This document shows, in pieces, positions 1-64,000 of a DNA stretch of 64,000 nt. The stretch covers positions 62,001 through 126,000 of the forward strand of contig CAIMFH010000190.1 in the NCBI GenBank assembly GCA_903840265.1, given 5' to 3'. The translations under genes and the position numbers were made by a program. The notes beneath the pieces were generated by a model that was not told where the DNA came from, ran no database searches, and saw nothing but the letters and a program-made list of their open reading frames with translations. Every line of letters starts with the position of its first letter. Position 1 is the first letter of the stretch. The stretch is from an uncultured Schlesneria sp. (lineage in GTDB: Bacteria; Planctomycetota; Planctomycetia; Planctomycetales; Planctomycetaceae).

Positions 1-717
1 TCTGACAAGCAAACGGTGCTGCAATACCTGGAAGCTAAAGCGGCTCGGATGACCAAGGCCCAGACGATCCTCGATATTGCGGGGGCGATGCTGTTCCGCG
101 GCGAAGCGGTCAACAAGCCGATCTCCGTGTTATCCGGGGGCGAGCGGGCTCGATTGTGCCTCGCCGGACTGCTGCTCAGCCAACACAATATTCTGGTTCT
201 CGACGAACCCGGCAACCACCTCGACGTTGATACCGTCGAAGCAATGGCACAGGCTCTGTGTGATTACAAGGGAACTGTGATCTTCACGACACACGATCGT
301 CACTTTATGAAACGAGTCGCTACGTGTGTGATCGAGGTTCGCGATGGCAAGGTGACCAACTACGGCGGCGGTTATGACGCGTATCTCTATGCCGTCAACA
401 AAGAGATTGAGGAAGGCGAGCGAGAACTGGCCAGCCGCATGAGCAAGCCACCTGCCGAAGCGCTGAAGACTGCGGCAGCCGCCGTGCGAGTTCCGAAACG
501 CGATGAGCGAACCGTTCGCAAAGAAATCTCGACTGTTGAAAAGACGATTGCCAAACTGGACGATCAGAAGAAGAAGTCCAGCGCTCAGTTACTTACCACT
601 TCGGACGCTAAAGAAGCACTTCGACTGCACAACGAAGTCGAAGCACTGACGACCCAACTCGCTGAAGCTGAAGACAAGTGGTGTCAGTTACAGGCGGAGG
701 TTGAAGCCGAGTGGTGA
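1..717 (+). CDS. ABC-F family ATP-binding protein, C-terminal part (5' end outside window)
   Basis: The frame is open from base 1, so the gene starts upstream of the window. What remains is the second nucleotide-binding domain plus the C-terminal tail. Visible motifs are the ABC signature LSGGERARLCLAG and Walker B LVLDEPGNHLD followed by the TTHDRHF switch histidine. The last 90 or so residues are charged and helical (EISTVEKTIAKLDDQKKK), like the C-terminal coiled coil of Uup/EttA-type proteins. ABC-F proteins are soluble, lack membrane domains and generally act on the ribosome, for example on stalled or antibiotic-bound ribosomes. Which subfamily this is cannot be told without the N-terminal domain. 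It converges on the phosphatase gene downstream. Confidence 0.85.
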   Translation, partial: SDKQTVLQYLEAKAARMTKAQTILDIAGAMLFRGEAVNKPISVLSGGERARLCLAGLLLSQHNILVLDEPGNHLDVDTVEAMAQALCDYKGTVIFTTHDRHFMKRVATCVIEVRDGKVTNYGGGYDAYLYAVNKEIEEGERELASRMSKPPAEALKTAAAAVRVPKRDERTVRKEISTVEKTIAKLDDQKKKSSAQLLTTSDAKEALRLHNEVEALTTQLAEAEDKWCQLQAEVEAEW

Positions 718-773
718 TACGGTGATGCATCGCCAAACGTGAAATGGGTAGACCTCGCCCGCAACTTGAAGAC

Positions 774-794
774 CCAATCTCCTGGCGAGATTGG
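774..794. terminator. Hairpin between convergent genes
   Basis: A perfect 8-bp inverted repeat (CCAATCTC / GAGATTGG, 5-nt loop) lies between the stop codons of the ABC-F gene and the convergent phosphatase gene. There is no T-tract, so it is at best a weak or factor-dependent terminator. Confidence 0.35.
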
Positions 795-817
795 TGACAC
801 CCGAATCGTAAGCTCGG

Positions 818-2092
818 CTAACCACGTCGAGCCGGCCGCTTACTAAAGGTCGCGCAGACGTCGGCAATTTTACCCGAATCTTCCAAAGCGACATGGAACC
901 GTTGATTGCCTTCCAGCCGATGCACTGTCATGTGATACGCGGCACTGACTGATGCCAGGTACGGCCGCAATTCTGGTTTCTGCGGAATGCGGAGTCTCCC
1001 CCATGAGCCGTCGCCCAGATAGACGACGCCGTGTTTGTCCTTCAGTCCGTTCACCAGAGGATGCGTTCGTTTGAACGTGTGATCATGATGTTCGAGAACT
1101 GCGTCGACATTGTAACGTTCGAACAGCGGGCACCAGTTGATTCGCTGTTCTTCACCCGTCCCAAATTTACCGGTCGCCCCTGCGGGTGCTCGATACGATG
1201 GATAGGCCGGGACATGATTGGCGACGATCAAATGCGGTCGCTGCTGCCGTTCGGCGAGTGCCTGCGATAGCCAGTCTGTTTGCTCTCCGGCAATGGGAGC
1301 GATGTGGTCGGTGTCCAATAAGACCAGGCTCAGGTAGTCGCCGATATCAAGCACGCCGTAGCTGGTTTCCGAAAAGAAGCCGTCGAAAACGCTTAGAAAC
1401 TGTGGTGCGTCTGGTCGCAACTTCTTATAGCCGCCGTTGACCTCATGATTGCCGAAGCAGGCCAGCAAGGGGATCATTCGCCCTTCGGGATCGACCATGT
1501 ACTGGTGATAATTACGAAGAAACTGGGTGAAGGTCGCGGGAGACTTGCCATTGTCATAAGCAAGATCGCCTGCCATGAGCGTGAAGTACGGTTCTTGTTT
1601 TGCGGCCATGATGTTGGTAGCAATCGCCTGCGAATTCGCACCACTGTCACCACCCGACACGAACTGGATCGTATTCGTCGCCTTAGCAGGCATCGTTCGA
1701 AAGCGAAACTCTTCGTCGGAGTTACCCAGGTGGAACTGATACTCAGTCCCAGGATTAAGATTCGTCAGTTCACAGCGATACACTTTGAGGTCAGTGTTGG
1801 GATACGGTTTGATGATCGCCTTCGCCGGCTGCCAGAGTGGATCCTGTAGTGTGGAATAGAATACCGTCGGTAGTTCGATCTTTTCGGGACCAATCCACTG
1901 AATCGTCATCGTGGTGGTCGGATCCCGCTGCCAAGTGAGAAATAACGTGTCCGGACCGCCAATCGGGCGACGAACATTCGCCGGTCGAGTCGCATCGGCA
2001 CCTTGAGCCGACAGCGCCGAACCGAATGAAAGGGCTGTCGCAATCCCTCCAAGTGACGAACCGAGAAAAGCACGACGGCTGGCGAGCGGCAT
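818..2092 (-). CDS. Secreted purple acid phosphatase-like metallophosphoesterase
   Basis: A 424-residue exported enzyme. The chosen ATG has AAAGGA upstream and opens onto a twin-arginine-like signal (ASRRAFLGSS) followed by a hydrophobic stretch. An N-terminal fibronectin-like domain (about residues 40-135) precedes a calcineurin-type phosphoesterase domain with the ordered metal motifs GGDSG, AGDLAYD, GNHE, ANHVP and EHHDH, as in purple acid phosphatases. The likely reaction is hydrolysis of phosphomonoesters or diesters outside the cytoplasm using a dinuclear metal centre. Tat export would fit a protein that folds with its metals before export. It lies 71 bp after a lipoprotein gene on the same strand. 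The natural substrate is unknown. Confidence 0.85.
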   Translation of the reverse strand: MPLASRRAFLGSSLGGIATALSFGSALSAQGADATRPANVRRPIGGPDTLFLTWQRDPTTTMTIQWIGPEKIELPTVFYSTLQDPLWQPAKAIIKPYPNTDLKVYRCELTNLNPGTEYQFHLGNSDEEFRFRTMPAKATNTIQFVSGGDSGANSQAIATNIMAAKQEPYFTLMAGDLAYDNGKSPATFTQFLRNYHQYMVDPEGRMIPLLACFGNHEVNGGYKKLRPDAPQFLSVFDGFFSETSYGVLDIGDYLSLVLLDTDHIAPIAGEQTDWLSQALAERQQRPHLIVANHVPAYPSYRAPAGATGKFGTGEEQRINWCPLFERYNVDAVLEHHDHTFKRTHPLVNGLKDKHGVVYLGDGSWGRLRIPQKPELRPYLASVSAAYHMTVHRLEGNQRFHVALEDSGKIADVCATFSKRPARRG

Positions 2093-2163
2093 ATTGATCC
2101 TTTGTTGCAATGAATTTCGGATGACGATTAGACAAGACGCTGCCGTGCCAGACAATAGCGACG

Positions 2164-2580
2164 TCAAACTCCTGGGAGCTTGTCCAAGTCGATAACGACT
2201 TCTTTAGTTTTCTGATCGATCTCAAACACATAGGGGGATCGCACGGCGTCACATTTGCCGTGGTACTGATCCTTTCGGTCTTTCATCAGCTCCAGAGAGA
2301 CTCGATATCGACCAGGTGGCAAACCTTTTCCCGTCTTGCCAGCAACCACAAATGTACTATCGACATCATTAAAATTTGCATAGTACTGATCACGAATCGG
2401 TTCACCATTCGTTAGAACGGGAACGAAGATGATCTGCATAATTTCCAGCGGTGCAGGCTCGAACTTCGATCCCCCTTTGAGGATGCGCCCTTTCAGCGGT
2501 AGCAGCTTATCTTCCGCACCGCAGCCTAAGGTCAACAAGAACATCGAAAGCAAACAAATCGCCTTCAACAAATGCCGCAT
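2164..2580 (-). CDS. Small lipoprotein of the type found beside DUF1559 genes
   Basis: A 138-residue protein beginning MRHLLKAICLL with a lipobox ending LTLGCG, so it should be exported and lipid-anchored. The longer open frame upstream lacks a signal and overlaps the region just after the DUF1559 stop, so this internal ATG is preferred. The mature part looks like a small beta-rich, carboxypeptidase-regulatory or transthyretin-like domain (GRILKGG near the start, PPGRYRVSLEL in the middle). Pairs of a DUF1559 protein and such a lipoprotein are common in planctomycetes. The role is unknown, probably envelope or surface related. It lies 108 bp downstream of the DUF1559 gene on the same strand. 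Confidence 0.7.
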   Translation of the reverse strand: MRHLLKAICLLSMFLLTLGCGAEDKLLPLKGRILKGGSKFEPAPLEIMQIIFVPVLTNGEPIRDQYYANFNDVDSTFVVAGKTGKGLPPGRYRVSLELMKDRKDQYHGKCDAVRSPYVFEIDQKTKEVVIDLDKLPGV

Positions 2581-2688
2581 GTCAAAAACTCCAGGTCGAA
2601 GCCGATTTACGATTGGAAGAAATTGACCCAAGAGGCATTCCGGAGCACGCTGGCCACCGGAATGCATCCAGGCGTCAACAGGAAGGGT

Positions 2689-3780
2689 TTAGAACTCGCC
2701 GACGATCTGCCCATCGGCTCTCGCTTGCAGTCGGCACCATGTCAGTTGATCGACATTGTCAGAGAGAAATCGCCCACTTCCATCGGCCATGCAGATGTTG
2801 ACACCGCCCGTGTGCAGGCTGCGCGACATCGCCGAGGTCATTAGCGTACCTGCTGTCGTGCAACCCATCCCGAGCGCTGCCGTGGGGATGGAGCAATAAA
2901 CGCCACCATCCTGCAATTCGTCCCCACCATCGGCGTTCGTACCGCCCAGTTTGTTGTTAGGTGAGGGGTTGTAAGCACCTCGACCCGCGTTGACGATGCT
3001 AGCGCCAGGAAATCCCATGGCCCAGATCCCGCGAGGATCGTTCGGAGTCAGTCCTGCACGCAGTTCACTGAACATCGTCGTATTTGAGGTTCCATCGGTA
3101 ATCGCAGCAATCGTGGCGCCATAGTTAGAACTCATCACTGACGAAGACGACATCCCTGCAGCTCCTGCGACGGTGGAACTTTTCGACTTGTAGACATTTC
3201 CCCCCGCGACGTGATCGTAATCCTCATATCCGGCGGCAGCACCATAGTTACCCCGTGCCCAACCATTGACACCACCTGGAACCGATGCACTGACAAACGG
3301 AATCATGTTGAATGCATCAGTGGGGCATGAGTAGGCCGGAACGCGGCGATCCACAAGCCCGACCCGCCATCCGGTACCATTCACACCTGCGGGTGGACTT
3401 CCCGTTGGCATTCCGATCTGGACGCCTGCGAATGATTGCAGATTCGCAGACTGATAGAGGTTCCCCTGATCAACAAAAGGAAGAACCGATACAGCCCAGT
3501 TGGGCCCGAACGGACCGGTATAGTCCATATGGGCGTCATCTGTCCCCAATCGCCCCCAAGGAACATTTGATCCGGCAGGAAAGCGTTGGAATGTGCTTTC
3601 ATAATTATGCAGAGCCAAGCCGAGTTGCTTCAGGTTGTTCTTGCACTGGGTTCTGCGGGCGGCCTCACGAGCCTGCTGCACGGCCGGCAACAACAATGCA
3701 ATTAAGACGGCGATGATGGCGATCACAACCAGCAATTCAATCAGTGTGAAGCCTGTCTTACGAGCGGATGATGTCAACAT
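2689..3780 (-). CDS. DUF1559 domain protein with prepilin-type N-terminus
   Basis: A 363-residue protein. It starts with a type IV prepilin-like leader ([20 protein letters not shown]), followed by the conserved [18 protein letters not shown] region and the DUF1559 body. The C-terminus carries the family's H-x9-DG motif ([18 protein letters not shown]). The chosen ATG has GGAG upstream and puts the leader close to the start. DUF1559 proteins are amplified in planctomycetes and are thought to be processed by prepilin peptidase and displayed at the surface. The individual role is unknown. A second member lies at 24720-25691. Confidence 0.9.
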
Positions 3781-3888
3781 TTGGCGGCTGCTCCATGATA
3801 AATACCATTCCGGACGCCGAGACACGAAAAGCATCTCTAACCAGCGTCAATAAACCTCGAACGAATACAGTGAGGCGGGCGAGCTGGA

Positions 3889-3938
3889 GCGGTTTTCGAG
3901 CAACGGCCAAGGTGACGTTTTCGAGCGGTGAAAACCGC
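3889..3938. promoter_or_regulatory. Repeat cluster, candidate operator
   Basis: The 10-mer GTTTTCGAGC occurs twice in direct orientation (3892 and 3917, 25 bp apart). It is enclosed by a 9-bp inverted repeat, GCGGTTTTC (3889-3897) and GAAAACCGC (3930-3938). The cluster sits about 110-160 bp upstream of the DUF1559 start codon and about 45 bp from a TATAAT-containing palindrome, a plausible place for a regulator to bind. No binding protein can be named. Confidence 0.35.
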
Positions 3939-4179
3939 ATCCAGAACAACGTCACATGGTACAAGGCTGTATTAAGTAAATATTATAATACGGTGATTAA
4001 CGCACTCTAAACAATACTTCACTAAGTTTGCGTGAACTTGTTCACAAACAGATTTCCAACCACGTGGCTGGTGCATTGATCAACCCAAACAGGCTCGCTT
4101 CGTCTGCGCGCGACGACTTGCTGCACAATCTGGCGATGAGGTGCCCTGTGGCGACCAAGATGCGGTCGCATCAACGAGA

Positions 4180-4212
4180 GAGCCTCGCTCTCAAAAGTTA
4201 AGAACGAGGCTC
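4180..4212 (-). terminator. Inverted repeat after the beta-propeller gene
   Basis: An 8-bp perfect inverted repeat, GAGCCTCG (4180-4187) and CGAGGCTC (4205-4212), lies 27 bp past the stop codon of the gene ending at 4240. An alternative inner stem GAGAGC/GCTCTC overlaps it. No T-tract follows on the minus strand, so termination is only a guess. Confidence 0.35.
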
Positions 4213-4239
4213 AGACAAACCGGCAGACTGATCTACGTC

Positions 4240-5229
4240 TTACTCTTTCGGAGCCGACTCGTAGACCCACACTTCGGGGCCTTCTTTTCCTTCTTGTCTT
4301 GGCACACCCAAATACAGATGCCCCGACGACCATGCGCAGGTTCGCGAGTCCTTTGGGACTTCCATCTGGGTCACGACCTTGTAGCCATCGTCACTTCTCT
4401 CAATCGCGACCAATGCACCTGCGCCGCAAGAGGCGTAGAGTCGATGCCCTCGCTTGTCGTAGTGAATGTCGTCAACTCCTGCCGGAATGTCGATCTGCGC
4501 GACTTCCTTGCCGTTCTTCAGATCGAACACGACAACCATCGGCTTCTTTTTGGGACAACCGACGAACAGCAGGCCATTTTCCGAATCCTGGGCAACAGGA
4601 CTGCCTGCGTCAGAAAGTGTTAGTTCAAATTTGTCGGTCACTTCACGTTTGGCAATATCGACCACTGCCACAAGGTTGGGATTTGTCAGAACTGCGTAAA
4701 TCTTACCTGCTTTTTTGTCGATTTTGAAACCGTGCACTGCGCCAGGCAATTGAATCGACGCTTTTATCGCGCCAGTTTTGGCATCCAATTCCGAGAGGAT
4801 TTCGTCTTGACCGACATAGACGGTCTGGTTGCCCGAATGATAGTGAATATTGTCAGCGTTTGGAGTCGGCGTCGAGAAAGCTTGCTTGAAATCCTGTCGA
4901 TCGAACGCGTTGCAGGTCCCTGCTCCGTTACCGACATAGACCAGATTCAGATCGGCTGAATAAGCAACTCCAGAGACCTTCCCTTGATCCGACACCTGTC
5001 GAATCAGTTTGCCGTTGGCGAGGTCAACGACATCGAGTGTGTTGTTTGTCTTGTTGGCGACGTAGAGCCGCTCCCCCTTCGAATCGACAGCCAGGTGGTC
5101 AAGTTTGCCGGCCACGCCCTTCAACGGAATTATTTTCACCAAAGTGAGCGGCTCGGGAGAAGCACCGTTGGCCTGTGAGATGGCCAATAGTATCGCCAGA
5201 CATGCATACTGCAAGTTCCAAGTTCTCAT
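4240..5229 (-). CDS. Secreted YncE-like beta-propeller protein
   Basis: A 329-residue protein with a cleavable signal peptide (MRTWNLQYACLAILLAISQA) and a body of repeated blades of the type LYVANKTNNTLDVVDLANGK, typical of the YVTN/NHL-like seven-bladed beta-propeller family. The ATG at 5229 has AAGGA five to six bases upstream. The five extra residues of the longer frame would need a TTG start. Proteins of this family bind ligands or partners in the periplasm or serve as lactonase-like scaffolds. No catalytic residues can be assigned here. It has no close operon partners. Confidence 0.75.
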   Translation of the reverse strand: MRTWNLQYACLAILLAISQANGASPEPLTLVKIIPLKGVAGKLDHLAVDSKGERLYVANKTNNTLDVVDLANGKLIRQVSDQGKVSGVAYSADLNLVYVGNGAGTCNAFDRQDFKQAFSTPTPNADNIHYHSGNQTVYVGQDEILSELDAKTGAIKASIQLPGAVHGFKIDKKAGKIYAVLTNPNLVAVVDIAKREVTDKFELTLSDAGSPVAQDSENGLLFVGCPKKKPMVVVFDLKNGKEVAQIDIPAGVDDIHYDKRGHRLYASCGAGALVAIERSDDGYKVVTQMEVPKDSRTCAWSSGHLYLGVPRQEGKEGPEVWVYESAPKE

Positions 5230-5572
5230 GGAAGTCCTTCGCAAGAGTTTCGGGAATCGCCAATGTCGCGACGGGTAAAATGCCCAGTACTAACACGTTT
5301 CTACGAGTCGTAGCGTTTCCCGTCGCGTCAGAGTTGAACACTCGCCCATTAAGGATTGGCGAGAATCGAGCGAATTTAATCGCATCACGAACCGAGTGAT
5401 CTCTTGGGGCAAGATGCGGCCGCAGCACCGAACTGTGAGCTTCAGTTGGCTGTACGTCGTGGAAGAAGAGCGACGTTGCGGTCTGGAGTCTGATTGTCGA
5501 AATGGGCCAAGATGACCATGGCGCCCTTCCGCTAAGTTTGGGGAGGGCACCGAATCAAGAATAACGCAGTTG
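5230..5572. other. 343-bp intergenic region
   Basis: No gene was recognised. It contains the leader of the beta-propeller gene and a hairpin close to the end of the secreted protein gene (5520-5551). Confidence 0.45.
5520..5551 (-). terminator. Hairpin downstream of the secreted low-complexity protein gene
   Basis: Arms GGCGCCCTTCC (5520-5530) and GGGAGGGCACC (5541-5551) pair over 11 positions with one wobble and one mismatch around a 10-nt loop, 21 bp after the stop codon of the minus-strand gene. The position suits a terminator, but there is no T-run. Confidence 0.4.
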
Positions 5573-7858
5573 CTATTGCGGCGCATCCGGAACCGGGGCA
5601 CCGGGGATGTCCAGTGGCTGGCCGATCAATGATGCGGGGCCGAGGTCTACGTCCAGTGGATTCGACACAGCGCCATCTCCACGGACTACCAGGATGTCGG
5701 CATCGACTACGCCGGTTAGCGTGTAGTTGGGCACCGTGAAGCGCACACCCAGGTCGTACCAGCCTTGAATCAAGGCTTCCGTCTGCTGACCGTTCACCGA
5801 GACGAGGACTCGTCCGGGCTCGGGCCCAAATCCTTCGCCGGCAATAGTCAATGTCGCCCCAGGAGCGGCGGCCGTCAGATCGCAGGAGAAGGCGGCGGGG
5901 TCGACTGGCAGGATCTCGGTTCGAGCGACCACTGCACCGTTGTTGGCTTCGTTGACTTCTCCCACCTGCTGGTGGCTGTCGACGAGGATCTGCAGGAAGT
6001 TGAACGGAACCTTGTGTCCTTCCGGAGTGACTCCCATCCGATTGGCTTGCAGAGGCAATCGAATGTCGACCGGGCGTACTTCGCCGATATCCATGGAGGG
6101 GATCACGACACCTGCCTGAGGCAGACTGGCATCGGCATTCGCATCATTGCCGGCCAGGGCCAACACACTGAATGGTGACGTAATCTGAATCGGACTGTTG
6201 TTGCGGACCCAGACGCGAAATCGTGGACCCAGATTTTGCTCGGGATGACCGTTGTCGACAAATCGGACGGCCAGCATTTGCAAGTCCATGCTGGCGGCTT
6301 GAATCACAACGGGTTCAACGTCGACCCAGGTTCCGCACGTCGCGACAGGCAATGGCTGCCAGACGGGATACTGATAGTAGACCCAGGGCTGACACGGTTG
6401 ATAGACAATCGGGCGGCAATAATTTGGTCGAGGATCGTAGAACGGACGGCAGGTGTCCCACCAGCTCCAGCTAACCCATGGCGACCACCGCGGATACCAG
6501 CAATGCGAGGGGTAACATCCGCCACCTGCATACCAGACACTGAATGAGCCTGCGGTGAAAGCCGCTGCGACAGCGCCGTGATGGCGATGTTGCCATCCAC
6601 CCGAGTTGATAACATTCGCCGAGAAGTTCATCTGCCGAGTCAGATCGCCGTGACGTTGCAATTGGAACTGTCGTTCCAGGTTCAACTGATGTCCCACGTT
6701 CGTATTCTGCCAGTGCTTGAATCCGTCACCATGAACCAGGCGATCCTGATGAAGACCGCTGATCTTGTTGGCATTCAGGTGGGCCAATTGCATCTGTTTC
6801 GTGAAGTCAGGTGAATGCTTGAACTGGTCGAACTTCCGTTCAAAGTCGCGGTGATCTTTGGCGTGCATCAAAGATTGCAACTGCTCGGAATGTCGGTCTG
6901 GACCGTCATTTTTCCGATCAAACTGCAGATTTCCATTTTTAGGGATCTGCAATGGAGTCGTATGCTTTTGGATGCCGGTTATAGGAGTATCCACCTTCAT
7001 CGGCAAATGTTCGCGATTGAAGTGGCGTCCCGGTTCGCCGCGATTGGCATCCAGTTTCAGACTGCCATTGCCAGGAACCTGAGGATTGAGATTGAGACCA
7101 CCTGGCGGCTTGTTGTCACGGCGATTCTCCAGGACATGTTTAGAGTCCAACTTCGGCAAGTTCGGATTGTTATTGCCAGCATTCGGATTGAACTGGGGAA
7201 GCTTGTTGTTTCCAAGATTTGGCTGACCCACTCCATTGGCGGGATTGTCGCCACCCCGATGTCCGTGCTGGGGCAAATTGAGTTTTGGCTGAACATTGGG
7301 AATCGATGGATTGCCTGGCCCTGCTCCGGGCAACGTGTTGTTCGGCGGATTGAACTTCGGCTGATGCTGTGGAAGCTTGTTCCGATCCTCCTGATGCCGA
7401 GGACCACTTTGATTGTTCTGTGGCAGCTGGATCTTGGAATCCAGCTTCGGCAAATCAGGTTTGCGCGGTGGATTCGAATCCTTCTGCGTCAACAAGACCT
7501 TGGGCGCTTCTTGTGGCAATTGGCGCTTATGGTGTTCCACCTGTGGTCGATTGTTTTGACCATTCTGCATCAACTGGATGTTGTGGACGGCCTTGGGAGC
7601 GTGATTCGGCAGGTCCACTCGAGGTTGATGAACCGGTTGCGCGTTCTGAGGCGGATTCACTTTGGCCGGCGCGTGGTGGGCTGGCTGAGAATGCTTATTG
7701 TTTCCCTGCGCCGGTGTTGAGGGAGGCGCACGATGCTCAATCTTGGGCGGGGCTTTATGTTCCGCGCGGTGGTGCTCATCTTTCGCCTCGACCAGGACTC
7801 CAGTCGAGACCGTCGCTGAGATCATGTATGCAATTGTCGACCAGCGAAAACTAGACAT
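5573..7858 (-). CDS. Large secreted Pro/Asn/Gln/His-rich protein with CARDB-like and IPT-like domains
   Basis: A 761-residue protein with an N-terminal signal-like segment. Residues about 28-410 are low complexity, rich in Pro, Asn, Gln, His and Lys, with degenerate repeats such as PKLDSKIQLPQ, QPKLNLPQ and NKLPQFNPN. A short segment (about 430-500) is packed with Trp, Tyr, Pro and six Cys (CYPSHCWYP, CRPFYDP, YCRPIVYQPC). Then come a CARDB-like beta domain (about 525-650) and an IPT/TIG-like Ig fold (about 660-735, TIAGEGFGPEPGRVLVSV). The architecture suggests an extracellular or cell-wall protein and rules out a soluble enzyme. No catalytic motif was seen. Large antisense open frames over it are compositional shadows. 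Confidence 0.75.
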   Translation of the reverse strand: MSSFRWSTIAYMISATVSTGVLVEAKDEHHRAEHKAPPKIEHRAPPSTPAQGNNKHSQPAHHAPAKVNPPQNAQPVHQPRVDLPNHAPKAVHNIQLMQNGQNNRPQVEHHKRQLPQEAPKVLLTQKDSNPPRKPDLPKLDSKIQLPQNNQSGPRHQEDRNKLPQHQPKFNPPNNTLPGAGPGNPSIPNVQPKLNLPQHGHRGGDNPANGVGQPNLGNNKLPQFNPNAGNNNPNLPKLDSKHVLENRRDNKPPGGLNLNPQVPGNGSLKLDANRGEPGRHFNREHLPMKVDTPITGIQKHTTPLQIPKNGNLQFDRKNDGPDRHSEQLQSLMHAKDHRDFERKFDQFKHSPDFTKQMQLAHLNANKISGLHQDRLVHGDGFKHWQNTNVGHQLNLERQFQLQRHGDLTRQMNFSANVINSGGWQHRHHGAVAAAFTAGSFSVWYAGGGCYPSHCWYPRWSPWVSWSWWDTCRPFYDPRPNYCRPIVYQPCQPWVYYQYPVWQPLPVATCGTWVDVEPVVIQAASMDLQMLAVRFVDNGHPEQNLGPRFRVWVRNNSPIQITSPFSVLALAGNDANADASLPQAGVVIPSMDIGEVRPVDIRLPLQANRMGVTPEGHKVPFNFLQILVDSHQQVGEVNEANNGAVVARTEILPVDPAAFSCDLTAAAPGATLTIAGEGFGPEPGRVLVSVNGQQTEALIQGWYDLGVRFTVPNYTLTGVVDADILVVRGDGAVSNPLDVDLGPASLIGQPLDIPGAPVPDAPQ

Positions 7859-8329
7859 GCCACACCCTGCCCTGCTTTGAGCGTTTGGTCAGACTGGCTA
7901 CCCGTCGATGGGAGCCTTTAGATAGTTTACGATTCTGTAATGTCGAGACAACAGACTACTCAGTCCAAATGCGTCAGACCTTGAGATTTGGCCCACTTGT
8001 CATCAACCAGAGTGATTCACGGCATGTGTCATTCCAATTCGTAAGGAAACGAATATCCAGCTAGAAAACATCGGTTTTTGCGGCTCCGAAAGGTAAGCCG
8101 AGCCACAAATGCATGTCTAAATCCGGTTTTAAGCGATCAAAGTCACGTCGCCGCATAGTCACTATGATTTATATTGAATCGAAATGAGGGCACTTTCCTT
8201 AATTTTCGCGAGCCAATTGTCATCCATTCTGCTGCTCGAACTGCTCGATGCTTCTGTTACAATTCGGCTTTGATCTGATCGCAACCCTCGTTTCCGAAGC
8301 TCTCACCCGAGAGCGTGGACTGTCGTTCA
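7859..8329. other. 471-bp divergent intergenic region
   Basis: It lies between the divergent genes for the secreted protein (minus) and mnmA (plus). No gene was found. It should hold both promoters. Only the extended -10 motif near 8255 stands out. Confidence 0.5.
8255..8263 (+). promoter_or_regulatory. Possible extended -10 promoter for mnmA
   Basis: The string TGTTACAAT has the TGn extension plus a -10 hexamer (TACAAT) one base from consensus, 66 bp before the mnmA ATG. No good -35 element lies 16-18 bp upstream, so the call depends on the extended -10 alone. Confidence 0.3.
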
Positions 8330-9481
8330 ATGACTCGTCGTATTGTCTTGGCTATGAGCGGTGGCGTTGATAGTTCCGCTGCCGCGGTGCTGTTGAAGCG
8401 CCAGGGGTTCGAAGTGATCGGCCTGTTCATGCGGTCCGGTGCAACCGAGGAGCCACAAGTCTGTCGGCTGCCATCCGGCGCTGACGGGGTGCCTGCCGCC
8501 ATTCAACTGCCGATCCTGGGAACCAAGCCCAACAAGCAAGGGTGCTGCTCAGCCTCGGATGCGGCCGACGCGCGGCGCGTGGCCGATGTTCTCGACATTC
8601 CGTTTCACGCACTCAATTTTGCCGACGCCTTCGGGCGGATCAAAGATTACTTCGCCGACGAATATCTCGCCGGACGGACACCGAATCCGTGCGTGATGTG
8701 CAACAACTGGTTGAAATTCGGCAAGCTGTGGGACTTCGCCGTCAGTGTGGGGGCCGATGGAATTGCGACCGGCCACTATGCACAGATTAACGAGATTGAG
8801 GGTCAGCCCGCACTGGTGCGAGGGTTTGATCGGACCAAAGATCAGTCCTACGTGTTGGCCGGGATCAATCGCGACATCCTCGGCCGGATCCTGTTTCCGG
8901 TGGGTACGTACACGAAGCCGGCGATTCGCGAATTGGCCGCCGAAGCAGGATTGCGAGTGGCCACCAAACCCGACAGCCAGGAAATCTGCTTCATCCCCGA
9001 CAACAACTATGTCGGATTCCTCGAACGCCATCGCGGCAAACCGGACACGGGCGGAGATTTCGTCGATACGGCAGGAAAAGTGTTGGGCAAGCATTCAGGC
9101 TATGAACAATTCACGATCGGTCAGCGTCGTGGCTTGGGGATTACTTTTGGTGAGCCGCGGTTCGTGATCCGAATCGAACCCGATACGCGACGTGTCGTGT
9201 TGGGGGTTTATCAGGACTTGGCTCGTAAGGAATTGACTGCGGATGGCCTGAGTTGGCTTGTGGATGATCTGCCATCCAGCTTCCGCTGCCACGCGCAGAT
9301 CCGTTATCAGCACACAGCAGCACCAGCAACAGTCGAACTGATCGAACGGGACCATGTTCGGGTGTTGTTCGACGAGCCTCAATTCGGCGTCGCCCCGGGA
9401 CAGGCATTGGTCCTTTATGATGGCGATCGCGTGCTGGCTGGCGGCTGGATCCAACAGGAAGAACTCGCTCCGACTCCTTGA
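8330..9481 (+). CDS. mnmA: tRNA-specific 2-thiouridylase MnmA
   Basis: A 383-residue cytoplasmic enzyme that makes 2-thiouridine at U34 of tRNAs for Lys, Glu and Gln, using ATP and sulfur relayed as persulfide. The N-terminal PP-loop is SGGVDSS (residues 10-16). The two catalytic cysteines fall at C124 (PCVMCNNWLKFG) and C220 (DSQEICFIPD), and GHYAQI marks the tRNA and ATP region. The ATG at 8330 gives the family's usual short N-terminus. A GTG at 8315 would add five residues. Between the first strand and the CCSASDAADA segment there is an extra Gly/Pro-rich stretch (about residues 37-70) compared with E. coli MnmA. It appears to be a single-gene unit. Confidence 0.95.
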   Translation: MTRRIVLAMSGGVDSSAAAVLLKRQGFEVIGLFMRSGATEEPQVCRLPSGADGVPAAIQLPILGTKPNKQGCCSASDAADARRVADVLDIPFHALNFADAFGRIKDYFADEYLAGRTPNPCVMCNNWLKFGKLWDFAVSVGADGIATGHYAQINEIEGQPALVRGFDRTKDQSYVLAGINRDILGRILFPVGTYTKPAIRELAAEAGLRVATKPDSQEICFIPDNNYVGFLERHRGKPDTGGDFVDTAGKVLGKHSGYEQFTIGQRRGLGITFGEPRFVIRIEPDTRRVVLGVYQDLARKELTADGLSWLVDDLPSSFRCHAQIRYQHTAAPATVELIERDHVRVLFDEPQFGVAPGQALVLYDGDRVLAGGWIQQEELAPTP

Positions 9482-9539
9482 CCCGCCGCGATTCGATTGA
9501 GATCAAGTCGCCAACATGGCAATCTTGGCGCGCTCGTGA

Positions 9540-11048
9540 TTGTCGTCGAATAGCGAACCGCGGTTATCTCGGAGTTGCCGTCCGTTGCCAGAAACTGCTC
9601 GTCTGACTCGTAAACCTGAATTGAAACAATCGACAAGCGGTTTGCGCTGGCAAGTCGCGGCGATCTCTTTCGCACTAATTACGATTGCCGGGGCGGTACG
9701 CCTCGCGGCAAGTTGGGATAACTTTTGGCTGGACGAGATCTGGTCCTGGCAATTCGCGGTTTCGGCGAAGTCTTACTGGCAGATCGCCACGCAGATCCCG
9801 CATGACAACAATCAGATCTTGAACACTTGGGCCATCTACTCTTTTCCCGCGAACGCCCACTGGACGCTATATCGCATTCCCGCGGTCTTGGCGGGCTTGG
9901 GCGCTGTCATCCTGGCGGGGCTGAGTGGCTGGATACGAAGTCCGTGCGAAGGCTTGACGGCACTCTTGTTGACCGGGACATCGTTCGTCTTCATCCAGTA
10001 TTCGTCTGAAGCGCGTGGCTATGCCTATTTGCTCTTCTTCGTCTTTCTGTCGGTCTGGTTGATGCAACGAATCGATCAAGCACCGAACAGCCGTGACGAG
10101 TTGCTGTTTGGTCTGAGTGCCAGTCTGGGATTTCTGGCCCACTTCCTATTTGTCGCAGCCTATGCCGGCCTGGTGGTCTGGTCGCTGATCAGTGTGATGC
10201 GGCACCATCGTCGTTGGGCCGCGCGAATCGGTTGTTGGAGTCGGATGCATGGCGTGCCGTTCTTCACCCTGGCAGGACTGGCCATCTGTTACGGCGGAAA
10301 GCCAATTGCAGGCGGCGGCGACCGTCAGAACGTGTTCGAAATCATCACCCAAGTTGGGTCGTTAATCATCGGGGGACCGAATGCAGGCCTCTTCGCTGCC
10401 ACCTGCTCCTGCGCCGCAATCGCGGCCAGCATCGTCGGTTTGGTGCTACTAAACCGGCGCGCTGACGGAGTCGTCTATTTTGTCATCGGCTCGACCGTCA
10501 CGCTGGCGCTGATGATCGTGATTGCGGCTACAGACCTGGTCTATCCGCGTCACTTTCTGGTTCCCATGGCCTGCGTGCTGATTGTGCTAAGCCATCTGCT
10601 GGCGACCGCATGGACCGCTGGCCGCTGGGGCAAGGTCTTTTATTTCGTTGCCGTCGGTTTGATGCTTACGGGAAACAGCATTCACACGTGGTCACTATTG
10701 AAATACGGTCGCGGAGCCTATGAAGAAGCGATCACGTTTTTGAACGCGGAATCACGTGACACCATCACCCTGGGAAGCGATCATGACTTTCGAAATCCGA
10801 TGGTGCTGGGCTACTACTACAGACGATTGCCAAACCCCAAACCGCTGGCTTACTTCCCCAGCAACCAGTGGCCGCCGGAAGGTCCGGAATGGCTAATCCT
10901 CCACTCGTTCCAACAACCTGCCACGCCACGACCGACGGTTCAGACATCCGCCGGACATCGTTATCAATTGATCAAAGTCTTTCCGTACTACGGTCTGTCG
11001 GGTTGGAACTGGATTCTTTACAAGCGCTCCACGCCTGAGAAAAGCTAG
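9540..11048 (+). CDS. GT-C fold membrane glycosyltransferase (ArnT/PMT-like, GT39/GT83 type)
   Basis: A 502-residue polytopic protein with about ten hydrophobic helices. The first periplasmic loop has the acidic pair typical of GT-C enzymes (FWLDEIWSWQFA), and a soluble C-terminal tail of about 110 residues follows the last helix. Such enzymes transfer sugars from polyprenyl-phosphate donors to lipids or proteins outside the inner membrane. The acceptor is unknown. An in-frame TGA immediately precedes the frame, so the start is TTG at 9540 or TTG at 9585. The latter has CGGAG ten bases upstream and may be the real one. It converges on the myo-inositol oxygenase gene with a 3-bp gap. Confidence 0.75.
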   Translation: MSSNSEPRLSRSCRPLPETARLTRKPELKQSTSGLRWQVAAISFALITIAGAVRLAASWDNFWLDEIWSWQFAVSAKSYWQIATQIPHDNNQILNTWAIYSFPANAHWTLYRIPAVLAGLGAVILAGLSGWIRSPCEGLTALLLTGTSFVFIQYSSEARGYAYLLFFVFLSVWLMQRIDQAPNSRDELLFGLSASLGFLAHFLFVAAYAGLVVWSLISVMRHHRRWAARIGCWSRMHGVPFFTLAGLAICYGGKPIAGGGDRQNVFEIITQVGSLIIGGPNAGLFAATCSCAAIAASIVGLVLLNRRADGVVYFVIGSTVTLALMIVIAATDLVYPRHFLVPMACVLIVLSHLLATAWTAGRWGKVFYFVAVGLMLTGNSIHTWSLLKYGRGAYEEAITFLNAESRDTITLGSDHDFRNPMVLGYYYRRLPNPKPLAYFPSNQWPPEGPEWLILHSFQQPATPRPTVQTSAGHRYQLIKVFPYYGLSGWNWILYKRSTPEKS

Positions 11049-11051
11049 CTG

Positions 11052-11966
11052 CTACCAGTTCAGCTTTGCGGGAAAGTATTCAGCGATCAGGTCTTCGTAG
11101 TAGGGACGAAGTTCTTCGACGTTCGGTGGCGAATGACTCTTTGTGTAGAGGTCGTACGGATTGAACGCCTTCACCCAGTCCAGCATCTCTCGGTCCCGGT
11201 CATTCGTCAGATACCCATATTCGTCTTCGTGATGCCACGCGTAGAACGAATGGTAACGCAGCATAGACAGCGCCGGGTCAGGCAGGTAATCCTTCACGAC
11301 GTGGTAGATGTATTCGTCGTGGCCCCACGATAGTTGCACCTGATCCAGCCCGCAGCCTGCTTCGTAAACACCCAGACGGGACTGGTACCGCCGGTCATCG
11401 TGGTCGGGATTGTCCGTAAAGAATTGCGGGAAGACGTTCTTGCCTGAATACTGGCAACCCGTCGGAAAGGTGTCTCCGACCACAGCCCATTGCGGTTCAC
11501 CCCACAGGCACAGGATTTTGCCGAGGTCGTGGATGAATCCTGCCAAGATAAACCATCGCGGATGACCGTCAGCGCGAATGTGCTCGGAAGTCTGCAGCAG
11601 ATGCTGAAGCTGCGACAAATCGGTATCAGGATCACTCTCATCAACCAGCGTATTCAAATACTCGGCCGCTTCCCAGATTCCCATCTGACTGCGGTCCAGC
11701 GTCAAATACTGCTGTCGCTTGGCTCGAGCAAACTGATACGTCTGATAGCGATGATTCAAGCGATAGAATTCGCGCACACCGGGTCGGGCGTCCTCTTCGT
11801 AGTTCCGAAACTGATCCTGCTTCTTAGCCGGATCGACCCCCTGAAACGAAGCCAAGTCTGGAGACGTGACTTCCAGATAGCGACCCCTGAGGAAGTCGTC
11901 CCATTCCTCCAAGCTTTGAAGCGGGTTCGGGTTTTCGCGATCGTCTGTTGGATTCATGATCGGCAT
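11052..11966 (-). CDS. myo-inositol oxygenase (MIOX-type diiron enzyme)
   Basis: A 304-residue protein matching the eukaryotic MIOX family, which oxidises myo-inositol with O2 to D-glucuronate. All six diiron ligands are present in order: H122 (LQHLLQTSE), H146 and D147 (FIHDLGK), H216 (SWGHDEY), H239 (RYHSFY) and D272 (YDLYTKS). The segment LWGEPQWAVVGDTFPTGC is the family's most recognisable block. The frame is open further upstream to 12170, but that part has no homology features and overlaps the divergent protease gene, so the ATG at 11966 was chosen (alternatives 11957 and 12014). No inositol transporter or uronate genes are adjacent, and the physiological role is inference. Confidence 0.92.
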   Translation of the reverse strand: MPIMNPTDDRENPNPLQSLEEWDDFLRGRYLEVTSPDLASFQGVDPAKKQDQFRNYEEDARPGVREFYRLNHRYQTYQFARAKRQQYLTLDRSQMGIWEAAEYLNTLVDESDPDTDLSQLQHLLQTSEHIRADGHPRWFILAGFIHDLGKILCLWGEPQWAVVGDTFPTGCQYSGKNVFPQFFTDNPDHDDRRYQSRLGVYEAGCGLDQVQLSWGHDEYIYHVVKDYLPDPALSMLRYHSFYAWHHEDEYGYLTNDRDREMLDWVKAFNPYDLYTKSHSPPNVEELRPYYEDLIAEYFPAKLNW

Positions 11967-12095
11967 CCGTCCAAGAAGCGACTTTTCGACAGCGCAGAAC
12001 GGCTGCCGATGCATCCCATCAAGTTTGATGCCATGATAGTATCGTGTTACGCGAGTTGAGTCATCGAGTCGATGCCGTCTACTGGATTTGGATAC

Positions 12096-12914
12096 ATGAC
12101 CGTCATTCGAATAACAATCCTCCTGGTACTGATGGCGAGTGCCACGATCACTCACGCCGACGATTTCCACACGCTCATGATGCGTGCCACAGTGAAATTA
12201 CAACACGACAAATCGACCGCCACCGGCTTCATTCTTCGTCAACGAAGGCCGGCACCGGGCGAGGAGTCGCGGTGGGTTCTGGTGACGGCCGCTCATGTCC
12301 TGGAACGCAGCAGCGATAACGAGACAACATTGGTGTACCGCGTCCGTGAAGCTGAGGGGGTTTATCGAAAGGAACCAACGGCGTTGGCGATCCGCAAAGA
12401 TGGTCAGCCACTTTGGACGAAGCATCCCACCGAGGACATCGCGGCCATGGTTGTCACTCCCCCTGACAAAGCCGACCTGCCGGAGATTTCGACGGAACAA
12501 CTCGCCAACGATGAACTGGTCCGAAAACATGGCATCCACCCCGGCCAGATCGTCACGTGTTTAGGATATCCACATCGCACGGAAGCAAATCAAGCCGGGT
12601 TTCCAATTTTGCGATCGGGCTCGATTGCCAGCTATCCTCTGATTCCCGCCACTGCAAATACGACGTTTATGCTCAGCGCCAACACATTCGAAGGAGACAG
12701 CGGCGGACCGATCTATATGGTTGGGCCTGCCCGGCATCAATCAGGTGAGCCACTCGAACAAGTTCGACTTATTCTGGGATTGATGCACGGCCAGCATTTT
12801 CTGGATGAGGAAATGGCGATGATCTACGGCAACAGCAAAGTGAGGCATCGGCTGGGGCTGGGAATTGTCGTGCAAGCTGCCTTCATCCGAGAAACGCTGG
12901 AGAAACTGCCGTAG
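12096..12914 (+). CDS. Secreted trypsin-like serine protease
   Basis: A 272-residue protein beginning with a signal peptide (MTVIRITILLVLMASATITHA). The chymotrypsin-fold catalytic triad is visible: His in VTAAHVLE, Asp in HPTEDIAAM and Ser in EGDSGGPI. It is a single protease domain without a PDZ domain, so it is not a standard DegP/HtrA. It is probably periplasmic or extracellular. GGAT lies a few bases before the chosen ATG. An ATG at 12072 would add eight residues. It is transcribed divergently from the myo-inositol oxygenase. The substrate is unknown. Confidence 0.8.
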   Translation: MTVIRITILLVLMASATITHADDFHTLMMRATVKLQHDKSTATGFILRQRRPAPGEESRWVLVTAAHVLERSSDNETTLVYRVREAEGVYRKEPTALAIRKDGQPLWTKHPTEDIAAMVVTPPDKADLPEISTEQLANDELVRKHGIHPGQIVTCLGYPHRTEANQAGFPILRSGSIASYPLIPATANTTFMLSANTFEGDSGGPIYMVGPARHQSGEPLEQVRLILGLMHGQHFLDEEMAMIYGNSKVRHRLGLGIVVQAAFIRETLEKLP

Positions 12915-13039
12915 CAGCCGCTCCTTCTCAGTGGACTGTGGCAGAACAACAGTCGGGAAGTCTGCACTGGATTTAGAATCAAACCGCTGGTTGATTGGAA
13001 TGATCAGCGACAACAACACATATCAACGACGAGACCCTC

Positions 13040-14266
13040 ATGGCGTTGCGCCGATTCTTGCTACCGCCGCTGCTGTTGTTACTTTGCGGACCAGTAATTG
13101 CTGACGAAGCCAATCTTGTCGTCGACACGAAAACAATGCATCACAAAGTGATGTGCGGCTATCAGGGATGGTTTCGGTGTGCGGGTGACTCATCCGGCCA
13201 GGGGTGGCGGCACTGGAGCCGTGATGGTCGAAATCTCAATAGCAAAACGGTCACAGTCGAGATGTGGCCCGATCTGTCGGGATTCGATGACGACGAGAAA
13301 TACCCCGCGACGGGCTTCACCGATGCCGATGGCAACCCTGCCGAGCTATTCAGTTCAGTTCACCCGAAGACGGTCGATCGACATTTCCAATGGATGCAGC
13401 AGTACGGCATTGACGGCGTTTTTCTACAACGATTTCTGGTCGAATTGAACAGCCCGTCGCTGAATCAGGTACTGGCAAATGTCCGACAATCTGCGAATAA
13501 ATCTGGCCGCACTTTTGGAATCTGCTATGACCTCAGCGGAATGTCCAAGGACAAGCTCTTTGAGTCCCTCGTAGCGGACTGGAAGAAGCTGGTCGATGAG
13601 CAACAAGTCACACGCGATCCTCGCTACCTCCATCACAACAACAAGCCGGTCCTCTTCATCTGGGGTTTCTATAGCGATCGGTTCGGACCAGAACTGGCCG
13701 AGCGGATCGTCGAGTTCTTCAAGAACGATCCCAAGTATGGGGTCACTCTAATCGGCGGTTGCGAATGGTGGTGGCGGACGGAGAAGAATCCGGAATGGAG
13801 CAACGTCTTTCGCAAGTTCGACATCATCAGCCCGTGGAACCCTGGCAACTCGACAACGATCAATGGCGAACGGCACGCAGCAACCGGTTCCTGGAAGGAC
13901 GATCTCACTGAAGCGCAACGAGCAGGAATGGAGTATCTGCCGGTAATTTACCCGGGGTTCGGCTGGACAAATCTCGTCGGAGAAAAGGGAGCCAAGAACG
14001 ACCTGCCGCGTCTGAAGGGCGACTTCTATTGGCGACAGTTTTCGTCGGCAGCCGACTTGGGTATCGACATGGCTTATGTGGCGATGTTTGATGAGGTCGA
14101 CGAGGCGACCGCCATCTTCAAGGTGACGAATTCGCCGCCGCGACCGGGGCACTTCGTGACATATGAAGGCCTCCCTTCAGACTGGTATCTGCGTCTGACC
14201 GGCGAAGGGACGAAATTGATTCGCGGTGAACTGCAAAACCAGATTACCATCCCGATTAAGCCTTGA
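13040..14266 (+). CDS. Secreted GH71/GH99-like glycoside hydrolase-type protein
   Basis: A 408-residue protein with a clear signal peptide (LRRFLLPPLLLLLCGPVIA). The body looks like the GH99/GH71-related TIM-barrel family: an early GYQGWF motif, QYGIDGVFLQRF, then ICYDLSG, KPVLFIWGF and ISPWNPGN. In that family the motifs line an endo-acting glycosidase cleft. Catalytic carboxylates cannot be assigned with certainty here. It is likely a periplasmic or secreted polysaccharide-degrading enzyme. Many database relatives are simply called xylosidase/arabinosidase. It stands 125 bp after the protease gene and is followed by a strong hairpin. Confidence 0.75.
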   Translation: MALRRFLLPPLLLLLCGPVIADEANLVVDTKTMHHKVMCGYQGWFRCAGDSSGQGWRHWSRDGRNLNSKTVTVEMWPDLSGFDDDEKYPATGFTDADGNPAELFSSVHPKTVDRHFQWMQQYGIDGVFLQRFLVELNSPSLNQVLANVRQSANKSGRTFGICYDLSGMSKDKLFESLVADWKKLVDEQQVTRDPRYLHHNNKPVLFIWGFYSDRFGPELAERIVEFFKNDPKYGVTLIGGCEWWWRTEKNPEWSNVFRKFDIISPWNPGNSTTINGERHAATGSWKDDLTEAQRAGMEYLPVIYPGFGWTNLVGEKGAKNDLPRLKGDFYWRQFSSAADLGIDMAYVAMFDEVDEATAIFKVTNSPPRPGHFVTYEGLPSDWYLRLTGEGTKLIRGELQNQITIPIKP

Positions 14267-14769
14267 GCATGTTCGGGTGTCGCCGATCTCGGCAGGCATA
14301 AAAACGTATCGCCGTCGCCGGTCTGAGGGGGAAGACCGACGACGGCGATCACTGGTTTGGTACCCAAGGTACCGAGCCGACGAGAACGACTGGATCAGAA
14401 GTCAGAGACATCTTCTCTCAGTTGTTCTGGGCGGTTGAGTAAAAGCACAATTAAATCGCGATGTACTTCTTTGATGCTGTTCGTGCTGGACTCTTCCGTC
14501 GGAAGTCAATGTAGAATCAGTGTTGGAGATCAGACTCGATGACGGGTTCAAACCGGCGGTCAGAAAAGTCACCGAGATGACTTTCGCTGACTCCTGTGTT
14601 ATCGGGTTTGAAGCGTGGACAGTTCATGGCTTTCGACGGATTTCACGAGAGAACAGTTTTACCCGGCAAGCCTGCTACACGCGGCATAGCGGTTGGGTTG
14701 AGTCTACCGTCGAATTGACGAAATGGTCACGGTGTTTGATTGATCGCCATTTGAGGAATTGATTCCAAC
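14267..14769. other. 503-bp intergenic region with a strong hairpin
   Basis: No convincing gene was found. It contains the 17-bp hairpin at 14308-14349 and, further on, the leader of the CPBP protease gene. Confidence 0.45.
14308..14349. terminator. Strong 17-bp hairpin, best read as a terminator
   Basis: Left arm 14308-14324 and right arm 14333-14349 pair over 17 bp with one mismatch (a G-U wobble on the minus strand) around an 8-nt loop. It lies 41 bp after the stop of the plus-strand hydrolase gene. The A-run at 14300-14304 puts a U-tract after the hairpin only on the minus strand. Confidence 0.6.
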
Positions 14770-15393
14770 TTGCAAACGTCGCGCAGCCAATTCCTCTTGA
14801 TGGCGACTCTTTTTCAGGGCGGAATCGCACTTTTCGCTTTTGGCCTGGCATGGGTCCTTCAGATCAATCCTTTTGACGGATGTGAATTGTCCAGCCACGC
14901 CTTCGCTGTCGGGATCGCTGGCACAATTCCCATGCTGATTGTGTTTTCGATGACATACCGCATCACGACAGGGCCGCTCGCTGAAGTCAAAAGATTCTTG
15001 ATTGAAAGCTTGGGACCGTTCTTAGACGATTGCCGCTGGTACGATCTGGCCTGGGTCGCGCTCCTCGCTGGAGTCTCCGAAGAACTGTTGTTCCGAGCGG
15101 TCCTGCAACAATGGCTGAATCAGTGGGGGCAGATCTCCAGCTTATTGATCAGCAATCTTTTATTCGGAGCTGTTCACTCCGTTACTGCGATTTATCCCTT
15201 AATGGCCGGATTGCTCGGCCTCTATTTGGGGGTGCTCTACCAGTTCGCCGGTGGGGGAAACATGCTGATACCGACAATTACACATGGGCTGTACGACTTT
15301 ATTGCGTTCCTCATTGTCCAACGCACTTATCGACTGCAACAGGCAGAGATCGCCGAATCCGATACCATCGAGCGTTCCCCTGACGAACAATAA
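14770..15393 (+). CDS. CPBP family intramembrane metalloprotease
   Basis: A 207-residue membrane protein with several hydrophobic helices and the CPBP (Abi/Rce1-like) motifs in order: E104-E105 in SEELLFR, H136 in LFGAVHS, and H172 and D176 in THGLYDF. These residues form the zinc-dependent active site within the membrane. Members cleave prenylated or membrane-embedded peptides, and the substrate here is unknown. The start is a TTG with GAGGAA about 11 bases upstream. ATG at 14800 is the alternative. Confidence 0.8.
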   Translation: MQTSRSQFLLMATLFQGGIALFAFGLAWVLQINPFDGCELSSHAFAVGIAGTIPMLIVFSMTYRITTGPLAEVKRFLIESLGPFLDDCRWYDLAWVALLAGVSEELLFRAVLQQWLNQWGQISSLLISNLLFGAVHSVTAIYPLMAGLLGLYLGVLYQFAGGGNMLIPTITHGLYDFIAFLIVQRTYRLQQAEIAESDTIERSPDEQ

Positions 15394-15841
15394 AACTGCC
15401 ACAACCAAAAACCAAACACTGAGTTAAGCACATCTCTCCTGCCGCTCGAATTGGCAGTCATCAATCGTGAACTCCACATTTCTTGGCGAGTTGCCGACCT
15501 GAAGAGAACTCAGGGGGAAGCCCTGCAAATTCTCGTCCGACGAGCTAAACTTGTCTTCGAACTCCGTTTTCCGCTATCATCACATTACGAAATCGTCAGC
15601 ACCATGTGTTTCGGTAATCACTTATCAAGCAATAACTTGGAGTTGCTGCTTGAACAGCGTGCTGGCGTTCACATACAAAATGGAATGGCCTGACAGGCAA
15701 TAACGAATAGTCGAGTGCTACACGCCGATTGATGAGGTCGGCAAGTCGACACAGGCAGCAGATTACTGCCAACCGGATTCTATGATACCGGAGTCAATGT
15801 TGGAGCACTCACTTACCGGCATGGATCGCCAGGGACTTGGA
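15394..15841. other. 448-bp intergenic region
   Basis: No supported gene was found. An 80-codon open frame at 15451-15693 lacks a ribosome site, and I recognise no family in it. The region likely carries the promoter of the transporter gene downstream. Confidence 0.4.
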
Positions 15842-18835
15842 ATGGAATCCAACCAACCAGAATCTCGATCAACGCTCGCTGAGTGTTTGTGCTGGCTCAC
15901 AGAAATCTGTTCGCGCCGTGCAAAGCTCACGATTTTTGTCGTGATCCTGTCAGCGATAGGTTGCGTCGTTTATACGGCTCAAAGCATCAAGTTCAAAACG
16001 GACCGCGCGGATTTGATCGATCCTTCCGCCACCTTTCAGAAGCGTTGGCAGAAGTACACCGAAAGTTTCGGTGATGCCACCGACATGGTGGTCGTGGTCG
16101 AATCGAAGAAGCCGGAAACGATTAAGCAGGTTCTGGACAACTTGGGTGATCAACTGAAAAGTGACCCCAAGCTGTTTACCAACGTGCTGTATAAGGTCGA
16201 ACCCGGCAAGCTTCGAGAAAAGGGCCTGCAGTACCTGGCCCCGGATCAACTGGCCAGTGGCCTCGAACGTCTCGACGAATATCGTCCTGTCTTGAACGGT
16301 CGCTGGGATCTGATCCGCGTCGACGGGTTGGTTCCTCGGATGGACAGCCAACTGAAGCGGTTGGAGCGGCAGGGGCAACTTGAGAACAGCGTTCTGCTGG
16401 CGCACACCGATCGCCTCGCAGCCAGTCTCGCCGCCACAATCAAGGATCGCAATGATTTCACCAATCCCTGGCCTGACATCCTTCCCGTCGACCCGCGGAT
16501 GCGAGACCAGGAAAACCAGACCGTCTACCTGCTGAATGACGATGGCACGATGGGCTTCGTCATGGCATCGCCCGTCAATACCGCTCGCTCGTTCGAAGGA
16601 GCGACGGCCTCGATCGACAGGCTACGGACGCTGATCAAGCAGGCGGAACGTCAATTCCCCTCCGCTCGCATTTCGCTGACCGGCATTCCCGTTCTGGAAA
16701 ACGACGAGATGCGGCGATCGCAGACCGACTCGATGATCGCTTCAATCATTTCCTACCTGGGTGTGGCCCTGATCCTGTTCGTAGGGTTCCGTGGCTTTCT
16801 ACATCCCGTCCTGGGACTGCTGATGCTGATTGTGGGAATGGCGTGGTCCTTTGGATACACAACCGCCGTTGTCGGTCATTTGAATATTCTCTCCGTCTCG
16901 TTCGTCGCCATTCTGATCGGTTTAGGGATCGACTTTTCGATTCATATCCTGGCGCGATACCTGGAACTGCGACATCAGGGCCTGGGGTTACAAGCCGCTC
17001 TGGTGGAAACGTCGAGCAGCGTCGGTGGCGGGATCGTCACCGGGGCCGTCACCACATCGCTCGCGTTCTTCTGTGCAACGTTCACCGAGTTCCTGGGTGT
17101 CGCAGAATTGGGGATCATCGCCGGCGGCGGGATCCTGCTGTGCGTCCTGGCCGCGTTCACATTTCTGCCCGCGATTATCGCTATGGCGGATCGAAATAAA
17201 GAACCTCGCAAACTGCCGACTCCCTTCCAGGCACGGGGGCTACGCTATGCGACGCTGAACCATCCCGGTCTCGTGCTGACACTCTCACTCGGGTTAATTG
17301 GATACATCGGGTACCGCGCTTTCGATTGGAGCGGTTCCGTTCCCAAGCCACTGGTTGTCTACGACCACAATCTTCTGCACTTGCAGGCTGAAGGGCTGGA
17401 ATCGGTCGAAGCACAAAAGCATATCTTCGATTCTTCTGACCACTCGTTGCTGTATGCCATCTCGGTCGCCGATTCCGCCGAGCAGGCTCGCGAGATGAAA
17501 CGTCGACTGGAAGCGTTGCCAACCGTTCATCACGTCCAGGAACTGGCTTCTCGGTTGCCCGAGCACCCGTCAACCGAAACCAAGCTCTTGGTTCAGGGCT
17601 TTAACGCACAGTTGGCAAAACTGCCTGCTGAACCCCCTGCTCCGTCGCCACTGAACCCCGCTGATGTTGGACGAGTTCTCAATGAACTCTGCGAATCAAT
17701 GAAAGGCCGCACCGATCCCGCATCGCGACGGATCGAGCATAACTTGGATGAGTTCCTGAACAGGCTGGACACGATGCCGTTGCAGGAGCAGATGATGTTC
17801 CTGGGCGAGTTCCAATATCGAATGGCCTACGCACTACTTGCCCAATTTCAAGCGATCGCGGCGGCATCGGACCCCGAACCTGTCGATGCGAGCGACTTGC
17901 CAGCCGAACTGAAAAATCGCTTTGTCAGTCCTCAGGGGCACTGGCTGCTCCAGATTTATCCCAAGGATCAAGTCTGGGATATGGAGCCACTGGAGAAATT
18001 TGTGACCGATATCCGCTCGGTCGATCCCGAGGTCACAGGAGTTCCGCTACAGAACTTCGAAGCGGCTCAACAGATCAAGAGGAGCTATGAAATCTGCGCC
18101 GTCTATGCACTGGCGGTGATCATGATCACACTGTTGCTCGATTTCTCTCGCAAAGACCGTCTGCTCTGGAATTTTATTCCGCCGATGCTGCTGACGGTGG
18201 CGGCAGGCTTCGCGCTGCACACGCGTCACGTTCCCTGGTCGCCGGGACTGTTGCTGCTCACCTATGCGGGGTTAGCTTTTGCAACGGCATTGATGATCGA
18301 CCGCCGCGCTGTTCGCGATTCGTTGCTGGCGATCGTTCCGCCTGCGATCGGGATGGGAATTACCTTTGGACTCCTGGTCATATTCGACATCCCACTCAAT
18401 GCCGCCAACCTGATCATCCTGCCGCTAATTTTGGGGATCGGCGTCGACAATGGCGTCCACATCATCCACGATAGCCGGTCTCAGGCGGATCGTGTCTATT
18501 GCACAACTCCCAGCACAATTAACGCAATCATGCTGACTTCGACAACGACGATGGTTGGCTTCGGCAGCATGATGGTCGCCGCGCACCGTGGACTTCACAG
18601 CCTGGGGGCGGTGTTGACGATTGGTGTCGGAGCTTGCTTGTTCGTGTCGCTCGTCACACTGCCAGCAATATTAACTCTCGCCACGCGCCACCGTCTACGA
18701 ATACCTCAGTTGGACCCGAGCCCGACGATCAACATTGCGATTGCCACTCTGGGCGAAGCTGAGACTCCAGTCGAATTGGGAATCGAAGATGAACTTCCAG
18801 CGACCATCAAGATGAAGCCCAGTCGTGTTGCCTGA
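15842..18835 (+). CDS. MMPL/RND superfamily transporter (HpnN-like)
   Basis: A protein of about 997 residues with the duplicated RND/MMPL architecture: one N-terminal helix, a large periplasmic domain (KFKTDRADLIDPS onward), a block of five to six helices, a second periplasmic domain and a second helix block (LILPLILGIGVDNGVHIIHD). The resemblance is to HpnN-type exporters that move hopanoids or other lipids to the outer membrane. The cargo here is inference. The chosen ATG has AGGGA seven bases upstream. An ATG at 15782 would add 20 residues. A second MMPL transporter lies at 20912-23245. Confidence 0.8.
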   Translation: MESNQPESRSTLAECLCWLTEICSRRAKLTIFVVILSAIGCVVYTAQSIKFKTDRADLIDPSATFQKRWQKYTESFGDATDMVVVVESKKPETIKQVLDNLGDQLKSDPKLFTNVLYKVEPGKLREKGLQYLAPDQLASGLERLDEYRPVLNGRWDLIRVDGLVPRMDSQLKRLERQGQLENSVLLAHTDRLAASLAATIKDRNDFTNPWPDILPVDPRMRDQENQTVYLLNDDGTMGFVMASPVNTARSFEGATASIDRLRTLIKQAERQFPSARISLTGIPVLENDEMRRSQTDSMIASIISYLGVALILFVGFRGFLHPVLGLLMLIVGMAWSFGYTTAVVGHLNILSVSFVAILIGLGIDFSIHILARYLELRHQGLGLQAALVETSSSVGGGIVTGAVTTSLAFFCATFTEFLGVAELGIIAGGGILLCVLAAFTFLPAIIAMADRNKEPRKLPTPFQARGLRYATLNHPGLVLTLSLGLIGYIGYRAFDWSGSVPKPLVVYDHNLLHLQAEGLESVEAQKHIFDSSDHSLLYAISVADSAEQAREMKRRLEALPTVHHVQELASRLPEHPSTETKLLVQGFNAQLAKLPAEPPAPSPLNPADVGRVLNELCESMKGRTDPASRRIEHNLDEFLNRLDTMPLQEQMMFLGEFQYRMAYALLAQFQAIAAASDPEPVDASDLPAELKNRFVSPQGHWLLQIYPKDQVWDMEPLEKFVTDIRSVDPEVTGVPLQNFEAAQQIKRSYEICAVYALAVIMITLLLDFSRKDRLLWNFIPPMLLTVAAGFALHTRHVPWSPGLLLLTYAGLAFATALMIDRRAVRDSLLAIVPPAIGMGITFGLLVIFDIPLNAANLIILPLILGIGVDNGVHIIHDSRSQADRVYCTTPSTINAIMLTSTTTMVGFGSMMVAAHRGLHSLGAVLTIGVGACLFVSLVTLPAILTLATRHRLRIPQLDPSPTINIAIATLGEAETPVELGIEDELPATIKMKPSRVA

Positions 18836-18940
18836 GAGGCAGCCGGCGCTGACCAAAGTCAGCAGTGAATCAGTCGGCTGCTCGAACCGCCTCGTCTATC
18901 GACATTCGTTCAGCCAACGCGTTCAAGAACGACGGTCGAC

Positions 18941-19270
18941 CTACGACCTGGTGAACGTGTCTCGCAGACCATCGCCGAATTGCTTCAGCTTCATGCTTGT
19001 CTTCGTTCCGAAGTTGCGACTGGCCGAAGAAGGTGCTGGAGTTGGTGGAACGTAAGGTTCCGGAGCAGGGGCTGATTCTACGGGCGGCGTCACATTCGGC
19101 CAAGATTCTTCGGGGGCAATTCCCTGAGGAATCGTTTGCTCGTAGCTCGGCTGAACAGCAGGCGTCTGGCATGCTCGCTTGGATGAAACCGCAGTCACAC
19201 AGCATCCCGACAAGCCCACCGCCGTAATCAGGGATGCAACAGCCAGAGAAGTTCTACGGAAAGTCGTCAT
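18941..19270 (-). CDS. Small Pro-rich lipoprotein
   Basis: A 109-residue protein with a signal peptide and lipobox (AVGLSGCC). The mature part is rich in Pro, Ala, Ser and Glu (PPVESAPAPEPYVPPTPAPSS), followed by a short basic helical tail. It is probably an anchored envelope protein of unknown function. The longer upstream frame lacks a signal at its own start, so the internal ATG at 19270 was taken. It converges with the transporter gene before it. Confidence 0.6.
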   Translation of the reverse strand: MTTFRRTSLAVASLITAVGLSGCCVTAVSSKRACQTPAVQPSYEQTIPQGIAPEESWPNVTPPVESAPAPEPYVPPTPAPSSASRNFGTKTSMKLKQFGDGLRDTFTRS

Positions 19271-19544
19271 TGAATCGCTCACGATGTAAGTGGCCAAAGC
19301 AACGCCGAGCAGCCAATCTGCTGCTCGACGCAATACTGCATACAACGGGAAAAGGGAGTACCCCAATCATCGGCCCTCGACCGATCCGTTGAACAAGCAA
19401 GTTCTGCCGAATTCAGTCGCTGGCCAGATTCAGTTCCGAACATTCCGAGGAGGGGCCTTGGAATCGGCAACAGGAAGGGGCCTGCTGTGACCTATGCGTG
19501 GCCTGAGAAGACCCGGCAGTTCTTGCCGATGCAGTCAACAACGT

Positions 19545-20885
19545 TCACTTTGTCGAAGATGCAACCAATGCGGAAGACGCCGTCTGTGACTTTCGGGCTA
19601 GCAGTGCGACTGCGAATAAGCTGATCACCGGAACAATCGGAGCCCGCATGCGAGCGTTCGTCCAATAGACCAGGTGAACAATCTGTACGGTCAGCACCAG
19701 TGCGAACAGCGGCCACCACTCCCATCGTCCAGTCTCTTTCAGACCAGACGCAGCGACAACCAGCATGCCGACGAAGAACAAGATCTCCAAGCAGGTGTAA
19801 TACCATCCCACCAATTGAATCAGCTTCGGACTCGCCGATGCTGCCGCCTCACTCTGCGGAACGGTACTCCAGAGGCTGCGGAAGCGATAACCAACCGCTC
19901 GCAGGAATCGCTCTGGATTCGCCGCGATAAATTGACGAGCCTGCTCGCTTTGCCACCGATCGCGAGCAATCTCCGAGGCATCAGGCCCAACAGCTTCGTC
20001 GAGACGACTCTGCAAATCGTGTTGCCACTCCTCAAAACTGCGCGGTCCCCAATCCGCTCCCCAGCCTCGATCAACGACTTCAGAGTAGAACACCGGATTA
20101 TTCGCCAGCAGCAGCGTATAACCACCGTGAGTCGTCATTAAGATCGGCGACCCCATCGTCAACTGATTCCGGATCACCCAGGGCGCAACAACGATTAATG
20201 TTCCTGCGACCAGACGCCAGGGGATCAGCGAACTCCGGGGAATCGATCGATCACAGGAACGGCGGCAAGACTTCAATGTCGCGCCAATTCCCCATCCAAC
20301 GAACGCCAGACCTGCTAATGGCCAGAATGTCGGTCGACACAGCACCAGGCATCCGAACAGGATGCCGATAATCATTTGCTGAATGAACTCAGAGCGATCT
20401 CGGCGGACAATCCACAAAATCAGAAGGGCGACTAACCCCGCACAGGTCACCTCCGTCATCGGCTGAGCGGAATACTGCAGCAACATCGGATCGACAGCGA
20501 CAAGCAAAGCGGCCAACATCGACCAGCGGCCCAAACCCAGCCAACCTCCTGCTCTCCAGACGGCCCAGACGGCGACAGCACCCCAAATCAAGTTAACAAT
20601 TGCGACCGCAGCGGCGGTCGGCACGATCAACATCAATCCCGCCAACTGGAGCGTAAACAAGGGAGGGCGAAACGCGGTCGGTGTCAGGCGAGCGACATCG
20701 GAGTATCCCCTTCCCTCGGCAACACCACGCGCAATCCCCAGATATGCGTCGCGATCATGGGTCAATTCGTGCGAGTGCAGCCACAGCACCGTTCCACGGA
20801 GCACGACAGCGACGATCAGACAGACGGCCAGTTCCCAGTACCTGGGCTGCAATAATCCTTTTGAGGTGGGCTGAGAATCCATCAT
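19545..20885 (-). CDS. GT-C fold membrane glycosyltransferase
   Basis: A 446-residue polytopic protein with about ten hydrophobic helices. The first loop after helix one has an acidic motif (ELTHDRDAYLGIARG) of the kind that coordinates the polyprenyl-phosphate sugar donor in ArnT/PMT-type enzymes. No large soluble C-terminal domain is present. It lies 26 bp downstream of the MMPL transporter gene on the same strand, so the two are probably co-transcribed, perhaps in making and exporting a glycolipid. That link is inference. Confidence 0.75.
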   Translation of the reverse strand: MMDSQPTSKGLLQPRYWELAVCLIVAVVLRGTVLWLHSHELTHDRDAYLGIARGVAEGRGYSDVARLTPTAFRPPLFTLQLAGLMLIVPTAAAVAIVNLIWGAVAVWAVWRAGGWLGLGRWSMLAALLVAVDPMLLQYSAQPMTEVTCAGLVALLILWIVRRDRSEFIQQMIIGILFGCLVLCRPTFWPLAGLAFVGWGIGATLKSCRRSCDRSIPRSSLIPWRLVAGTLIVVAPWVIRNQLTMGSPILMTTHGGYTLLLANNPVFYSEVVDRGWGADWGPRSFEEWQHDLQSRLDEAVGPDASEIARDRWQSEQARQFIAANPERFLRAVGYRFRSLWSTVPQSEAAASASPKLIQLVGWYYTCLEILFFVGMLVVAASGLKETGRWEWWPLFALVLTVQIVHLVYWTNARMRAPIVPVISLFAVALLARKSQTASSALVASSTK

Positions 20886-20911
20886 CGCCGATTATTCCAC
20901 GACGCGATTCG

Positions 20912-23245
20912 TCACGCCGTTCGTCGTGTCACGAGTGCCAGAATCGCAGGAATCACGACGAGGTTTCCCAAGCTTCCCCCTGCGGTTGCCACTGCGACCA
21001 GCCAACCAAAACTGGACATGGGCACAAACTCACTATACAGCATCGCGAGGAATCCCAGGCTGACCGCGGAACTGGAAAGAACAACTCCGGGACCACTTCC
21101 CGCGTAAGCCACCCTAAGTGCTTCGTCCGAAGGACGGCCAGCTCGCAATTCTTGCTTCCAGCGTAACAGGCAATGCACGGCATCATCGACGGAGAGACCA
21201 ATCACGACCCCGGCGACCAGGGCCGTCGACATATCAATCTTCAGTCCCAACCAGCCCATGATCCCCAGGACCAACCCCACCGCCAACAACGTCGGCAAGA
21301 AGGCTAGAAACGCCAGTCGCAGATTTCGTAGAGCCGCCCAGAGCATCGCCAGGCTCATCAAGCCCGCACACAAGGTTGCTCGAAATGATGTTGAAACCAC
21401 CGCGTGAGTGATCTGCGTCATTAAGTGCGACAGACCGGTAATGAAAGTTTGATCGGACAATTCCTGTCGACTGGTCTGCAACAAGTTCGTGAAGCAGGCT
21501 TCTTTCAGTTCCGGCTGAGCACTCTCCTGAACACGAATCAGGATTCGAACCTGATCTTTCGAACTTTCCTCTTTGTTTCGGCTCCAGAGATTATTCAGGA
21601 AATGCTCGTACCTGGCATTCCCCAGGATTCGCACCTTGGTCCCCACGACATCGTCGCGATTTTCTTTGTCGACATACGGCGGCACACTCAGCAAGTCGGC
21701 CAGTGACACGATCCCCGCGACCATCTCGGGATTATCTTGCTTCATTTTTGCCGCCACCTGCCCGACTTTGTCGAGCCATTCGGCAGTCATTTTCTCGGGC
21801 GCGGGCGAGATCAGTTCGACAAGGCCGATGCCCCCCATCCGCTTTTCGATGAAGCGATAATCTGTGGCCACCCGCGAGCGGGGCTTATGAATATTGATGT
21901 AGTTGGATTCAAACTGAAGCCACATCATTCCAACGGATGCAAGCAACACGGGAACTACAAATAGCAGCAGCGTCGTGCGGGGATGCGTCAGCACCCAATC
22001 CGTCATCTTGCCAACCCCTTCGGCCACCGCCGCCGTTCCCTGTTCAACGTTGGCCGCTTCCGCCGGATTGCGGCGAAGTCGTATCGTCATCGCACCGGCC
22101 GCCAACATCCACACCAGCGCACCGGCGATAATGTTGCAGGCAAACATGGTAATTCCCAGTTGAGCTACCGGCTGAACAGTCGTCGCAGCCCACGTGGCGA
22201 GATAGCCAGATGCCGAGGCAATCGCGCACCATGCCACTGGGGGAAACATAACTGTGAGAGTTTGATGTGCGGTTTCAGACCGCGACAGGCCTGTATGCAG
22301 GATCGAAAAGAACCGCACCGCCAAATGGCTGGCCGCGGGCATGCACAGCACGACGGTCTGCGCCACGATCGGCCCCGCCGACAACGACAATTTCAGATTG
22401 AAGATCGTGATACAGATTCGTGTCAGTTCCCAAGTGGCCCACCCGGCGATCAGGGATAGTAATGCCCACGCGGGATTACGAACGGCGATCAGCATCGTGA
22501 CCGTCATCAAGATCATCGCGACAACGCCCAGTGTTCGGTTATCACGATCCAGACTGACAAAGCCGTCGACAACCAGCACCGGTGGTCCGGCCACAGCGAC
22601 GTGATCCAGCTTGTTCTCTCGAGCAAACTGATCTGACACACGACGCAGCGCGAGAACCGCCGGGCGACGATCCGCTTCGGCCGAGGCGTCTAGTCGCACA
22701 AGAATGGCCGTGGTTCGGCCCTTCCCATCGACGAGCAAACCATTGAACAGGGGATGATTGCTGATCCGCTCACGAAATTCATCGAGTGCTTCCGGGTCAT
22801 CCATATTAGATCGAACGACGGTCGACACAGTCGCACGACCGGCCACCATGCGGTACAGACCAAGGAACGAGAACGATCCTGACGCCGCGGCGACCGCATC
22901 ATCGACCAGCCACGGAACAGGCATCTGGTCGACGGCGTCCACTCGTTCAATTCCGGGCACTTGCTCGGTGATTCGATCGGCGAGAGTTCGAACGCGATCC
23001 ATCCCTTCCGGCGTCCAAAGCTCATTGTCGTCATACGCGACGAAAACGATCTGATCGCCACCGAAGGCGCGTTTCGACTTTTCATAGCTCAGCAGAGCAG
23101 GATGATCGTGCGGGAAAAAGCCTTCAATCGTCTGGTCGAACTTCACTGGTGGCACGAAAATCCACGACAGTACGATCAACGGTAGCACCACCGCCCAGAC
23201 GGCGTACCGGAATCGAAACACAAGACGAGCCAGTCGGTCGATCAT
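20912..23245 (-). CDS. MMPL/RND superfamily transporter
   Basis: A 777-residue predicted exporter. It has an N-terminal helix, a periplasmic domain (PPVKFDQTIEGFFPHDHP), a six-helix block, a second periplasmic domain (SNYINIHKPRSRVATDYRFI) and a final helix block with MSTALVAGVVIGLSVDDAVHCLLRW. This is the layout of hydrophobe/amphiphile exporters energised by the proton gradient. The substrate is unknown, with lipids most likely. It is the first gene of a two-gene unit with the downstream glycosyltransferase. Confidence 0.82.
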   Translation of the reverse strand: MIDRLARLVFRFRYAVWAVVLPLIVLSWIFVPPVKFDQTIEGFFPHDHPALLSYEKSKRAFGGDQIVFVAYDDNELWTPEGMDRVRTLADRITEQVPGIERVDAVDQMPVPWLVDDAVAAASGSFSFLGLYRMVAGRATVSTVVRSNMDDPEALDEFRERISNHPLFNGLLVDGKGRTTAILVRLDASAEADRRPAVLALRRVSDQFARENKLDHVAVAGPPVLVVDGFVSLDRDNRTLGVVAMILMTVTMLIAVRNPAWALLSLIAGWATWELTRICITIFNLKLSLSAGPIVAQTVVLCMPAASHLAVRFFSILHTGLSRSETAHQTLTVMFPPVAWCAIASASGYLATWAATTVQPVAQLGITMFACNIIAGALVWMLAAGAMTIRLRRNPAEAANVEQGTAAVAEGVGKMTDWVLTHPRTTLLLFVVPVLLASVGMMWLQFESNYINIHKPRSRVATDYRFIEKRMGGIGLVELISPAPEKMTAEWLDKVGQVAAKMKQDNPEMVAGIVSLADLLSVPPYVDKENRDDVVGTKVRILGNARYEHFLNNLWSRNKEESSKDQVRILIRVQESAQPELKEACFTNLLQTSRQELSDQTFITGLSHLMTQITHAVVSTSFRATLCAGLMSLAMLWAALRNLRLAFLAFLPTLLAVGLVLGIMGWLGLKIDMSTALVAGVVIGLSVDDAVHCLLRWKQELRAGRPSDEALRVAYAGSGPGVVLSSSAVSLGFLAMLYSEFVPMSSFGWLVAVATAGGSLGNLVVIPAILALVTRRTA

Positions 23246-23585
23246 GGCGGCTTACGTGCTGAAGCAGACTTCGCTGAGAAAGTGGCCCTGCTGAACTAAG
23301 ACAAACGAATCTTAGCTCACATCTGTCATATTCGTGGCCATTGAGATAACGGTTCTGAACTCATAGCACAACCGCCAGACCGGTTCTGATGACGCCGCGA
23401 AGGCGAAGAATAATTAGCCACGGATTGACCTGATCAGCACGGATTTTAAGAGACGAGTTTTTGACATTCTCGCCGTGCGTCGCACGCACCAATTGGCCCA
23501 CTGCTCTGTGGCCCGCGACATTTCTGTTTGGGACGAAAATAAGCAAACCGCTCAATTCGAGAACTGCAGGCTGAACCGGCACGTG
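23246..23585. other. 340-bp intergenic region with a dispersed-repeat-like segment
   Basis: No gene was supported. Bases 23401-23470 contain phrases such as TTAGCCACGGATTGACC and CAGCACGGATTTTAAG that resemble the intergenic repeat families seen across many planctomycete and verrucomicrobial genomes. A 73-codon minus-strand frame over it (23361-23582) is likely spurious. Confidence 0.35.
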
Positions 23586-24413
23586 TCACCGAGCACCAGG
23601 CGAGATCAATCCGCTTTCCGGACTGCTGGCAGTGGCATACAGCTTACGCGGAATTCTGCCGGCGCCTCCTGCGATTTGCCCCGCTCGGCAGGCGAGTTTC
23701 ATTGCTTCGGCCATGGCTTTTGGATCTTGAGCGGATGCGATGGCCGTATTGAGCAACACGCCATCGCAGCCCAGTTCCATCGCAAACGCGACATCACTCG
23801 CCGTCCCCACCCCCGCATCGACGATCACGGGGTAATTGGGATCGTTCTCTTTGAGGTATTCCAGACAGATCCGAATGTTGTTCGGATTGAGGATCCCCTG
23901 CCCGCTGCCGATCGGACTGCCCGCTGGCATCACAGAGGTCGCCCCAACATCTTTTAGTCGCTTGGCAGTGATCGGATCATCGGTCGTGTAACACAGCACT
24001 TCAAATCCGTCTGCGACAAGCTGCCGCGTCGCTTCCAGCGTTGCCACCGGATCCGGTAACAGTGTCTTCTTGTCCCCCAGCACTTCCAGCTTGACCCAAC
24101 TGGCGCCGGGATTGCCGACGCTCGACAAGATCTCGCGCCCCAGACGGGCCGTGCGGACAGCCTCTTCAGCAGTAAAACAGCCTGCCGTGTTAGGGAGAAT
24201 TGTGTATCGGTCCAGATCGATGAAATCGAGGATATTGCGGCCTGCGGCATCGACCAGTCGCTCGCGACGAACGGCGACGGTAATCACGCTGGCACCGCTG
24301 ACTTCCAGGCATTCTCGCATCAACTCAAATGTCGCGTACTTGCCGGTCCCAACAATCAGCCGCGACGAAAGCCGATGCGACCCCAATACGAGTGGTAAAT
24401 CAACAACAGACAT
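23586..24413 (-). CDS. thiG: Thiazole synthase ThiG
   Basis: A 275-residue TIM-barrel enzyme that builds the thiamine thiazole ring from deoxyxylulose 5-phosphate, dehydroglycine and ThiS-thiocarboxylate. The Schiff-base lysine is K108 in [10 protein letters not shown]. The N-terminal [13 protein letters not shown] and C-terminal [20 protein letters not shown] blocks are typical. The ATG at 24413 was chosen. A TTG at 24422, directly after the thiS stop and four bases after GGAGG, is an equally plausible start. It is cotranscribed with thiS, and no other thi gene is nearby. Confidence 0.95.
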
Positions 24414-24422
24414 GGATCGCAA

Positions 24423-24638
24423 TCAACCTCCACCAACCAACGTCACAATCTCGATGCGGTCGCCCTCTGAAAGCAGAGTCTGGCAATGATCGCTTCGCGG
24501 AACAACTTGCCGGTTCAATTCCACCGCCAGAAATCGCGGCTTCAGCCCCAACAGGTCGAGCAGACCTTGCACGTTGGTGCCGTGCGGAACAGTCCGGGGG
24601 ACATCATTGACGATAATCGAAAGTTGCGATTGAGACAT
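24423..24638 (-). CDS. thiS: Sulfur carrier protein ThiS
   Basis: A 71-residue ubiquitin-fold sulfur carrier ending in the required Gly-Gly (LVGGG). The C-terminal glycine is adenylated and converted to a thiocarboxylate that donates sulfur to the thiazole. The middle (PRFLAVELNRQVVPRS) matches the family. Its start codon lies only ten bases past the U-tract of an intrinsic terminator and has no visible Shine-Dalgarno, so expression may depend on read-through or a leaderless transcript. It is followed directly by thiG. Confidence 0.92.
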   Translation of the reverse strand: MSQSQLSIIVNDVPRTVPHGTNVQGLLDLLGLKPRFLAVELNRQVVPRSDHCQTLLSEGDRIEIVTLVGGG

Positions 24639-24648
24639 GGTCTACGAG

Positions 24649-24682
24649 AAAAAGACCCGACACCTTTAAGGTGCCGGGTCTT
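24649..24682 (-). terminator. Intrinsic terminator after the second DUF1559 gene
   Basis: A 14-bp stem (arms 24652-24665 and 24669-24682, one G-U pair) with a 3-nt loop is followed on the minus strand by five T residues. It is a canonical rho-independent terminator, 37 bp past the DUF1559 stop codon and immediately before thiS. Confidence 0.9.
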
Positions 24683-24719
24683 GGATTTATTAAAATCACA
24701 CAGGCAACCAAACCAAAGT

Positions 24720-25691
24720 TTAGAAGCCGTCCGTCACATTTTCCATCATCGGACCTAACGACTTCAAGGCTCCATTGCGAGTCGCAACCGCCTTGAAAAC
24801 ATTCGCATCGATCTTCTTGGAGATGCTCTTAGTGGAACCATCGCACAAAGCGAATACAGAAACGTCACCGTGGGAACCGCCAAAACTGAAGAACTGCAGG
24901 TTCGTGTTGCTGGCCCCCTGAACGACCCAGTAGGCATCAAACAGGTCCGGGTGCCCCTTATCGTCCCAAACGCGGACACAGCAACTGTAAGCATCTCCCC
25001 AGAAACCGTAGGGCGAATCTCCCGCCAGAATCGTATTCGATGTTCCATCAGTGATATCAGACATCCGCACGGCACTGTTCTGATACAACATCCCGTTCGG
25101 CACCGTCGGAGGATTTCCCGCTGTCGACTGATTTGTGTCGTACGCACCCATCGATCCGCGATAGGTAGTATAGCCCCATCCGCTTGGTCGGTTCTGCGGC
25201 AGCGGCGCACTCGGACAGATGTACGAATCGATCTTCGTCTGAATAAACTGCTGGTTGTTGCCACCAAACTTGGCCTGGCGATAATCCAGTTCGATCGTTC
25301 CCTGATCCATCGCGGACAGAATGAAGGCGTGCCATCCCCATTCGGCGTGCATGACCCAATCAGTAATCGTCGCGATGGAACGCTGACCTGTTTGCATGAT
25401 GCTGATCTGTGCCGGCTCCGGCAACGGCGCGGACTGTGCCGAACCCGCTGCGGGTGTAACGAACCCCGGTGGAAAACAGCGACTGCTTCCTTCATAGGTG
25501 TGCATTGCCAAAGCGAGCTGACGCACGTTGTTAATGCACTGGGTGCGTCGTCCCGCCTCGCGAGCACGCTGAACGGCCGGCAACAGCAGGGCCGCCAGCA
25601 TCGCAATAATAGCGATCACGACCAGTAGCTCGATCAATGTGAAACCGCGACGTGCGGTTGTCCGCGAACATGGCCTTGGCAATCGAGTCAT
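24720..25691 (-). CDS. DUF1559 domain protein with prepilin-type N-terminus
   Basis: A 323-residue protein. The N-terminus has a prepilin-like leader ([20 protein letters not shown]) then [18 protein letters not shown], and the C-terminus carries the H-x9-DG motif ([14 protein letters not shown]). The chosen ATG has GGGAG about eight bases upstream. The 47 extra codons of the longest frame are not conserved. It is a paralogue of the protein at 2689-3780 and is presumably surface exposed after prepilin peptidase processing. It is a monocistronic unit closed by the terminator at 24649-24682. Confidence 0.9.
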
Positions 25692-25948
25692 CGTGCAACT
25701 CCCTGAATTCGAACCACCCTGAGCCCTGGGGTGACAGCCAGACACTCCGCTACGTCGCAGCGTTTCCGCGGCGAAAAGGCCGTTAGCAACGTAGCAAAAT
25801 GCAAATTCCTTTTCAAACCCCGATTTGACCAAATGGAGTCGGCAGAATTTTCAGCAAGAATTTACTTGTGCAACGGAGTACGAATATCTCGCTTCAGCAC
25901 GGATAAATTCTGATCCACTCCAGCAAGTTACGGACATCGGCGGCTTGT

Positions 25949-26563
25949 TCAATCCGACAAGAATGCCTGCCACGATTCATACTTCCGGCTACCTAAATGG
26001 TGAAAAAGCAGCGGATTGTGAGCTGGTTTCAAGGGAACTTTCATCAACTTCATACCAGCCTCGTGGGGAGTTCGCCCCCCTTTTCGCACGTTGCAGTCCA
26101 GGCAGCAGCAGACAATATTTTCCCAAGTGGTCGGTCCGCCGCGACTTTTGGGCATCACGTGATCAAGGCTGAGTTTGTGAATTCCCAAACGGCGGCCACA
26201 ATACTGACAGCAGTTCTCGTCTCGAAGGAAGATATTACGTCGATTGAATTTGACAGCGTTTCGAGGCAGCCGGTCGTATCGCAATAAACGAACAATGCGG
26301 GGCACCTGAATTTCGAAATTGACCGTTCGAATCCAATCCCCTTCCAGAGGAACTTCGCCCAACTCCCGTTGTAGCAGGCCCGCTTCGAGCCATCCGTCAA
26401 AGTCGTAAGCCTGAAAGACGCCGCTTTCGACCGAGACGACTTCGGCAGCCCCCTTGTACAGCAGGCAGAACGCGCGGGGCACAGGCAGTATATGGACCGC
26501 CATGTAATGACGATTCAACGCCAGCACGCTGGACTGAATCGCCGGATGATGGGCTGCAATCAT
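25949..26563 (-). CDS. HNH endonuclease family protein
   Basis: A 204-residue protein with a C-terminal HNH domain: zinc cysteines C119 and C122 (CQYCG), the catalytic H135 in LDHVMPKSRGG, TWENIV, and C154 and C157 (CCLDCN). The N-terminal half (RTVNFEIQVPRIVRLLRYD) is conserved in the same planctomycete and cyanobacterial family. No phage or restriction neighbours are present, so it may be a housekeeping nuclease and not part of a mobile element. Its exact substrate is unknown. Confidence 0.85.
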   Translation of the reverse strand: MIAAHHPAIQSSVLALNRHYMAVHILPVPRAFCLLYKGAAEVVSVESGVFQAYDFDGWLEAGLLQRELGEVPLEGDWIRTVNFEIQVPRIVRLLRYDRLPRNAVKFNRRNIFLRDENCCQYCGRRLGIHKLSLDHVMPKSRGGPTTWENIVCCCLDCNVRKGGRTPHEAGMKLMKVPLKPAHNPLLFHHLGSRKYESWQAFLSD

Positions 26564-26965
26564 TTCGTCCGCACTCCCCCTCCGAAGAAAGGAATCTGGA
26601 ATGAACTGACGTCTACCGCAAAATTCTCAGATCAACGGCCCTTCCGAAACAACAACTCATCCGCCGCCCATCCCGACAGCGGGGCCAGCTGCGCGCAAGA
26701 AATTCTCTGAAGCACCGAAATTCTAATCCCACGTTCCGCCGCAATGCAACTTGGGCGGTCACTTCCAAGCCAATCGCATCACGCAAATTGGATCATTGGT
26801 CCCGCGAAGTTCGCAGATGGACGCAGATTCAAGAGCGAGTTGGCGACCCGATTTAACTCGCCCAAAGTTTGAATGGCGACGAGAGGAGACAGCGAAAATT
26901 TAGAGACACCACAAAACAGAGACATACTCTTTGCCCTCTCTGTCACCTCCGTGCTTTGCGCTGCT
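26564..26965. other. 402-bp intergenic region with dispersed-repeat-like segments
   Basis: No gene was found. Two stretches look like decayed intergenic repeats: TTCGCAGATGGACGCAGATT (about 26809-26828) and an inverted repeat ACAGAGA/TCTCTGT (26916-26922 and 26937-26943) within phrases like CAGAGACATACTC and TCTGTCACCTCCGTGC. Sequences of this style recur in many bacterial genomes, and their function is unknown. Confidence 0.4.
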
Positions 26966-27826
26966 CTACTCTTTGTCTGTCTTCACCGGTCTCTCAAACA
27001 CAACGATATGCTGGCGCGGTAAGTCCGTAATCGTCTCTTTCCACTTCAAACCAAACTCGGGCTGAGTGATCTCTTTCTTGACTTGGGCTTCGCTCATCTT
27101 GTGGACCAGCTTGATAGGGACGTCAGGGTCTTCGCGTCGGTACTCAACAAATGCGACCCGCCCGCCGGGTTTCAAAGTTTTCGAGAGTTCTTCCATCATT
27201 TCGAAGGGGAACCGAAATTCGTGATAGACGTCAACCATGATCGCCAAGTCGATGCTGGCTGGCTCCAGTTTCGGTGACTTCTCGGTTCCGAGCACCAATT
27301 CGACATTCTTGACGCCGACCCGACTAAGCTTTTCGCCGAGCAATTGCAGCATTTCTTTCTGGATGTCGATGGCCATCACCTTGCCGTCATCGCCGATCTC
27401 GCGCGCCATCAGAATCGTGATGACTCCGGAACCAGCGCCGACATCGGCCACGACCATCCCTGGCTTCAACTTCAACAACTTAACCAGAGCACTCAGGCGT
27501 TCTTCTTCTTCGCGTTCTGGTCGCTCCAACCAGGGTGCCCCGTGAAAACTCATCACTTGAGCAATCTCGCGACCCATATAGAACTTGCCGGTCCCATTGA
27601 GGTCGTGATCCCGGCGATACTGATAGCGCTTCGTGTCCTTGGGCGGGTCGCTCTCCTCCGGCTCTTCCTTGGACTTTTCGACGGCCGGCTTCTCAACGAC
27701 GGCGGGTTTATCCTGCGCCGAGGCGGGAACATTCACCCAGCCCTGAGCCAAGAGCAGCCACAAGACCCCGCTGAGGAGCGCGCAGAACACGCAGCACAAG
27801 TGAAAGGACGATCGCCGTGGCGCCAT
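26966..27826 (-). CDS. Exported or membrane-anchored SAM-dependent methyltransferase
   Basis: A 286-residue protein. An N-terminal hydrophobic segment (about residues 9-28) reads as a signal peptide or anchor and is followed by a charged linker rich in Lys, Glu and Pro. The C-terminal part is a class I methyltransferase with the SAM-binding glycine loop VADVGAGSGVITILMA, an acidic AIDIQKE after strand two, and LKPGGRVAFVEYR. The chosen ATG has GAGG seven bases upstream. The export-type N-terminus is odd because SAM is normally cytoplasmic. The domain may be degenerate, anchored facing inward, or have another role. The substrate is unknown. Confidence 0.75.
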   Translation of the reverse strand: MAPRRSSFHLCCVFCALLSGVLWLLLAQGWVNVPASAQDKPAVVEKPAVEKSKEEPEESDPPKDTKRYQYRRDHDLNGTGKFYMGREIAQVMSFHGAPWLERPEREEEERLSALVKLLKLKPGMVVADVGAGSGVITILMAREIGDDGKVMAIDIQKEMLQLLGEKLSRVGVKNVELVLGTEKSPKLEPASIDLAIMVDVYHEFRFPFEMMEELSKTLKPGGRVAFVEYRREDPDVPIKLVHKMSEAQVKKEITQPEFGLKWKETITDLPRQHIVVFERPVKTDKE

Positions 27827-27888
27827 TTCCGGGCCTCTTTCTTCCTGATGGGTACCCAATCCCGCGCGGCTGACTGAAGCGTTAACTT

Positions 27889-28908
27889 CTAGAATCCCCG
27901 AGCGGCTCGAATGTCATCGAAGTCACGTAGTTTATACCCGATTTGCAGGTAGTCCAGCATCCGACACAGTGATCTAACAGCGACACCCATCCCGTCGGGA
28001 CCACTGAACCCACCGAACTGCCCGCCCCCCTTAAGGTGCGGTTCCAGTTCAAGAAACACTCCGGGCGCGCCGAGTTTCTTCATCTTGGCGTCGATCACGG
28101 GGAGGTGCTCTCGCAGATCGCGCAAGATCAACTCATGACCTGAATCGCCCGCATCACACGGGACAAAGTTCTTCAGTCGCTCTTCGTCAACAACACCGGT
28201 CCACGCCAGATTGGGATCAACTCGATAGTCCTTGATGTGCATCCAGCCGAAAGAGTCTCGCATCGCCTGGTATTCCGCCAGACAATCGAGTGGCGACAGA
28301 TTCTGCGACGAAATATTTCCGCCATCGAAGATGCAGACCAGATTGGAGCGACCCACGGCTTTGGCCAGGGCCGCCAGCATGCGGCCATTCTGTCCGACCA
28401 AGTTAGCCTCGACTTCCAGGCCATAAATCAAACCCGCCTTCGCACACAGATCGACAATCGGTCCGAGCCGATCGGCCGCCTGCTGCACATACTTGGCAGG
28501 GTCTTCGCCGCGCGGGTGATAGTATGAAAACCCGCGGATCAACTTCGCACCCAACGCCGTAGCAGAATGAATGGTGGAGGCGACATCACCAGCGTGGTAC
28601 GTGGCGTCCGGGATGTATTTGTTATGCGTCCCATCATCTTTATCGAGCAACTTTACCTTGCCCAATCGCGAGCCGATGCTGGTCACCTTCATGCCGTAGT
28701 CAGCGTGCAATTTATTGAGCTGAGTGAGCTCTTCCGAATCCAGTTCCGTGACATGTTTCACTTTACCTGAACCTGTCACGTCGACAAAACGCGGGCTGTA
28801 GTATTGCAGCCCAAGTGCCGCCAGCGCAGAAAACTGTTCGATCGCGGTTTTGGAATTGGCAGCCTCATCGGCAAACGCGCTGAGAATGATGCAGGGCTTG
28901 GCGGTCAT
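27889..28908 (-). CDS. Sugar phosphate isomerase/epimerase-like TIM-barrel protein
   Basis: A 339-residue cytoplasmic protein of the xylose-isomerase-like AP-endonuclease-2 superfamily. Visible features are FADEAANSK near the start, [15 protein letters not shown] in the middle, [24 protein letters not shown] and [11 protein letters not shown], which supply the Glu, Asp and His metal ligands of the barrel. The chosen ATG has GGGA upstream. The 163 extra codons of the longest frame are not credible. It is divergent from a Gfo/Idh oxidoreductase, a pairing typical of sugar or inositol catabolism. The actual substrate is not known. Confidence 0.8.
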
Positions 28909-29049
28909 ACGAGTCCCGTTTCGGAGAATATCGAGATACGCTTGCGTTGCGAAAATCAGTTGGCGATTCTGACACCCCCAGCGCGAGATGCAAGCCCGGA
29001 CAACTTCGCCCCATCGTTCCGACCCGCCTGAAACAGTGAGATCAATCTG

Positions 29050-30330
29050 ATGAACAGTCCGACATCCAGAAACCAGCTGCGAGCCGGTATGGTTGGTATG
29101 GGAATGATTTTCGATGAAACGTACCGCCCCTTCTTCGAGCGGACTCATCGTGAAGGACTGTATGACCGTCGGTTCGGCGATGTCAGCATCCCACTGACAT
29201 CCGTGGCGACTCGCACAGGCACTCGTGCCACGGCCTATCAAAAAACAGTCGGCACCGCGATTCATCCTTTCGTCAGCCATTCTGGTGTCGACTCTGTTGG
29301 CAAGATGCTTGCCGCAGGCGTTGATTTTGCGTGCGTCGCCACGCCCGACGATCGACACTTCGAAGCGGCAAAACAAATTCTCGAGGCTGGAGCGCACGTC
29401 TTGATCGAAAAGCCGTCCGTTCTGAAGCTACAGCAACTCGATGAACTCGTGGCTCTGGCCAGGCAAAAGAATTTGCTCGCGAAGGTCGTCTATCACAAGC
29501 TGCTCGACCCTGACCATAAGAAGTTACGAACCTTGGTCGCTGACAACGTGCTGCAGCACATCAACAACGGCTACTGCTCGCTGCTTGAGCCCAAGTCGAT
29601 TTCTGGTGGTCAATTCGCCGAATGGATCGTCGGCCGCAATCCTGGCACTTATGTCGCTTGCCACTACATCAAGCTGATCGACTTCACATTTGGCGGTCGA
29701 TTGAAAAGCGTAACGGCAACTGGACAGCGAGGACTGGTTGGTCCCAAAGACGGCCAGACATGGGACAGCACGCAGATGAGGATGATCTACGAATACGACG
29801 ATGGCCGTGACGCGGCGTTTGACATTCACACGTCCTGGGTGACTCCTGACAACTTCCCCGGCTACGTCGAACAAGAAGTTCAGTTTCGCTTTGATAATGG
29901 CGTCTGGAACGGCCACAGCCGCAAGCGTGGCGTCGAATGCACGGTCGAAGACGAAACGCCCTTGAAGCGGAAGATCACGATGAACAACCACTACAACGGA
30001 ACCTTCCTCGAACCGTGGGGTGAGCGATCACAGCGAGGCTACGGCGTCGAAGTGCTTGATCGGTTTGCACGAGAACTGGCCTATGTGAAATTCGGTGGCT
30101 CGCCGACCGAGCAACCGCAACGTCTGACCGAGATACAATCGCTCACCTACAACGATCTCGCAGCCGACCGGCAATCCGTGGCTGCGGTCCAGGCACTCGA
30201 AGCGATCCTCGATCATCACGCCAAAGGCGAACCTGATTGCGTGGTCCGTGTCAACGATTCGAAAGGGGGATTGGTCCTGTATCGCCCCGGCAGCGACGTA
30301 CCAGTTGTGTTGTATGAAGGCCAAGTCTAA
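29050..30330 (+). CDS. Gfo/Idh/MocA family oxidoreductase
   Basis: A 426-residue NAD(P)-dependent dehydrogenase of the glucose-fructose oxidoreductase / inositol dehydrogenase family. The Rossmann motif is GMVGMGMI near the N-terminus and the catalytic-lysine motif is EKPSVL. The C-terminal half is the usual alpha/beta domain. It is transcribed divergently from a sugar isomerase and followed by a class III aminotransferase, which hints at oxidation of a sugar or cyclitol with later amination or epimerisation. The substrate is inference. No signal peptide was seen, so it is cytoplasmic. Confidence 0.88.
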
Positions 30331-30473
30331 ACAATGCCAGGACCGGATCAACGATTGCGTTACGTTTGGCTAACCGAAGGCTCAGGCTCAAGTGCATTTT
30401 CACTCTGCTTCCCGCATCTGTAGACTATTTCGACCTGCCAATCGCCCCCCGCCGACTTCAATTCGAGACTCAT

Positions 30474-31868
30474 ATGACTCAACCGATCCAGTTCGCCGGT
30501 GAAACCAAATCGAATGCCGCTCGGCAGATCATCGCCGATCAAGAGCCCATCGCACTGCGGACGTTTACCCCATCACAAGCTGTGTTCGCCAAATCTGCCG
30601 GCTCCTACCATTGGACACCCGAAGGACGCAAGCTTTATGACTATTCGTCAGGCGTGCTCGTTGCGAACCTCGGTCACAATCCCCGTCGCTGGATGCAACG
30701 GTTTGCCAAATACTTGAACTGGTCCCCCGAAGGACTCTTCGGCACCGAGGCCAAGTCTGATGAGTACGTGCCCGCGATCACCATGACGGCCTATAACGGC
30801 ATTACCGAGATCGAAACAGAGGCCGTCCAGCGACTCCTCGCCAACCTTCGCAAATCCAAAGGCAGCGACCGCCTGAATACCATCGTCTGGGCAGCCTCCG
30901 GATCCGAAGCGATCCAAAAGGCGCTCTGGGCCTGCTTGGCTCGCGATCGAACTCGAGACATGATCCTGGCGACGCGCTATGGCTTTCACGGTAAAAAGGG
31001 CCTGGCGAATGCCGTGACCGGATCTGAGAAAGATTCCGAACGAGATCCTCGCGTGAAGTTCATCAGCTTCCCGATGGAGGAGATCATGGACGCAGGCTAT
31101 GCACCATCGGCAATCGATATCGCCAAGTATCGAGCGGAATTGGACGACATCTGGCGTCAGTTCGGACGGAAGCTGACCTGCCTCATTACCGAACCCTACT
31201 TAGGCGGTGGTGGCAGTTTTCACCCGAATGCAGCCTATCACCAGATGCTGCAACAGTTTTGCCGCGAACATGATCTGGTCTTCGTCTTCGACGAAGTCCA
31301 AGCCAATTTTGGTCGTACCGGCTCGATGTATGCCTTCGAAGAATACGGTGTCGAACCCGACATGGTTGTCCTCGGCAAAGGCCTGGGCAACGGCGTCCCC
31401 GTCGCTGCTGTCGCCGCCAACTGCGAGATCTTCAGCGTCATGAAATACGGAGAAGCGTCCGACACCTGGAGCGCCAATCCTCTCTCGTGCGCCGCGGTGC
31501 TCGCAACGCTCGATGAGTTTGAATCAACAGATGTCCTGAAACATGTCCGTGAACTGACACCACTGTTTCTGGAAGGTCTCAACCGACTCAAGCAGACCGG
31601 GCTTGTGAATCATGTCCGCGGCGAAGGCATGGTCTTCGGTTTCGAGTGCGCCCCCGCCGGATCACTGTCCGCAAGCGAGGTCGCCGCCAAGATCGTCGAA
31701 GCTTGCTACCTGGGAAAAGAGGGCGTTGGCATCCATTTGCTGGGAGCCTTGGCCGGAAAAGTCTTGAGAGTCAGCCCACCACTAACAATTCCCACCGATG
31801 AAGCCCAAGCTTCGTTGGCGCTGCTGAACGACATCGTCGCGTCAGTCGCCAGCAAGCTGCGCCAATAG
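30474..31868 (+). CDS. Class III PLP-dependent aminotransferase
   Basis: A 464-residue fold-type I aminotransferase of the ornithine/GABA group. The PLP lysine is K302 in VVLGKGLGNG, the pyridine-nitrogen aspartate is D273 in VFDEVQANFGRTG, and ASGSEAIQKA binds the PLP phosphate. The start at 30474 aligns with the family. The upstream 36 codons overlap the leader. It follows the oxidoreductase by 143 bp. The amino donor and acceptor cannot be named from sequence. Its stop codon sits in one arm of an inverted repeat that reaches the next gene's start. Confidence 0.88.
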   Translation: MTQPIQFAGETKSNAARQIIADQEPIALRTFTPSQAVFAKSAGSYHWTPEGRKLYDYSSGVLVANLGHNPRRWMQRFAKYLNWSPEGLFGTEAKSDEYVPAITMTAYNGITEIETEAVQRLLANLRKSKGSDRLNTIVWAASGSEAIQKALWACLARDRTRDMILATRYGFHGKKGLANAVTGSEKDSERDPRVKFISFPMEEIMDAGYAPSAIDIAKYRAELDDIWRQFGRKLTCLITEPYLGGGGSFHPNAAYHQMLQQFCREHDLVFVFDEVQANFGRTGSMYAFEEYGVEPDMVVLGKGLGNGVPVAAVAANCEIFSVMKYGEASDTWSANPLSCAAVLATLDEFESTDVLKHVRELTPLFLEGLNRLKQTGLVNHVRGEGMVFGFECAPAGSLSASEVAAKIVEACYLGKEGVGIHLLGALAGKVLRVSPPLTIPTDEAQASLALLNDIVASVASKLRQ

Positions 31869-31912
31869 GCCGTTCACCACGGGCCTGATCCATATTGAAT
31901 CGGTGAATGGCC
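31868..31912 (+). promoter_or_regulatory. Inverted repeat covering the next gene's start codon
   Basis: Arms GGCCGTTCACC (31868-31878) and GGTGAATGGCC (31902-31912) pair at 10 of 11 positions with a 23-nt loop. The right arm contains the ATG of the zinc-ribbon gene (31907), so folding of a read-through transcript would hide that start codon. It could equally act as a weak terminator. Confidence 0.4.
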
Positions 31913-32302
31913 GTTTCACAACACGAGGAACAAGTGACGACCAATCTCGTCTGTCGCGCTTGTCAGGCAACATTTATCTCGCCGCCTCGATCGGAAAAGC
32001 GGATTCGCTGTCCGGCCTGCGGAGAGGTTCATCCCAGCACGCCCAAAAAGCGGGAGATTGCCAAATCGAACTCCGGCGGTTTGAAATGTCCGGGCTGCAA
32101 ACGCGTCATGGCTCGCGGGGTCAACTATTGCGTGGCCTGTAACCTCAGTCTGTTCGATGCCTGGGGTGATGCGGAAAAAGACGCCTCCGTTGCGGGACGA
32201 CGAAATGAAGTCCGGGGTTACGCGGAGCTGGCGGCGAAAACAGTCCGCATCTTTGTCTACTTCATCACACTTCGCTGGGACAAGATTCTCGGCGAGTTTT
32301 GA
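31907..32302 (+). CDS. Small double zinc-ribbon protein
   Basis: A 131-residue protein with two CxxC pairs in the first ribbon (CRAC, CPAC) and two in the second (CPGC, CVAC), then a helical tail with a short hydrophobic C-terminal segment (RIFVYFITLRW) that could touch the membrane. No catalytic domain was seen. Such proteins bind zinc and serve in nucleic-acid or protein contacts. I do not recognise a named family. It is 38 bp after the aminotransferase and probably co-transcribed with it. Confidence 0.65.
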   Translation: MAVSQHEEQVTTNLVCRACQATFISPPRSEKRIRCPACGEVHPSTPKKREIAKSNSGGLKCPGCKRVMARGVNYCVACNLSLFDAWGDAEKDASVAGRRNEVRGYAELAAKTVRIFVYFITLRWDKILGEF

Positions 32303-32500
32303 CATCGCGTATCGGCAGATTTCGCCGGTCACTTTCGGGAACCTACAACTCTTCTTTTCGTAATAATCGATTTTCTCACTACAGTCTCACAAATCCTCAA
32401 TCTCGATGAAAACAACTTCCGATCAAAAGAGTTGACCATCGTGGCACGCTGCTCACCGCGAAGGATTTGATGCGAACCTGAACGCATTCGCGGGGAAATC

Positions 32501-33139
32501 ATGCCACGAAAACACGTCGTTATTTCGGGAACAGGGCGAGCGGGCACCTCGTTCCTGGTCGAGTTATTGACTCACCTGGGGTTAGATACCGGCTACAGCA
32601 CCGAAGATATTGCCAAGCACAAATCGAAAGCGGCGCGGGCGGGCCTGGAACACGATATCCGCCGCGATAATTCCCCGTACATTGTGAAGAGCCCCTATTT
32701 CTGCGACCACGCGGAGGAGGTTTTGGGCCGTGGCGATATCGTCGTGGAGCACATTTTTGTTCCCATGCGCGATCTGCATGCCGCCGCTGAAAGTCGGCGA
32801 TTCGTGACGCGGGAGACTGTTTCTTCCATGCCGCTACTGAAGCGCATCTGCTACACGTTCTTTCCGAAAACGCTAGCCGGCGGGATCTGGCACACCGAAC
32901 ATGGCAAAGATCAGGAAAGCGTGCTTCTGGAGCAGGTCTACAAGCTGGCGTTATCGGTATCGAAGAAAACGGTACCCATCACGCTGCTGCAGTTCCCTCA
33001 ACTCGTCAAGGATGCGTCGTATCTCTACGAAAAACTGCAGCCACTGGTTGGCGACATCAGCTTCTATGAGTTCGAAGCGACGTTCGACAAAGTAGCGAAT
33101 CGCGACCTCGTCCACAGCTTCAGCGCGAATGACCGCTGA
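32501..33139 (+). CDS. Sulfotransferase-like P-loop protein
   Basis: A 212-residue protein. The N-terminal strand-loop ISGTGRAGTSFLVELL is the 5'-phosphosulfate-binding loop of PAPS-dependent sulfotransferases, and a later basic strand (IFVPMRDLHAAAESRRF) matches the 3'-phosphate-binding region. Members move sulfate to carbohydrates or lipids in the cytoplasm. The acceptor is unknown, and a kinase-like role of this P-loop family cannot be excluded. GGGGAAATC precedes the ATG. It converges on rplU across a bidirectional terminator. Confidence 0.75.
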   Translation: MPRKHVVISGTGRAGTSFLVELLTHLGLDTGYSTEDIAKHKSKAARAGLEHDIRRDNSPYIVKSPYFCDHAEEVLGRGDIVVEHIFVPMRDLHAAAESRRFVTRETVSSMPLLKRICYTFFPKTLAGGIWHTEHGKDQESVLLEQVYKLALSVSKKTVPITLLQFPQLVKDASYLYEKLQPLVGDISFYEFEATFDKVANRDLVHSFSANDR

Positions 33140-33196
33140 AACGCTCGACTTTTGGATAGCGCATTCACAGAGCTTGGGCAGGCCTGCGAATCCAAG

Positions 33197-33232
33197 AAAA
33201 AACGGCGAAGCCATTTTGGCTTCGCCGTTTTT
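33197..33232. terminator. Bidirectional intrinsic terminator
   Basis: A perfect 10-bp GC-rich stem (CGGCGAAGCC at 33203-33212, GGCTTCGCCG at 33218-33227, 5-nt loop) is flanked by six A residues on the left and five T residues on the right. It can therefore end transcription from both the plus-strand sulfotransferase gene and the minus-strand rng-rplU unit. Confidence 0.93.
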
Positions 33233-33263
33233 CCAGATTTTATCCGCTGCAACCAACCGGCAA

Positions 33264-33623
33264 TTAGACCGGCTGTTCAACTGCACGCTCGACGACTTGC
33301 AAACCGGGAACAGCGATTCCGGTGATTCGCACGCGAGTATATTTTTGTCGATGACCCGTATGACGTCGCGATGCATTACGGCGATGGAACGTCTGGATTT
33401 CGAGCTTGATGCCCTTGTATTCCGCAACGACCACTTCGGCAGTCACAGCGGCACCGTCGATCAACGGTCGCCCAACCACGCTGGCACCGCCGGCGTTCGC
33501 GATCAGCACATTGCTGAACGTCAGTACTTCACCGTCCTTGGCTTCACTACGAAAATCGACAGCCAAAACGTCGCCCTGACGAACTTTGTACTGACGGCTA
33601 CCATCTTCAATTACCGCGAACAT
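33264..33623 (-). CDS. rplU: 50S ribosomal protein L21 (bL21)
   Basis: A 119-residue ribosomal protein that binds 23S rRNA. It begins MFAVIEDGSRQYKV and contains GDVLAVDF and the basic FHRRNASRRHTGHRQKYTRVRI rRNA-binding segment characteristic of bL21. It lies 126 bp downstream of the RNase E/G gene on the same strand, a conserved pairing. In most bacteria rpmA (bL27) follows immediately, but here the unit ends at a terminator, so rpmA must be elsewhere. Confidence 0.96.
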   Translation of the reverse strand: MFAVIEDGSRQYKVRQGDVLAVDFRSEAKDGEVLTFSNVLIANAGGASVVGRPLIDGAAVTAEVVVAEYKGIKLEIQTFHRRNASRRHTGHRQKYTRVRITGIAVPGLQVVERAVEQPV

Positions 33624-33749
33624 GCCAGCACTACCTCGAAACGGTCTAAAAACAAATTGACTAAGTTCGCACCCTTTTTTAAAGGTGCACTAGCTCATTC
33701 CAACACCGCCACGACGTGCGGCGGAATGGAGTTTCGCAAGGATAATCGA

Positions 33750-35381
33750 TCACGCCTTCGATTTCGAGCCCGAAGGCGGCAGAATCTTGACCTCGTTACC
33801 CAGATCGCTGGTACAGTGGAATTGCAGATGCTCCGGCCCGACTCCCGTCACCGCATTGACGTTGATCGCCACATCGTAAACTTCTTCCAAGTGTGTGATA
33901 TCGCGACGTTTACGATTATTCAAGAACGCAGCCACCCGTTCATGAACGTCGACGGTCACTCTGGAAACATCTTCGCGATTCGCGTTTGTCATCAAGAGCC
34001 GAATGACGTCGATCGCCATACTTTCCGCCGTCTTGACCTGTCCCGTCCCGGCACAGCACGGGCAATCTTCATAGACGCTGCGTCGCAACGACGGACGAAT
34101 CCGCTGCCGAGTCATCTCGATCAATCCAAAAGGACTGATTCGAAGAACCTTCGTTCGAGCACGATCGCGCCGGACGGCATCATGCAATGCTCTTTCGACG
34201 CCGCGTCGATGCCGCTCGTCCCGCATGTCGATGAAGTCGTTGACGATGACGCCGCCAAGATCTCGCAAGCGAATCTGGCGGCTGATTTCGGCAGCCGCAC
34301 GCAGATTGACTTGATAAGCGTTTTCTTCCGCGTCGTCATCCATGCGGAAGTTACCGCTGTTCACGTCGATCGCCACCAGTGCTTCGGTCTGGTCGATGAC
34401 GATCGATCCCCCGCCCTTCAGCGGAACGTGGCGACTTTGGATGCGCGTGATTTCCTGCTCGATGTCGTGCTGATGGAAGATCGGCTCACGACCGTCATAC
34501 AACTTCACCGAATCGACGTGTTTCGGCAGCACGATACTCATGAACTCGCGTGCTCGCTCGAACGCGCGTTGTTCATCAATCCAGATTGCATCGATTTCGG
34601 CACTATAAATGTCCCGAATCGTCCGGATGATCATGTCGCTTTCTTCGTAGATATCGACCGGGGCCGGAAACTTTTTGATCCGCCCGACGATCACCGTCCA
34701 CAAGCGCAACAGATAATTCAGGTCGCGTTGCAAATCCGCCTGCGACCGATCAACTCCCGCCGTCCGGATAATGAAACCCAGGCCTTCCGGAGGATTCAAA
34801 TCGCGCAGAATTCGCTTCAATCGCCGACGAGCATCCTCATCAGCAATCTTCCGGCTGACTCCGACTCGTTGCAGGCCAGGCATCAGCACCAGGTAACGGC
34901 CCGGGATGCTGATGTAAGTCGACAGCGTCGGCCCCTTCGAGCCGATGCCACCCTTAATCACCTGCACCAGCACTTCACTGCCGCGAGTGAAGATCTCTTG
35001 AATTGGGGGCTTGCCGCGCGCACTTCGTTCATTGAAGCGACCGCGTGCTTTTTCGCGACGACGTGGATCGCCGGCGTCGTCTCCTTCGCCGCTATCCTCT
35101 TCGTCGTCCTCGTCCAGATCCTCTTCACCGTTGACCAGGTGTTTGTAGTACTGGAACTCAACATCGCTGACGTGCAGGAACCCGTTGCGTCCCACGCCGA
35201 AGTCGACGAAGGCCGCCTGGATACTCGGTTCGATATTGACGACTCGACCCTTGTAGATGTTCCCTACATAGTTTTCGAGGCTGTTACGTTCGACATACAG
35301 TTCCTCCAGCACGCCATCTTCCACGATGGCAATCCGACTTTCCTCGGGCTGGAGGACGTTGATCAGCATTTCCTTCTTCAT
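33750..35381 (-). CDS. rng: Ribonuclease E/G family protein
   Basis: A 543-residue single-strand-specific endoribonuclease acting in mRNA decay and rRNA or tRNA maturation. The S1 domain is at the N-terminus (about residues 38-140) and is interrupted by an acidic-then-basic insert (about 85-125, EEDLDEDDEEDSGEGDD). The catalytic domain has D339 (VAIDVNSG) and D382 (VNDFIDM), and the zinc-link cysteines are C440 and C443 (CPCC). It lacks the long C-terminal degradosome scaffold of E. coli RNase E, so it is the short RNase G-like form. It is preceded by a 739-bp leader and followed by rplU. The 773-codon antisense frame over it is a shadow. Confidence 0.94.
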   Translation of the reverse strand: MKKEMLINVLQPEESRIAIVEDGVLEELYVERNSLENYVGNIYKGRVVNIEPSIQAAFVDFGVGRNGFLHVSDVEFQYYKHLVNGEEDLDEDDEEDSGEGDDAGDPRRREKARGRFNERSARGKPPIQEIFTRGSEVLVQVIKGGIGSKGPTLSTYISIPGRYLVLMPGLQRVGVSRKIADEDARRRLKRILRDLNPPEGLGFIIRTAGVDRSQADLQRDLNYLLRLWTVIVGRIKKFPAPVDIYEESDMIIRTIRDIYSAEIDAIWIDEQRAFERAREFMSIVLPKHVDSVKLYDGREPIFHQHDIEQEITRIQSRHVPLKGGGSIVIDQTEALVAIDVNSGNFRMDDDAEENAYQVNLRAAAEISRQIRLRDLGGVIVNDFIDMRDERHRRGVERALHDAVRRDRARTKVLRISPFGLIEMTRQRIRPSLRRSVYEDCPCCAGTGQVKTAESMAIDVIRLLMTNANREDVSRVTVDVHERVAAFLNNRKRRDITHLEEVYDVAINVNAVTGVGPEHLQFHCTSDLGNEVKILPPSGSKSKA

Positions 35382-36120
35382 CGCTCACCCTTGTCTGCGG
35401 GCGAGTGCGAGAATTGCCGGACGATCGCAACGCATCTGTCACCCAAATAGACGGCCGCAATGGCTGACCATTCGATCGCAGGGAACATAATTTCACGGCA
35501 ATCTCCGTGAAGTCCCTGGTCTGGACAAATGCGATGCAAACAGACAACGACTGGTCGATGTGACAGGCGGGTCGAGAAGAAATGGCATCCCCTCGAAGCA
35601 CACGTGAACAGAAATCTGCACCAACAAGCGGGGCTTTCCTTGTGTCATTCTCCAAAGCCAACGGCACCGACGACGAAGTCGTCTGTAGATGCTGTTTCAT
35701 GCTTGGGCGACAAGGAGACTGAGATGGCCCTGACTGGGGGTCCGCACCGGAGCGCAATGAAGCATCCACTCCGGAATTAAGCGAGCGACGCGGCGCGTCA
35801 ACGGACCCAAGAGGCTTGTTCGGCGGATCTGCTTGCGGCGCACGATGCTCCCTGGAGATGGCCGGAATCCGAGCCACTCGGGAAAAACATCGGGATCGGA
35901 CAAAGTTCACGGGGAACTCAAATTGTCCGACGTCGCCTGTCACACAGAATCGCACTCTACCTAAACCTATTGATTTGTTTCATCATGATCGCGATGGGAT
36001 ACAACCACATCGCCCCGGATGAGGCTCCGGAATCGTCTGATCTCTTCACGGCAGGAGCTGCAAAAGGATCAGACAGCCATCCATCAAAACATCTCTGCCG
36101 TCCGCGCCGGACAGTTGCTT
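35382..36120 (-). other. 739-bp non-coding region upstream of the RNase E/G gene
   Basis: No credible gene was found. A 223-codon frame here overlaps the rng start and has no recognisable domain. Two structured elements stand out: a compound hairpin at 35896-35930 (8-bp TCGGACAA/TTGTCCGA outer stem plus a 5-bp inner stem) and an 8-bp inverted repeat GTCTGATC/GATCAGAC at 36035-36074, 46 bp past the ptsI stop. It could hold the ptsI 3' end, a promoter and a structured leader of rng. Confidence 0.45.
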
Positions 36121-37872
36121 TCAATCCAACTGCATCGACTCAGGACAGAGTTTTTTCAACTCTCCCCACAGATAATTCTCAACGTCACGCGCGACTTCCA
36201 GACTGCTGGCCCGCTCCGCAATACTGACCGCGCGCTCGATCGTCAGATTACGAATCACTTCTTTCAATTCGGGGATCGCATGCGGCGTCACGCTGATCTG
36301 TCGAATGCCCAATCCCACCAACAGCGGAATGAACATTGGATCAGAACTCATTTGCCCGCAAACCGATACCGGAATGTTGTTGTTCTTGCCGGCTTCAACA
36401 ACCATGCGGATCAACCGGATAATGGAGGGATCGCCTGAGCGATACAACCCTGCCACCGCCTGATCAGCCCTGTCGACCGCCAAAGTGTACTGAATCAGAT
36501 CGTTCGTCCCAAGCGAGAAAAAGTCGACTTCACGCGCAAACTCTTCCGCCATCACGGCTGCCGCCGGGACTTCGACCATCATTCCGACGGGAATATCGCC
36601 TCGGTAAGGAACGCCCTGCTCTTCCAGATCTTCCGCGACATCACAGAGAACCATCCGAGCTTGGCGAAACTCCAGTAGCGTCGAGATCATCGGAAACATG
36701 ATTCGCAGATCGCCTAGAACGGCGGCCCGCAACACCGCTCGCACCTGGGTCTTAAAAAGCTCTAAGTGCTTTAGACTGAGCCGGATACTGCGAATACTTA
36801 GAGCCGGATTCACGCTGTCCGGATACGCAGCGCGCAATGGCCCCGGCATTTTGTCAGACCCTAGGTCCAATGTGCGAATCACGACCGGTTCACCCGGAAA
36901 CGCCTTCAAGACCTGACAATATGCTCGGTAGTGATCGTCTTCCGTTGGCTCGCGATTCGATTCCAAGTACAGGAACTCAGTCCGGTACAGACCGATTCCG
37001 CTGGCCCCCTTGTCACGAGACGGCTCGGCTTCGGTGGGGAACTCGATGTTTCCCATCAATTTGATTGGAACACCATCTTTTGTTTCGCAGGCCAGCGTGC
37101 GCAACGACTGCAGTCGACGTTCGTGACTACGAAACCGTGCTTCGGAATCTCGATATTTAACCAGCGTATCGGGATCCGGATCGATGATCACCACGCCGTG
37201 GCTACCATCGATAATGATCATTTCGGAACCGGAAACGTCGTCTAAAAATTTACCGATCCCAACGACAGCCGGCAGTTCGAGCGCCCCAGCCAGAATCGCA
37301 GTGTGACTGGTATGCCCTCCCACTTCGGTGGCAAAACCGAGGACGAACTTTCGATCGAGATTGGCTGTTTCGCTCGGAGTCAGATTGTTCGCCAGCACCA
37401 GAACTGGTGCCGTCAGATTCGACAGCTCTTCGCGTCGCTCCCCCAGTAGATTTCGAACGAGACGCTTTTCAAGGTCGACGATGTCAATCGATCGCTCGGC
37501 CAGATACTGCCCACCCAGATCCCGCATCCGCTTCGCATACAGGCGTAAGACTTGGCTAGCAGCAAATTCGGGAGAATTCTGCTGCCGAATTCGACTCTCG
37601 ATCTGCTCGATCAATTGCGGATCGCGGGCCAGTAGCAGATGGGCGGAAAAAATCGCGGCGTACTGATCACCAAGTCGCTCGCGAGCCAATTGCTCGTTCA
37701 GCTGGATTTCCTGGCAAGTCGCTTCCAGGGCCGCCCGGAACCTCGTCAGTTCCACTTCCACAACATTGACAGATATCAGCTGCTGCGGAATGCGGTAACT
37801 TTCAGCACCGAAAACCATCGCGGGCCCGATGGCCACACCTGGAGAGACGGCGATTCCGCGTTTGATCAGCAT
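36121..37872 (-). CDS. ptsI: PTS Enzyme I, phosphoenolpyruvate-protein phosphotransferase
   Basis: A 583-residue cytoplasmic enzyme that takes phosphate from phosphoenolpyruvate and passes it to HPr. The active-site histidine is H190 in GGHTSHTAILA. The PEP-binding TIM barrel shows GIGLYRTEFLYL, FSLGTNDLIQYTLAVDR and the conserved cysteine in VSVCGQMSSDP. It has the length of sugar-type Enzyme I and lacks the GAF domain of Enzyme I-Ntr. It is the last gene of the hpf-ptsN-HPr-ptsI series on the same strand. No EIIB or EIIC genes are near, so a regulatory role is likely. Confidence 0.95.
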   Translation of the reverse strand: MLIKRGIAVSPGVAIGPAMVFGAESYRIPQQLISVNVVEVELTRFRAALEATCQEIQLNEQLARERLGDQYAAIFSAHLLLARDPQLIEQIESRIRQQNSPEFAASQVLRLYAKRMRDLGGQYLAERSIDIVDLEKRLVRNLLGERREELSNLTAPVLVLANNLTPSETANLDRKFVLGFATEVGGHTSHTAILAGALELPAVVGIGKFLDDVSGSEMIIIDGSHGVVIIDPDPDTLVKYRDSEARFRSHERRLQSLRTLACETKDGVPIKLMGNIEFPTEAEPSRDKGASGIGLYRTEFLYLESNREPTEDDHYRAYCQVLKAFPGEPVVIRTLDLGSDKMPGPLRAAYPDSVNPALSIRSIRLSLKHLELFKTQVRAVLRAAVLGDLRIMFPMISTLLEFRQARMVLCDVAEDLEEQGVPYRGDIPVGMMVEVPAAAVMAEEFAREVDFFSLGTNDLIQYTLAVDRADQAVAGLYRSGDPSIIRLIRMVVEAGKNNNIPVSVCGQMSSDPMFIPLLVGLGIRQISVTPHAIPELKEVIRNLTIERAVSIAERASSLEVARDVENYLWGELKKLCPESMQLD

Positions 37873-37977
37873 GCGGCAAAGTTCGCATTCGTGACAGTAT
37901 GGTAAGAACTAGCGAAACCGATGGAACACGAAAAAGCAGATGAATGCTTGCCCAAAAAGCCATTCGCGGTCGCTGCT

Positions 37978-38268
37978 TCAGGAACGATCAAACCCTTCGA
38001 ATTCCGAGCCGATCAACGTGACCAGTTGTTCGACCGCTTCATTGGCATCGTCGCCGGTCGCATCGATTTCGAGTTCCATTCCTGGTTCGGCACCCAAGGT
38101 CAGCAAGTGCAGCAGGCTTTTCGCATCGACGCGATTGGCGCCGCGGGTCACGAACACTTGGCTACGGAACGATTGCGCTTTTCGCGCAATCAGCTCCAAG
38201 GGTCGCATATGCAAGCCCTTGGAGTTGCGAACCGTTACCATCGCTCGTTGAATACTCGCCGCCACCAT
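37978..38268 (-). CDS. HPr family phosphocarrier protein
   Basis: A 96-residue HPr. The phosphorylated histidine is H20 in SKGLHMRPLE. S51 in VDAKSLLHLLTLGA is in the position of the regulatory Ser46 used by HPr kinase in Firmicutes, although no kinase gene is seen in this window. The protein accepts phosphate from Enzyme I (encoded 105 bp downstream) and should pass it to EIIA-Ntr (encoded 40 bp upstream). Whether it is an HPr or NPr functionally is open. Confidence 0.93.
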   Translation of the reverse strand: MVAASIQRAMVTVRNSKGLHMRPLELIARKAQSFRSQVFVTRGANRVDAKSLLHLLTLGAEPGMELEIDATGDDANEAVEQLVTLIGSEFEGFDRS

Positions 38269-38308
38269 GTCACACCAATCGCGGAAAATTGCCTACCCGC
38301 TAACCAAA

Positions 38309-38779
38309 CTAGATTTCGTTGTTGTCCGCTTCTTTCAACAGGTCCCATACCGCCGCACTCGTCTTCGACTGGCGCAGGAACTTGCAGAAATTGTCATTTC
38401 GCAGATGGCGCGAGATGTTTTCCAGCCCGCGCAGGTGATCGCCGGGGCGATCTGGAGGCGAAACAAGCAGGAACATGATGTAGACCGGTTCGCCGTCCAA
38501 GCTGTCGAAGTCGACTCCATCCGAGGAAAGAGCGATGGCTGCAATCAGCTTGTCGACAGAGGGGTGCTTGGTATGAGGAACTGCGACACCGCGGCCGATC
38601 CCGGTGGAGCCCAATTCTTCCCGCTTCAGGATGGCAGCGACGATCCCGGGTTCATCGGCCGCATTAATGCTGCCAGCTTCCCGCAGACTCGCCACCATCG
38701 CTCGAATGGCATCTTCCTTGGACCCGACCTTGAGGTCAGGAATCACGGATGCCGATACAACGAAGTCGCACAACTTCAT
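38309..38779 (-). CDS. ptsN: PTS EIIA domain protein, PtsN (EIIA-Ntr)-like
   Basis: A 156-residue single EIIA (fructose/mannitol-type) domain with the phosphorylated histidine H69 in [11 protein letters not shown], then [21 protein letters not shown]. With no attached EIIB or EIIC it most resembles PtsN, which in other bacteria controls nitrogen, potassium or envelope stress responses through its phosphorylation state. GAGAGG precedes the ATG. It stands between hpf and HPr genes, the classical Ntr-PTS neighbourhood. Confidence 0.88.
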
Positions 38780-38878
38780 AAAGAACCTCTCTTTGCTCGC
38801 GCCAGTTCATGGGAGGGACGCGGCCCCTGATTTCTAGATTAAACCCAGTTCTCAGATCTTTGCACTAACCTCGGCGAA

Positions 38879-39217
38879 CTATTCGTCGCTTTCCTTTAAT
38901 GGCAAATCGCTAATTCTCGGGGCGCCCTTGTGATCCTGTATTTTTTCTTTGTACTTGCGCAACTGCTGTTCCATCTTGTGCAGTGCCAAGTCAAATGCTG
39001 TCGTCGCTTCGTTATCTGTTTCCGTCGCCACCAGATCATGGCGGTGTTCGGCATCAACTAGGATTTCGACGGTCGTCTTTCCATTCGTGAAATCAATCGT
39101 CACGGTAATCGAGGTCAGTCGATCAAAATAGGTCAGCAGCTTCTCTGCCTTCTTGGACATGTATTCCTGAGTGCTGGAACTAACGCTGCCATGTCGGCAT
39201 GTGATCGCAACTTGCAC
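38879..39217 (-). CDS. hpf: Ribosome hibernation promoting factor HPF (short type)
   Basis: A 112-residue protein that binds the 30S decoding region in stationary phase and promotes inactive ribosome dimers or protects idle ribosomes. It starts QVAITCRHG, matching the family's usual QI-ISGRH opening, and contains EYMSKKAEKLLTYFDRL and VDAEHRHDLVATE. A GTG start at 39217 is preferred because AGAGGAG lies about nine bases upstream and the alignment begins there. The longer frame to 39274 adds an unrelated stretch. It is the first gene of the PTS-Ntr-like series and lacks the C-terminal dimerisation domain of long HPF. Confidence 0.88.
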   Translation of the reverse strand: MQVAITCRHGSVSSSTQEYMSKKAEKLLTYFDRLTSITVTIDFTNGKTTVEILVDAEHRHDLVATETDNEATTAFDLALHKMEQQLRKYKEKIQDHKGAPRISDLPLKESDE

Positions 39218-39597
39218 CGAAACCTTCTCCTCTCGACTCGTTGACCCCGACCAATCATCGGTCGGCCTGAGCACTTTGACATTTCGCCCCGATTGTAGAT
39301 CCCGTTAAGGTACCGTCAATCGGCCACCACGATAGTCTAAACCTGTATCATCGCAAAAAGATACGTTCCCTTTGCAGATTTCGAGACTGTAAGTCCCGAT
39401 AGTGCAAGTCTATCATGACTTCTCGCCAATGGAAACTTGGCGAAGTCGCCAGAACCCGAAAAGCCGCGAACGCCACGGCTCCCTCAGAGGCAGCGGCAGG
39501 GCCGGTGGGATAATAGGAACCACTCAGGCGGCCAAATACATCAACATCCACCGATTTATCAGCACCCACGGCGATCAAGACTCAGCCCATGAGGCGT
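39218..39597. other. 380-bp intergenic region upstream of hpf
   Basis: No supported gene was found. A 76-codon frame at 39348-39578 has no recognisable family. It presumably contains the hpf promoter and the 3' end of the lipoprotein gene. No clear promoter hexamers were identified. Confidence 0.4.
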
Positions 39598-39954
39598 TCA
39601 GCGAAAATCGAAGTCGGATGAATTATCCGCAACTTTCGTTTCCGCGGCGAGATTCGGATCCGTCAGAGGCAACGCGGCATCCATCTTCTTCGGAGCCTGG
39701 GTGCCAGTATTCGCTTTGGCATCGCTCAAGCCCAATGCCTCAAGACGCGTCTTCGAGCTCTTATCCAAGTTAACAGCACGGTAGGCAGGGCCGTCGGATT
39801 TCGGCTTGCGTCCCTTCAATTCCAGCCCGAACCAAGGCATCTTCGAAGTACTGTCAATAGACATGCTTTTGCTCCCGACAGCACAACCGCTGGCGGCAAC
39901 AGATGCGCACAAGCCTAGGCAGACAGCGAGGCGAAGCCTCAAAAGCGATGTCAT
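39598..39954 (-). CDS. Small lipoprotein of unknown function
   Basis: A 118-residue protein with a signal peptide and lipobox (ASVAASGCAVGS). The mature part is polar and probably disordered (KSSKTRLEALGLSDAKANTG). The ATG at 39954 has GAGAAGG upstream and sits just before the signal. The longer frame is rejected. I do not recognise a family. It is divergent from the VWA lipoprotein gene. Confidence 0.6.
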   Translation of the reverse strand: MTSLLRLRLAVCLGLCASVAASGCAVGSKSMSIDSTSKMPWFGLELKGRKPKSDGPAYRAVNLDKSSKTRLEALGLSDAKANTGTQAPKKMDAALPLTDPNLAAETKVADNSSDFDFR

Positions 39955-40254
39955 CACCAGCCTTCTCCCAAATAACACAGCAGCCAGGAACACCTTCCAC
40001 GTGCTCAAACTCTGCCTGTCTTGGGGCTCATATCAGGAATTCAGCATCTGGTGAAGACCAGATTTTAGACGTTGGCGACGCCGTTACTCCGCGAAATCGC
40101 AAATCATTTCATTTGCGGAAGATCGGCGCGACGAACGGCGAAAACGACATTTCTCGGGAATATGCCGGTGTCGGCGCGCGTCATAACTATGGCGAACGTT
40201 CGCTTGCCATTCCCATTTCGCATTCCAAAGGCTCCAAATCTAAGGAAAGTCGCG
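39955..40254. other. 300-bp divergent region between two lipoprotein genes
   Basis: It should contain the promoters of both the small lipoprotein and the VWA lipoprotein. No distinct operator or promoter was recognised. The upstream in-frame extension of the VWA gene across this stretch lacks a signal peptide. Confidence 0.4.
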
Positions 40255-41850
40255 ATGCGCTCTCTCTTCGCCTTGAAGACGGAATCCATAGTTCTATTGG
40301 CCATCGCGTCATTCATTTGCGGCTGTGGTGCGGAATCGAGATCGCCAAGCGGCGAAGCACACGTAGAGGCGATGCCTCGAACTGTCGCCAACCCCACAGA
40401 CGAGCTTCCACCGACCGAGGGTACCGAAACTTACGCCCACGTGATCGAGAACGGAATCCTGCCCGTCGTTGATCATCCACTCTCGACGTTCTCGATCGAT
40501 ACGGACACTGCGTCCTACTCCAACATTCGGCGATTCCTCCTGCAGGGTCAACTTCCCCCGCCGGACGCCGTGCGGATCGAGGAATGTCTGAACTATTTCA
40601 CCTACAACTACCCTCCCCCAGACGGTGACGCACCATTTTCGATTCATGCCGAAGTTGCGGGGTGCCCCTGGAACCCCGCTCATCGTCTGGCAAAGCTCGG
40701 CATTCAAGGTCGCACGGTTTCGAGCGAACAGAGACCTGCCGCGAATCTGGTGTTTCTGTTGGATGTCTCGGGGTCGATGAATCACCCCAAGAAACTGCCG
40801 CTCCTCAAAGAGTCGATGCGACTATTGGTCGAACAGCTCGGCGAAAGCGATCACATCGCGATTGTCGTTTACGCTGGCGCCGCGGGAATGGTCCTGCCCT
40901 CAACCTCGGCCTCGCAAGCGAAAAAGATCGGCGATGCCATTGATCAGTTGCAAGCGGGTGGCTCAACGAATGGAGCGATCGGCATCACTCTGGCATACGA
41001 GATCGCTGTCGAAAACATGGTTCCGAATGGCATTAACCGCGTCATCCTCTGTACGGATGGCGACTTCAATGTCGGGATCACTGATCGCACTCAGTTGACC
41101 AGCCTCATCGAAGACAAAGCTAAATCGGGGGTCTTCCTCAGTGTCCTCGGCTTCGGCATGGGCAACATCAAGGACGACACGATGGAAGGATTGGCTGATC
41201 GAGGTAATGGGAACTACGCCTATATCGACAGCTTCAACGAAGCCAAAAAGGTCCTCGTCGATCAAGTCTCTGGCACTCTGGTCACCATTGCCAAAGATGT
41301 GAAAATCCAAGTGCACTTCAATCCCGCCCAAGTCGCGGGCTATCGCCTGATCGGCTACGACAACCGTCGCCTCGCCAATAGAGATTTCGCCGATGACACT
41401 AAGGACGCCGGCGAAATCGGCGCAGGACACAGCGTGACAGCACTCTACGAGATCGTTCCCGCAAACACTCCAGCCCCTGACGCAGAAGCAGTCACGAGCG
41501 AGCCTTCCGCCCCTCGCAATGCTGGTAGCGAACTCTTCACCGTGAAACTGCGTTACAAGCAACCGAACGATCACTCGAGCCTGGAGTCGCAATTCACAGT
41601 CAACGATCGAGGAACGTCATTCAAAGAAGCAAGCAGCGACTTCCGCTTCGCCGCCGCCGTGACACAGTTTGCGATGCTGCTCAAAAACTCTGCCCATCGC
41701 GGCCAAGCCACATTTGAGTCGACACTCGAACTGAAGGACTCAGCTCGGAACGATCCCAAAGGTTATCGAACAGAATTCTTCGAACTGGTGCGTCAGGCCC
41801 GAGGCCTTCGCAACAACTCGGCACCGCGGATCAATGTCCCGGCGGATTAG
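40255..41850 (+). CDS. VWA domain lipoprotein (YfbK-like, DUF3520)
   Basis: A 531-residue exported protein. The signal ends in a lipobox-like FICGCG. An N-terminal domain of the VWA-associated type (STFSIDTDTASYSNIRRFL) precedes a von Willebrand A domain with a complete MIDAS start (LLDVSGSM) and later CTDGDFNVG, then a C-terminal DUF3520-like domain. Family members bind metal-dependent protein partners at the cell surface. The partner is unknown. The ATG at 40255 has AAGGAAAG upstream and opens directly on the signal peptide. The 61 upstream codons are not credible. Similar proteins are abundant in planctomycetes. Confidence 0.85.
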   Translation: MRSLFALKTESIVLLAIASFICGCGAESRSPSGEAHVEAMPRTVANPTDELPPTEGTETYAHVIENGILPVVDHPLSTFSIDTDTASYSNIRRFLLQGQLPPPDAVRIEECLNYFTYNYPPPDGDAPFSIHAEVAGCPWNPAHRLAKLGIQGRTVSSEQRPAANLVFLLDVSGSMNHPKKLPLLKESMRLLVEQLGESDHIAIVVYAGAAGMVLPSTSASQAKKIGDAIDQLQAGGSTNGAIGITLAYEIAVENMVPNGINRVILCTDGDFNVGITDRTQLTSLIEDKAKSGVFLSVLGFGMGNIKDDTMEGLADRGNGNYAYIDSFNEAKKVLVDQVSGTLVTIAKDVKIQVHFNPAQVAGYRLIGYDNRRLANRDFADDTKDAGEIGAGHSVTALYEIVPANTPAPDAEAVTSEPSAPRNAGSELFTVKLRYKQPNDHSSLESQFTVNDRGTSFKEASSDFRFAAAVTQFAMLLKNSAHRGQATFESTLELKDSARNDPKGYRTEFFELVRQARGLRNNSAPRINVPAD

Positions 41851-41900
41851 GCTCAAGGGTCATCGACCAAAGCCAGCGGGCGAAATCGCAATGACGACGA

Positions 41901-42215
41901 CTAGAGCTGTGTCACTGCCTCAGTCACAGGCTGGTTGACACCGTTCTCAAACAAGTGCTGATAACCCGCGGCGTCCATGGCAGCTCGTTCGTGCTTCGAC
42001 AGCCAGATCAGGAAACCGATCATCGCACTGAAGATCGAGCCGATGGCGAACAGCATGAAGAAGATGCTGTACATGTAAGCGCGTGGCTGCGGATCATCCG
42101 ATTCCAGTGCGAACTTGCACATCGGACAGGCCCAGACCTCGGACCCGCAAGTCGTGGCCCAGACCAAAGCAGCAGTCGAGAAGCGAAGGCAACGAGCAAC
42201 CATGACAACCCTCAT
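41901..42215 (-). CDS. Small membrane protein with CPMC motif, next to DUF420
   Basis: A 104-residue protein with an N-terminal signal or anchor, a CPMC motif just after it (WACPMCKFALE), and one strong transmembrane helix (YSIFFMLFAIGSIFSAMIGF). The start codon overlaps the stop of the DUF420 gene as ATGA, which points to translational coupling and decides the start. The CxxC pair could bind copper or act in thiol chemistry. With SCO and DUF420 beside it, a role in oxidase assembly is inferred. No family was recognised. Confidence 0.65.
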   Translation of the reverse strand: MRVVMVARCLRFSTAALVWATTCGSEVWACPMCKFALESDDPQPRAYMYSIFFMLFAIGSIFSAMIGFLIWLSKHERAAMDAAGYQHLFENGVNQPVTEAVTQL

Positions 42216-42664
42216 CCAGCCGAAATCGGCCAATGGTACAGCAGGCCGTAGATGATAACGCCTGTCACAGAAACATAAACCCAAATTGGAAACGTGATCC
42301 GAGCCAATCGCCGATGCGCCACCCAATCTTGTCGCCACGCCCGCAGCAGCGTTACCAGAGCCATAAACGCAACTGGAACAGCCAGCAGGACATGGCTGAT
42401 CAGGATCGTAAAGTAGATCGGCCGAATCAGGCCCGTTCCGACAAATTTCTTGCCACTTAAACCTGTGTAATGATGCAATGCCGCATGATAAACGAGGTAG
42501 CAGATCAGAAAGACGACTGATGTCGTAAACGCGGAAATCATGGCATAGGCGTGTTGCTTCGGACGGCGGCGCTTGATCAGCACGTATCCCGTCAGCAACA
42601 GCACCGTTGCCAAAGCGTTCAGCGACGCATTCACGGCGGGAAGGATCGCGACCCAATCAGGCAT
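42212..42664 (-). CDS. DUF420 family membrane protein
   Basis: A 150-residue protein with four hydrophobic helices and conserved histidines in YHAALHHYTG and ISHVLLAVPV, matching the DUF420 family, which usually lies in cytochrome oxidase gene clusters and is linked to heme-copper oxidase assembly (the CtaM-like group). It comes after the SCO gene by 29 bp and overlaps the next gene by four bases. Its direct biochemical role is not established. Confidence 0.82.
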   Translation of the reverse strand: MPDWVAILPAVNASLNALATVLLLTGYVLIKRRRPKQHAYAMISAFTTSVVFLICYLVYHAALHHYTGLSGKKFVGTGLIRPIYFTILISHVLLAVPVAFMALVTLLRAWRQDWVAHRRLARITFPIWVYVSVTGVIIYGLLYHWPISAG

Positions 42665-42693
42665 GATTCCGTTTCAATCTGGATAGACAGGCA

Positions 42694-43506
42694 TCACTCG
42701 GCTGACTTCGACGAAGCATCAGTTTCGTTCGACAATTTCTTCGCCATCTTCTGGATCTCACGTCGCAACGCAGCGACAGCAGGCCCTTTGGTGGCATCGT
42801 ACTTCCCCTTCACGACACCCTTGTCATCGACCAGCATCATGTTGTTGGAATGGATGAATTCGAAGCCATACTGTTTCTTGTCGTCATCCAGTTCCTGAAC
42901 CGGCATCTTGAAACTGCCGTGGATCAGCCGATAGATATCGCGCTGATCGCCTCCCAGAAACATCCACTTGCTGAAGTCGGCCTTGAAGTTCTTGCCATAC
43001 TGCTTCAGTACTTCCGGAGTATCGCGCAGCGGATCGACCGTGACCGTGACCAACCGGAAGTCATAGCCTTTCAATTGATCCTGCAGTTCCCGCATCGAAC
43101 TTGTGACCCGCGGGCAGGTCGCGGCACAGTGAGTAAACACAAAGCAAACAACCCACGGCTTCCCGAGCAGGTCTGCCTTCGTCACCTTGTTGCCGTCGGT
43201 ATTAGTGAACGAGAAATCGGCGATTCCATCCTTGTCCCAAGGGGACTCAGGATTCTCGCCGGGCAGAACGACTTTCGAATTCCCGTCCTTATCTGTCGTG
43301 ATCGTAATTTGCGGCTGTGATGGCGTGTTCTCTCCCCCGGGAGCTTCAGCATCTGGCGTCGAAGTCGCGACCGGCGCAGCCGGCTTCTGTCGTGATATAC
43401 CTAAAGCGGCCAACAGCAAGATCACCCAAAACACGTTGCCGATCCAGAACGCGGGCGATTGAAAGAACGACTGCCTCTTTGGAGCCTCTGCATGGAGTTG
43501 ATTCAT
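42694..43506 (-). CDS. SCO1/SenC family copper chaperone
   Basis: A 270-residue protein with one N-terminal membrane helix, a Pro/Thr-rich linker and a thioredoxin-fold domain. The copper site is present: C127 and C131 in HCAATCP and H219 in FIHSNN. SCO proteins hold copper on the outer side of the membrane and deliver it, or reduce the cysteines, for the CuA centre of oxidase subunit II. The gene stands next to the oxidase cluster, which carries a CuA-type subunit II, consistent with that job. Confidence 0.9.
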   Translation of the reverse strand: MNQLHAEAPKRQSFFQSPAFWIGNVFWVILLLAALGISRQKPAAPVATSTPDAEAPGGENTPSQPQITITTDKDGNSKVVLPGENPESPWDKDGIADFSFTNTDGNKVTKADLLGKPWVVCFVFTHCAATCPRVTSSMRELQDQLKGYDFRLVTVTVDPLRDTPEVLKQYGKNFKADFSKWMFLGGDQRDIYRLIHGSFKMPVQELDDDKKQYGFEFIHSNNMMLVDDKGVVKGKYDATKGPAVAALRREIQKMAKKLSNETDASSKSAE

Positions 43507-43599
43507 TTCTCACCTCAATACCCATGCCGCAATCTCGCCCGAGATCACAGCATCGTTCAAACAGCCAATCTCTCGTGAATTTGGCAAGGACTCAAAACA

Positions 43600-44454
43600 C
43601 TATCTCGCATTCAAGACCGAACGCCGCCCTGTCATCCAGATCGCAATTCCGATGTACACCGCAGCCGCAGCGACCGTCACCGTTAAGCATAACCACCACG
43701 GCGGCAATGATTGAACCGCCGCCGGATTTGCTGTCATGATTCTACGCAGTCCGGCAACCCCATACGTCAGTGGATTAAGCCGAATGACCCAGGACAACCA
43801 ACCAGACTCACCCGGCGGAAAAAACGACCCCGACAGCAGCCACATCGGCATCAGAAACACGCTCATAATCGCATGAAAGCCATGCGTCGAATCCATCGGC
43901 CAGGCAATCAGATAACCGAGTGCCGTCAGCGAGAAACCAACCAGCGCCAGAAACCCGATCACCGGCAGGGCATTCTGCCAGGTCAGTCCCGTGTGTAACT
44001 CTGGAGCCAACCCGACGAAGGCCAGTGCGGGCCCAACCAACAAGAACAACATCGACTGCAACACAGCCAGGATCGTTCCTCCCAGCACTTTCCCCAGCAC
44101 CAGGCTCGCACGTGGAATCGGTGCCACCAGCACCCCCTGCAGGAATCCTTCGCGACGATCTTCAATGATCGAGATCGTCGAGAAGATCGCCGTGAACATC
44201 AGAATCATCACCGCCACACCGGGAAAGAAGTATTCCTGGTACGACATGTCGGCAGGCCCGCGGAACGATCCATTCAGCCCCGCACCAAACAAGATCCAGA
44301 ACAAGATCGGCTGGCCTAGTGCCCCAACGACGCGAGTCCGCTGTCGAAAAAAACGAGTCAACTCACGCTGCGCCAGAGTAAAAACCGGCAACCACAATCC
44401 CGGTGCTGCCGAAACGCCAGCCAGCCCCCTGGCATCACTCGCATTGGCACTCAT
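43600..44454 (-). CDS. ABC-2 type transporter permease
   Basis: A 284-residue membrane protein with six predicted helices and the ABC-2 signature region (LSGSFFPPGESGWLSWVIRLNPLTYGVAGLR). Its ATG overlaps the ATPase stop by four bases (ATGA), so the two form one transporter. The DrrB/NodJ-like family exports drugs, polysaccharides or lipids, or works in copper or heme-protein maturation (NosY). The position between the oxidase operon and SCO suggests the last, but this is inference. Confidence 0.85.
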   Translation of the reverse strand: MSANASDARGLAGVSAAPGLWLPVFTLAQRELTRFFRQRTRVVGALGQPILFWILFGAGLNGSFRGPADMSYQEYFFPGVAVMILMFTAIFSTISIIEDRREGFLQGVLVAPIPRASLVLGKVLGGTILAVLQSMLFLLVGPALAFVGLAPELHTGLTWQNALPVIGFLALVGFSLTALGYLIAWPMDSTHGFHAIMSVFLMPMWLLSGSFFPPGESGWLSWVIRLNPLTYGVAGLRRIMTANPAAVQSLPPWWLCLTVTVAAAAVYIGIAIWMTGRRSVLNAR

Positions 44455-45428
44455 TGCGCTTCCTCCGAATCTTCTTCGAAGCGATGGCCCGTCTGAGCGA
44501 TAAAGACGTCTTCGAGAGTCGGCTTCGAGAGCACGACTGATGAAATCTCGGGAAATGCGACGACAAGATCCCGCAACACTTCGTGTCCCGCCTCATGTTC
44601 AATTCGCAACTCGCGGTCAACCAGCTTCGAAGTCAGACCGAATTTGTCGGAGATGCGAGTCGCCAGTTCTTCGGGATGCGGAGCACGAATCCGCAGACAG
44701 TCGCCACCGACCGATTGTCGCAACGCTTCCGGAGCCCCCATCGTGACGAGTCGACCTCGATCGAGAATTGCCAGGCGGCCACAATGTTCGGCTTCGTCCA
44801 TCAGGTGCGTCGTGACCAGAATCGTGACTTGCTGTACGTCCCGTAGTTGCTGCAAATGATCCCACAACACTCGTCGCGCCCCAGGATCCAGTCCCGTGCT
44901 GGGTTCGTCCAGCAACAACAGACTCGGAGAGTGCAGCAAGCTCTTGGCAATCTCCACCCGCCGCTTAAGTCCGCCAGACAAGGTATCTACGCGCTGTTGA
45001 AAGTGACCACTCAAACCGAAATGCTCTGTTAACTCGACGATCCGCTGGCGAGCTCGAATTCCATAAAGGCCATACAGGTGAGCTTGATGGCGCAGGTTTT
45101 CTGCAACTGTTAACTTGCCGTCGAGACTGGGCGATTGAAACGTCACACCAATTCGGGAGCGGACCGCCGCTTGATGTAACCCAACATCACAGCCCAGGAT
45201 CTCAACGGTACCCGACTGTACAGGCAACAGCGTCGCCATGAGCCGAAACAGAGTCGACTTGCCACCGCCATTTGGACCCAGCAAACCGAAGATTTCGCCA
45301 TGTTGGACCGAGAACGAAACGCCTGCCAAGGCCCGACGAGTGCCGTAATGATGCTCCACGTCGCGAATCACGACCGCAGCATCGTCGTCGCTCGTAGTAG
45401 GAAGTGACATCGGCAACTCGTGAGCCAT
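44451..45428 (-). CDS. ABC transporter ATP-binding protein (DrrA/NosF-like)
   Basis: A 325-residue cytoplasmic ATPase that powers the permease encoded directly after it. Walker A is GPNGGGKST, the signature LSGGLKRRVEIAKSL, Walker B LLLLDEPSTGLD, and the switch histidine is in TTHLMDEAEHCG. A C-terminal extension (about residues 235-325) is typical of DrrA-type exporters. Start options are ATG 45428, only two bases after the U-tract of the preceding terminator, and ATG 45410, which may be the real one. GTG 45470 would place the terminator hairpin inside the gene and is rejected. Confidence 0.88.
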   Translation of the reverse strand: MAHELPMSLPTTSDDDAAVVIRDVEHHYGTRRALAGVSFSVQHGEIFGLLGPNGGGKSTLFRLMATLLPVQSGTVEILGCDVGLHQAAVRSRIGVTFQSPSLDGKLTVAENLRHQAHLYGLYGIRARQRIVELTEHFGLSGHFQQRVDTLSGGLKRRVEIAKSLLHSPSLLLLDEPSTGLDPGARRVLWDHLQQLRDVQQVTILVTTHLMDEAEHCGRLAILDRGRLVTMGAPEALRQSVGGDCLRIRAPHPEELATRISDKFGLTSKLVDRELRIEHEAGHEVLRDLVVAFPEISSVVLSKPTLEDVFIAQTGHRFEEDSEEAQ

Positions 45429-45430
45429 AG

Positions 45431-45461
45431 AAAACCGAAGCCCGGCATCAAGCCGGGCTTC
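45431..45461 (-). terminator. Intrinsic terminator ending the respiratory operon
   Basis: A perfect 10-bp stem GAAGCCCGGC (45437-45446) / GCCGGGCTTC (45452-45461) with a 5-nt loop is followed on the minus strand by GGTTTT. It lies 39 bp past the stop of oxidase subunit IV and marks the likely 3' end of the operon. Confidence 0.8.
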
Positions 45462-45499
45462 CTGAATCACTTCGGCAATGTGTGAATTAGCGCCGGTCT

Positions 45500-45943
45500 T
45501 TAGTGGTGCTTTTCTGCTTCAGCCTTGTGACCCGCATCGGGACTATCGCCATGCCCGTGAATGTCACCGCCAGCTGCCTTCGCCGCCTCTTGAGCTTCGT
45601 ACTCTCGAATCTGTGGAGCGGTCGGCACGTAGTAGTGAGTTCCAATATCCGGGGTCAGTGCGAAAGGAATCGTCGCGGCGAGAATAAAGGTCGGCGCCAG
45701 CAATAGATACTTCCAAGCTCGTTCGAACTTCAGATGCATGAAGATCAACAGCACGCAAAGTGCCTTCGAAACAGCGACTGCGAACACGATTCCAATCAGT
45801 AGTGCGCGGTTCGGAATATGAACCAAGTCAGCCGCAATCGAAATCAGCGTAAAGACACACAACGCAAGGAAGATCGAAAAATAGAGCTTCCCGTGCGAAT
45901 GATATTCATGGTCATGCGTCGCGTCGTGCGCGTGATCGGACAT
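45500..45943 (-). CDS. Cytochrome c oxidase subunit IV
   Basis: A 147-residue protein with a His-rich N-terminus (DHAHDATHDHEYHSHG), three transmembrane helices (YFSIFLALCVFTLISIAADL, LLIGIVFAVAVSKALCVLLIF, LLLAPTFILAATIPFAL) and a His/Ala-rich tail. This is the size and layout of subunit IV of bacterial aa3/caa3 oxidases, which stabilises the core. It is the last gene of the operon. The His-rich ends could bind metal, although that is only suggestive. Confidence 0.85.
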   Translation of the reverse strand: MSDHAHDATHDHEYHSHGKLYFSIFLALCVFTLISIAADLVHIPNRALLIGIVFAVAVSKALCVLLIFMHLKFERAWKYLLLAPTFILAATIPFALTPDIGTHYYVPTAPQIREYEAQEAAKAAGGDIHGHGDSPDAGHKAEAEKHH

Positions 45944-46026
45944 CTATCAAACTCCTTTGGGCAACACTCTCTTCGGTCACCCAATCCACTGCAAAACAGG
46001 TCTGACCCTAATCGCGATCGCCGAGA

Positions 46027-47148
46027 CTAGACAATGTAAATCAATGGGAACAAGAAGATCCAGACCAGATCCACGAAGTGCCAGTACAGGCCAATGTTCT
46101 CGACAAACGTGGCGTCATCCAGGCACAGCTTGCTCCCCTTCTTCAGGACAAGAGCAAACATGATCAATCCAACAATAACGTGGATCGCGTGAAAACCAGT
46201 CATCAGGAAATAGTTGGACGCAAACAAGTTCCCGTACAGAATCGGATGAGCTGGCTGCAACGACAACAGCATTGGCTTTAGTGCGGCATCATTCTTCAGC
46301 GCATCGACTTTATCATTCACTTCATGCAGCGTCACGGCAGCAACTGCACCATCCGCATTCATGTAGTCCTTCAACTCCTTCAATGTCCCTGCGTCAATTT
46401 CCGCTTTGTGGTCGGTCTTCCAAGCATCGTACTTCTTCTTCCATTCTTCGTTCGACTCGTCCCTTGTCCGGTACTGATCAAACAACGATTGCGGGAATCT
46501 CATCGACCAGCTGTTTCGAACATGTTCTTTCATGTCGACGTATTCCGTGTAAAGTCGATCCAGCGCCGTCTTGTCGGCAAGCTCCTGCTTCTCTGCAGCG
46601 GTCGCGTCCGCCTTACCCTTCAACGTCGAAATATCCTCATCGAGTTTTGTCTTCTGATCTTCTCGCTTTGGAATTGTGGGGAACGTCGCCTTTAGCTTGG
46701 CATCGACGATGTTGCCGTATTGGTGGACAACTTTGTCCATCGCCTGCTTGTCGTTTTCGGGAATATGCCCAGGCAGAATGTCGTGCTCGAACTTGCCCGT
46801 GTACTCGTACGATTTAATCCCGAGGAACAGCACGCCCAACAGTAGGGTCCATAGCATGAACTGCCATGCTCTAGCGAATTTCTGGGCGAGAATGGAATCG
46901 TGAGCCACCACGACAAAGTAGCTGGAAAGAATCAGCACGAATGTGTTGATACCACCTGCGGCAATCGAAATATGCGTGACATGCACATCCGTCGGCCAGC
47001 CGGGCGACCCCATTCGCAGCACGATATACGTACCGATGAAGGCCGTGAAGAACATGATCTCGGTGCCCAGAAACAACCACATCCCGAGTTTCGAATTCGG
47101 GATCGCGATGCCCATCTTTAGGGGCGTCTTGGCTTGATGCGTCATCAT
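46027..47148 (-). CDS. ctaE: Cytochrome c oxidase subunit III with large soluble insertion
   Basis: A 373-residue subunit III. Five helices correspond to the short bacterial form: [56 protein letters not shown], then [18 protein letters not shown] and [18 protein letters not shown]. Between the third and fourth helices there are about 180 extra residues (about 127-305), hydrophilic and strongly helical ([20 protein letters not shown]), where ordinary subunit III has a short loop. By topology the insertion should face the periplasm. The core of the oxidase is otherwise normal. A TTG at 47199 would add 17 residues. Confidence 0.9.
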
Positions 47149-47223
47149 GTCGATCGTTTCCGCCGTCTCTAAACTTTTCAGAATCTGATGTTCAAGCAAA
47201 CTCAGCCACAGGCTCCGCAGCCG

Positions 47224-48165
47224 TCACACGGCTCGCAGCCATTCCAGCAATCGCAAATGATCCCACGTCAGCACCGCCAGCAACAGCGGCAGATAGACGA
47301 GCGATGTCAATAAAACTCGACGAGCACTCGCCCGAGTCTCATCCCACGCAAATCCGATGGAAGCCACCAGATACGCAATACCCAGAATGACGGCCACGGT
47401 GGCATAGACCAGCCCCGCCCCGCCGAAGTAAGTCGGCAGCAAACTGACAGGAATCAGTCCGAGCGCATAGCACACCGCTAGCAAGCCGGTGACATGTGGC
47501 ATCGACTTCCCTGCGGGCAACATACGCAGGCCCGCCGCACAATAGTCGTCTTTGTACATCCACGCGATCGCCAGGAAGTGCGGGAACTGCCACAGAAACA
47601 GCACCCCGAACAACGAGAACGCCATCCAATCGAGTTGACCACCGGCCGCCAGCCACCCCAATACAGGAGGCATCGCACCCGGAATAGCACCGACTGCCGT
47701 ACAAAGAGAAGTCACTCGCTTGAGTGGCGTATAGACAAACGCATACAGCACAAAAGTCAGGAAGGTCATGGCCGCGGTCATCACGTTGACGGTCATCAGC
47801 AGATAACCGCTCCCAACGATCGCACAGATCAACCCCAGAGTCAAAACCTCTGCAGGAGCCAGGCGCTGTGCGGGAAGTGCGCGATTCATCGTTCGCCGCA
47901 TCCGACCGTCAGTCTTCCGTTCAATCCACTGATTCACCGCCGATGCACCGATGGCACTCAGCGAAACACCGAGACAAGCATGCAGTAATGGCACATAAGA
48001 CGCGGCTTCCTGCAGAGCCAGGATGTAGCCCACCGACACCGTCATCAGCACCATCAACGAGATCCGCAGCTTCGCAATCTCGATGTAGTCGGCCAGTCGC
48101 GAGACGGCCACACTCGGTGCAACAACAGCGACTACGGGACGATTCGGAGTGGAAATCGCACTCAT
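47224..48165 (-). CDS. ctaB: Protoheme IX farnesyltransferase (heme O synthase)
   Basis: A 313-residue UbiA-family membrane enzyme that adds a farnesyl group to heme B, giving heme O. The first Asp-rich-like motif is VNQWIERKTDGRMRRTMNR and the YTPLKRVTS loop is typical, with nine hydrophobic helices. Its ATG overlaps the heme A synthase stop as ATGA, so the two are translationally coupled. It supplies the heme for subunit I encoded upstream. Confidence 0.95.
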   Translation of the reverse strand: MSAISTPNRPVVAVVAPSVAVSRLADYIEIAKLRISLMVLMTVSVGYILALQEAASYVPLLHACLGVSLSAIGASAVNQWIERKTDGRMRRTMNRALPAQRLAPAEVLTLGLICAIVGSGYLLMTVNVMTAAMTFLTFVLYAFVYTPLKRVTSLCTAVGAIPGAMPPVLGWLAAGGQLDWMAFSLFGVLFLWQFPHFLAIAWMYKDDYCAAGLRMLPAGKSMPHVTGLLAVCYALGLIPVSLLPTYFGGAGLVYATVAVILGIAYLVASIGFAWDETRASARRVLLTSLVYLPLLLAVLTWDHLRLLEWLRAV

Positions 48166-49121
48166 GTTGCGGCCCCCATCATCGAACCTTCAAACGTGGT
48201 CGAACCAAAGGCACGATCCGCATATCGAGGCTGCACGGCAATCGCACACACGGTGTTCAAAACGGTCGTCATCAGCGTCAGCATCCCGACAACTTTATGC
48301 AGCGAGCAGACAATAATCTGGGCGGGCGAATTCAGCTCGGCCACGACACCCCACGAAGGAACGCCGAATCGAACGTACCAACTCGCCAATCCTAACAGGG
48401 CCTGCGACACAATTAACGCCAGCAGGAACTTCGCACCTCGGTTCAAGATCGCCGAACCGGCTTGGCGAGCCTTCGCGGCAAACAGAACACTCAACACCAC
48501 TGGAACAATGGCAAACCAAGGGTGCAGCATCCACGCCCAACTTTCACCGAGGTGACGGAGCACACCCCCGAGAAAATATTGGATCGCCACTGTCACAAGC
48601 ACGGCCACAGCTATATTTCGGACGCGCTTCGCACGGGCCACATCGCGAATAAGTTCTCGCGAATCCCATCCGGCGCCGGTCATCAGAACAAAAACACCCA
48701 TCAGACTGAAGACACCCGCAGCAAAGTCGCCATGAATCAGCGCCATCGTCTGCTTATCCATCAACACTCGTGCCCCACCCAGCATCCCCTGAACGAAGAC
48801 CGACAGGAAAATCGCCGAGGCCAACCACCGTGCGGGACCGCGTGTTTCAATGCACCAGGCCGCCATTGCCAGTGCAATACTCAGCACCCCAATCGTAAGT
48901 CCCGACAATCGATGTCCATGTTCAATGAACTGATCGCGTGCCGAACTCAGCCAGGGGTAGGCGAGCATGTTGTAACCGTCAGATGACGGCCAGTCTGCGA
49001 ACGCCATCCCAGCCTTCAAAGTCGTAACGAGAGCACCCGTCGTCACCGGCAGCAGCAACGTCAACGTTGCTGTCAACCAGGCAAACCGATGCAGCCAGCG
49101 ACTAGAAGAGGAGACATTCAC
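48162..49121 (-). CDS. ctaA: Heme A synthase (COX15/CtaA)
   Basis: A 319-residue eight-helix membrane protein that oxidises heme O to heme A. Conserved histidines sit in EHGHRLSG, LIHGDFAAG, MLHPWFAIV and SLHKVVGM. The start is GTG at 49121. Genes for the two heme-modifying enzymes lie between oxidase subunits I and III, so the operon carries its own heme A pathway. Confidence 0.93.
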   Translation of the reverse strand: MNVSSSSRWLHRFAWLTATLTLLLPVTTGALVTTLKAGMAFADWPSSDGYNMLAYPWLSSARDQFIEHGHRLSGLTIGVLSIALAMAAWCIETRGPARWLASAIFLSVFVQGMLGGARVLMDKQTMALIHGDFAAGVFSLMGVFVLMTGAGWDSRELIRDVARAKRVRNIAVAVLVTVAIQYFLGGVLRHLGESWAWMLHPWFAIVPVVLSVLFAAKARQAGSAILNRGAKFLLALIVSQALLGLASWYVRFGVPSWGVVAELNSPAQIIVCSLHKVVGMLTLMTTVLNTVCAIAVQPRYADRAFGSTTFEGSMMGAAT

Positions 49122-49175
49122 AACACAAACCTGAAACCGCTAACGCGACGACCAACTCAGAGGACCAACACCAGA

Positions 49176-51026
49176 TCAATGACCAGATTCAATACCACGC
49201 TGAGCCAGCGGGATGTATTCGGTCTGCATCAGGAAATCCTTATCGCCACTGATTGGCGAGCTGTATTCGTAGGGGCCGTGATACACAACCGGTAGGATAT
49301 CGAAGTTGCCGTGCCCAGGAGGCGATGGTGCGGTCCATTCCAGACCATTCGCATTCCAAGGATTTCGCCCACACTTTTCACCGAAGAAGATACTGAATAA
49401 GAAGTTGCCCAACAGCAGGAACTGAGCGAACCCCATCAGGAATGCCGCCGCAGTCATCACCTGGTTCAGTGGCAGCAGGTGGCTGAGGTATTCGAAGTGA
49501 TACGGATCGGCATACCGTCGAGGCATCCCCGCGACACCTAGCAGGTGCATCGGGAAGAACGTCACGTTGAACCCGATGAACGACAGCACGAAGTGAACTT
49601 TTGCCACCGAGTCGTTCATCAACCGGCCCCACATCTTCGGGAACCAGAACTGGATTCCAGCAAACACACCGAACAGCGTCGAACCGAAGAGCACATAGTG
49701 AAAGTGAGCCACGATGAAATATGTATCGTGAATGTAGATATCGACGGGGACCGCGGCCATGAAGATCCCGCTCAAACCGCCGATGATGAACATCGATACG
49801 AACGCGATACAGTTCAGCATGACGGCATTGAACTGCAGACGACCACCCCAGATCGTTCCGATCCAGTTGAATGTCTTGATGGCGGATGGTAGCGCGATCA
49901 TCATCGTGCTGACCATGAACGTCATTCCCAGTGCCGGGTTCATCCCACTGATGAACATGTGGTGACCCCACACAATGAATCCCAAGCCAGCGATCGCTGC
50001 CATCGAATACACCATTGGCTTGTAGCCGAAGATTGGCTTACGGCTCATGCAAGACAGCATATCCGAAACCATTCCCATCGCTGGAAGCAACATGATGTAC
50101 ACAGCAGGATGCGAATAGAACCAGAACAAGTGTTGCCACAGCAGCGTCTGACCGCCACCGATTGTCGGAGCAGCGTTGTTCACGACGATGCCAGCCGGGA
50201 TAAAGAAGCACGTCCCCAACACGCGGTCCGCTACCAGCATGAAGCCGGCCGCAGTTAACACTGGCAGGGCGAACGCCTGCAGGATCGCCGTGATAAACAT
50301 GGCCCAAATCGTCAACGGCATGCGGAAGAGCGTCATCCCTGGAGCCCGCATATTGATGATCGTCGTCATGTAGTTGACCGAACCCATCATCGACGACACA
50401 CCGACGAAAGTCACAGCCATCAGCCACCATGTCTGAGACATCTCCGAACCAGGAGCGGCTTGCTTCAGTGCGGACAGCAGCGGATACGAAGTCCACCCCT
50501 GAGCCGACCCCGCATCCATTCCGCCTCGGACATGTGTTAGCCATTCGGGACCGAGACCGAGAGCGAAAGCGAAAAAGAGGATTGCAGGCCACATGAACCA
50601 ATAGCTCAGCATATTCAGTGTCGGAAACGCCATGTCATCCGCACCGATCATCAGCGGAATCAGGAAGTTTCCAAATGCACCCGCCAGAACAGGAATGATT
50701 ACCAGGAAGATCATCACCGTGGCATGCATGGTGAACAGCATCGTGTAGTATTCTGGCGAAATCTGACCGCCATCGCGGCCAAATGTCAGATCGCCAGCGA
50801 TCGGCATGTATTCCCACGGACGAGCCAACTGCCATCGGACGCCGAGTGCCAGTGCACCGCCGACCATCAGCATCAGCAGCGTCGTGACCAGGAACTGGAT
50901 CCCGATGATCTTATGATCTGTCGAGAAGACGTACTTCTGGATAAACGTCAACTCGTGATGGCCGTGCCCATGTCCATGGGAATCGTCGTGGCCAGCATGA
51001 TCGAGCGTAGGATGAAGTGTGCTCAT
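49176..51026 (-). CDS. ctaD: Cytochrome c oxidase subunit I (aa3 type, A2-like)
   Basis: A 616-residue catalytic subunit with twelve helices that reduces O2 to water and pumps protons. Heme and copper ligands are visible: H101 (low-spin heme a), H306 with the cross-linking Y310 (YSHPAVY), H355 and H356 (WGHHMF), and H441 and H443 (AHFHYV). YSHP in helix VI in place of xGHPEV points to the A2 subtype. The N-terminus is His-rich (HGHGHGHHE). The ATG at 51026 was chosen because the 12 upstream codons are not conserved. Confidence 0.97.
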   Translation of the reverse strand: MSTLHPTLDHAGHDDSHGHGHGHHELTFIQKYVFSTDHKIIGIQFLVTTLLMLMVGGALALGVRWQLARPWEYMPIAGDLTFGRDGGQISPEYYTMLFTMHATVMIFLVIIPVLAGAFGNFLIPLMIGADDMAFPTLNMLSYWFMWPAILFFAFALGLGPEWLTHVRGGMDAGSAQGWTSYPLLSALKQAAPGSEMSQTWWLMAVTFVGVSSMMGSVNYMTTIINMRAPGMTLFRMPLTIWAMFITAILQAFALPVLTAAGFMLVADRVLGTCFFIPAGIVVNNAAPTIGGGQTLLWQHLFWFYSHPAVYIMLLPAMGMVSDMLSCMSRKPIFGYKPMVYSMAAIAGLGFIVWGHHMFISGMNPALGMTFMVSTMMIALPSAIKTFNWIGTIWGGRLQFNAVMLNCIAFVSMFIIGGLSGIFMAAVPVDIYIHDTYFIVAHFHYVLFGSTLFGVFAGIQFWFPKMWGRLMNDSVAKVHFVLSFIGFNVTFFPMHLLGVAGMPRRYADPYHFEYLSHLLPLNQVMTAAAFLMGFAQFLLLGNFLFSIFFGEKCGRNPWNANGLEWTAPSPPGHGNFDILPVVYHGPYEYSSPISGDKDFLMQTEYIPLAQRGIESGH

Positions 51027-51116
51027 ATTTCTCAACCGCCTCTCGGCTTCTTTCTGCGACATTTGACCGTCGCCACCAACTGAAGATTGCCCTGAGTGAA
51101 CCTCTCGACAATCTGA

Positions 51117-51947
51117 CTATTCCGCAGGCTTTTTGAAGCCGTCATCAAACTGCTCAAGGGCAGCTTTATCCTTCCAGGCCCCGAAATCTTCGTCAGAGAC
51201 GGCGATCAGTCGAGCCTTCATTTTATAGTGACCCCACCCGCACAACTCGGCACAGACCATCTCGTACTGCCGCGGCTCGTCAACATCGAACCAGACAGGA
51301 ATCGTCAGGCCTGGCACGGCATCTTGTTTGATTCGCAATTCAGGGACGAAGAACGCGTGTTGCACGTCTTCCGTTTTCAGACTGATTGAGACGGGCCGAC
51401 CAGTGGGTACATGGAGTTCGTTGACGGTGTAAACGTCATCTGGCTGAGGCGTCGGCATCAGAGTCTTGCCTCGAGCAGGATAGCGAATCCGCCACTCGAA
51501 TTGACGGGCAGTCACCTCAGCAACGGCTTCCGCCTTCTTCGGCGAAAACTCCTTGAAGCGATAGGCGGCCCAAACGTCCATTTGGTACAGAGCGATATAG
51601 AGCAGAATCCCAGCAGGAACGATCGTCCAGATCACTTCCAGACTGTGGCTACCGTGCGAGAACAAGACTTTTTCTTCGGGCTTGATCGTTGCACCGCGCC
51701 ACAGAACGTATCCCAAAACGGCATGCGTCCCGATGTAAGTCACGGCGACGATCACCAGGACAAGATAGAACAAATCGTCGATCTTTTTACCGATTGACGA
51801 ATGAGCTACTCCAGCTCCAAATCCACCCTTGAGCGTTCCTGGAAACCACAACCCATAGCTAGGCGCGACCCAGCAAAGGCCGACCGCGATGACGGCGGAT
51901 GCGACAAAAAATACTGCCCAGAATCTGCCCACGGCACTTGCCTTCAC
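51117..51947 (-). CDS. ctaC: Cytochrome c oxidase subunit II with CuA site
   Basis: A 276-residue subunit with two N-terminal helix regions and a periplasmic cupredoxin domain. The CuA ligands are complete: H197 (DVQHAFF), C232, E234, C236, H240 and M243 (CAELCGWGHYKM). It has no fused cytochrome c domain, so the donor must be separate, and the operon provides a diheme cytochrome and a cupredoxin just upstream. The listed start is GTG. A GTG five codons later (51932) with AAGG upstream is possible. Confidence 0.95.
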   Translation of the reverse strand: MKASAVGRFWAVFFVASAVIAVGLCWVAPSYGLWFPGTLKGGFGAGVAHSSIGKKIDDLFYLVLVIVAVTYIGTHAVLGYVLWRGATIKPEEKVLFSHGSHSLEVIWTIVPAGILLYIALYQMDVWAAYRFKEFSPKKAEAVAEVTARQFEWRIRYPARGKTLMPTPQPDDVYTVNELHVPTGRPVSISLKTEDVQHAFFVPELRIKQDAVPGLTIPVWFDVDEPRQYEMVCAELCGWGHYKMKARLIAVSDEDFGAWKDKAALEQFDDGFKKPAE

Positions 51948-52001
51948 TGAAACTGAAAGATCACCCTGCGATGATCATCGATAGACACTGATAATCAAAA
52001 T

Positions 52002-53492
52002 CTATTTGCTGACGGTTGCATGATCAGTCACGATCGACTTGGTCGGCGCTGACTGGAACTGCAGACTCATTACATAATTTACGATGTCCCAGATTTCTTC
52101 GTCCTTCAGAGCCGTCCGTCCGAATCCAGGCATTGGCGTCCCCTTGATCCCCGCATAGATGCGGCGGAACACATCGACCGGGCGACGTCCCCCACGGTAC
52201 TGGCCCAACGTCAAATTACGTGGCTGAAGAGGACGTCCCCACGTGTCATGCAAACCGCGGTGCGAGTAGTATTCATCTGAACCCGGCTTCTTCCAGAAGT
52301 CTTCCGTCGCGACACCATCGCCACGACCTTGCACACCATGGCATGTATAGCACTTACCTTTGTCGGACAAGTAAAGTCGCTTACCACGCTCGCGCGAAGC
52401 CTCGTTATCAGCGACTCGAGCTACTGTCGGAACAATCAGGCTATCTGCTTCTTCGCCCTTCTTCCAAGATTCCGCCAACAGCGTGGCCGTGTCATTGATG
52501 ACACCAGGAAGATCGTCCTTTTCATACTTCGAGAATTCTTCCAACGCAGTCTTGATCAACTGGTTCGCTGTCTTCGGCTTTTCTGGCTTGTCTTCTTTTT
52601 TCGCTGTCTTAATTGTTGTCTGGTAAGCTTCGTTTGCCTTCTTGGCAGAAGCCTCCATTGCAACAGCCGAGTAGTCGTTACTCATGTCATCATCGATGCG
52701 CTTCTCGAATTCGCCGCGCATCGACAGCCATCGAACGTACTCGACAACAGCAGTGGTTTCCTTGTCCCCCAACCACCTGAACGAAGGCATGTAGGTTCCT
52801 GGAATTCCGTGTTGAAGCACGCGAGTGAGATCGTCGCGAGTTGGCTTTTCGGGAGTCAGCGTGGAAGTGAACTTAAAGAGCCCCAGTCGATAGTCGCGAG
52901 GCAACGGGTTCAGATATTGTGCGGTCGGTCCGGCTCCATCGCCGGCAACCCCATGACAATGCATGCAGTTCTTCATATAGACCACACGACCGGTCTGCAG
53001 GTTGCTGCCATAACCAATCACGAACTTATCGCCGACGGCAGGGGCAGGCTCTGCACTTCCCGCCCACTTCAGTTGCTTCGTCGTTGCGTCAAATGTCGCA
53101 ACGCTGTCGACGCTGGTCTTCGCACCTGCACGTGGACCACTCAGCCACAACAGTGGAGCACCATGGTGAATCGCAGGAAGATCGCCTTCGAAATGGGTTG
53201 TCACACCGTCCTTCGCAACGTCTGCGACGCTTCCCTGCACTCCGCCATAGTTCACGGGGAACCGCTGCCAGGCGACAAGGTTTTGAGGCGTTCCGAATTT
53301 TTCATCCAGCGTTTTTTTGACGACCTTCTCCGCAGCCGGGATCAACTCGCCAGTCGCATCACGCAGACTGAATTCCGCCTTCGGCCCCTGTCCGCAACCG
53401 GACAGCAGGACGGCAATTCCGACCGCCAAACAGCAGAAATTCCGCTGTGATGCGGAGGCTGCCAATCGATAAGGTGATCTCAAACAAGACAT
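52002..53492 (-). CDS. Diheme cytochrome c lipoprotein
   Basis: A 496-residue lipoprotein (lipobox LLSGCG, lipidated C33) with two class I cytochrome c domains: C176-H180 (CMHCH) with probable Met ligand M235 (TYMPSF), and C381-H385 (CYTCH) with M454 (TPMPGF). A unique N-terminal domain of about 130 residues and a Lys-rich helical linker (290-350) surround them. Anchored on the periplasmic side, it is a good candidate for the donor to CuA of subunit II, whose gene follows. The ATG at 53492 places the lipobox correctly. Confidence 0.88.
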   Translation of the reverse strand: MSCLRSPYRLAASASQRNFCCLAVGIAVLLSGCGQGPKAEFSLRDATGELIPAAEKVVKKTLDEKFGTPQNLVAWQRFPVNYGGVQGSVADVAKDGVTTHFEGDLPAIHHGAPLLWLSGPRAGAKTSVDSVATFDATTKQLKWAGSAEPAPAVGDKFVIGYGSNLQTGRVVYMKNCMHCHGVAGDGAGPTAQYLNPLPRDYRLGLFKFTSTLTPEKPTRDDLTRVLQHGIPGTYMPSFRWLGDKETTAVVEYVRWLSMRGEFEKRIDDDMSNDYSAVAMEASAKKANEAYQTTIKTAKKEDKPEKPKTANQLIKTALEEFSKYEKDDLPGVINDTATLLAESWKKGEEADSLIVPTVARVADNEASRERGKRLYLSDKGKCYTCHGVQGRGDGVATEDFWKKPGSDEYYSHRGLHDTWGRPLQPRNLTLGQYRGGRRPVDVFRRIYAGIKGTPMPGFGRTALKDEEIWDIVNYVMSLQFQSAPTKSIVTDHATVSK

Positions 53493-53553
53493 CTTGGTTA
53501 CCGTCTGTGCGAAGCTATTTATTGAAATCAGCCGCGAAGCCACTTCACGCCGC

Positions 53554-54423
53554 TCACTTACCCAACTTGGAAGCGGCCACCTTGATCGTCACTTCATTAT
53601 CACCGGGCTTAACCGTGACAACAAAAGACTTCTCGAGCATTTTTCCGACTTCGTGCCACACCTTGAACTCGTGTTTTCCAGCGGGCAGATCTTTAATTTC
53701 GAACGTGCCGTCATCCTTCGAGACTGCGGCGAACGTGTGATCCAGCGGCAGATGATAGGCCTGCATCCACGGATGAATATCACAGCCGACCGAAACCGGT
53801 TCCTTCTCCACTTGATCGTACTTCAGAGGAACACCGACACGATCGTTTGGTTGAACGACACTGTTGAACGGCGAACTCTTCTTTGGATACGTATGCGTGT
53901 TGTGAGCAGCAGCATCATCGTTGAAGACGGTCACAACTTGCTTCGTTCTCATCACCAGGGCATGCGGCAGGAAGATGCAAGTCTTCTGGTCGAACTCAAT
54001 CGGTCCTGGAATCTCGGGAGTCTTCGAACCCTTCGGAGCTTTCTCGAGGTAGACGAAAACGTTCGCTAGACCGCCATCATTGACCACGATCCGCTGATCA
54101 GGAATCGCTTCAGCACCGCAAACGCTTGGATCCTTCGTCGCGGCTCCTTTGGCGAACAAAGGAGGCAACGGCGTGAAGGCACCGTCGAACACGACGCGGC
54201 CCTTGATCGAGCCGACACCACCTTCTGCAACTGGCTCAGCGGCTCCAGCATCCGTTGAAGGAGTCGTTGATTCTTCCGTGACAGCACTCGTATCAGCAAG
54301 ATACTTCACTGAGGGGACGGCATTCGCACCGCTGGCCAACGGTCCACAACCGCTGACGCTGCCAACCATCGCAGCAATCGACAATCCAACAGCAACCTGC
54401 TGCCAAGTCTTACTTAATTGCAT
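53554..54423 (-). CDS. Cupredoxin-like lipoprotein
   Basis: A 289-residue lipoprotein (SVSGCG, lipidated C26). After a disordered linker, residues about 70-235 form a plastocyanin-like domain with the type 1 copper pattern C-x2-H-x2-M (C214, H217, M220 in VGCDIHPWMQAY) and an upstream histidine (H174 or H177 in AHNTHTYP). The C-terminal part (FEIKDLPAGKHEFKVWHEVG) is a carboxypeptidase-regulatory-like beta domain. An electron-transfer role between the octaheme protein and the diheme protein or oxidase is inferred from the operon position. It lies two bases after the octaheme gene stop. Confidence 0.82.
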   Translation of the reverse strand: MQLSKTWQQVAVGLSIAAMVGSVSGCGPLASGANAVPSVKYLADTSAVTEESTTPSTDAGAAEPVAEGGVGSIKGRVVFDGAFTPLPPLFAKGAATKDPSVCGAEAIPDQRIVVNDGGLANVFVYLEKAPKGSKTPEIPGPIEFDQKTCIFLPHALVMRTKQVVTVFNDDAAAHNTHTYPKKSSPFNSVVQPNDRVGVPLKYDQVEKEPVSVGCDIHPWMQAYHLPLDHTFAAVSKDDGTFEIKDLPAGKHEFKVWHEVGKMLEKSFVVTVKPGDNEVTIKVAASKLGK

Positions 54424-54425
54424 GA

Positions 54426-57400
54426 TTAGTCGTTACCTCCTGCACCCGTAACCGGTGGCTTAGCGGGCTCATTGGCAACTTTGCCTTCTTTTTCCATCAA
54501 CTTGTAATAGTTCACCAACGCATCCCGCAGGGAGACTGTCTGACGCGAACCCTCGCCGCCAAAGATCTCGGGATATCGCGGCTGACCTCCCGCTTGTTGC
54601 GGAGGCAACGGAGCCGGCATCGATGTGTAAGGCGTAATCCATTGCGGACGGTAGAGCCACAGCAAAGTCCAATCGGGCTTCAAGCGCTCTGCCACTAGTT
54701 CCAGGTTCGGACCGCGAATATCAGTTTTCGGGTCGCTGATCGCCACCTGACGACCCGCCACCGAGTGACATTTGATACACAACGGAGCATTCAACATCTG
54801 CCAGGATTCTTGCAGATAATCAGCCTTCTTCTCGGGGAATGCCTTATGGAATTCGTTGTTCTTCTCACTCAGGTAAGCCGGTTCGCGTTCCGTGATTAAC
54901 TGGTACGGATATTCCGTTCCATCCACCGCAGCAAAGTAGTTCGCCAACGCTTGAGCATCCGAATCGCTCATATTGAACTTTGGCATTCGCAGCACGGTCG
55001 TATGTCGAATCCGACCAGGATTTCTCAGGAAGTTAAACAACCACGGTGTCTGAACCTTGGTCCCTTCCTTGTAGAGCGGTGGCGGAGACATCTGCCATGC
55101 CAATGCGGGTTCCTTGGCAGTTTTATTGTCCACCAATCGCTTCACCAACCACTCCGCGTAGGCACCACCCTGAGCTGGAATGATGCGATCCAGATTGGCG
55201 GCCGGGAAGATGAACTTATAGGTCGGCAGCAGATCCTTACCAGCGACGGACAGGTTATCCCACGATTCAACAACGTACTCCTGATCAGCCGGGTCATCCG
55301 CCGGATCTGGAGTCGCTGCCACCATCCCATGGAACTGGATGATCGGAAGCTTCTTCAAGCCTTCGGCAGTTTTGACAGTCTTCGTTTCGCCCGTCAGTGC
55401 GTTCTGCTTAGGTCGCAGCTTGTTCAACAAAGCGATCGCGTCTGGATACTCGACGGATTGATCGGATGCAGTGATCTGATCGACGTCTGCCCCATATCGG
55501 ATCTTCGGCAGTTCGAGCATATGACAGCCCGAGCAGTTGTACTGTTCAATCAGCTTTTCACCACGAATCCTGGCTCCTGCTGGGCCAGTTGGATTGTACA
55601 TGTACTCCGCTGATGGAGGCTCAGCGACCAACCCCACGACAAAGGTCGCAATCGCATCAATGTCGTCTTCCGAGAACGGGAACTTCGGCATCCGCAGACG
55701 ATCATCGTACGGCTTCGTTTCGATCATCTTGTAGTCGTAACTACGTGGTTGACGAAGCTTCTGCCATAGGAAGCCAGGACGACCATGATGCGTCAGGCTT
55801 TCATAGTAGAACGCGGCGGACAGTTCACGTTCCTTAGCTTCTGGTGTGTCGTACTCGTTTCGCTCGGCGCGGCCGATCGCGGATTCAACACGATCTTGCA
55901 TCGATGAATCTGCTGTCACTTGGACGGGCTCAGCCAATTCCTTGCCGTCTCGCCAGACCGTTGCGGCCACTTTGGAACCGACAACTGTACGAGCCAATTG
56001 CGCTTCGTAGTCAGCAGCATCATTGACTGGAACACCGTCCAGAGCGAGGACCACGTCGTCGTATTTGAACGCTGTCTTGCCAGCTTTCGACACGCGAACA
56101 CCTGCCGCTGATTCCAACTTCAATCGCGTGGCAACAGCCTGATCAATCTCTTCGATGCTGATACCAAGAGCCGCCTGACCATGATGATGCAGATACTCAT
56201 GGATATGCTCGAACGCCAGACGCGAACGATCCTTCTTACCCCAGTCCTGCAGAGCAGTCCCAATCGGACGTGCCTTTTCGAAGTTGGGGATATCATGGCA
56301 GCCATAGCAACCGTATCGCGTGATCGACTTGCGGCCGAGATAGTTCAACTTACGATTGCGGAATTCAGCCGGATTGGAACCGACAGGCTCACCAGCCAAC
56401 TCGATTTCATCACCCTTGATCTTGTCCGCAGCAATCGGGTACTGGCCAGATTCCATCAGCGCCTTGACCTGTGTCTCCGTCAGAACCTTCATCAGGAAGT
56501 AACTGACCAGCTTGTCGAGAACATCATCAGGAGCGTCAGGCACAGAGTACTGACTGCTTGGCTTGAAGTCGGCAGGTGCCCCTTCCAGCTTCAGCAGGAA
56601 CGCCGCAATATCAGCGGCGGGATCAACTTGGTTCTCGCCAGTTCCTTCGGCGTCGAGGAACAGATGAGGCATCTTTGTGCGGGGGTGATGTCGTTCCGGC
56701 TCACGAATCCAGGTGTACAGCCAATCGAAACCGACCTTGCCCGCTCGCAATTTGGCATGAACCTTTGACAGTTCCGGACCAAAGTCGGCGTTCAAACCCT
56801 GCACGTCTTGATGAGTATGACAGACCACACACCCCTTGGTTGCGAAGAACTCTTTACCACGTTCTGCGTTCGGCTTGTAACCGTCCGCTGGAGTCATCGT
56901 GTCGAGTGTTTCCGACTTCTTTTCCAAGTAGTGAGTCATCGCGGCGATTTCGACAGGATTGTACTGTCCCGCGAGATGATCAGACTGGTTATCAAGCTTG
57001 AAGAACTGCGGCATCCGAGTCGTAGGACGGAATCGTTTAGGCTCTTCTGTCCAATACGAAACAAAGCCTGCATCCGCCTTGGAAGCCAAGTGACGCAGCG
57101 ACGGTCCGACCTTTCGCATCTTCCCTGCGACCTGGTTCGGATCCTTGGCAATTTCAGCAGCTTCTTCAGCCGTCGAAGGCTCAAGGCGCAAGTCTGGCCC
57201 GATGATCTTCGGACCATCGTAGCCGGAAATCTCATGGCAACCGAAGCAGCCATACTTCTGGATCAGATTGTGACCGCGAACAACCTTCGGAGCGGTCGCG
57301 CCGAACTTCTCGTTCACGCCCAACTCGACGACATTGATATGGCACTTGATGCAGTTCGACTGCTCGAACCGCTTGGGACTCATCGGTCGTTCCCAGTAGT

Positions 57401-58469
57401 GGTTATCGAACCACTTGTGATCGTGAGCCCACTTGTCCATCTCAGCGGGATCATTCGGCGTATGCGACGCATTCTGGAATGATGTACCAGAACCCTGCCC
57501 TTCATGGCAAACCGTACAACCAAACTTCGGCAGCGGATGCGGACTGGTCGCACTTAAGTACAGACCAAGATTCGGGTGCGATGCAAAGGGATGCTTGAAC
57601 TTCCCATCCTTTGTTTCAGCCCCGTGCGGGAATGCTCCCGCCACCGAGGTCTTTACGGTATCGTCAACGATATCAATCGATGAGTGACAAGTGCGGCAAC
57701 GATCGAAGCGAGCCACATTCGTCATCCCACCCAGCGTGAACTGCAGACCTGGCATCCAGTCCTGAGTAATTCGCTCGGGTGAGTTAAAACCTTCGACGAT
57801 CGGCACCAGCATCAGCTTACGTTTGTAGTACTGCAGCGTCCCCTCATCGGGATCGATCTTCTCACGTGCAGCATGAATCAAGACGATATTTGCGTTTTCT
57901 GCCTTGAGATCCTTTTCGGCTTGATCACGCTGGCCGGTCATCTCAGATAGATAGGCCTTCGCATTGACAGTCGCCAGTTTCAATTCAGCAAACTTAATCT
58001 CCATCGCATCGACGCGATCAGAAATCTCTCTGTATTTCGCTTCCAGCGATTCAACTGGCAGGCTATCGCGAATACCGAGATTGTAGTTGGCGCGCGCCAC
58101 GTCTCGCTTCGCCCGCTCCAGTTTCAGCGCACGCAGATGATTCGCCTCGTTGTCACGCGCGACTCGCACAGCCTCTTCGCGGACATGCTCTTCTTTCGCC
58201 ACCGCCTTCAGCTGCTCGTCAGCAGCCTTCAGTCGTGCATCGGCATCGGCCACTTTGGCCTCGTGAGCAGGATTCTGTTCCATGCTCGCCTGACGCGCCT
58301 TCAGCCGAGTAGCCTGGAGCTTAAATGAAGCGCGTTGATAACCGCGCCACTCGTCACCAAAGTCAGCCTGCATCATCCACACGGTGACAATCAGCAGCAG
58401 CAACGCGCTACCACAAAACACCTGATGCATCAGCTTGGGACTGCGAAGATATTCTTCATTAGCCGGCAT
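54426..58469 (-). CDS. Octaheme c-type cytochrome with coiled coil and embedded PDZ domain
   Basis: A 1347-residue protein. One membrane anchor (about 17-33) is followed by a long helical coiled-coil region (about 50-205, break near LGIRDSLP). Then come eight CxxCH heme sites with first cysteines at 258, 318, 373, 408, 547, 721, 979 and 1231. Five modules pair a heme with a Met-Pro motif expected to give the axial Met: M486, M600, M927, M1162 and M1284. A PDZ domain (about 770-850, VVLALDGVPVNDAADYE) sits between heme 721 and M927. It is encoded directly after the cytochrome b genes, where cytochrome c1 would be expected, so it is the probable electron outlet of the b/Rieske complex. The ATG at 58469 was chosen. 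The longer frame has no extra domain. Confidence 0.9.
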   Translation of the reverse strand: MPANEEYLRSPKLMHQVFCGSALLLLIVTVWMMQADFGDEWRGYQRASFKLQATRLKARQASMEQNPAHEAKVADADARLKAADEQLKAVAKEEHVREEAVRVARDNEANHLRALKLERAKRDVARANYNLGIRDSLPVESLEAKYREISDRVDAMEIKFAELKLATVNAKAYLSEMTGQRDQAEKDLKAENANIVLIHAAREKIDPDEGTLQYYKRKLMLVPIVEGFNSPERITQDWMPGLQFTLGGMTNVARFDRCRTCHSSIDIVDDTVKTSVAGAFPHGAETKDGKFKHPFASHPNLGLYLSATSPHPLPKFGCTVCHEGQGSGTSFQNASHTPNDPAEMDKWAHDHKWFDNHYWERPMSPKRFEQSNCIKCHINVVELGVNEKFGATAPKVVRGHNLIQKYGCFGCHEISGYDGPKIIGPDLRLEPSTAEEAAEIAKDPNQVAGKMRKVGPSLRHLASKADAGFVSYWTEEPKRFRPTTRMPQFFKLDNQSDHLAGQYNPVEIAAMTHYLEKKSETLDTMTPADGYKPNAERGKEFFATKGCVVCHTHQDVQGLNADFGPELSKVHAKLRAGKVGFDWLYTWIREPERHHPRTKMPHLFLDAEGTGENQVDPAADIAAFLLKLEGAPADFKPSSQYSVPDAPDDVLDKLVSYFLMKVLTETQVKALMESGQYPIAADKIKGDEIELAGEPVGSNPAEFRNRKLNYLGRKSITRYGCYGCHDIPNFEKARPIGTALQDWGKKDRSRLAFEHIHEYLHHHGQAALGISIEEIDQAVATRLKLESAAGVRVSKAGKTAFKYDDVVLALDGVPVNDAADYEAQLARTVVGSKVAATVWRDGKELAEPVQVTADSSMQDRVESAIGRAERNEYDTPEAKERELSAAFYYESLTHHGRPGFLWQKLRQPRSYDYKMIETKPYDDRLRMPKFPFSEDDIDAIATFVVGLVAEPPSAEYMYNPTGPAGARIRGEKLIEQYNCSGCHMLELPKIRYGADVDQITASDQSVEYPDAIALLNKLRPKQNALTGETKTVKTAEGLKKLPIIQFHGMVAATPDPADDPADQEYVVESWDNLSVAGKDLLPTYKFIFPAANLDRIIPAQGGAYAEWLVKRLVDNKTAKEPALAWQMSPPPLYKEGTKVQTPWLFNFLRNPGRIRHTTVLRMPKFNMSDSDAQALANYFAAVDGTEYPYQLITEREPAYLSEKNNEFHKAFPEKKADYLQESWQMLNAPLCIKCHSVAGRQVAISDPKTDIRGPNLELVAERLKPDWTLLWLYRPQWITPYTSMPAPLPPQQAGGQPRYPEIFGGEGSRQTVSLRDALVNYYKLMEKEGKVANEPAKPPVTGAGGND

Positions 58470-58585
58470 AGTACCGAACCATCCTTCGGAACACTTCAAA
58501 ACTGTCACAGCGATTGCTTCGGACGACGCCGACCGCAACCAACAATGACATCAGGCCCGGCCCTTCCGGCCGCACTCCAGCCTGC

Positions 58586-59974
58586 TTAAATATTAAAAAA
58601 CCACTCGGGAATCGCGACGATATATTTCAGGTTTGCGGCCCACCGCAGAACCATCTTGATCGGCAGCGACATCATGAACAGCATCAGATTCGCCAGCACC
58701 ATGTACCGGAGAAATCCCATCTTCATGAAGAACTTACGGAACACCGTAGCAGCCATCAGCGGCGGCAAGGCAAACAGGTAAGCCGCCACGAGAACCAGAC
58801 CCAGCCACTCTCGCAACAGAATGTAACCAATCTTCACCGGCAACGCCGCATCCGACGGAGCAACGGGTAACTGCTGCCCCATCACCGACAGCCAGAACCA
58901 CTCCGAGACGTTGATGTTGTTCAACAGTTCGAGCTTGTGAACGTCCCAGTACTCGTAAGGACTGAAGAAGTTCCAGTTTGGACCTCGCAGGAACGTCCCC
59001 AACACGATCATCGCCACCCACAGCGGCAGGAAGCCGAACATGAACGTAATAATCGCGAACTTACGTTCGTTGAACGTGTAGTATCCGTTACCTAATTTGT
59101 TGAAGTCGATATACGGAATCGCCATCAAACCGACCAGAATCACACTCGGCAATACCACCCCGGCCATCCACGGATCGAAGTACACCAGCATTTCCTGGAG
59201 CCCCAGGAAGTACCACGGAGCCTTCGAGGGATTCGGCGTCTTGGCAGCCGATGCAGGCTCTTCCAATGGAGCCTGCAGGACGATCCCCCACGCAATCAAC
59301 AGCGCGGTAATCACAACCATGCAGATCAACTCAGTGTAAACGAGATCGGGCCAAGTCAGCACCTTCTCATTATTTTCCTGTTCGATCAACGGTTTCCCGG
59401 CCGCACGCCGACGGTCATTCTCCGTAGACTTCTTGAAGGCCAGCCAGGTGAAGAACCCGACGATATAGAGCATGCCCACGATCGGCACGTTGTCAGGCTT
59501 ACCGACAATCTGGCGGAAGTCGTAGTCGGTAATACTAAGAGTCATGAACAGCAGCGAGAAATTCAGCAGAACCCAACCGGCAGTCGGCGTCGTCCAAACC
59601 GACCGAAAGACGATCATGGCGATAAAGATCGTGGTCGAGCCGACGAAGAAAGCCACCGGGTTCGACGCCGCGTTAATTGGCGCCTTCAGGAACTCGGGCA
59701 TCCTCAACAAAAACGACTGGGCATTATCCGATCCGGTGAGATGCGAGACACCCACCATCAGCAACATGGCACAGTAGATGGCCCACAAGGACGCCACCGG
59801 AATCTCCTGCCCCTTACCCAGCAGCCCGCCCAGACTAAGCCGGACATTGCCATCAAGAGCGAAACTCCGGCGAACCCACGCTGCGTTCATTACAAACAAC
59901 AGCAGATACACCCAACCCAATCCGAACACCACGGATGAGGTGAGATCTGGGTTATGCTGCAGATGGGATTCCAT
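58586..59974 (-). CDS. Cytochrome b C-terminal half (subunit IV-like) with extra N-terminal helices
   Basis: A 462-residue polytopic protein. The subunit IV signature is in the middle: PNPSKAPWYFLGLQEML (252-255 APWY in place of PEWY, the quinol-site loop) followed by three helices. Unusually, about 190 residues with four to five helices precede it, and about 150 residues with further helices follow, against about 160 residues for a plain subunit IV. It completes the Qo side of the cytochrome b encoded just upstream. GGAAGAG precedes the ATG. The extra helices are of unknown origin. Confidence 0.85.
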   Translation of the reverse strand: MESHLQHNPDLTSSVVFGLGWVYLLLFVMNAAWVRRSFALDGNVRLSLGGLLGKGQEIPVASLWAIYCAMLLMVGVSHLTGSDNAQSFLLRMPEFLKAPINAASNPVAFFVGSTTIFIAMIVFRSVWTTPTAGWVLLNFSLLFMTLSITDYDFRQIVGKPDNVPIVGMLYIVGFFTWLAFKKSTENDRRRAAGKPLIEQENNEKVLTWPDLVYTELICMVVITALLIAWGIVLQAPLEEPASAAKTPNPSKAPWYFLGLQEMLVYFDPWMAGVVLPSVILVGLMAIPYIDFNKLGNGYYTFNERKFAIITFMFGFLPLWVAMIVLGTFLRGPNWNFFSPYEYWDVHKLELLNNINVSEWFWLSVMGQQLPVAPSDAALPVKIGYILLREWLGLVLVAAYLFALPPLMAATVFRKFFMKMGFLRYMVLANLMLFMMSLPIKMVLRWAANLKYIVAIPEWFFNI

Positions 59975-60041
59975 AACTCTTCCGCTACCCACTGATCGAA
60001 CAAAGCCGTATCAAGCCACCACAAACAACGACCACCACGAA

Positions 60042-60815
60042 TCACAGAGGCTGACTGATGCCGCCGTCCTTCCGGACGCGCCAGAAGTGAATCGCGATCA
60101 ACAGCGACACTACGAGCGGAATCGCGACGCAGTGCAGAATATAAAACCGATTCAACGTCGCTTCACTCACAAAGCGACCGCCCAGAAGCAGGAAGCGAGC
60201 GTCGCTGCCGCTGGTAATCAGGTCGTATCCGCCAATATTTAATAGCTGAGCACCCGGGCCTTCATAACCCAAGAATGGCGTCGCACGAGCCATGTTCGAA
60301 CCGACTGTGATCGCCCAGATTGCCAACTGATCCCATGGCAGCAGATAGCCGGTGAACGACAGCAACAGCGTCAACACCAGCAGCAACACACCAATGACCC
60401 AGTTGAATTCCCGCGGCGGCTTGTAACTTCCCGTCAGGAACACGCGGTACATATGCAGCCACACGGTAATCACCATCGCGTGAGCACCCCATCGATGCAC
60501 CTCGCGCATGATCCCCAAGGTAGTCACATCGCGCAGCGCCAGAATGTCATTGAAGGCAAACTGCAGCGTTGGCCGGTAATAGAACATCAACAACACGCCG
60601 GTAATGGTCTCTACCAGAAACAGAAAGAACGTAATCCCGCCCATACACCAAGTGTATGACAGAGCAATCCCCTGCTGCTTGATCGACACGGGATGCAGAT
60701 GCAGGAAAAAGTTAGTCAGCATCACGACGATGCGGTTTCGGCGATCGACCGGAGCCGGATGCCGAAAGATACTCTTCCAAATCTGCGAGCCGCGAATGTA
60801 ATCGCCGACAGACAT
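60042..60815 (-). CDS. Cytochrome b6-type subunit (N-terminal half of cytochrome b)
   Basis: A 257-residue four-helix protein that carries the two b hemes of the quinol-oxidising complex. Heme histidines are H107 and H121 on helix B (REVHRWG, WLHMYR) and H228 and H243 on helix D. The second pair is 15 residues apart, as in cytochrome b6, not 14 as in mitochondrial cytochrome b. C57 in [11 protein letters not shown] aligns with the b6 cysteine that binds heme ci covalently. [12 protein letters not shown] forms the Qo region. It lies between Rieske and the C-terminal half. Confidence 0.93.
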
Positions 60816-60857
60816 CGAAACGCCCTTATCCCATCACCACAACAACAAGCACAACAA

Positions 60858-61973
60858 TCAGCTAACCGCAATGAAGGAAGCAGGATCAGTCCACTGCCCC
60901 ATTTCCTCTTGGAACTTCATGCTCTTATCGACTTCCAGCATCCCTTCAGCGATCTTGACACCCATCCGCTCCAGCGGTCGAGGTGCCGGACCTTCGAAGT
61001 TTACGCCAGTGATATAGAAGCCAGACCCGTGACAGGGACACTTGAACTTCTGCTCGCCATCCAGCCAACTGGGCGTGCAACCCAAGTGAGTACAGACCGA
61101 GGCCAGCGCGAATATCAGATTCTGACCCTCATACTGGTCGGTGTGAATAATCCACACCCCATACTGGTCTTTCCACTTATTCGACACACTATTCAGCGGG
61201 TAATCCGAGAGCGGACCAACCTTGAACTTTGAAGGGGGCTCAACCAAGACGTTGGGCATCATGAAACGAGCCGTCTCCAACGTCCCCAACGCAGTCACTT
61301 CGGCCAGAGCAGCCCAAGCAGCCATAAAAGGAGACATCAACAGCGACCAGATCAGCATCCCCAGCAGGAACAAGAACCAGCTTCCTGTCACAGCCGCACC
61401 AACAAAGCAACCAAGACTCACCAAGGCGACGGAGACAATCGCCGCTAGACTTCGTCGCTGTGGAGCAGGAGTCGCCTTCTTCGACGCAACCGGAACCGGC
61501 TTGGCAGGAACCGGAGGAGCAACAACAACTGGCTTGGCGATACCAGAAGCAACAGGCGTCGCCACCACAGCGCCAGCCTTGCCTTCACGAACCGCCTTCA
61601 GCATATCTTGCACAGATGGACGCGGCGCCGCCGAAGCAGCGGCGACCGCGGGCTTCGCAGCGGCAGGAACCGGAGTTGAGGCGGCAGCCTCGGCCGGAGG
61701 TGCAACCGCAGCGGGCGTTGCCGCCGCACTGCCAGCACCCTTAGCTCGAATCGCTGCCAGAATATCCTTCGTTGAACCTGGCTTCGCTGCAGGAGCAGCT
61801 GGCTTGGCAGCCGGCGCAGGCGACTCGGGAGTCGCCGCTGCAGCAACGGGTTCAGCGGCCGCTGGTGCAGGCGTTTCTGCAGGAGCCGCCGAAGACGCTT
61901 CAGCAGCCGCAGCGGCTTTCTGAGCGCGAATCTTCGCTAAAATATCTGCTGTGGAAGGCTTTTTCTCGTCCAT
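60858..61973 (-). CDS. Rieske iron-sulfur protein with Ala/Pro-rich N-terminal extension
   Basis: A 371-residue protein and first gene of the operon. The C-terminal Rieske domain has the [2Fe-2S] ligands C294 and H296 (CTHLGC) and C312 and H315 (CPCHGSG), with C299 and C314 placed for the disulfide. Before it lie a hydrophobic region (about 175-225, probably two helices) and, unusually, about 170 residues of Ala/Pro-rich linker with three copies of a short motif: ADILAKIRAQKA (9-20), KDILAAIRAKGA (69-80) and QDMLKAVREGKA (122-133). The extension should be on the cytoplasmic side. Its role is unknown. Antisense frames here are compositional shadows. Confidence 0.92.
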   Translation of the reverse strand: MDEKKPSTADILAKIRAQKAAAAAEASSAAPAETPAPAAAEPVAAAATPESPAPAAKPAAPAAKPGSTKDILAAIRAKGAGSAAATPAAVAPPAEAAASTPVPAAAKPAVAAASAAPRPSVQDMLKAVREGKAGAVVATPVASGIAKPVVVAPPVPAKPVPVASKKATPAPQRRSLAAIVSVALVSLGCFVGAAVTGSWFLFLLGMLIWSLLMSPFMAAWAALAEVTALGTLETARFMMPNVLVEPPSKFKVGPLSDYPLNSVSNKWKDQYGVWIIHTDQYEGQNLIFALASVCTHLGCTPSWLDGEQKFKCPCHGSGFYITGVNFEGPAPRPLERMGVKIAEGMLEVDKSMKFQEEMGQWTDPASFIAVS

Positions 61974-62228
61974 CTCGACTCACTTCCCGCGCGGAAATGG
62001 CAGCGCATCGACTTGCTCGATGTTCTTTGCCCGCCTAGTAACGGACGGATTCTGGCAACATCACCGCAGGCTGACAACCAATGAACCTGAATCGTCCTGC
62101 AATTTCTCAGAACCAAGAAATGGAAATCCTGTTATATCAGCAAGATTCAGCAGCCGACATCACCTACGGCGACCCCTTCAACAGACCCGAAAAAACACTG
62201 TTTGCCAACCACATTTCGGACTCCATCC
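61974..62228. promoter_or_regulatory. Divergent promoter region of the respiratory operon
   Basis: About 255 bp separate the Rieske gene (minus) from the DUF4392 gene (plus). It must contain the operon promoter if the twelve respiratory genes are co-transcribed. A minus-strand TTGCTGATATAAC stretch near 62131-62143 is AT-rich and might be part of a promoter. No firm -35/-10 pair or operator was recognised. Confidence 0.3.
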
Positions 62229-63260
62229 GTGACAAAATCGCTGACATTGGATGAGCTGGAACGACTAATCCGTCGCGACCCCGCTCGACGCGGATTGATC
62301 GCGCATGAGGAGCAGCGCGGCCCCCTCTGCCCTGGCCACCTCGCCCAAGCCGCCCGCGATTTGGCACAAAACGGCCAGCGAGTGGCCATCGTCACCGGTT
62401 TTTTTATTCCCGCAGCAGACCCACCCGCAGCCGAGACCGACGGCCCACCAGGAGCGGCGCTGCTGGCCGCCGCACTCACCTCCATCGGAATACCGGCGAC
62501 GCTAGTGACCGATGAATACTGCCGACACGCGGTCGAAGTCGCTGCTAAGGCCATGAATCTGCCACCGTCGGTCGTGGCTGTACCTGGCAAGTCGACCCAT
62601 GAAATTGATGCATGGTTTGAAGCAACCATCAATGACTTCACTCAACCCCCGTGGACACACTTGATCGCCATCGAGCGAGCCGGCCCATCGCATACGAGAC
62701 TTTCCGTCGAACAGCAAATCCCGGCACCACAAGCCGCTGACCTCGAACTATTTGAACAGCTTGTGGCCCCGACAGACCGAGATCGCTGCTTCAACATGCG
62801 TGGAATTTGCCTGGACGCCCAGACCGCGCCACTTCATCGGTTGTTTGAACTGGCTGGCCGCACAAAAACACTGAAGACAGTGGGAATCGGCGACGGAGGA
62901 AACGAAATCGGCATGGGATCGATCCCGTGGCAAGAACTTCAGCAGCGACTCGCAGATCCGGCTGTCGCCAAGATCCCCTGCCGCATTGCGACGAACTGGA
63001 CGATTGTTGCCGGCGTGAGCAACTGGGGCGCACTGGCACTCGCCGCCGCCACCTTACTGCTGCGAGATCAACAGTCGAACTTGCAACCGTGGACAGCCAA
63101 CCAACAGCTCCAATCGCTGAAGCAGTTGGTGACAGCAGGCCCCGCCGTCGATGGAATCACCCGACTTCCTGAGGCGACAGTCGACGGACTCCCCTTCCTG
63201 ACCTACATCCAGCCCTGGGAAGGAATTCGCCGAGCCGTCGGCCTGGCAACAGAGTCGTAA
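62229..63260 (+). CDS. DUF4392 / glutamate cyclase-like C-terminal domain protein
   Basis: A 343-residue protein. The blocks CPGHLAQAARDL, VTGFFIPAADPP, IERAGPS, FNMRGICLDAQTAPLHRLF and TVGIGDGGNEIGMG match the D-glutamate cyclase C-terminal (DUF4392) family, which in mammals converts D-glutamate to 5-oxo-D-proline. The bacterial function is less clear. The start is uncertain: GTG at 62229 gives the family length, and TTG at 62202 would add nine residues. It is divergent from the Rieske gene and stands alone. Confidence 0.72.
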   Translation: MTKSLTLDELERLIRRDPARRGLIAHEEQRGPLCPGHLAQAARDLAQNGQRVAIVTGFFIPAADPPAAETDGPPGAALLAAALTSIGIPATLVTDEYCRHAVEVAAKAMNLPPSVVAVPGKSTHEIDAWFEATINDFTQPPWTHLIAIERAGPSHTRLSVEQQIPAPQAADLELFEQLVAPTDRDRCFNMRGICLDAQTAPLHRLFELAGRTKTLKTVGIGDGGNEIGMGSIPWQELQQRLADPAVAKIPCRIATNWTIVAGVSNWGALALAAATLLLRDQQSNLQPWTANQQLQSLKQLVTAGPAVDGITRLPEATVDGLPFLTYIQPWEGIRRAVGLATES

Positions 63261-63740
63261 TCGACTGGACCCAGCCGCGCACAAGCACAAACAGCACGCA
63301 GTAAACCAGAAGATTTATCGAGAAATCAGCGAAGACCGTAATGCACGAACGCCAGTCTCAGACGGCATGCGTACAAAGTCTTGCGTCAGAGTCAGAGAAA
63401 AATCGGCTTCCATGCCGAAGAATCATCCCTGATCTTTCGATGGAGGTCTCGCGAAACCGCGGAGAGCCCATATCATCTTAAAGACCAATCGCACCCACTT
63501 AAGCCGTTAAGTGATCGACGAACCGATCATGATTAAGCCGTCTCAACCATGTCGCCCCGAAGGCGTTGTGTTGGTGCGACAACTTACAGACGAGCGTGCC
63601 GAACCGCAAACGACTTGAGAACTTTTTTTGCCCGAGAACGGCGAAATCGTCCGCGAAGCAGACGCTCCAATCGCAATGATAACTTCACTGGAGCCAAACG
63701 CCCGCACACGTCCCAGCAGGAATGTGCATCGCCGGAAGGA
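63261..63740. other. 480-bp intergenic region between convergent genes
   Basis: No gene was supported. A small minus-oriented terminator-like hairpin is at 63398-63418. The rest shows no recognised feature. Confidence 0.4.
63398..63418 (-). terminator. Weak intrinsic terminator-like hairpin
   Basis: A five-base-pair stem TCGGC/GCCGA with a 6-nt loop is followed on the minus strand by five T residues. It lies about 320 bp past the sigma-factor stop codon, so the link to that gene is loose. Confidence 0.35.
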
Positions 63741-64000
63741 CTATTCACTAACGCTCGCCAGCGAACTCTTCCGCAGCTTCTCTCGCGCGCGACTCAGAAT
63801 CGGGCCGATTGAGTTCTCAGGAAGGTTCAACGCGACAGAGACCTCGTGGTAAGACTTCCCTTCAAGGTGAAACATTCGCACGATGGCGGCTTCCCCTTCA
63901 GGCAATCCGTCCAGCATCCGCTGCACGAGCTCACGGTTCTCAATCCGTGTCGAAGCATCTGCCTCAGCAACATGAGCTCGCTCAAGCGCGCTCCCGTGCG
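63741..64000 (-). CDS. ECF-type RNA polymerase sigma factor, C-terminal part (5' end outside window)
   Basis: The frame is open to the right edge of the window, so the gene begins beyond base 64000. What is visible is region 4 of a sigma-70 family ECF factor: LDGLPEGEAAIVRMFHLEGK followed by SYHEVSVALNLPENSIGPI and LSRAREKLRK, the helix-turn-helix that reads the -35 element. ECF factors are numerous in planctomycetes and direct RNA polymerase to stress or envelope genes. The subgroup and any anti-sigma factor cannot be told from this fragment. Confidence 0.82.
   Translation of the reverse strand, partial: HGSALERAHVAEADASTRIENRELVQRMLDGLPEGEAAIVRMFHLEGKSYHEVSVALNLPENSIGPILSRAREKLRKSSLASVSE

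Follow-up and report, generated by a model that had tools for sequence, protein, structure and literature searches.

Cytochrome f is replaced by a multihaem c-type protein in the anammox complex encoded by Kustd1480-1485, as described in the available parts of the published account (PMC12954380). The same parts name the c subunits of two anammox complexes 'hexa- or octaheme', not assigned to either complex, and give Kustd1485 a membrane helix and long helices wrapping the complex in an AlphaFold3 model (PMC12954380). The window investigated here, a 64,000-nucleotide stretch of DNA from an uncultured Schlesneria sp., encodes an octahaem c-type cytochrome in an operon which includes a Rieske protein and runs to a terminal oxidase (Table 1). 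We regard it as likely that this protein is the c-type subunit of a b6f-like Rieske/cytochrome b complex, in which it would replace cytochrome c1 or f, with its PDZ domain as a contact module. A multihaem c1 substitute is of a known kind, found in this case within a branch that has a link to a CuA oxidase, and what is new is the PDZ insert in the octahaem subunit. The preliminary description of this DNA had placed a multihaem, PDZ-bearing c1 substitute of giant size outside all textbook complexes. This stands for the PDZ insert but not for the many haems or the size, since there is the anammox precedent in the accessible portion of PMC12954380 and eight haems are general in the chosen sample of the phylum.

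Table 1. Features of the octahaem cytochrome operon, with positions in the window.
Feature	Position	Strand	Basis or remark
Rieske iron-sulphur protein	60858..61973	(-)	PF00355 above cut-off
b6-type cytochrome b	60042..60815	(-)	PF00033 above cut-off
Subunit IV-like protein, extra hydrophobic segments (hydropathy)	58586..59992	(-)	PF00032 barely above cut-off, 23.5 vs 20.7
Octahaem c-type cytochrome, probable c1/f substitute, 1347 aa	54426..58469	(-)	ATG 58469, stop 54426; eight CxxCH
Single membrane anchor, residues 17-35	58365..58421	(-)	hydropathy, sole hydrophobic segment
Charged, probably helical linker, residues 39-215	57825..58355	(-)	composition only
CxxCH 1 (258)	57684..57698	(-)	first Cys identical in 94/94
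Stretch with H298, H311, H336 and CxxCH 2	57462..57578	(-)	three His invariant, 94/94
CxxCH 2 (318)	57504..57518	(-)	motif search and conservation in alignment
CxxCH 3 (373)	57339..57353	(-)	motif search and conservation in alignment
CxxCH 4 (408)	57234..57248	(-)	motif search and conservation in alignment
Met 486	57012..57014	(-)	94/94; putative ligand, haem 4
CxxCH 5 (547)	56817..56831	(-)	its domain superposes on SoxX (2c1d_B, Z 11.3)
Met 600	56670..56672	(-)	94/94; putative ligand, haem 5
CxxCH 6 (721)	56295..56309	(-)	haem domain split by PDZ domain
Inserted HtrA-type PDZ domain, residues 766-854	55908..56174	(-)	Pfam, models, fold matches
Met 927	55689..55691	(-)	94/94; putative ligand, haem 6, beyond PDZ insert
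CxxCH 7 (979)	55521..55535	(-)	motif search and conservation in alignment
Met 1162	54984..54986	(-)	94/94; putative ligand, haem 7
CxxCH 8 (1231)	54765..54779	(-)	motif search and conservation in alignment
Met 1284	54618..54620	(-)	94/94; putative ligand, haem 8
Probable lipid-anchored cupredoxin	53554..54423	(-)	lipobox-like C26 (90%); H174, C214, H217, M220
Probable lipid-anchored dihaem cytochrome c	52002..53543	(-)	PF00034 above cut-off
Oxidase subunit II with CuA ligands	51117..51947	(-)	CoxB TIGR02866 above cut-off
Oxidase subunit I (CoxA)	49176..51062	(-)	named from sequence by eye, no profile scan

Scans with Pfam and NCBIfam show that the operon holds a split b6 and subunit IV together with a Rieske protein, as in a cytochrome b6f-like complex. 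Cys57 of the b6-type protein, which we take to be the position where haem cN is attached, is conserved in 94% (n = 50). The octahaem gene comes directly after b6 and subunit IV, in the place of c1 as was first described, and when seven operon proteins were scanned with Pfam and NCBIfam at E up to 0.1, none matched a family of cytochrome f or of c1. A QcrC-type profile with a cut-off of 200 gave weak scores for the dihaem protein (34.6 bits) and the octahaem protein (28.7 bits), and because of this weak match the dihaem protein may share the c1 role. The four copper ligands of the cupredoxin are at least 99% conserved (n = 72 sequences), and the Pfam scan of this protein gave no family at its cut-off. 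Among 27 sequences of the dihaem cytochrome, C50, the second CxxCH, M252 and M471 are present in all and the first CxxCH in 96%, and the CuA ligands H197, C232, C236, H240 and M243 are found in 25/25 oxidase subunits II. A second Rieske/cytochrome b pair is present in the same genome.

Both the one anchor and the eight CxxCH motifs of the preliminary description are found in the octahaem protein, and 0/20000 shuffled sequences gave eight such motifs, the maximum being 1. Residues 39-215, with 37% charged residues, 3 Pro and 4 Gly, are likely a long helical region. The long coiled coil reported there was not recovered, as the 3.5-residue heptad periodicity did not exceed that of shuffles in a crude test (mean reached by 617/2000, maximum by 1450/2000). 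Instead of five Met-Pro motifs, six internal pairs were counted (239, 486, 600, 927, 1162 and 1284), of which the last five Met are invariant in 94/94 aligned proteins and, judged by sequence, are the likely ligands of haems 4-8. The three invariant His are likely the distal ligands of haems 1-3, and the early proposal of bis-His ligation for these haems fits, because H298, H311 and H336 are the same in all 94. The structure model of residues 200-1347, for which an alignment (A3) of 85 of the 94 proteins was used, has a mean pLDDT of 90.1 and a pTM of 0.87, with blocks over the PDZ stretch at 85-96. For the haem domains, the matching families are those of class I cytochromes. A profile search of the PDB matched 132 sequences at E 0.01, and the best 60 of the 132 are single cytochrome domains or partial stretches, including alternative complex III subunit A (6btm_A, 8.6e-8). 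The VIA-align rows are mostly PDZ matches, and the absence of multihaem matches in them carries no meaning.

Eight CxxCH motifs were found in 93/93 chosen planctomycete loci, which is a statement on the chosen set since loci were picked for a strong match of stated position and for an ORF carrying four or more CxxCH. The three extra His and five Met are invariant across the 94 aligned octahaem proteins, of which 93 are distinct, L012 and L088 being identical. Six loci cut at an end (L037, L039, L040, L041, L042 and L044) show 5-7 CxxCH up to the cut, and L006 and L010, with eight CxxCH and 81-84 differences from L005 over 1368 aa, were left out of the set. The tallies 193/294 and 164/170 also comprise weak matches to cytochromes and should not be taken as numbers of octahaem genes. 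All 15/15 confirmed loci of the close-relative scan carry planctomycete titles, and the further search was made within the phylum. Rieske and b6 genes each lie upstream in 42/45 loci where the upstream sequence extends for 3.9 kb or more, and subunit IV in 83/88 where it extends for 1.2 kb or more. A CuA oxidase is found downstream in 21/21 loci of the nearest set and in 24/41 over the whole set (at least 5.5 kb downstream), and adjoining an oxidase is therefore a feature of one branch.

The locus is best read as a built-in electron route, because the octahaem gene stands directly after b6/subunit IV and the operon continues to a CuA oxidase. The octahaem subunit would take electrons from the Rieske protein and lead them across three probably bis-His and five probably His/Met haems to two lipid-anchored carriers, the cupredoxin and the dihaem cytochrome c, and from there to the CuA site of the oxidase of the same operon, giving a complex III-IV chain in which all carriers are tethered. 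The electron wire of the preliminary description is to this extent retained, but the PDZ domain does not belong to its core, being missing from 67/94 aligned proteins. It seems highly improbable that the octahaem protein is a separate periplasmic electron store or reductase, merely co-transcribed, with the role of c1 falling to the dihaem protein. The weak QcrC-type match of the dihaem protein would agree with such a division, as would the fact that the octahaem protein is tied to the complex here by gene neighbourhood only, with neighbours rearranged or missing at some loci (L062, L066, L073, L075, L081 and L082). However, anammox and aerobic planctomycetes have kept the neighbourhood in common, 15/41 loci with at least 5.5 kb downstream showed no dihaem gene nearby, and in the accessible portion of PMC12954380 the anammox protein is modelled within the complex and co-migration is cited for the sister complex Kuste4569-4574.

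The PDZ domain lies between the CxxCH at 721 and Met 927, inside the haem 6 domain, as was first described. PDZ_2 (PF13180) matches residues 767-845 with E = 6e-7 and 30.1 bits (cut-off 27). In the model, residues 766-854 superpose on the PDZ domain of MucD (8k2y_B) with Z 14.9 and rmsd 1.2 A over 86 residues, and the structural check that the preliminary description had proposed for its 770-850 segment thus came out as PDZ-like. Foldseek matched the domain to 3stj_A (E 2.1e-7). The domain is a real insertion, because the matches of the PDZ-less relative G387 on either side of it nearly abut, the one to query residues 1-765 ending at base 20303 and the one to 855-1342 beginning at base 20313. 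Elsewhere in the same genome, it matches best to the first of the PDZ domains in a protease named from sequence as HtrA-like (E 1.6e-7). G769, presumably within the carboxylate-binding loop of PDZ domains, is identical in all 14 rows with the domain at this site. An HtrA-PDZ1-type module would have entered the loop between haem 6 and its Met ligand, off the electron path.

The insert is present in 12/38 sampled genera of the family, at two different loops, here called site A (that of the window protein) and site B. At site A the alignment is unbroken across 766-855 in 15/15 genomes of the same genus and 3/3 of genus g6. The site-A insert was gained once on the tree (14 tips, support 1.0), in the common ancestor of two genera. 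At site B, a PDZ is found in ten genera and on three separate branches of the tree, and the number of gains is not fixed because their common node has low support (0.615). Nine of ten site-B members scanned with Pfam were above a PDZ cut-off and L053 was below (22.8 vs 27), whereas the domains of L052, L054 and L055 were assigned with our own profiles only. For site A the Pfam scan covered the window protein and L012, and the site-B profile detects all 14 members; this profile also matches 11 PDZ-less proteins, mostly via 30-60 residues of shared flank. The site-A profile detects 12/13 site-B members at E 0.1, missing L106 (E 0.018 with filters off), and scores the first PDZ of the HtrA-like protease L139 of the same genome (55.4 bits) above all 13 (best L114, 51.9). 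The site-B profile does not single out L139 (56.5), with 60.0 for L089, 59.2 for L012/L088 and 24-53 for the other site-A members. In a PDZ tree of 30 tips and 103 columns, 13 site-A domains and two HtrA-like PDZ1 were grouped without site B with support 92; most other deep nodes are at 21-78, labels may shift on rerooting, and the two HtrA-like proteins come from one genome. These comparisons hint that the site-A and site-B domains may be separate captures.

Mean pairwise identity is 0.43 for the PDZ domain versus 0.91 and 0.82 for its flanks. In three close pairs dN/dS is 0.03, 0.09 and 0.15 for the PDZ and 0.03, 0.005 and 0.02 for the flanks, and in distant pairs the PDZ values reach 0.72, with dS above 1 in most. 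The PDZ is under purifying selection in close pairs, yet evolves much faster than the haem frame, and one conserved partner looks unlikely because of this fast drift. As candidates for the partner tail that the PDZ could dock according to the preliminary description, the C-termini of the Rieske protein, b6, subunit IV, cupredoxin, dihaem cytochrome and CoxB were compared by eye across loci with and without PDZ, and showed no pattern tracking PDZ presence: subunit IV tails are hydrophobic and -FFNI-like regardless of PDZ (misread frames L048, L051, L056, L076, L101, L102 and L108 excluded), b6 tails are almost identical, and the others vary independently of it. The protein's own C-terminus was rejected as a plug, ending in V/I/L/F/M/W/Y in 0/14 site-A, 1/13 site-B and 1/67 other proteins.

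Most likely the PDZ domain is a contact module that is specific to the lineage and lies off the path of the electrons, and it would bind a partner, an assembly factor or a second protomer. It is possible, though we doubt it, that it is a neutral ornament without binding function on surface loops that tolerate large inserts. Inserts without a PDZ match are indeed found at the same loop (genus g7 and L092) and at other loops (L099, L111, L115 and L107), the rapid drift of the domain would be expected, and a tail partner was found neither among the operon C-termini nor in the protein's own; against this stand the purifying selection in all three close pairs, the invariant G769 at site A, and the occurrence of PDZ at two loops, with site B on three branches, which exceeds random domain choice, a judgement made without statistics. 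Less probable is a PDZ-to-PDZ contact joining two protomers of a dimeric complex. Such contacts mainly form the dimer of MamP, a solved c-type cytochrome, according to the parts available of PMC3971196, MamP (4jj0_A, Z 12.4) is among the fold matches, and Rieske/b complexes are dimers in the accessible text of PMC12954380, but the MamP haem domains are there of a different fold, with the PDZ beside them and none inserted (PMC3971196).

As a bolder form of the contact reading, it is tentatively proposed, at odds we would not put high, that the c1-like subunit of planctomycetes took up the PDZ of an HtrA-like protease more than once, at two loops, as a docking or quality-control site. HtrA PDZ domains sense free C-termini. 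If the proposal were true, a core enzyme of respiration would contain a peptide-sensing module that uses free C-termini to recruit partners or to report misassembly. The insert is a domain-insertion experiment made by nature in an electron-transfer protein that is conserved, for which many sister species lacking the PDZ can serve as controls, and it offers a direct way to ask if respiratory complexes gain protein-docking modules.

The anammox peculiarity, in which cytochrome f gives way to a multihaem protein, is here extended to other planctomycetes, in one branch of which tethered carriers seem to wire the complex to an oxidase, and the anammox complex can thus be viewed as a single branch of a planctomycete complex III that is widespread. 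The locus resembles the Kustd1485 complex, as far as the available parts of PMC12954380 describe it, in its Rieske protein, b6-like cytochrome b, subunit IV-like protein and large multihaem c subunit. Homologues from hydrazine-synthase-bearing genomes have the eight CxxCH, three His and five Met, and an anammox gene cluster analysed here is composed as published for Kustd1480-1485, the octahaem homologue having Rieske, b6 and subunit IV genes as its neighbours. The anammox members L067-L070 are 27-28% identical to the window protein (alignment A1). Anammox homologues are of 938-980 aa without PDZ, whereas the window protein has 1347 aa with the insert. The L067 cluster has a gene read from sequence as NAD(P) oxidoreductase-like, and an oxidase was not found within 8 kb downstream of L067 and L068; in the window, unlike these clusters, the octahaem gene is followed by cupredoxin, dihaem cytochrome c and CuA oxidase.

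Cytochrome b6f and bc1 complexes share with the locus the Rieske protein, the four-helix b6 with subunit IV and a c-type subunit on the positive side, but their f or c1 has one haem where a giant octahaem protein stands here. In the actinobacterial bcc-aa3 supercomplex, a multihaem c subunit and tethered carriers feed CuA directly. Its QcrC has two haems, compared with eight here, where a copper protein and another protein with two haems come in addition, in what would be a supercomplex. The first PDZ of HtrA/Deg proteases resembles the window PDZ in fold and sequence, although the window protein is without protease domain. MamP and MamE also join c-type haems and PDZ on one chain, and the MamP PDZ (4jj0) superposes on that of the window with Z 12.4 and rmsd 1.8 over 85 residues, but as described in the available parts of PMC3971196 they have small tandem magnetochrome domains beside the PDZ, outside respiratory complexes, whereas the window PDZ is inserted into a class I cytochrome fold.

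The octahaem protein encoded in the window has eight CxxCH motifs, a count reached in 0 of 20000 shuffles, together with a single hydrophobic anchor (residues 17-35) and a PDZ domain (766-854). The preliminary description had observed the protein correctly except in two respects: its long coiled coil is not supported, and the Met-Pro pairs, though present, number one more than it had listed. The conserved protein encoded directly downstream matches no Pfam family above its cut-off in a Pfam scan and, judging from its copper-like ligands, possibly represents an undescribed cupredoxin family; a cupredoxin gene follows the octahaem gene in 75 of the 85 loci that extend for 1 kb or more downstream of it.

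Features of the window and of other loci
Feature	Location	Strand	Remarks
Octahaem cytochrome c gene	ATG 58469, stop 54426	minus	1347 aa
Rieske protein, b6-type cytochrome b, subunit IV-like protein	upstream of octahaem gene		
Probable cupredoxin	53554-54423		H, C-x2-H-x2-M copper-like ligands and lipobox-like Cys; probably lipid-anchored; downstream of octahaem gene
Dihaem cytochrome c lipoprotein; CoxB with CuA ligands	downstream of octahaem gene		
Predicted CoxA, CtaA, CtaB, CoxC, CyoD	beyond CoxB		names from reading the sequences
Insert between haem 6 and its Met, genus g7	L101 3722-4486; L102 3764-4528; L048 10183-10650		
Gene between b6 and subunit IV, anammox locus L067	3541-5241		566 aa, Cys clusters, resembles NAD(P) oxidoreductase
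Second Rieske/cytochrome b pair, window's own genome	L137 (contig C25) 6509-8973		

The haem frame defines a family widespread in planctomycetes. Exactly eight CxxCH motifs were encoded in each of 93 loci chosen for their strong matches among 15 named contigs, 294 phylum genomes and 170 family genomes. Aligned with the window protein, they gave a set in which 94/94 proteins agree at H298, H311 and H336, at M486, M600, M927, M1162 and M1284, and at the first Cys of every CxxCH; because of this His and Met conservation, three bis-His and five His/Met haems would be the simplest reading. Where the sequence was long enough, the upstream genes included Rieske (42/45 loci), b6 (42/45) and subunit IV (83/88). 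An oxidase lay downstream in 24 of the 41 loci whose downstream sequence reached at least 5.5 kb; for the nearest set the figure was 21/21. The octahaem protein is probably a substitute for cytochrome c1/f.

The PDZ domain proposed in the preliminary description is real. Pfam PDZ_2 scored above its cut-off, and a confident model of residues 200-1347 (85 sequences, mean pLDDT 90.1, pTM 0.87) places 766-854 in superposition on the PDZ domains of MucD and DegQ, the former with Z 14.9 and rmsd 1.2 Å over 86 residues. The model built for 722-930 with 14 sequences was weak overall (mean pLDDT 65.7), with blocks of 70-92 in the PDZ stretch, for which DegQ PDZ1 was the best PDB match. The flanks 722-765 and 873-930 are the conserved halves of one cytochrome domain, with identities of 0.91 and 0.82 among 14 members, and are almost contiguous in relatives without the PDZ.

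The insert is lineage-specific and recurrent. In the loop between haem 6 (CxxCH 721) and Met 927, site A, it occurred in 15/15 genomes of the own genus and 3/3 of genus g6, taken as an alignment unbroken across 766-855, and the 14 fetched members formed one clade (support 1.0). Ten other genera have PDZ domains at site B, between Met 600 and haem 6 (Pfam on ten members, nine above a cut-off; own profiles on 13). Altogether, PDZ domains occur in two loops and in 12 of 38 sampled family genera, the genera coming from the phylum and family genome sets and the proteins from the chosen loci; the remaining 67/94 proteins had no match to the site-A profile at E 0.1. Within its own genome, the window PDZ otherwise matches best to the first PDZ domain of a protease of HtrA-like type, and there are hints that the two positions were filled separately.

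In genus g7 and in L092 the site-A loop holds an insert that has no PDZ match; elsewhere, such inserts lie in other loops. The L048 insert at site A gave a weak PPIC rotamase-like match (E 4e-4, 21.7 bits against a cut-off of 27), so the g7 insert may be another folding-related domain; between CxxCH 7 and 8, L048 showed only a weak FlaG match in the Pfam scan. Large lineage-specific inserts were also seen between CxxCH 4 and 5 (L099, L111, L115) and 7 and 8 (L107, L101), with no match to the site-A PDZ profile.

In the route envisaged, a core of b6, subunit IV and Rieske would oxidise quinol and the Rieske protein would reduce the octahaem subunit, whose haems would lead electrons to two anchored carriers, the copper protein and the dihaem cytochrome, and on to CuA. 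Since all carriers look tethered, a complex III-IV assembly is likely. As for the PDZ itself, three close pairs show purifying selection on it, with dN/dS values of 0.03, 0.09 and 0.15, yet dN/dS reaches 0.72 in distant pairs, where dS is high, and the domain changes far faster than the haem frame (identity 0.43 against 0.91 and 0.82 in the flanks). This fast drift despite purifying selection fits electron transfer less well than it fits either contact with a partner that varies or an ornament that is tolerated. No C-terminal tail among the operon proteins tracks PDZ presence; a PDZ domain is able to dimerise a c-type cytochrome in MamP, according to PMC3971196. A mere ornament is rather unlikely, and a contact role of any kind moderately probable.

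The preliminary description had the electron route right in outline and went too far in treating a multihaem c1 substitute as something unknown, one being already published for anammox bacteria. Hydrazine synthase was present in 7/7 anammox candidates tested and found neither in the window's own genome nor in genome G024. Partial sequences retrieved for four of these candidates (L067-L070) encode an octahaem version of 938-980 aa that has no PDZ. The L067 cluster comprises Rieske, b6, an NAD(P) oxidoreductase-like gene (as read from sequence), subunit IV and the octahaem protein; in L070, b6 is too near to leave space for the oxidoreductase-like gene; the L069 sequence is not long enough to show whether it has one. 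No oxidase match was found in 8 kb downstream at L067 and L068, L069 and L070 being cut loci. Among the matches listed in searches of open-licence PubMed Central literature, neither an aerobic, oxidase-linked branch nor a PDZ insert was found, nor any paper with 'PDZ domain' together with 'multiheme cytochrome'. At L137, the cytochrome b of the second pair and a c domain carrying two CxxCH form one fusion protein of 627 aa, the arrangement described for Kuste3096-3097 in PMC12954380. The same paper gives the Kustd1480-1485 complex a hexa- or octahaem protein in place of cytochrome f, and Kustd1485 long helices wrapping round the complex in an AlphaFold3 model. Because L067 has the make-up given there for Kustd1480-1485, the multihaem c1 substitute as such is already known, and what is new here is the insertion of a PDZ domain into one of the cytochrome domains in a subunit of a respiratory complex.
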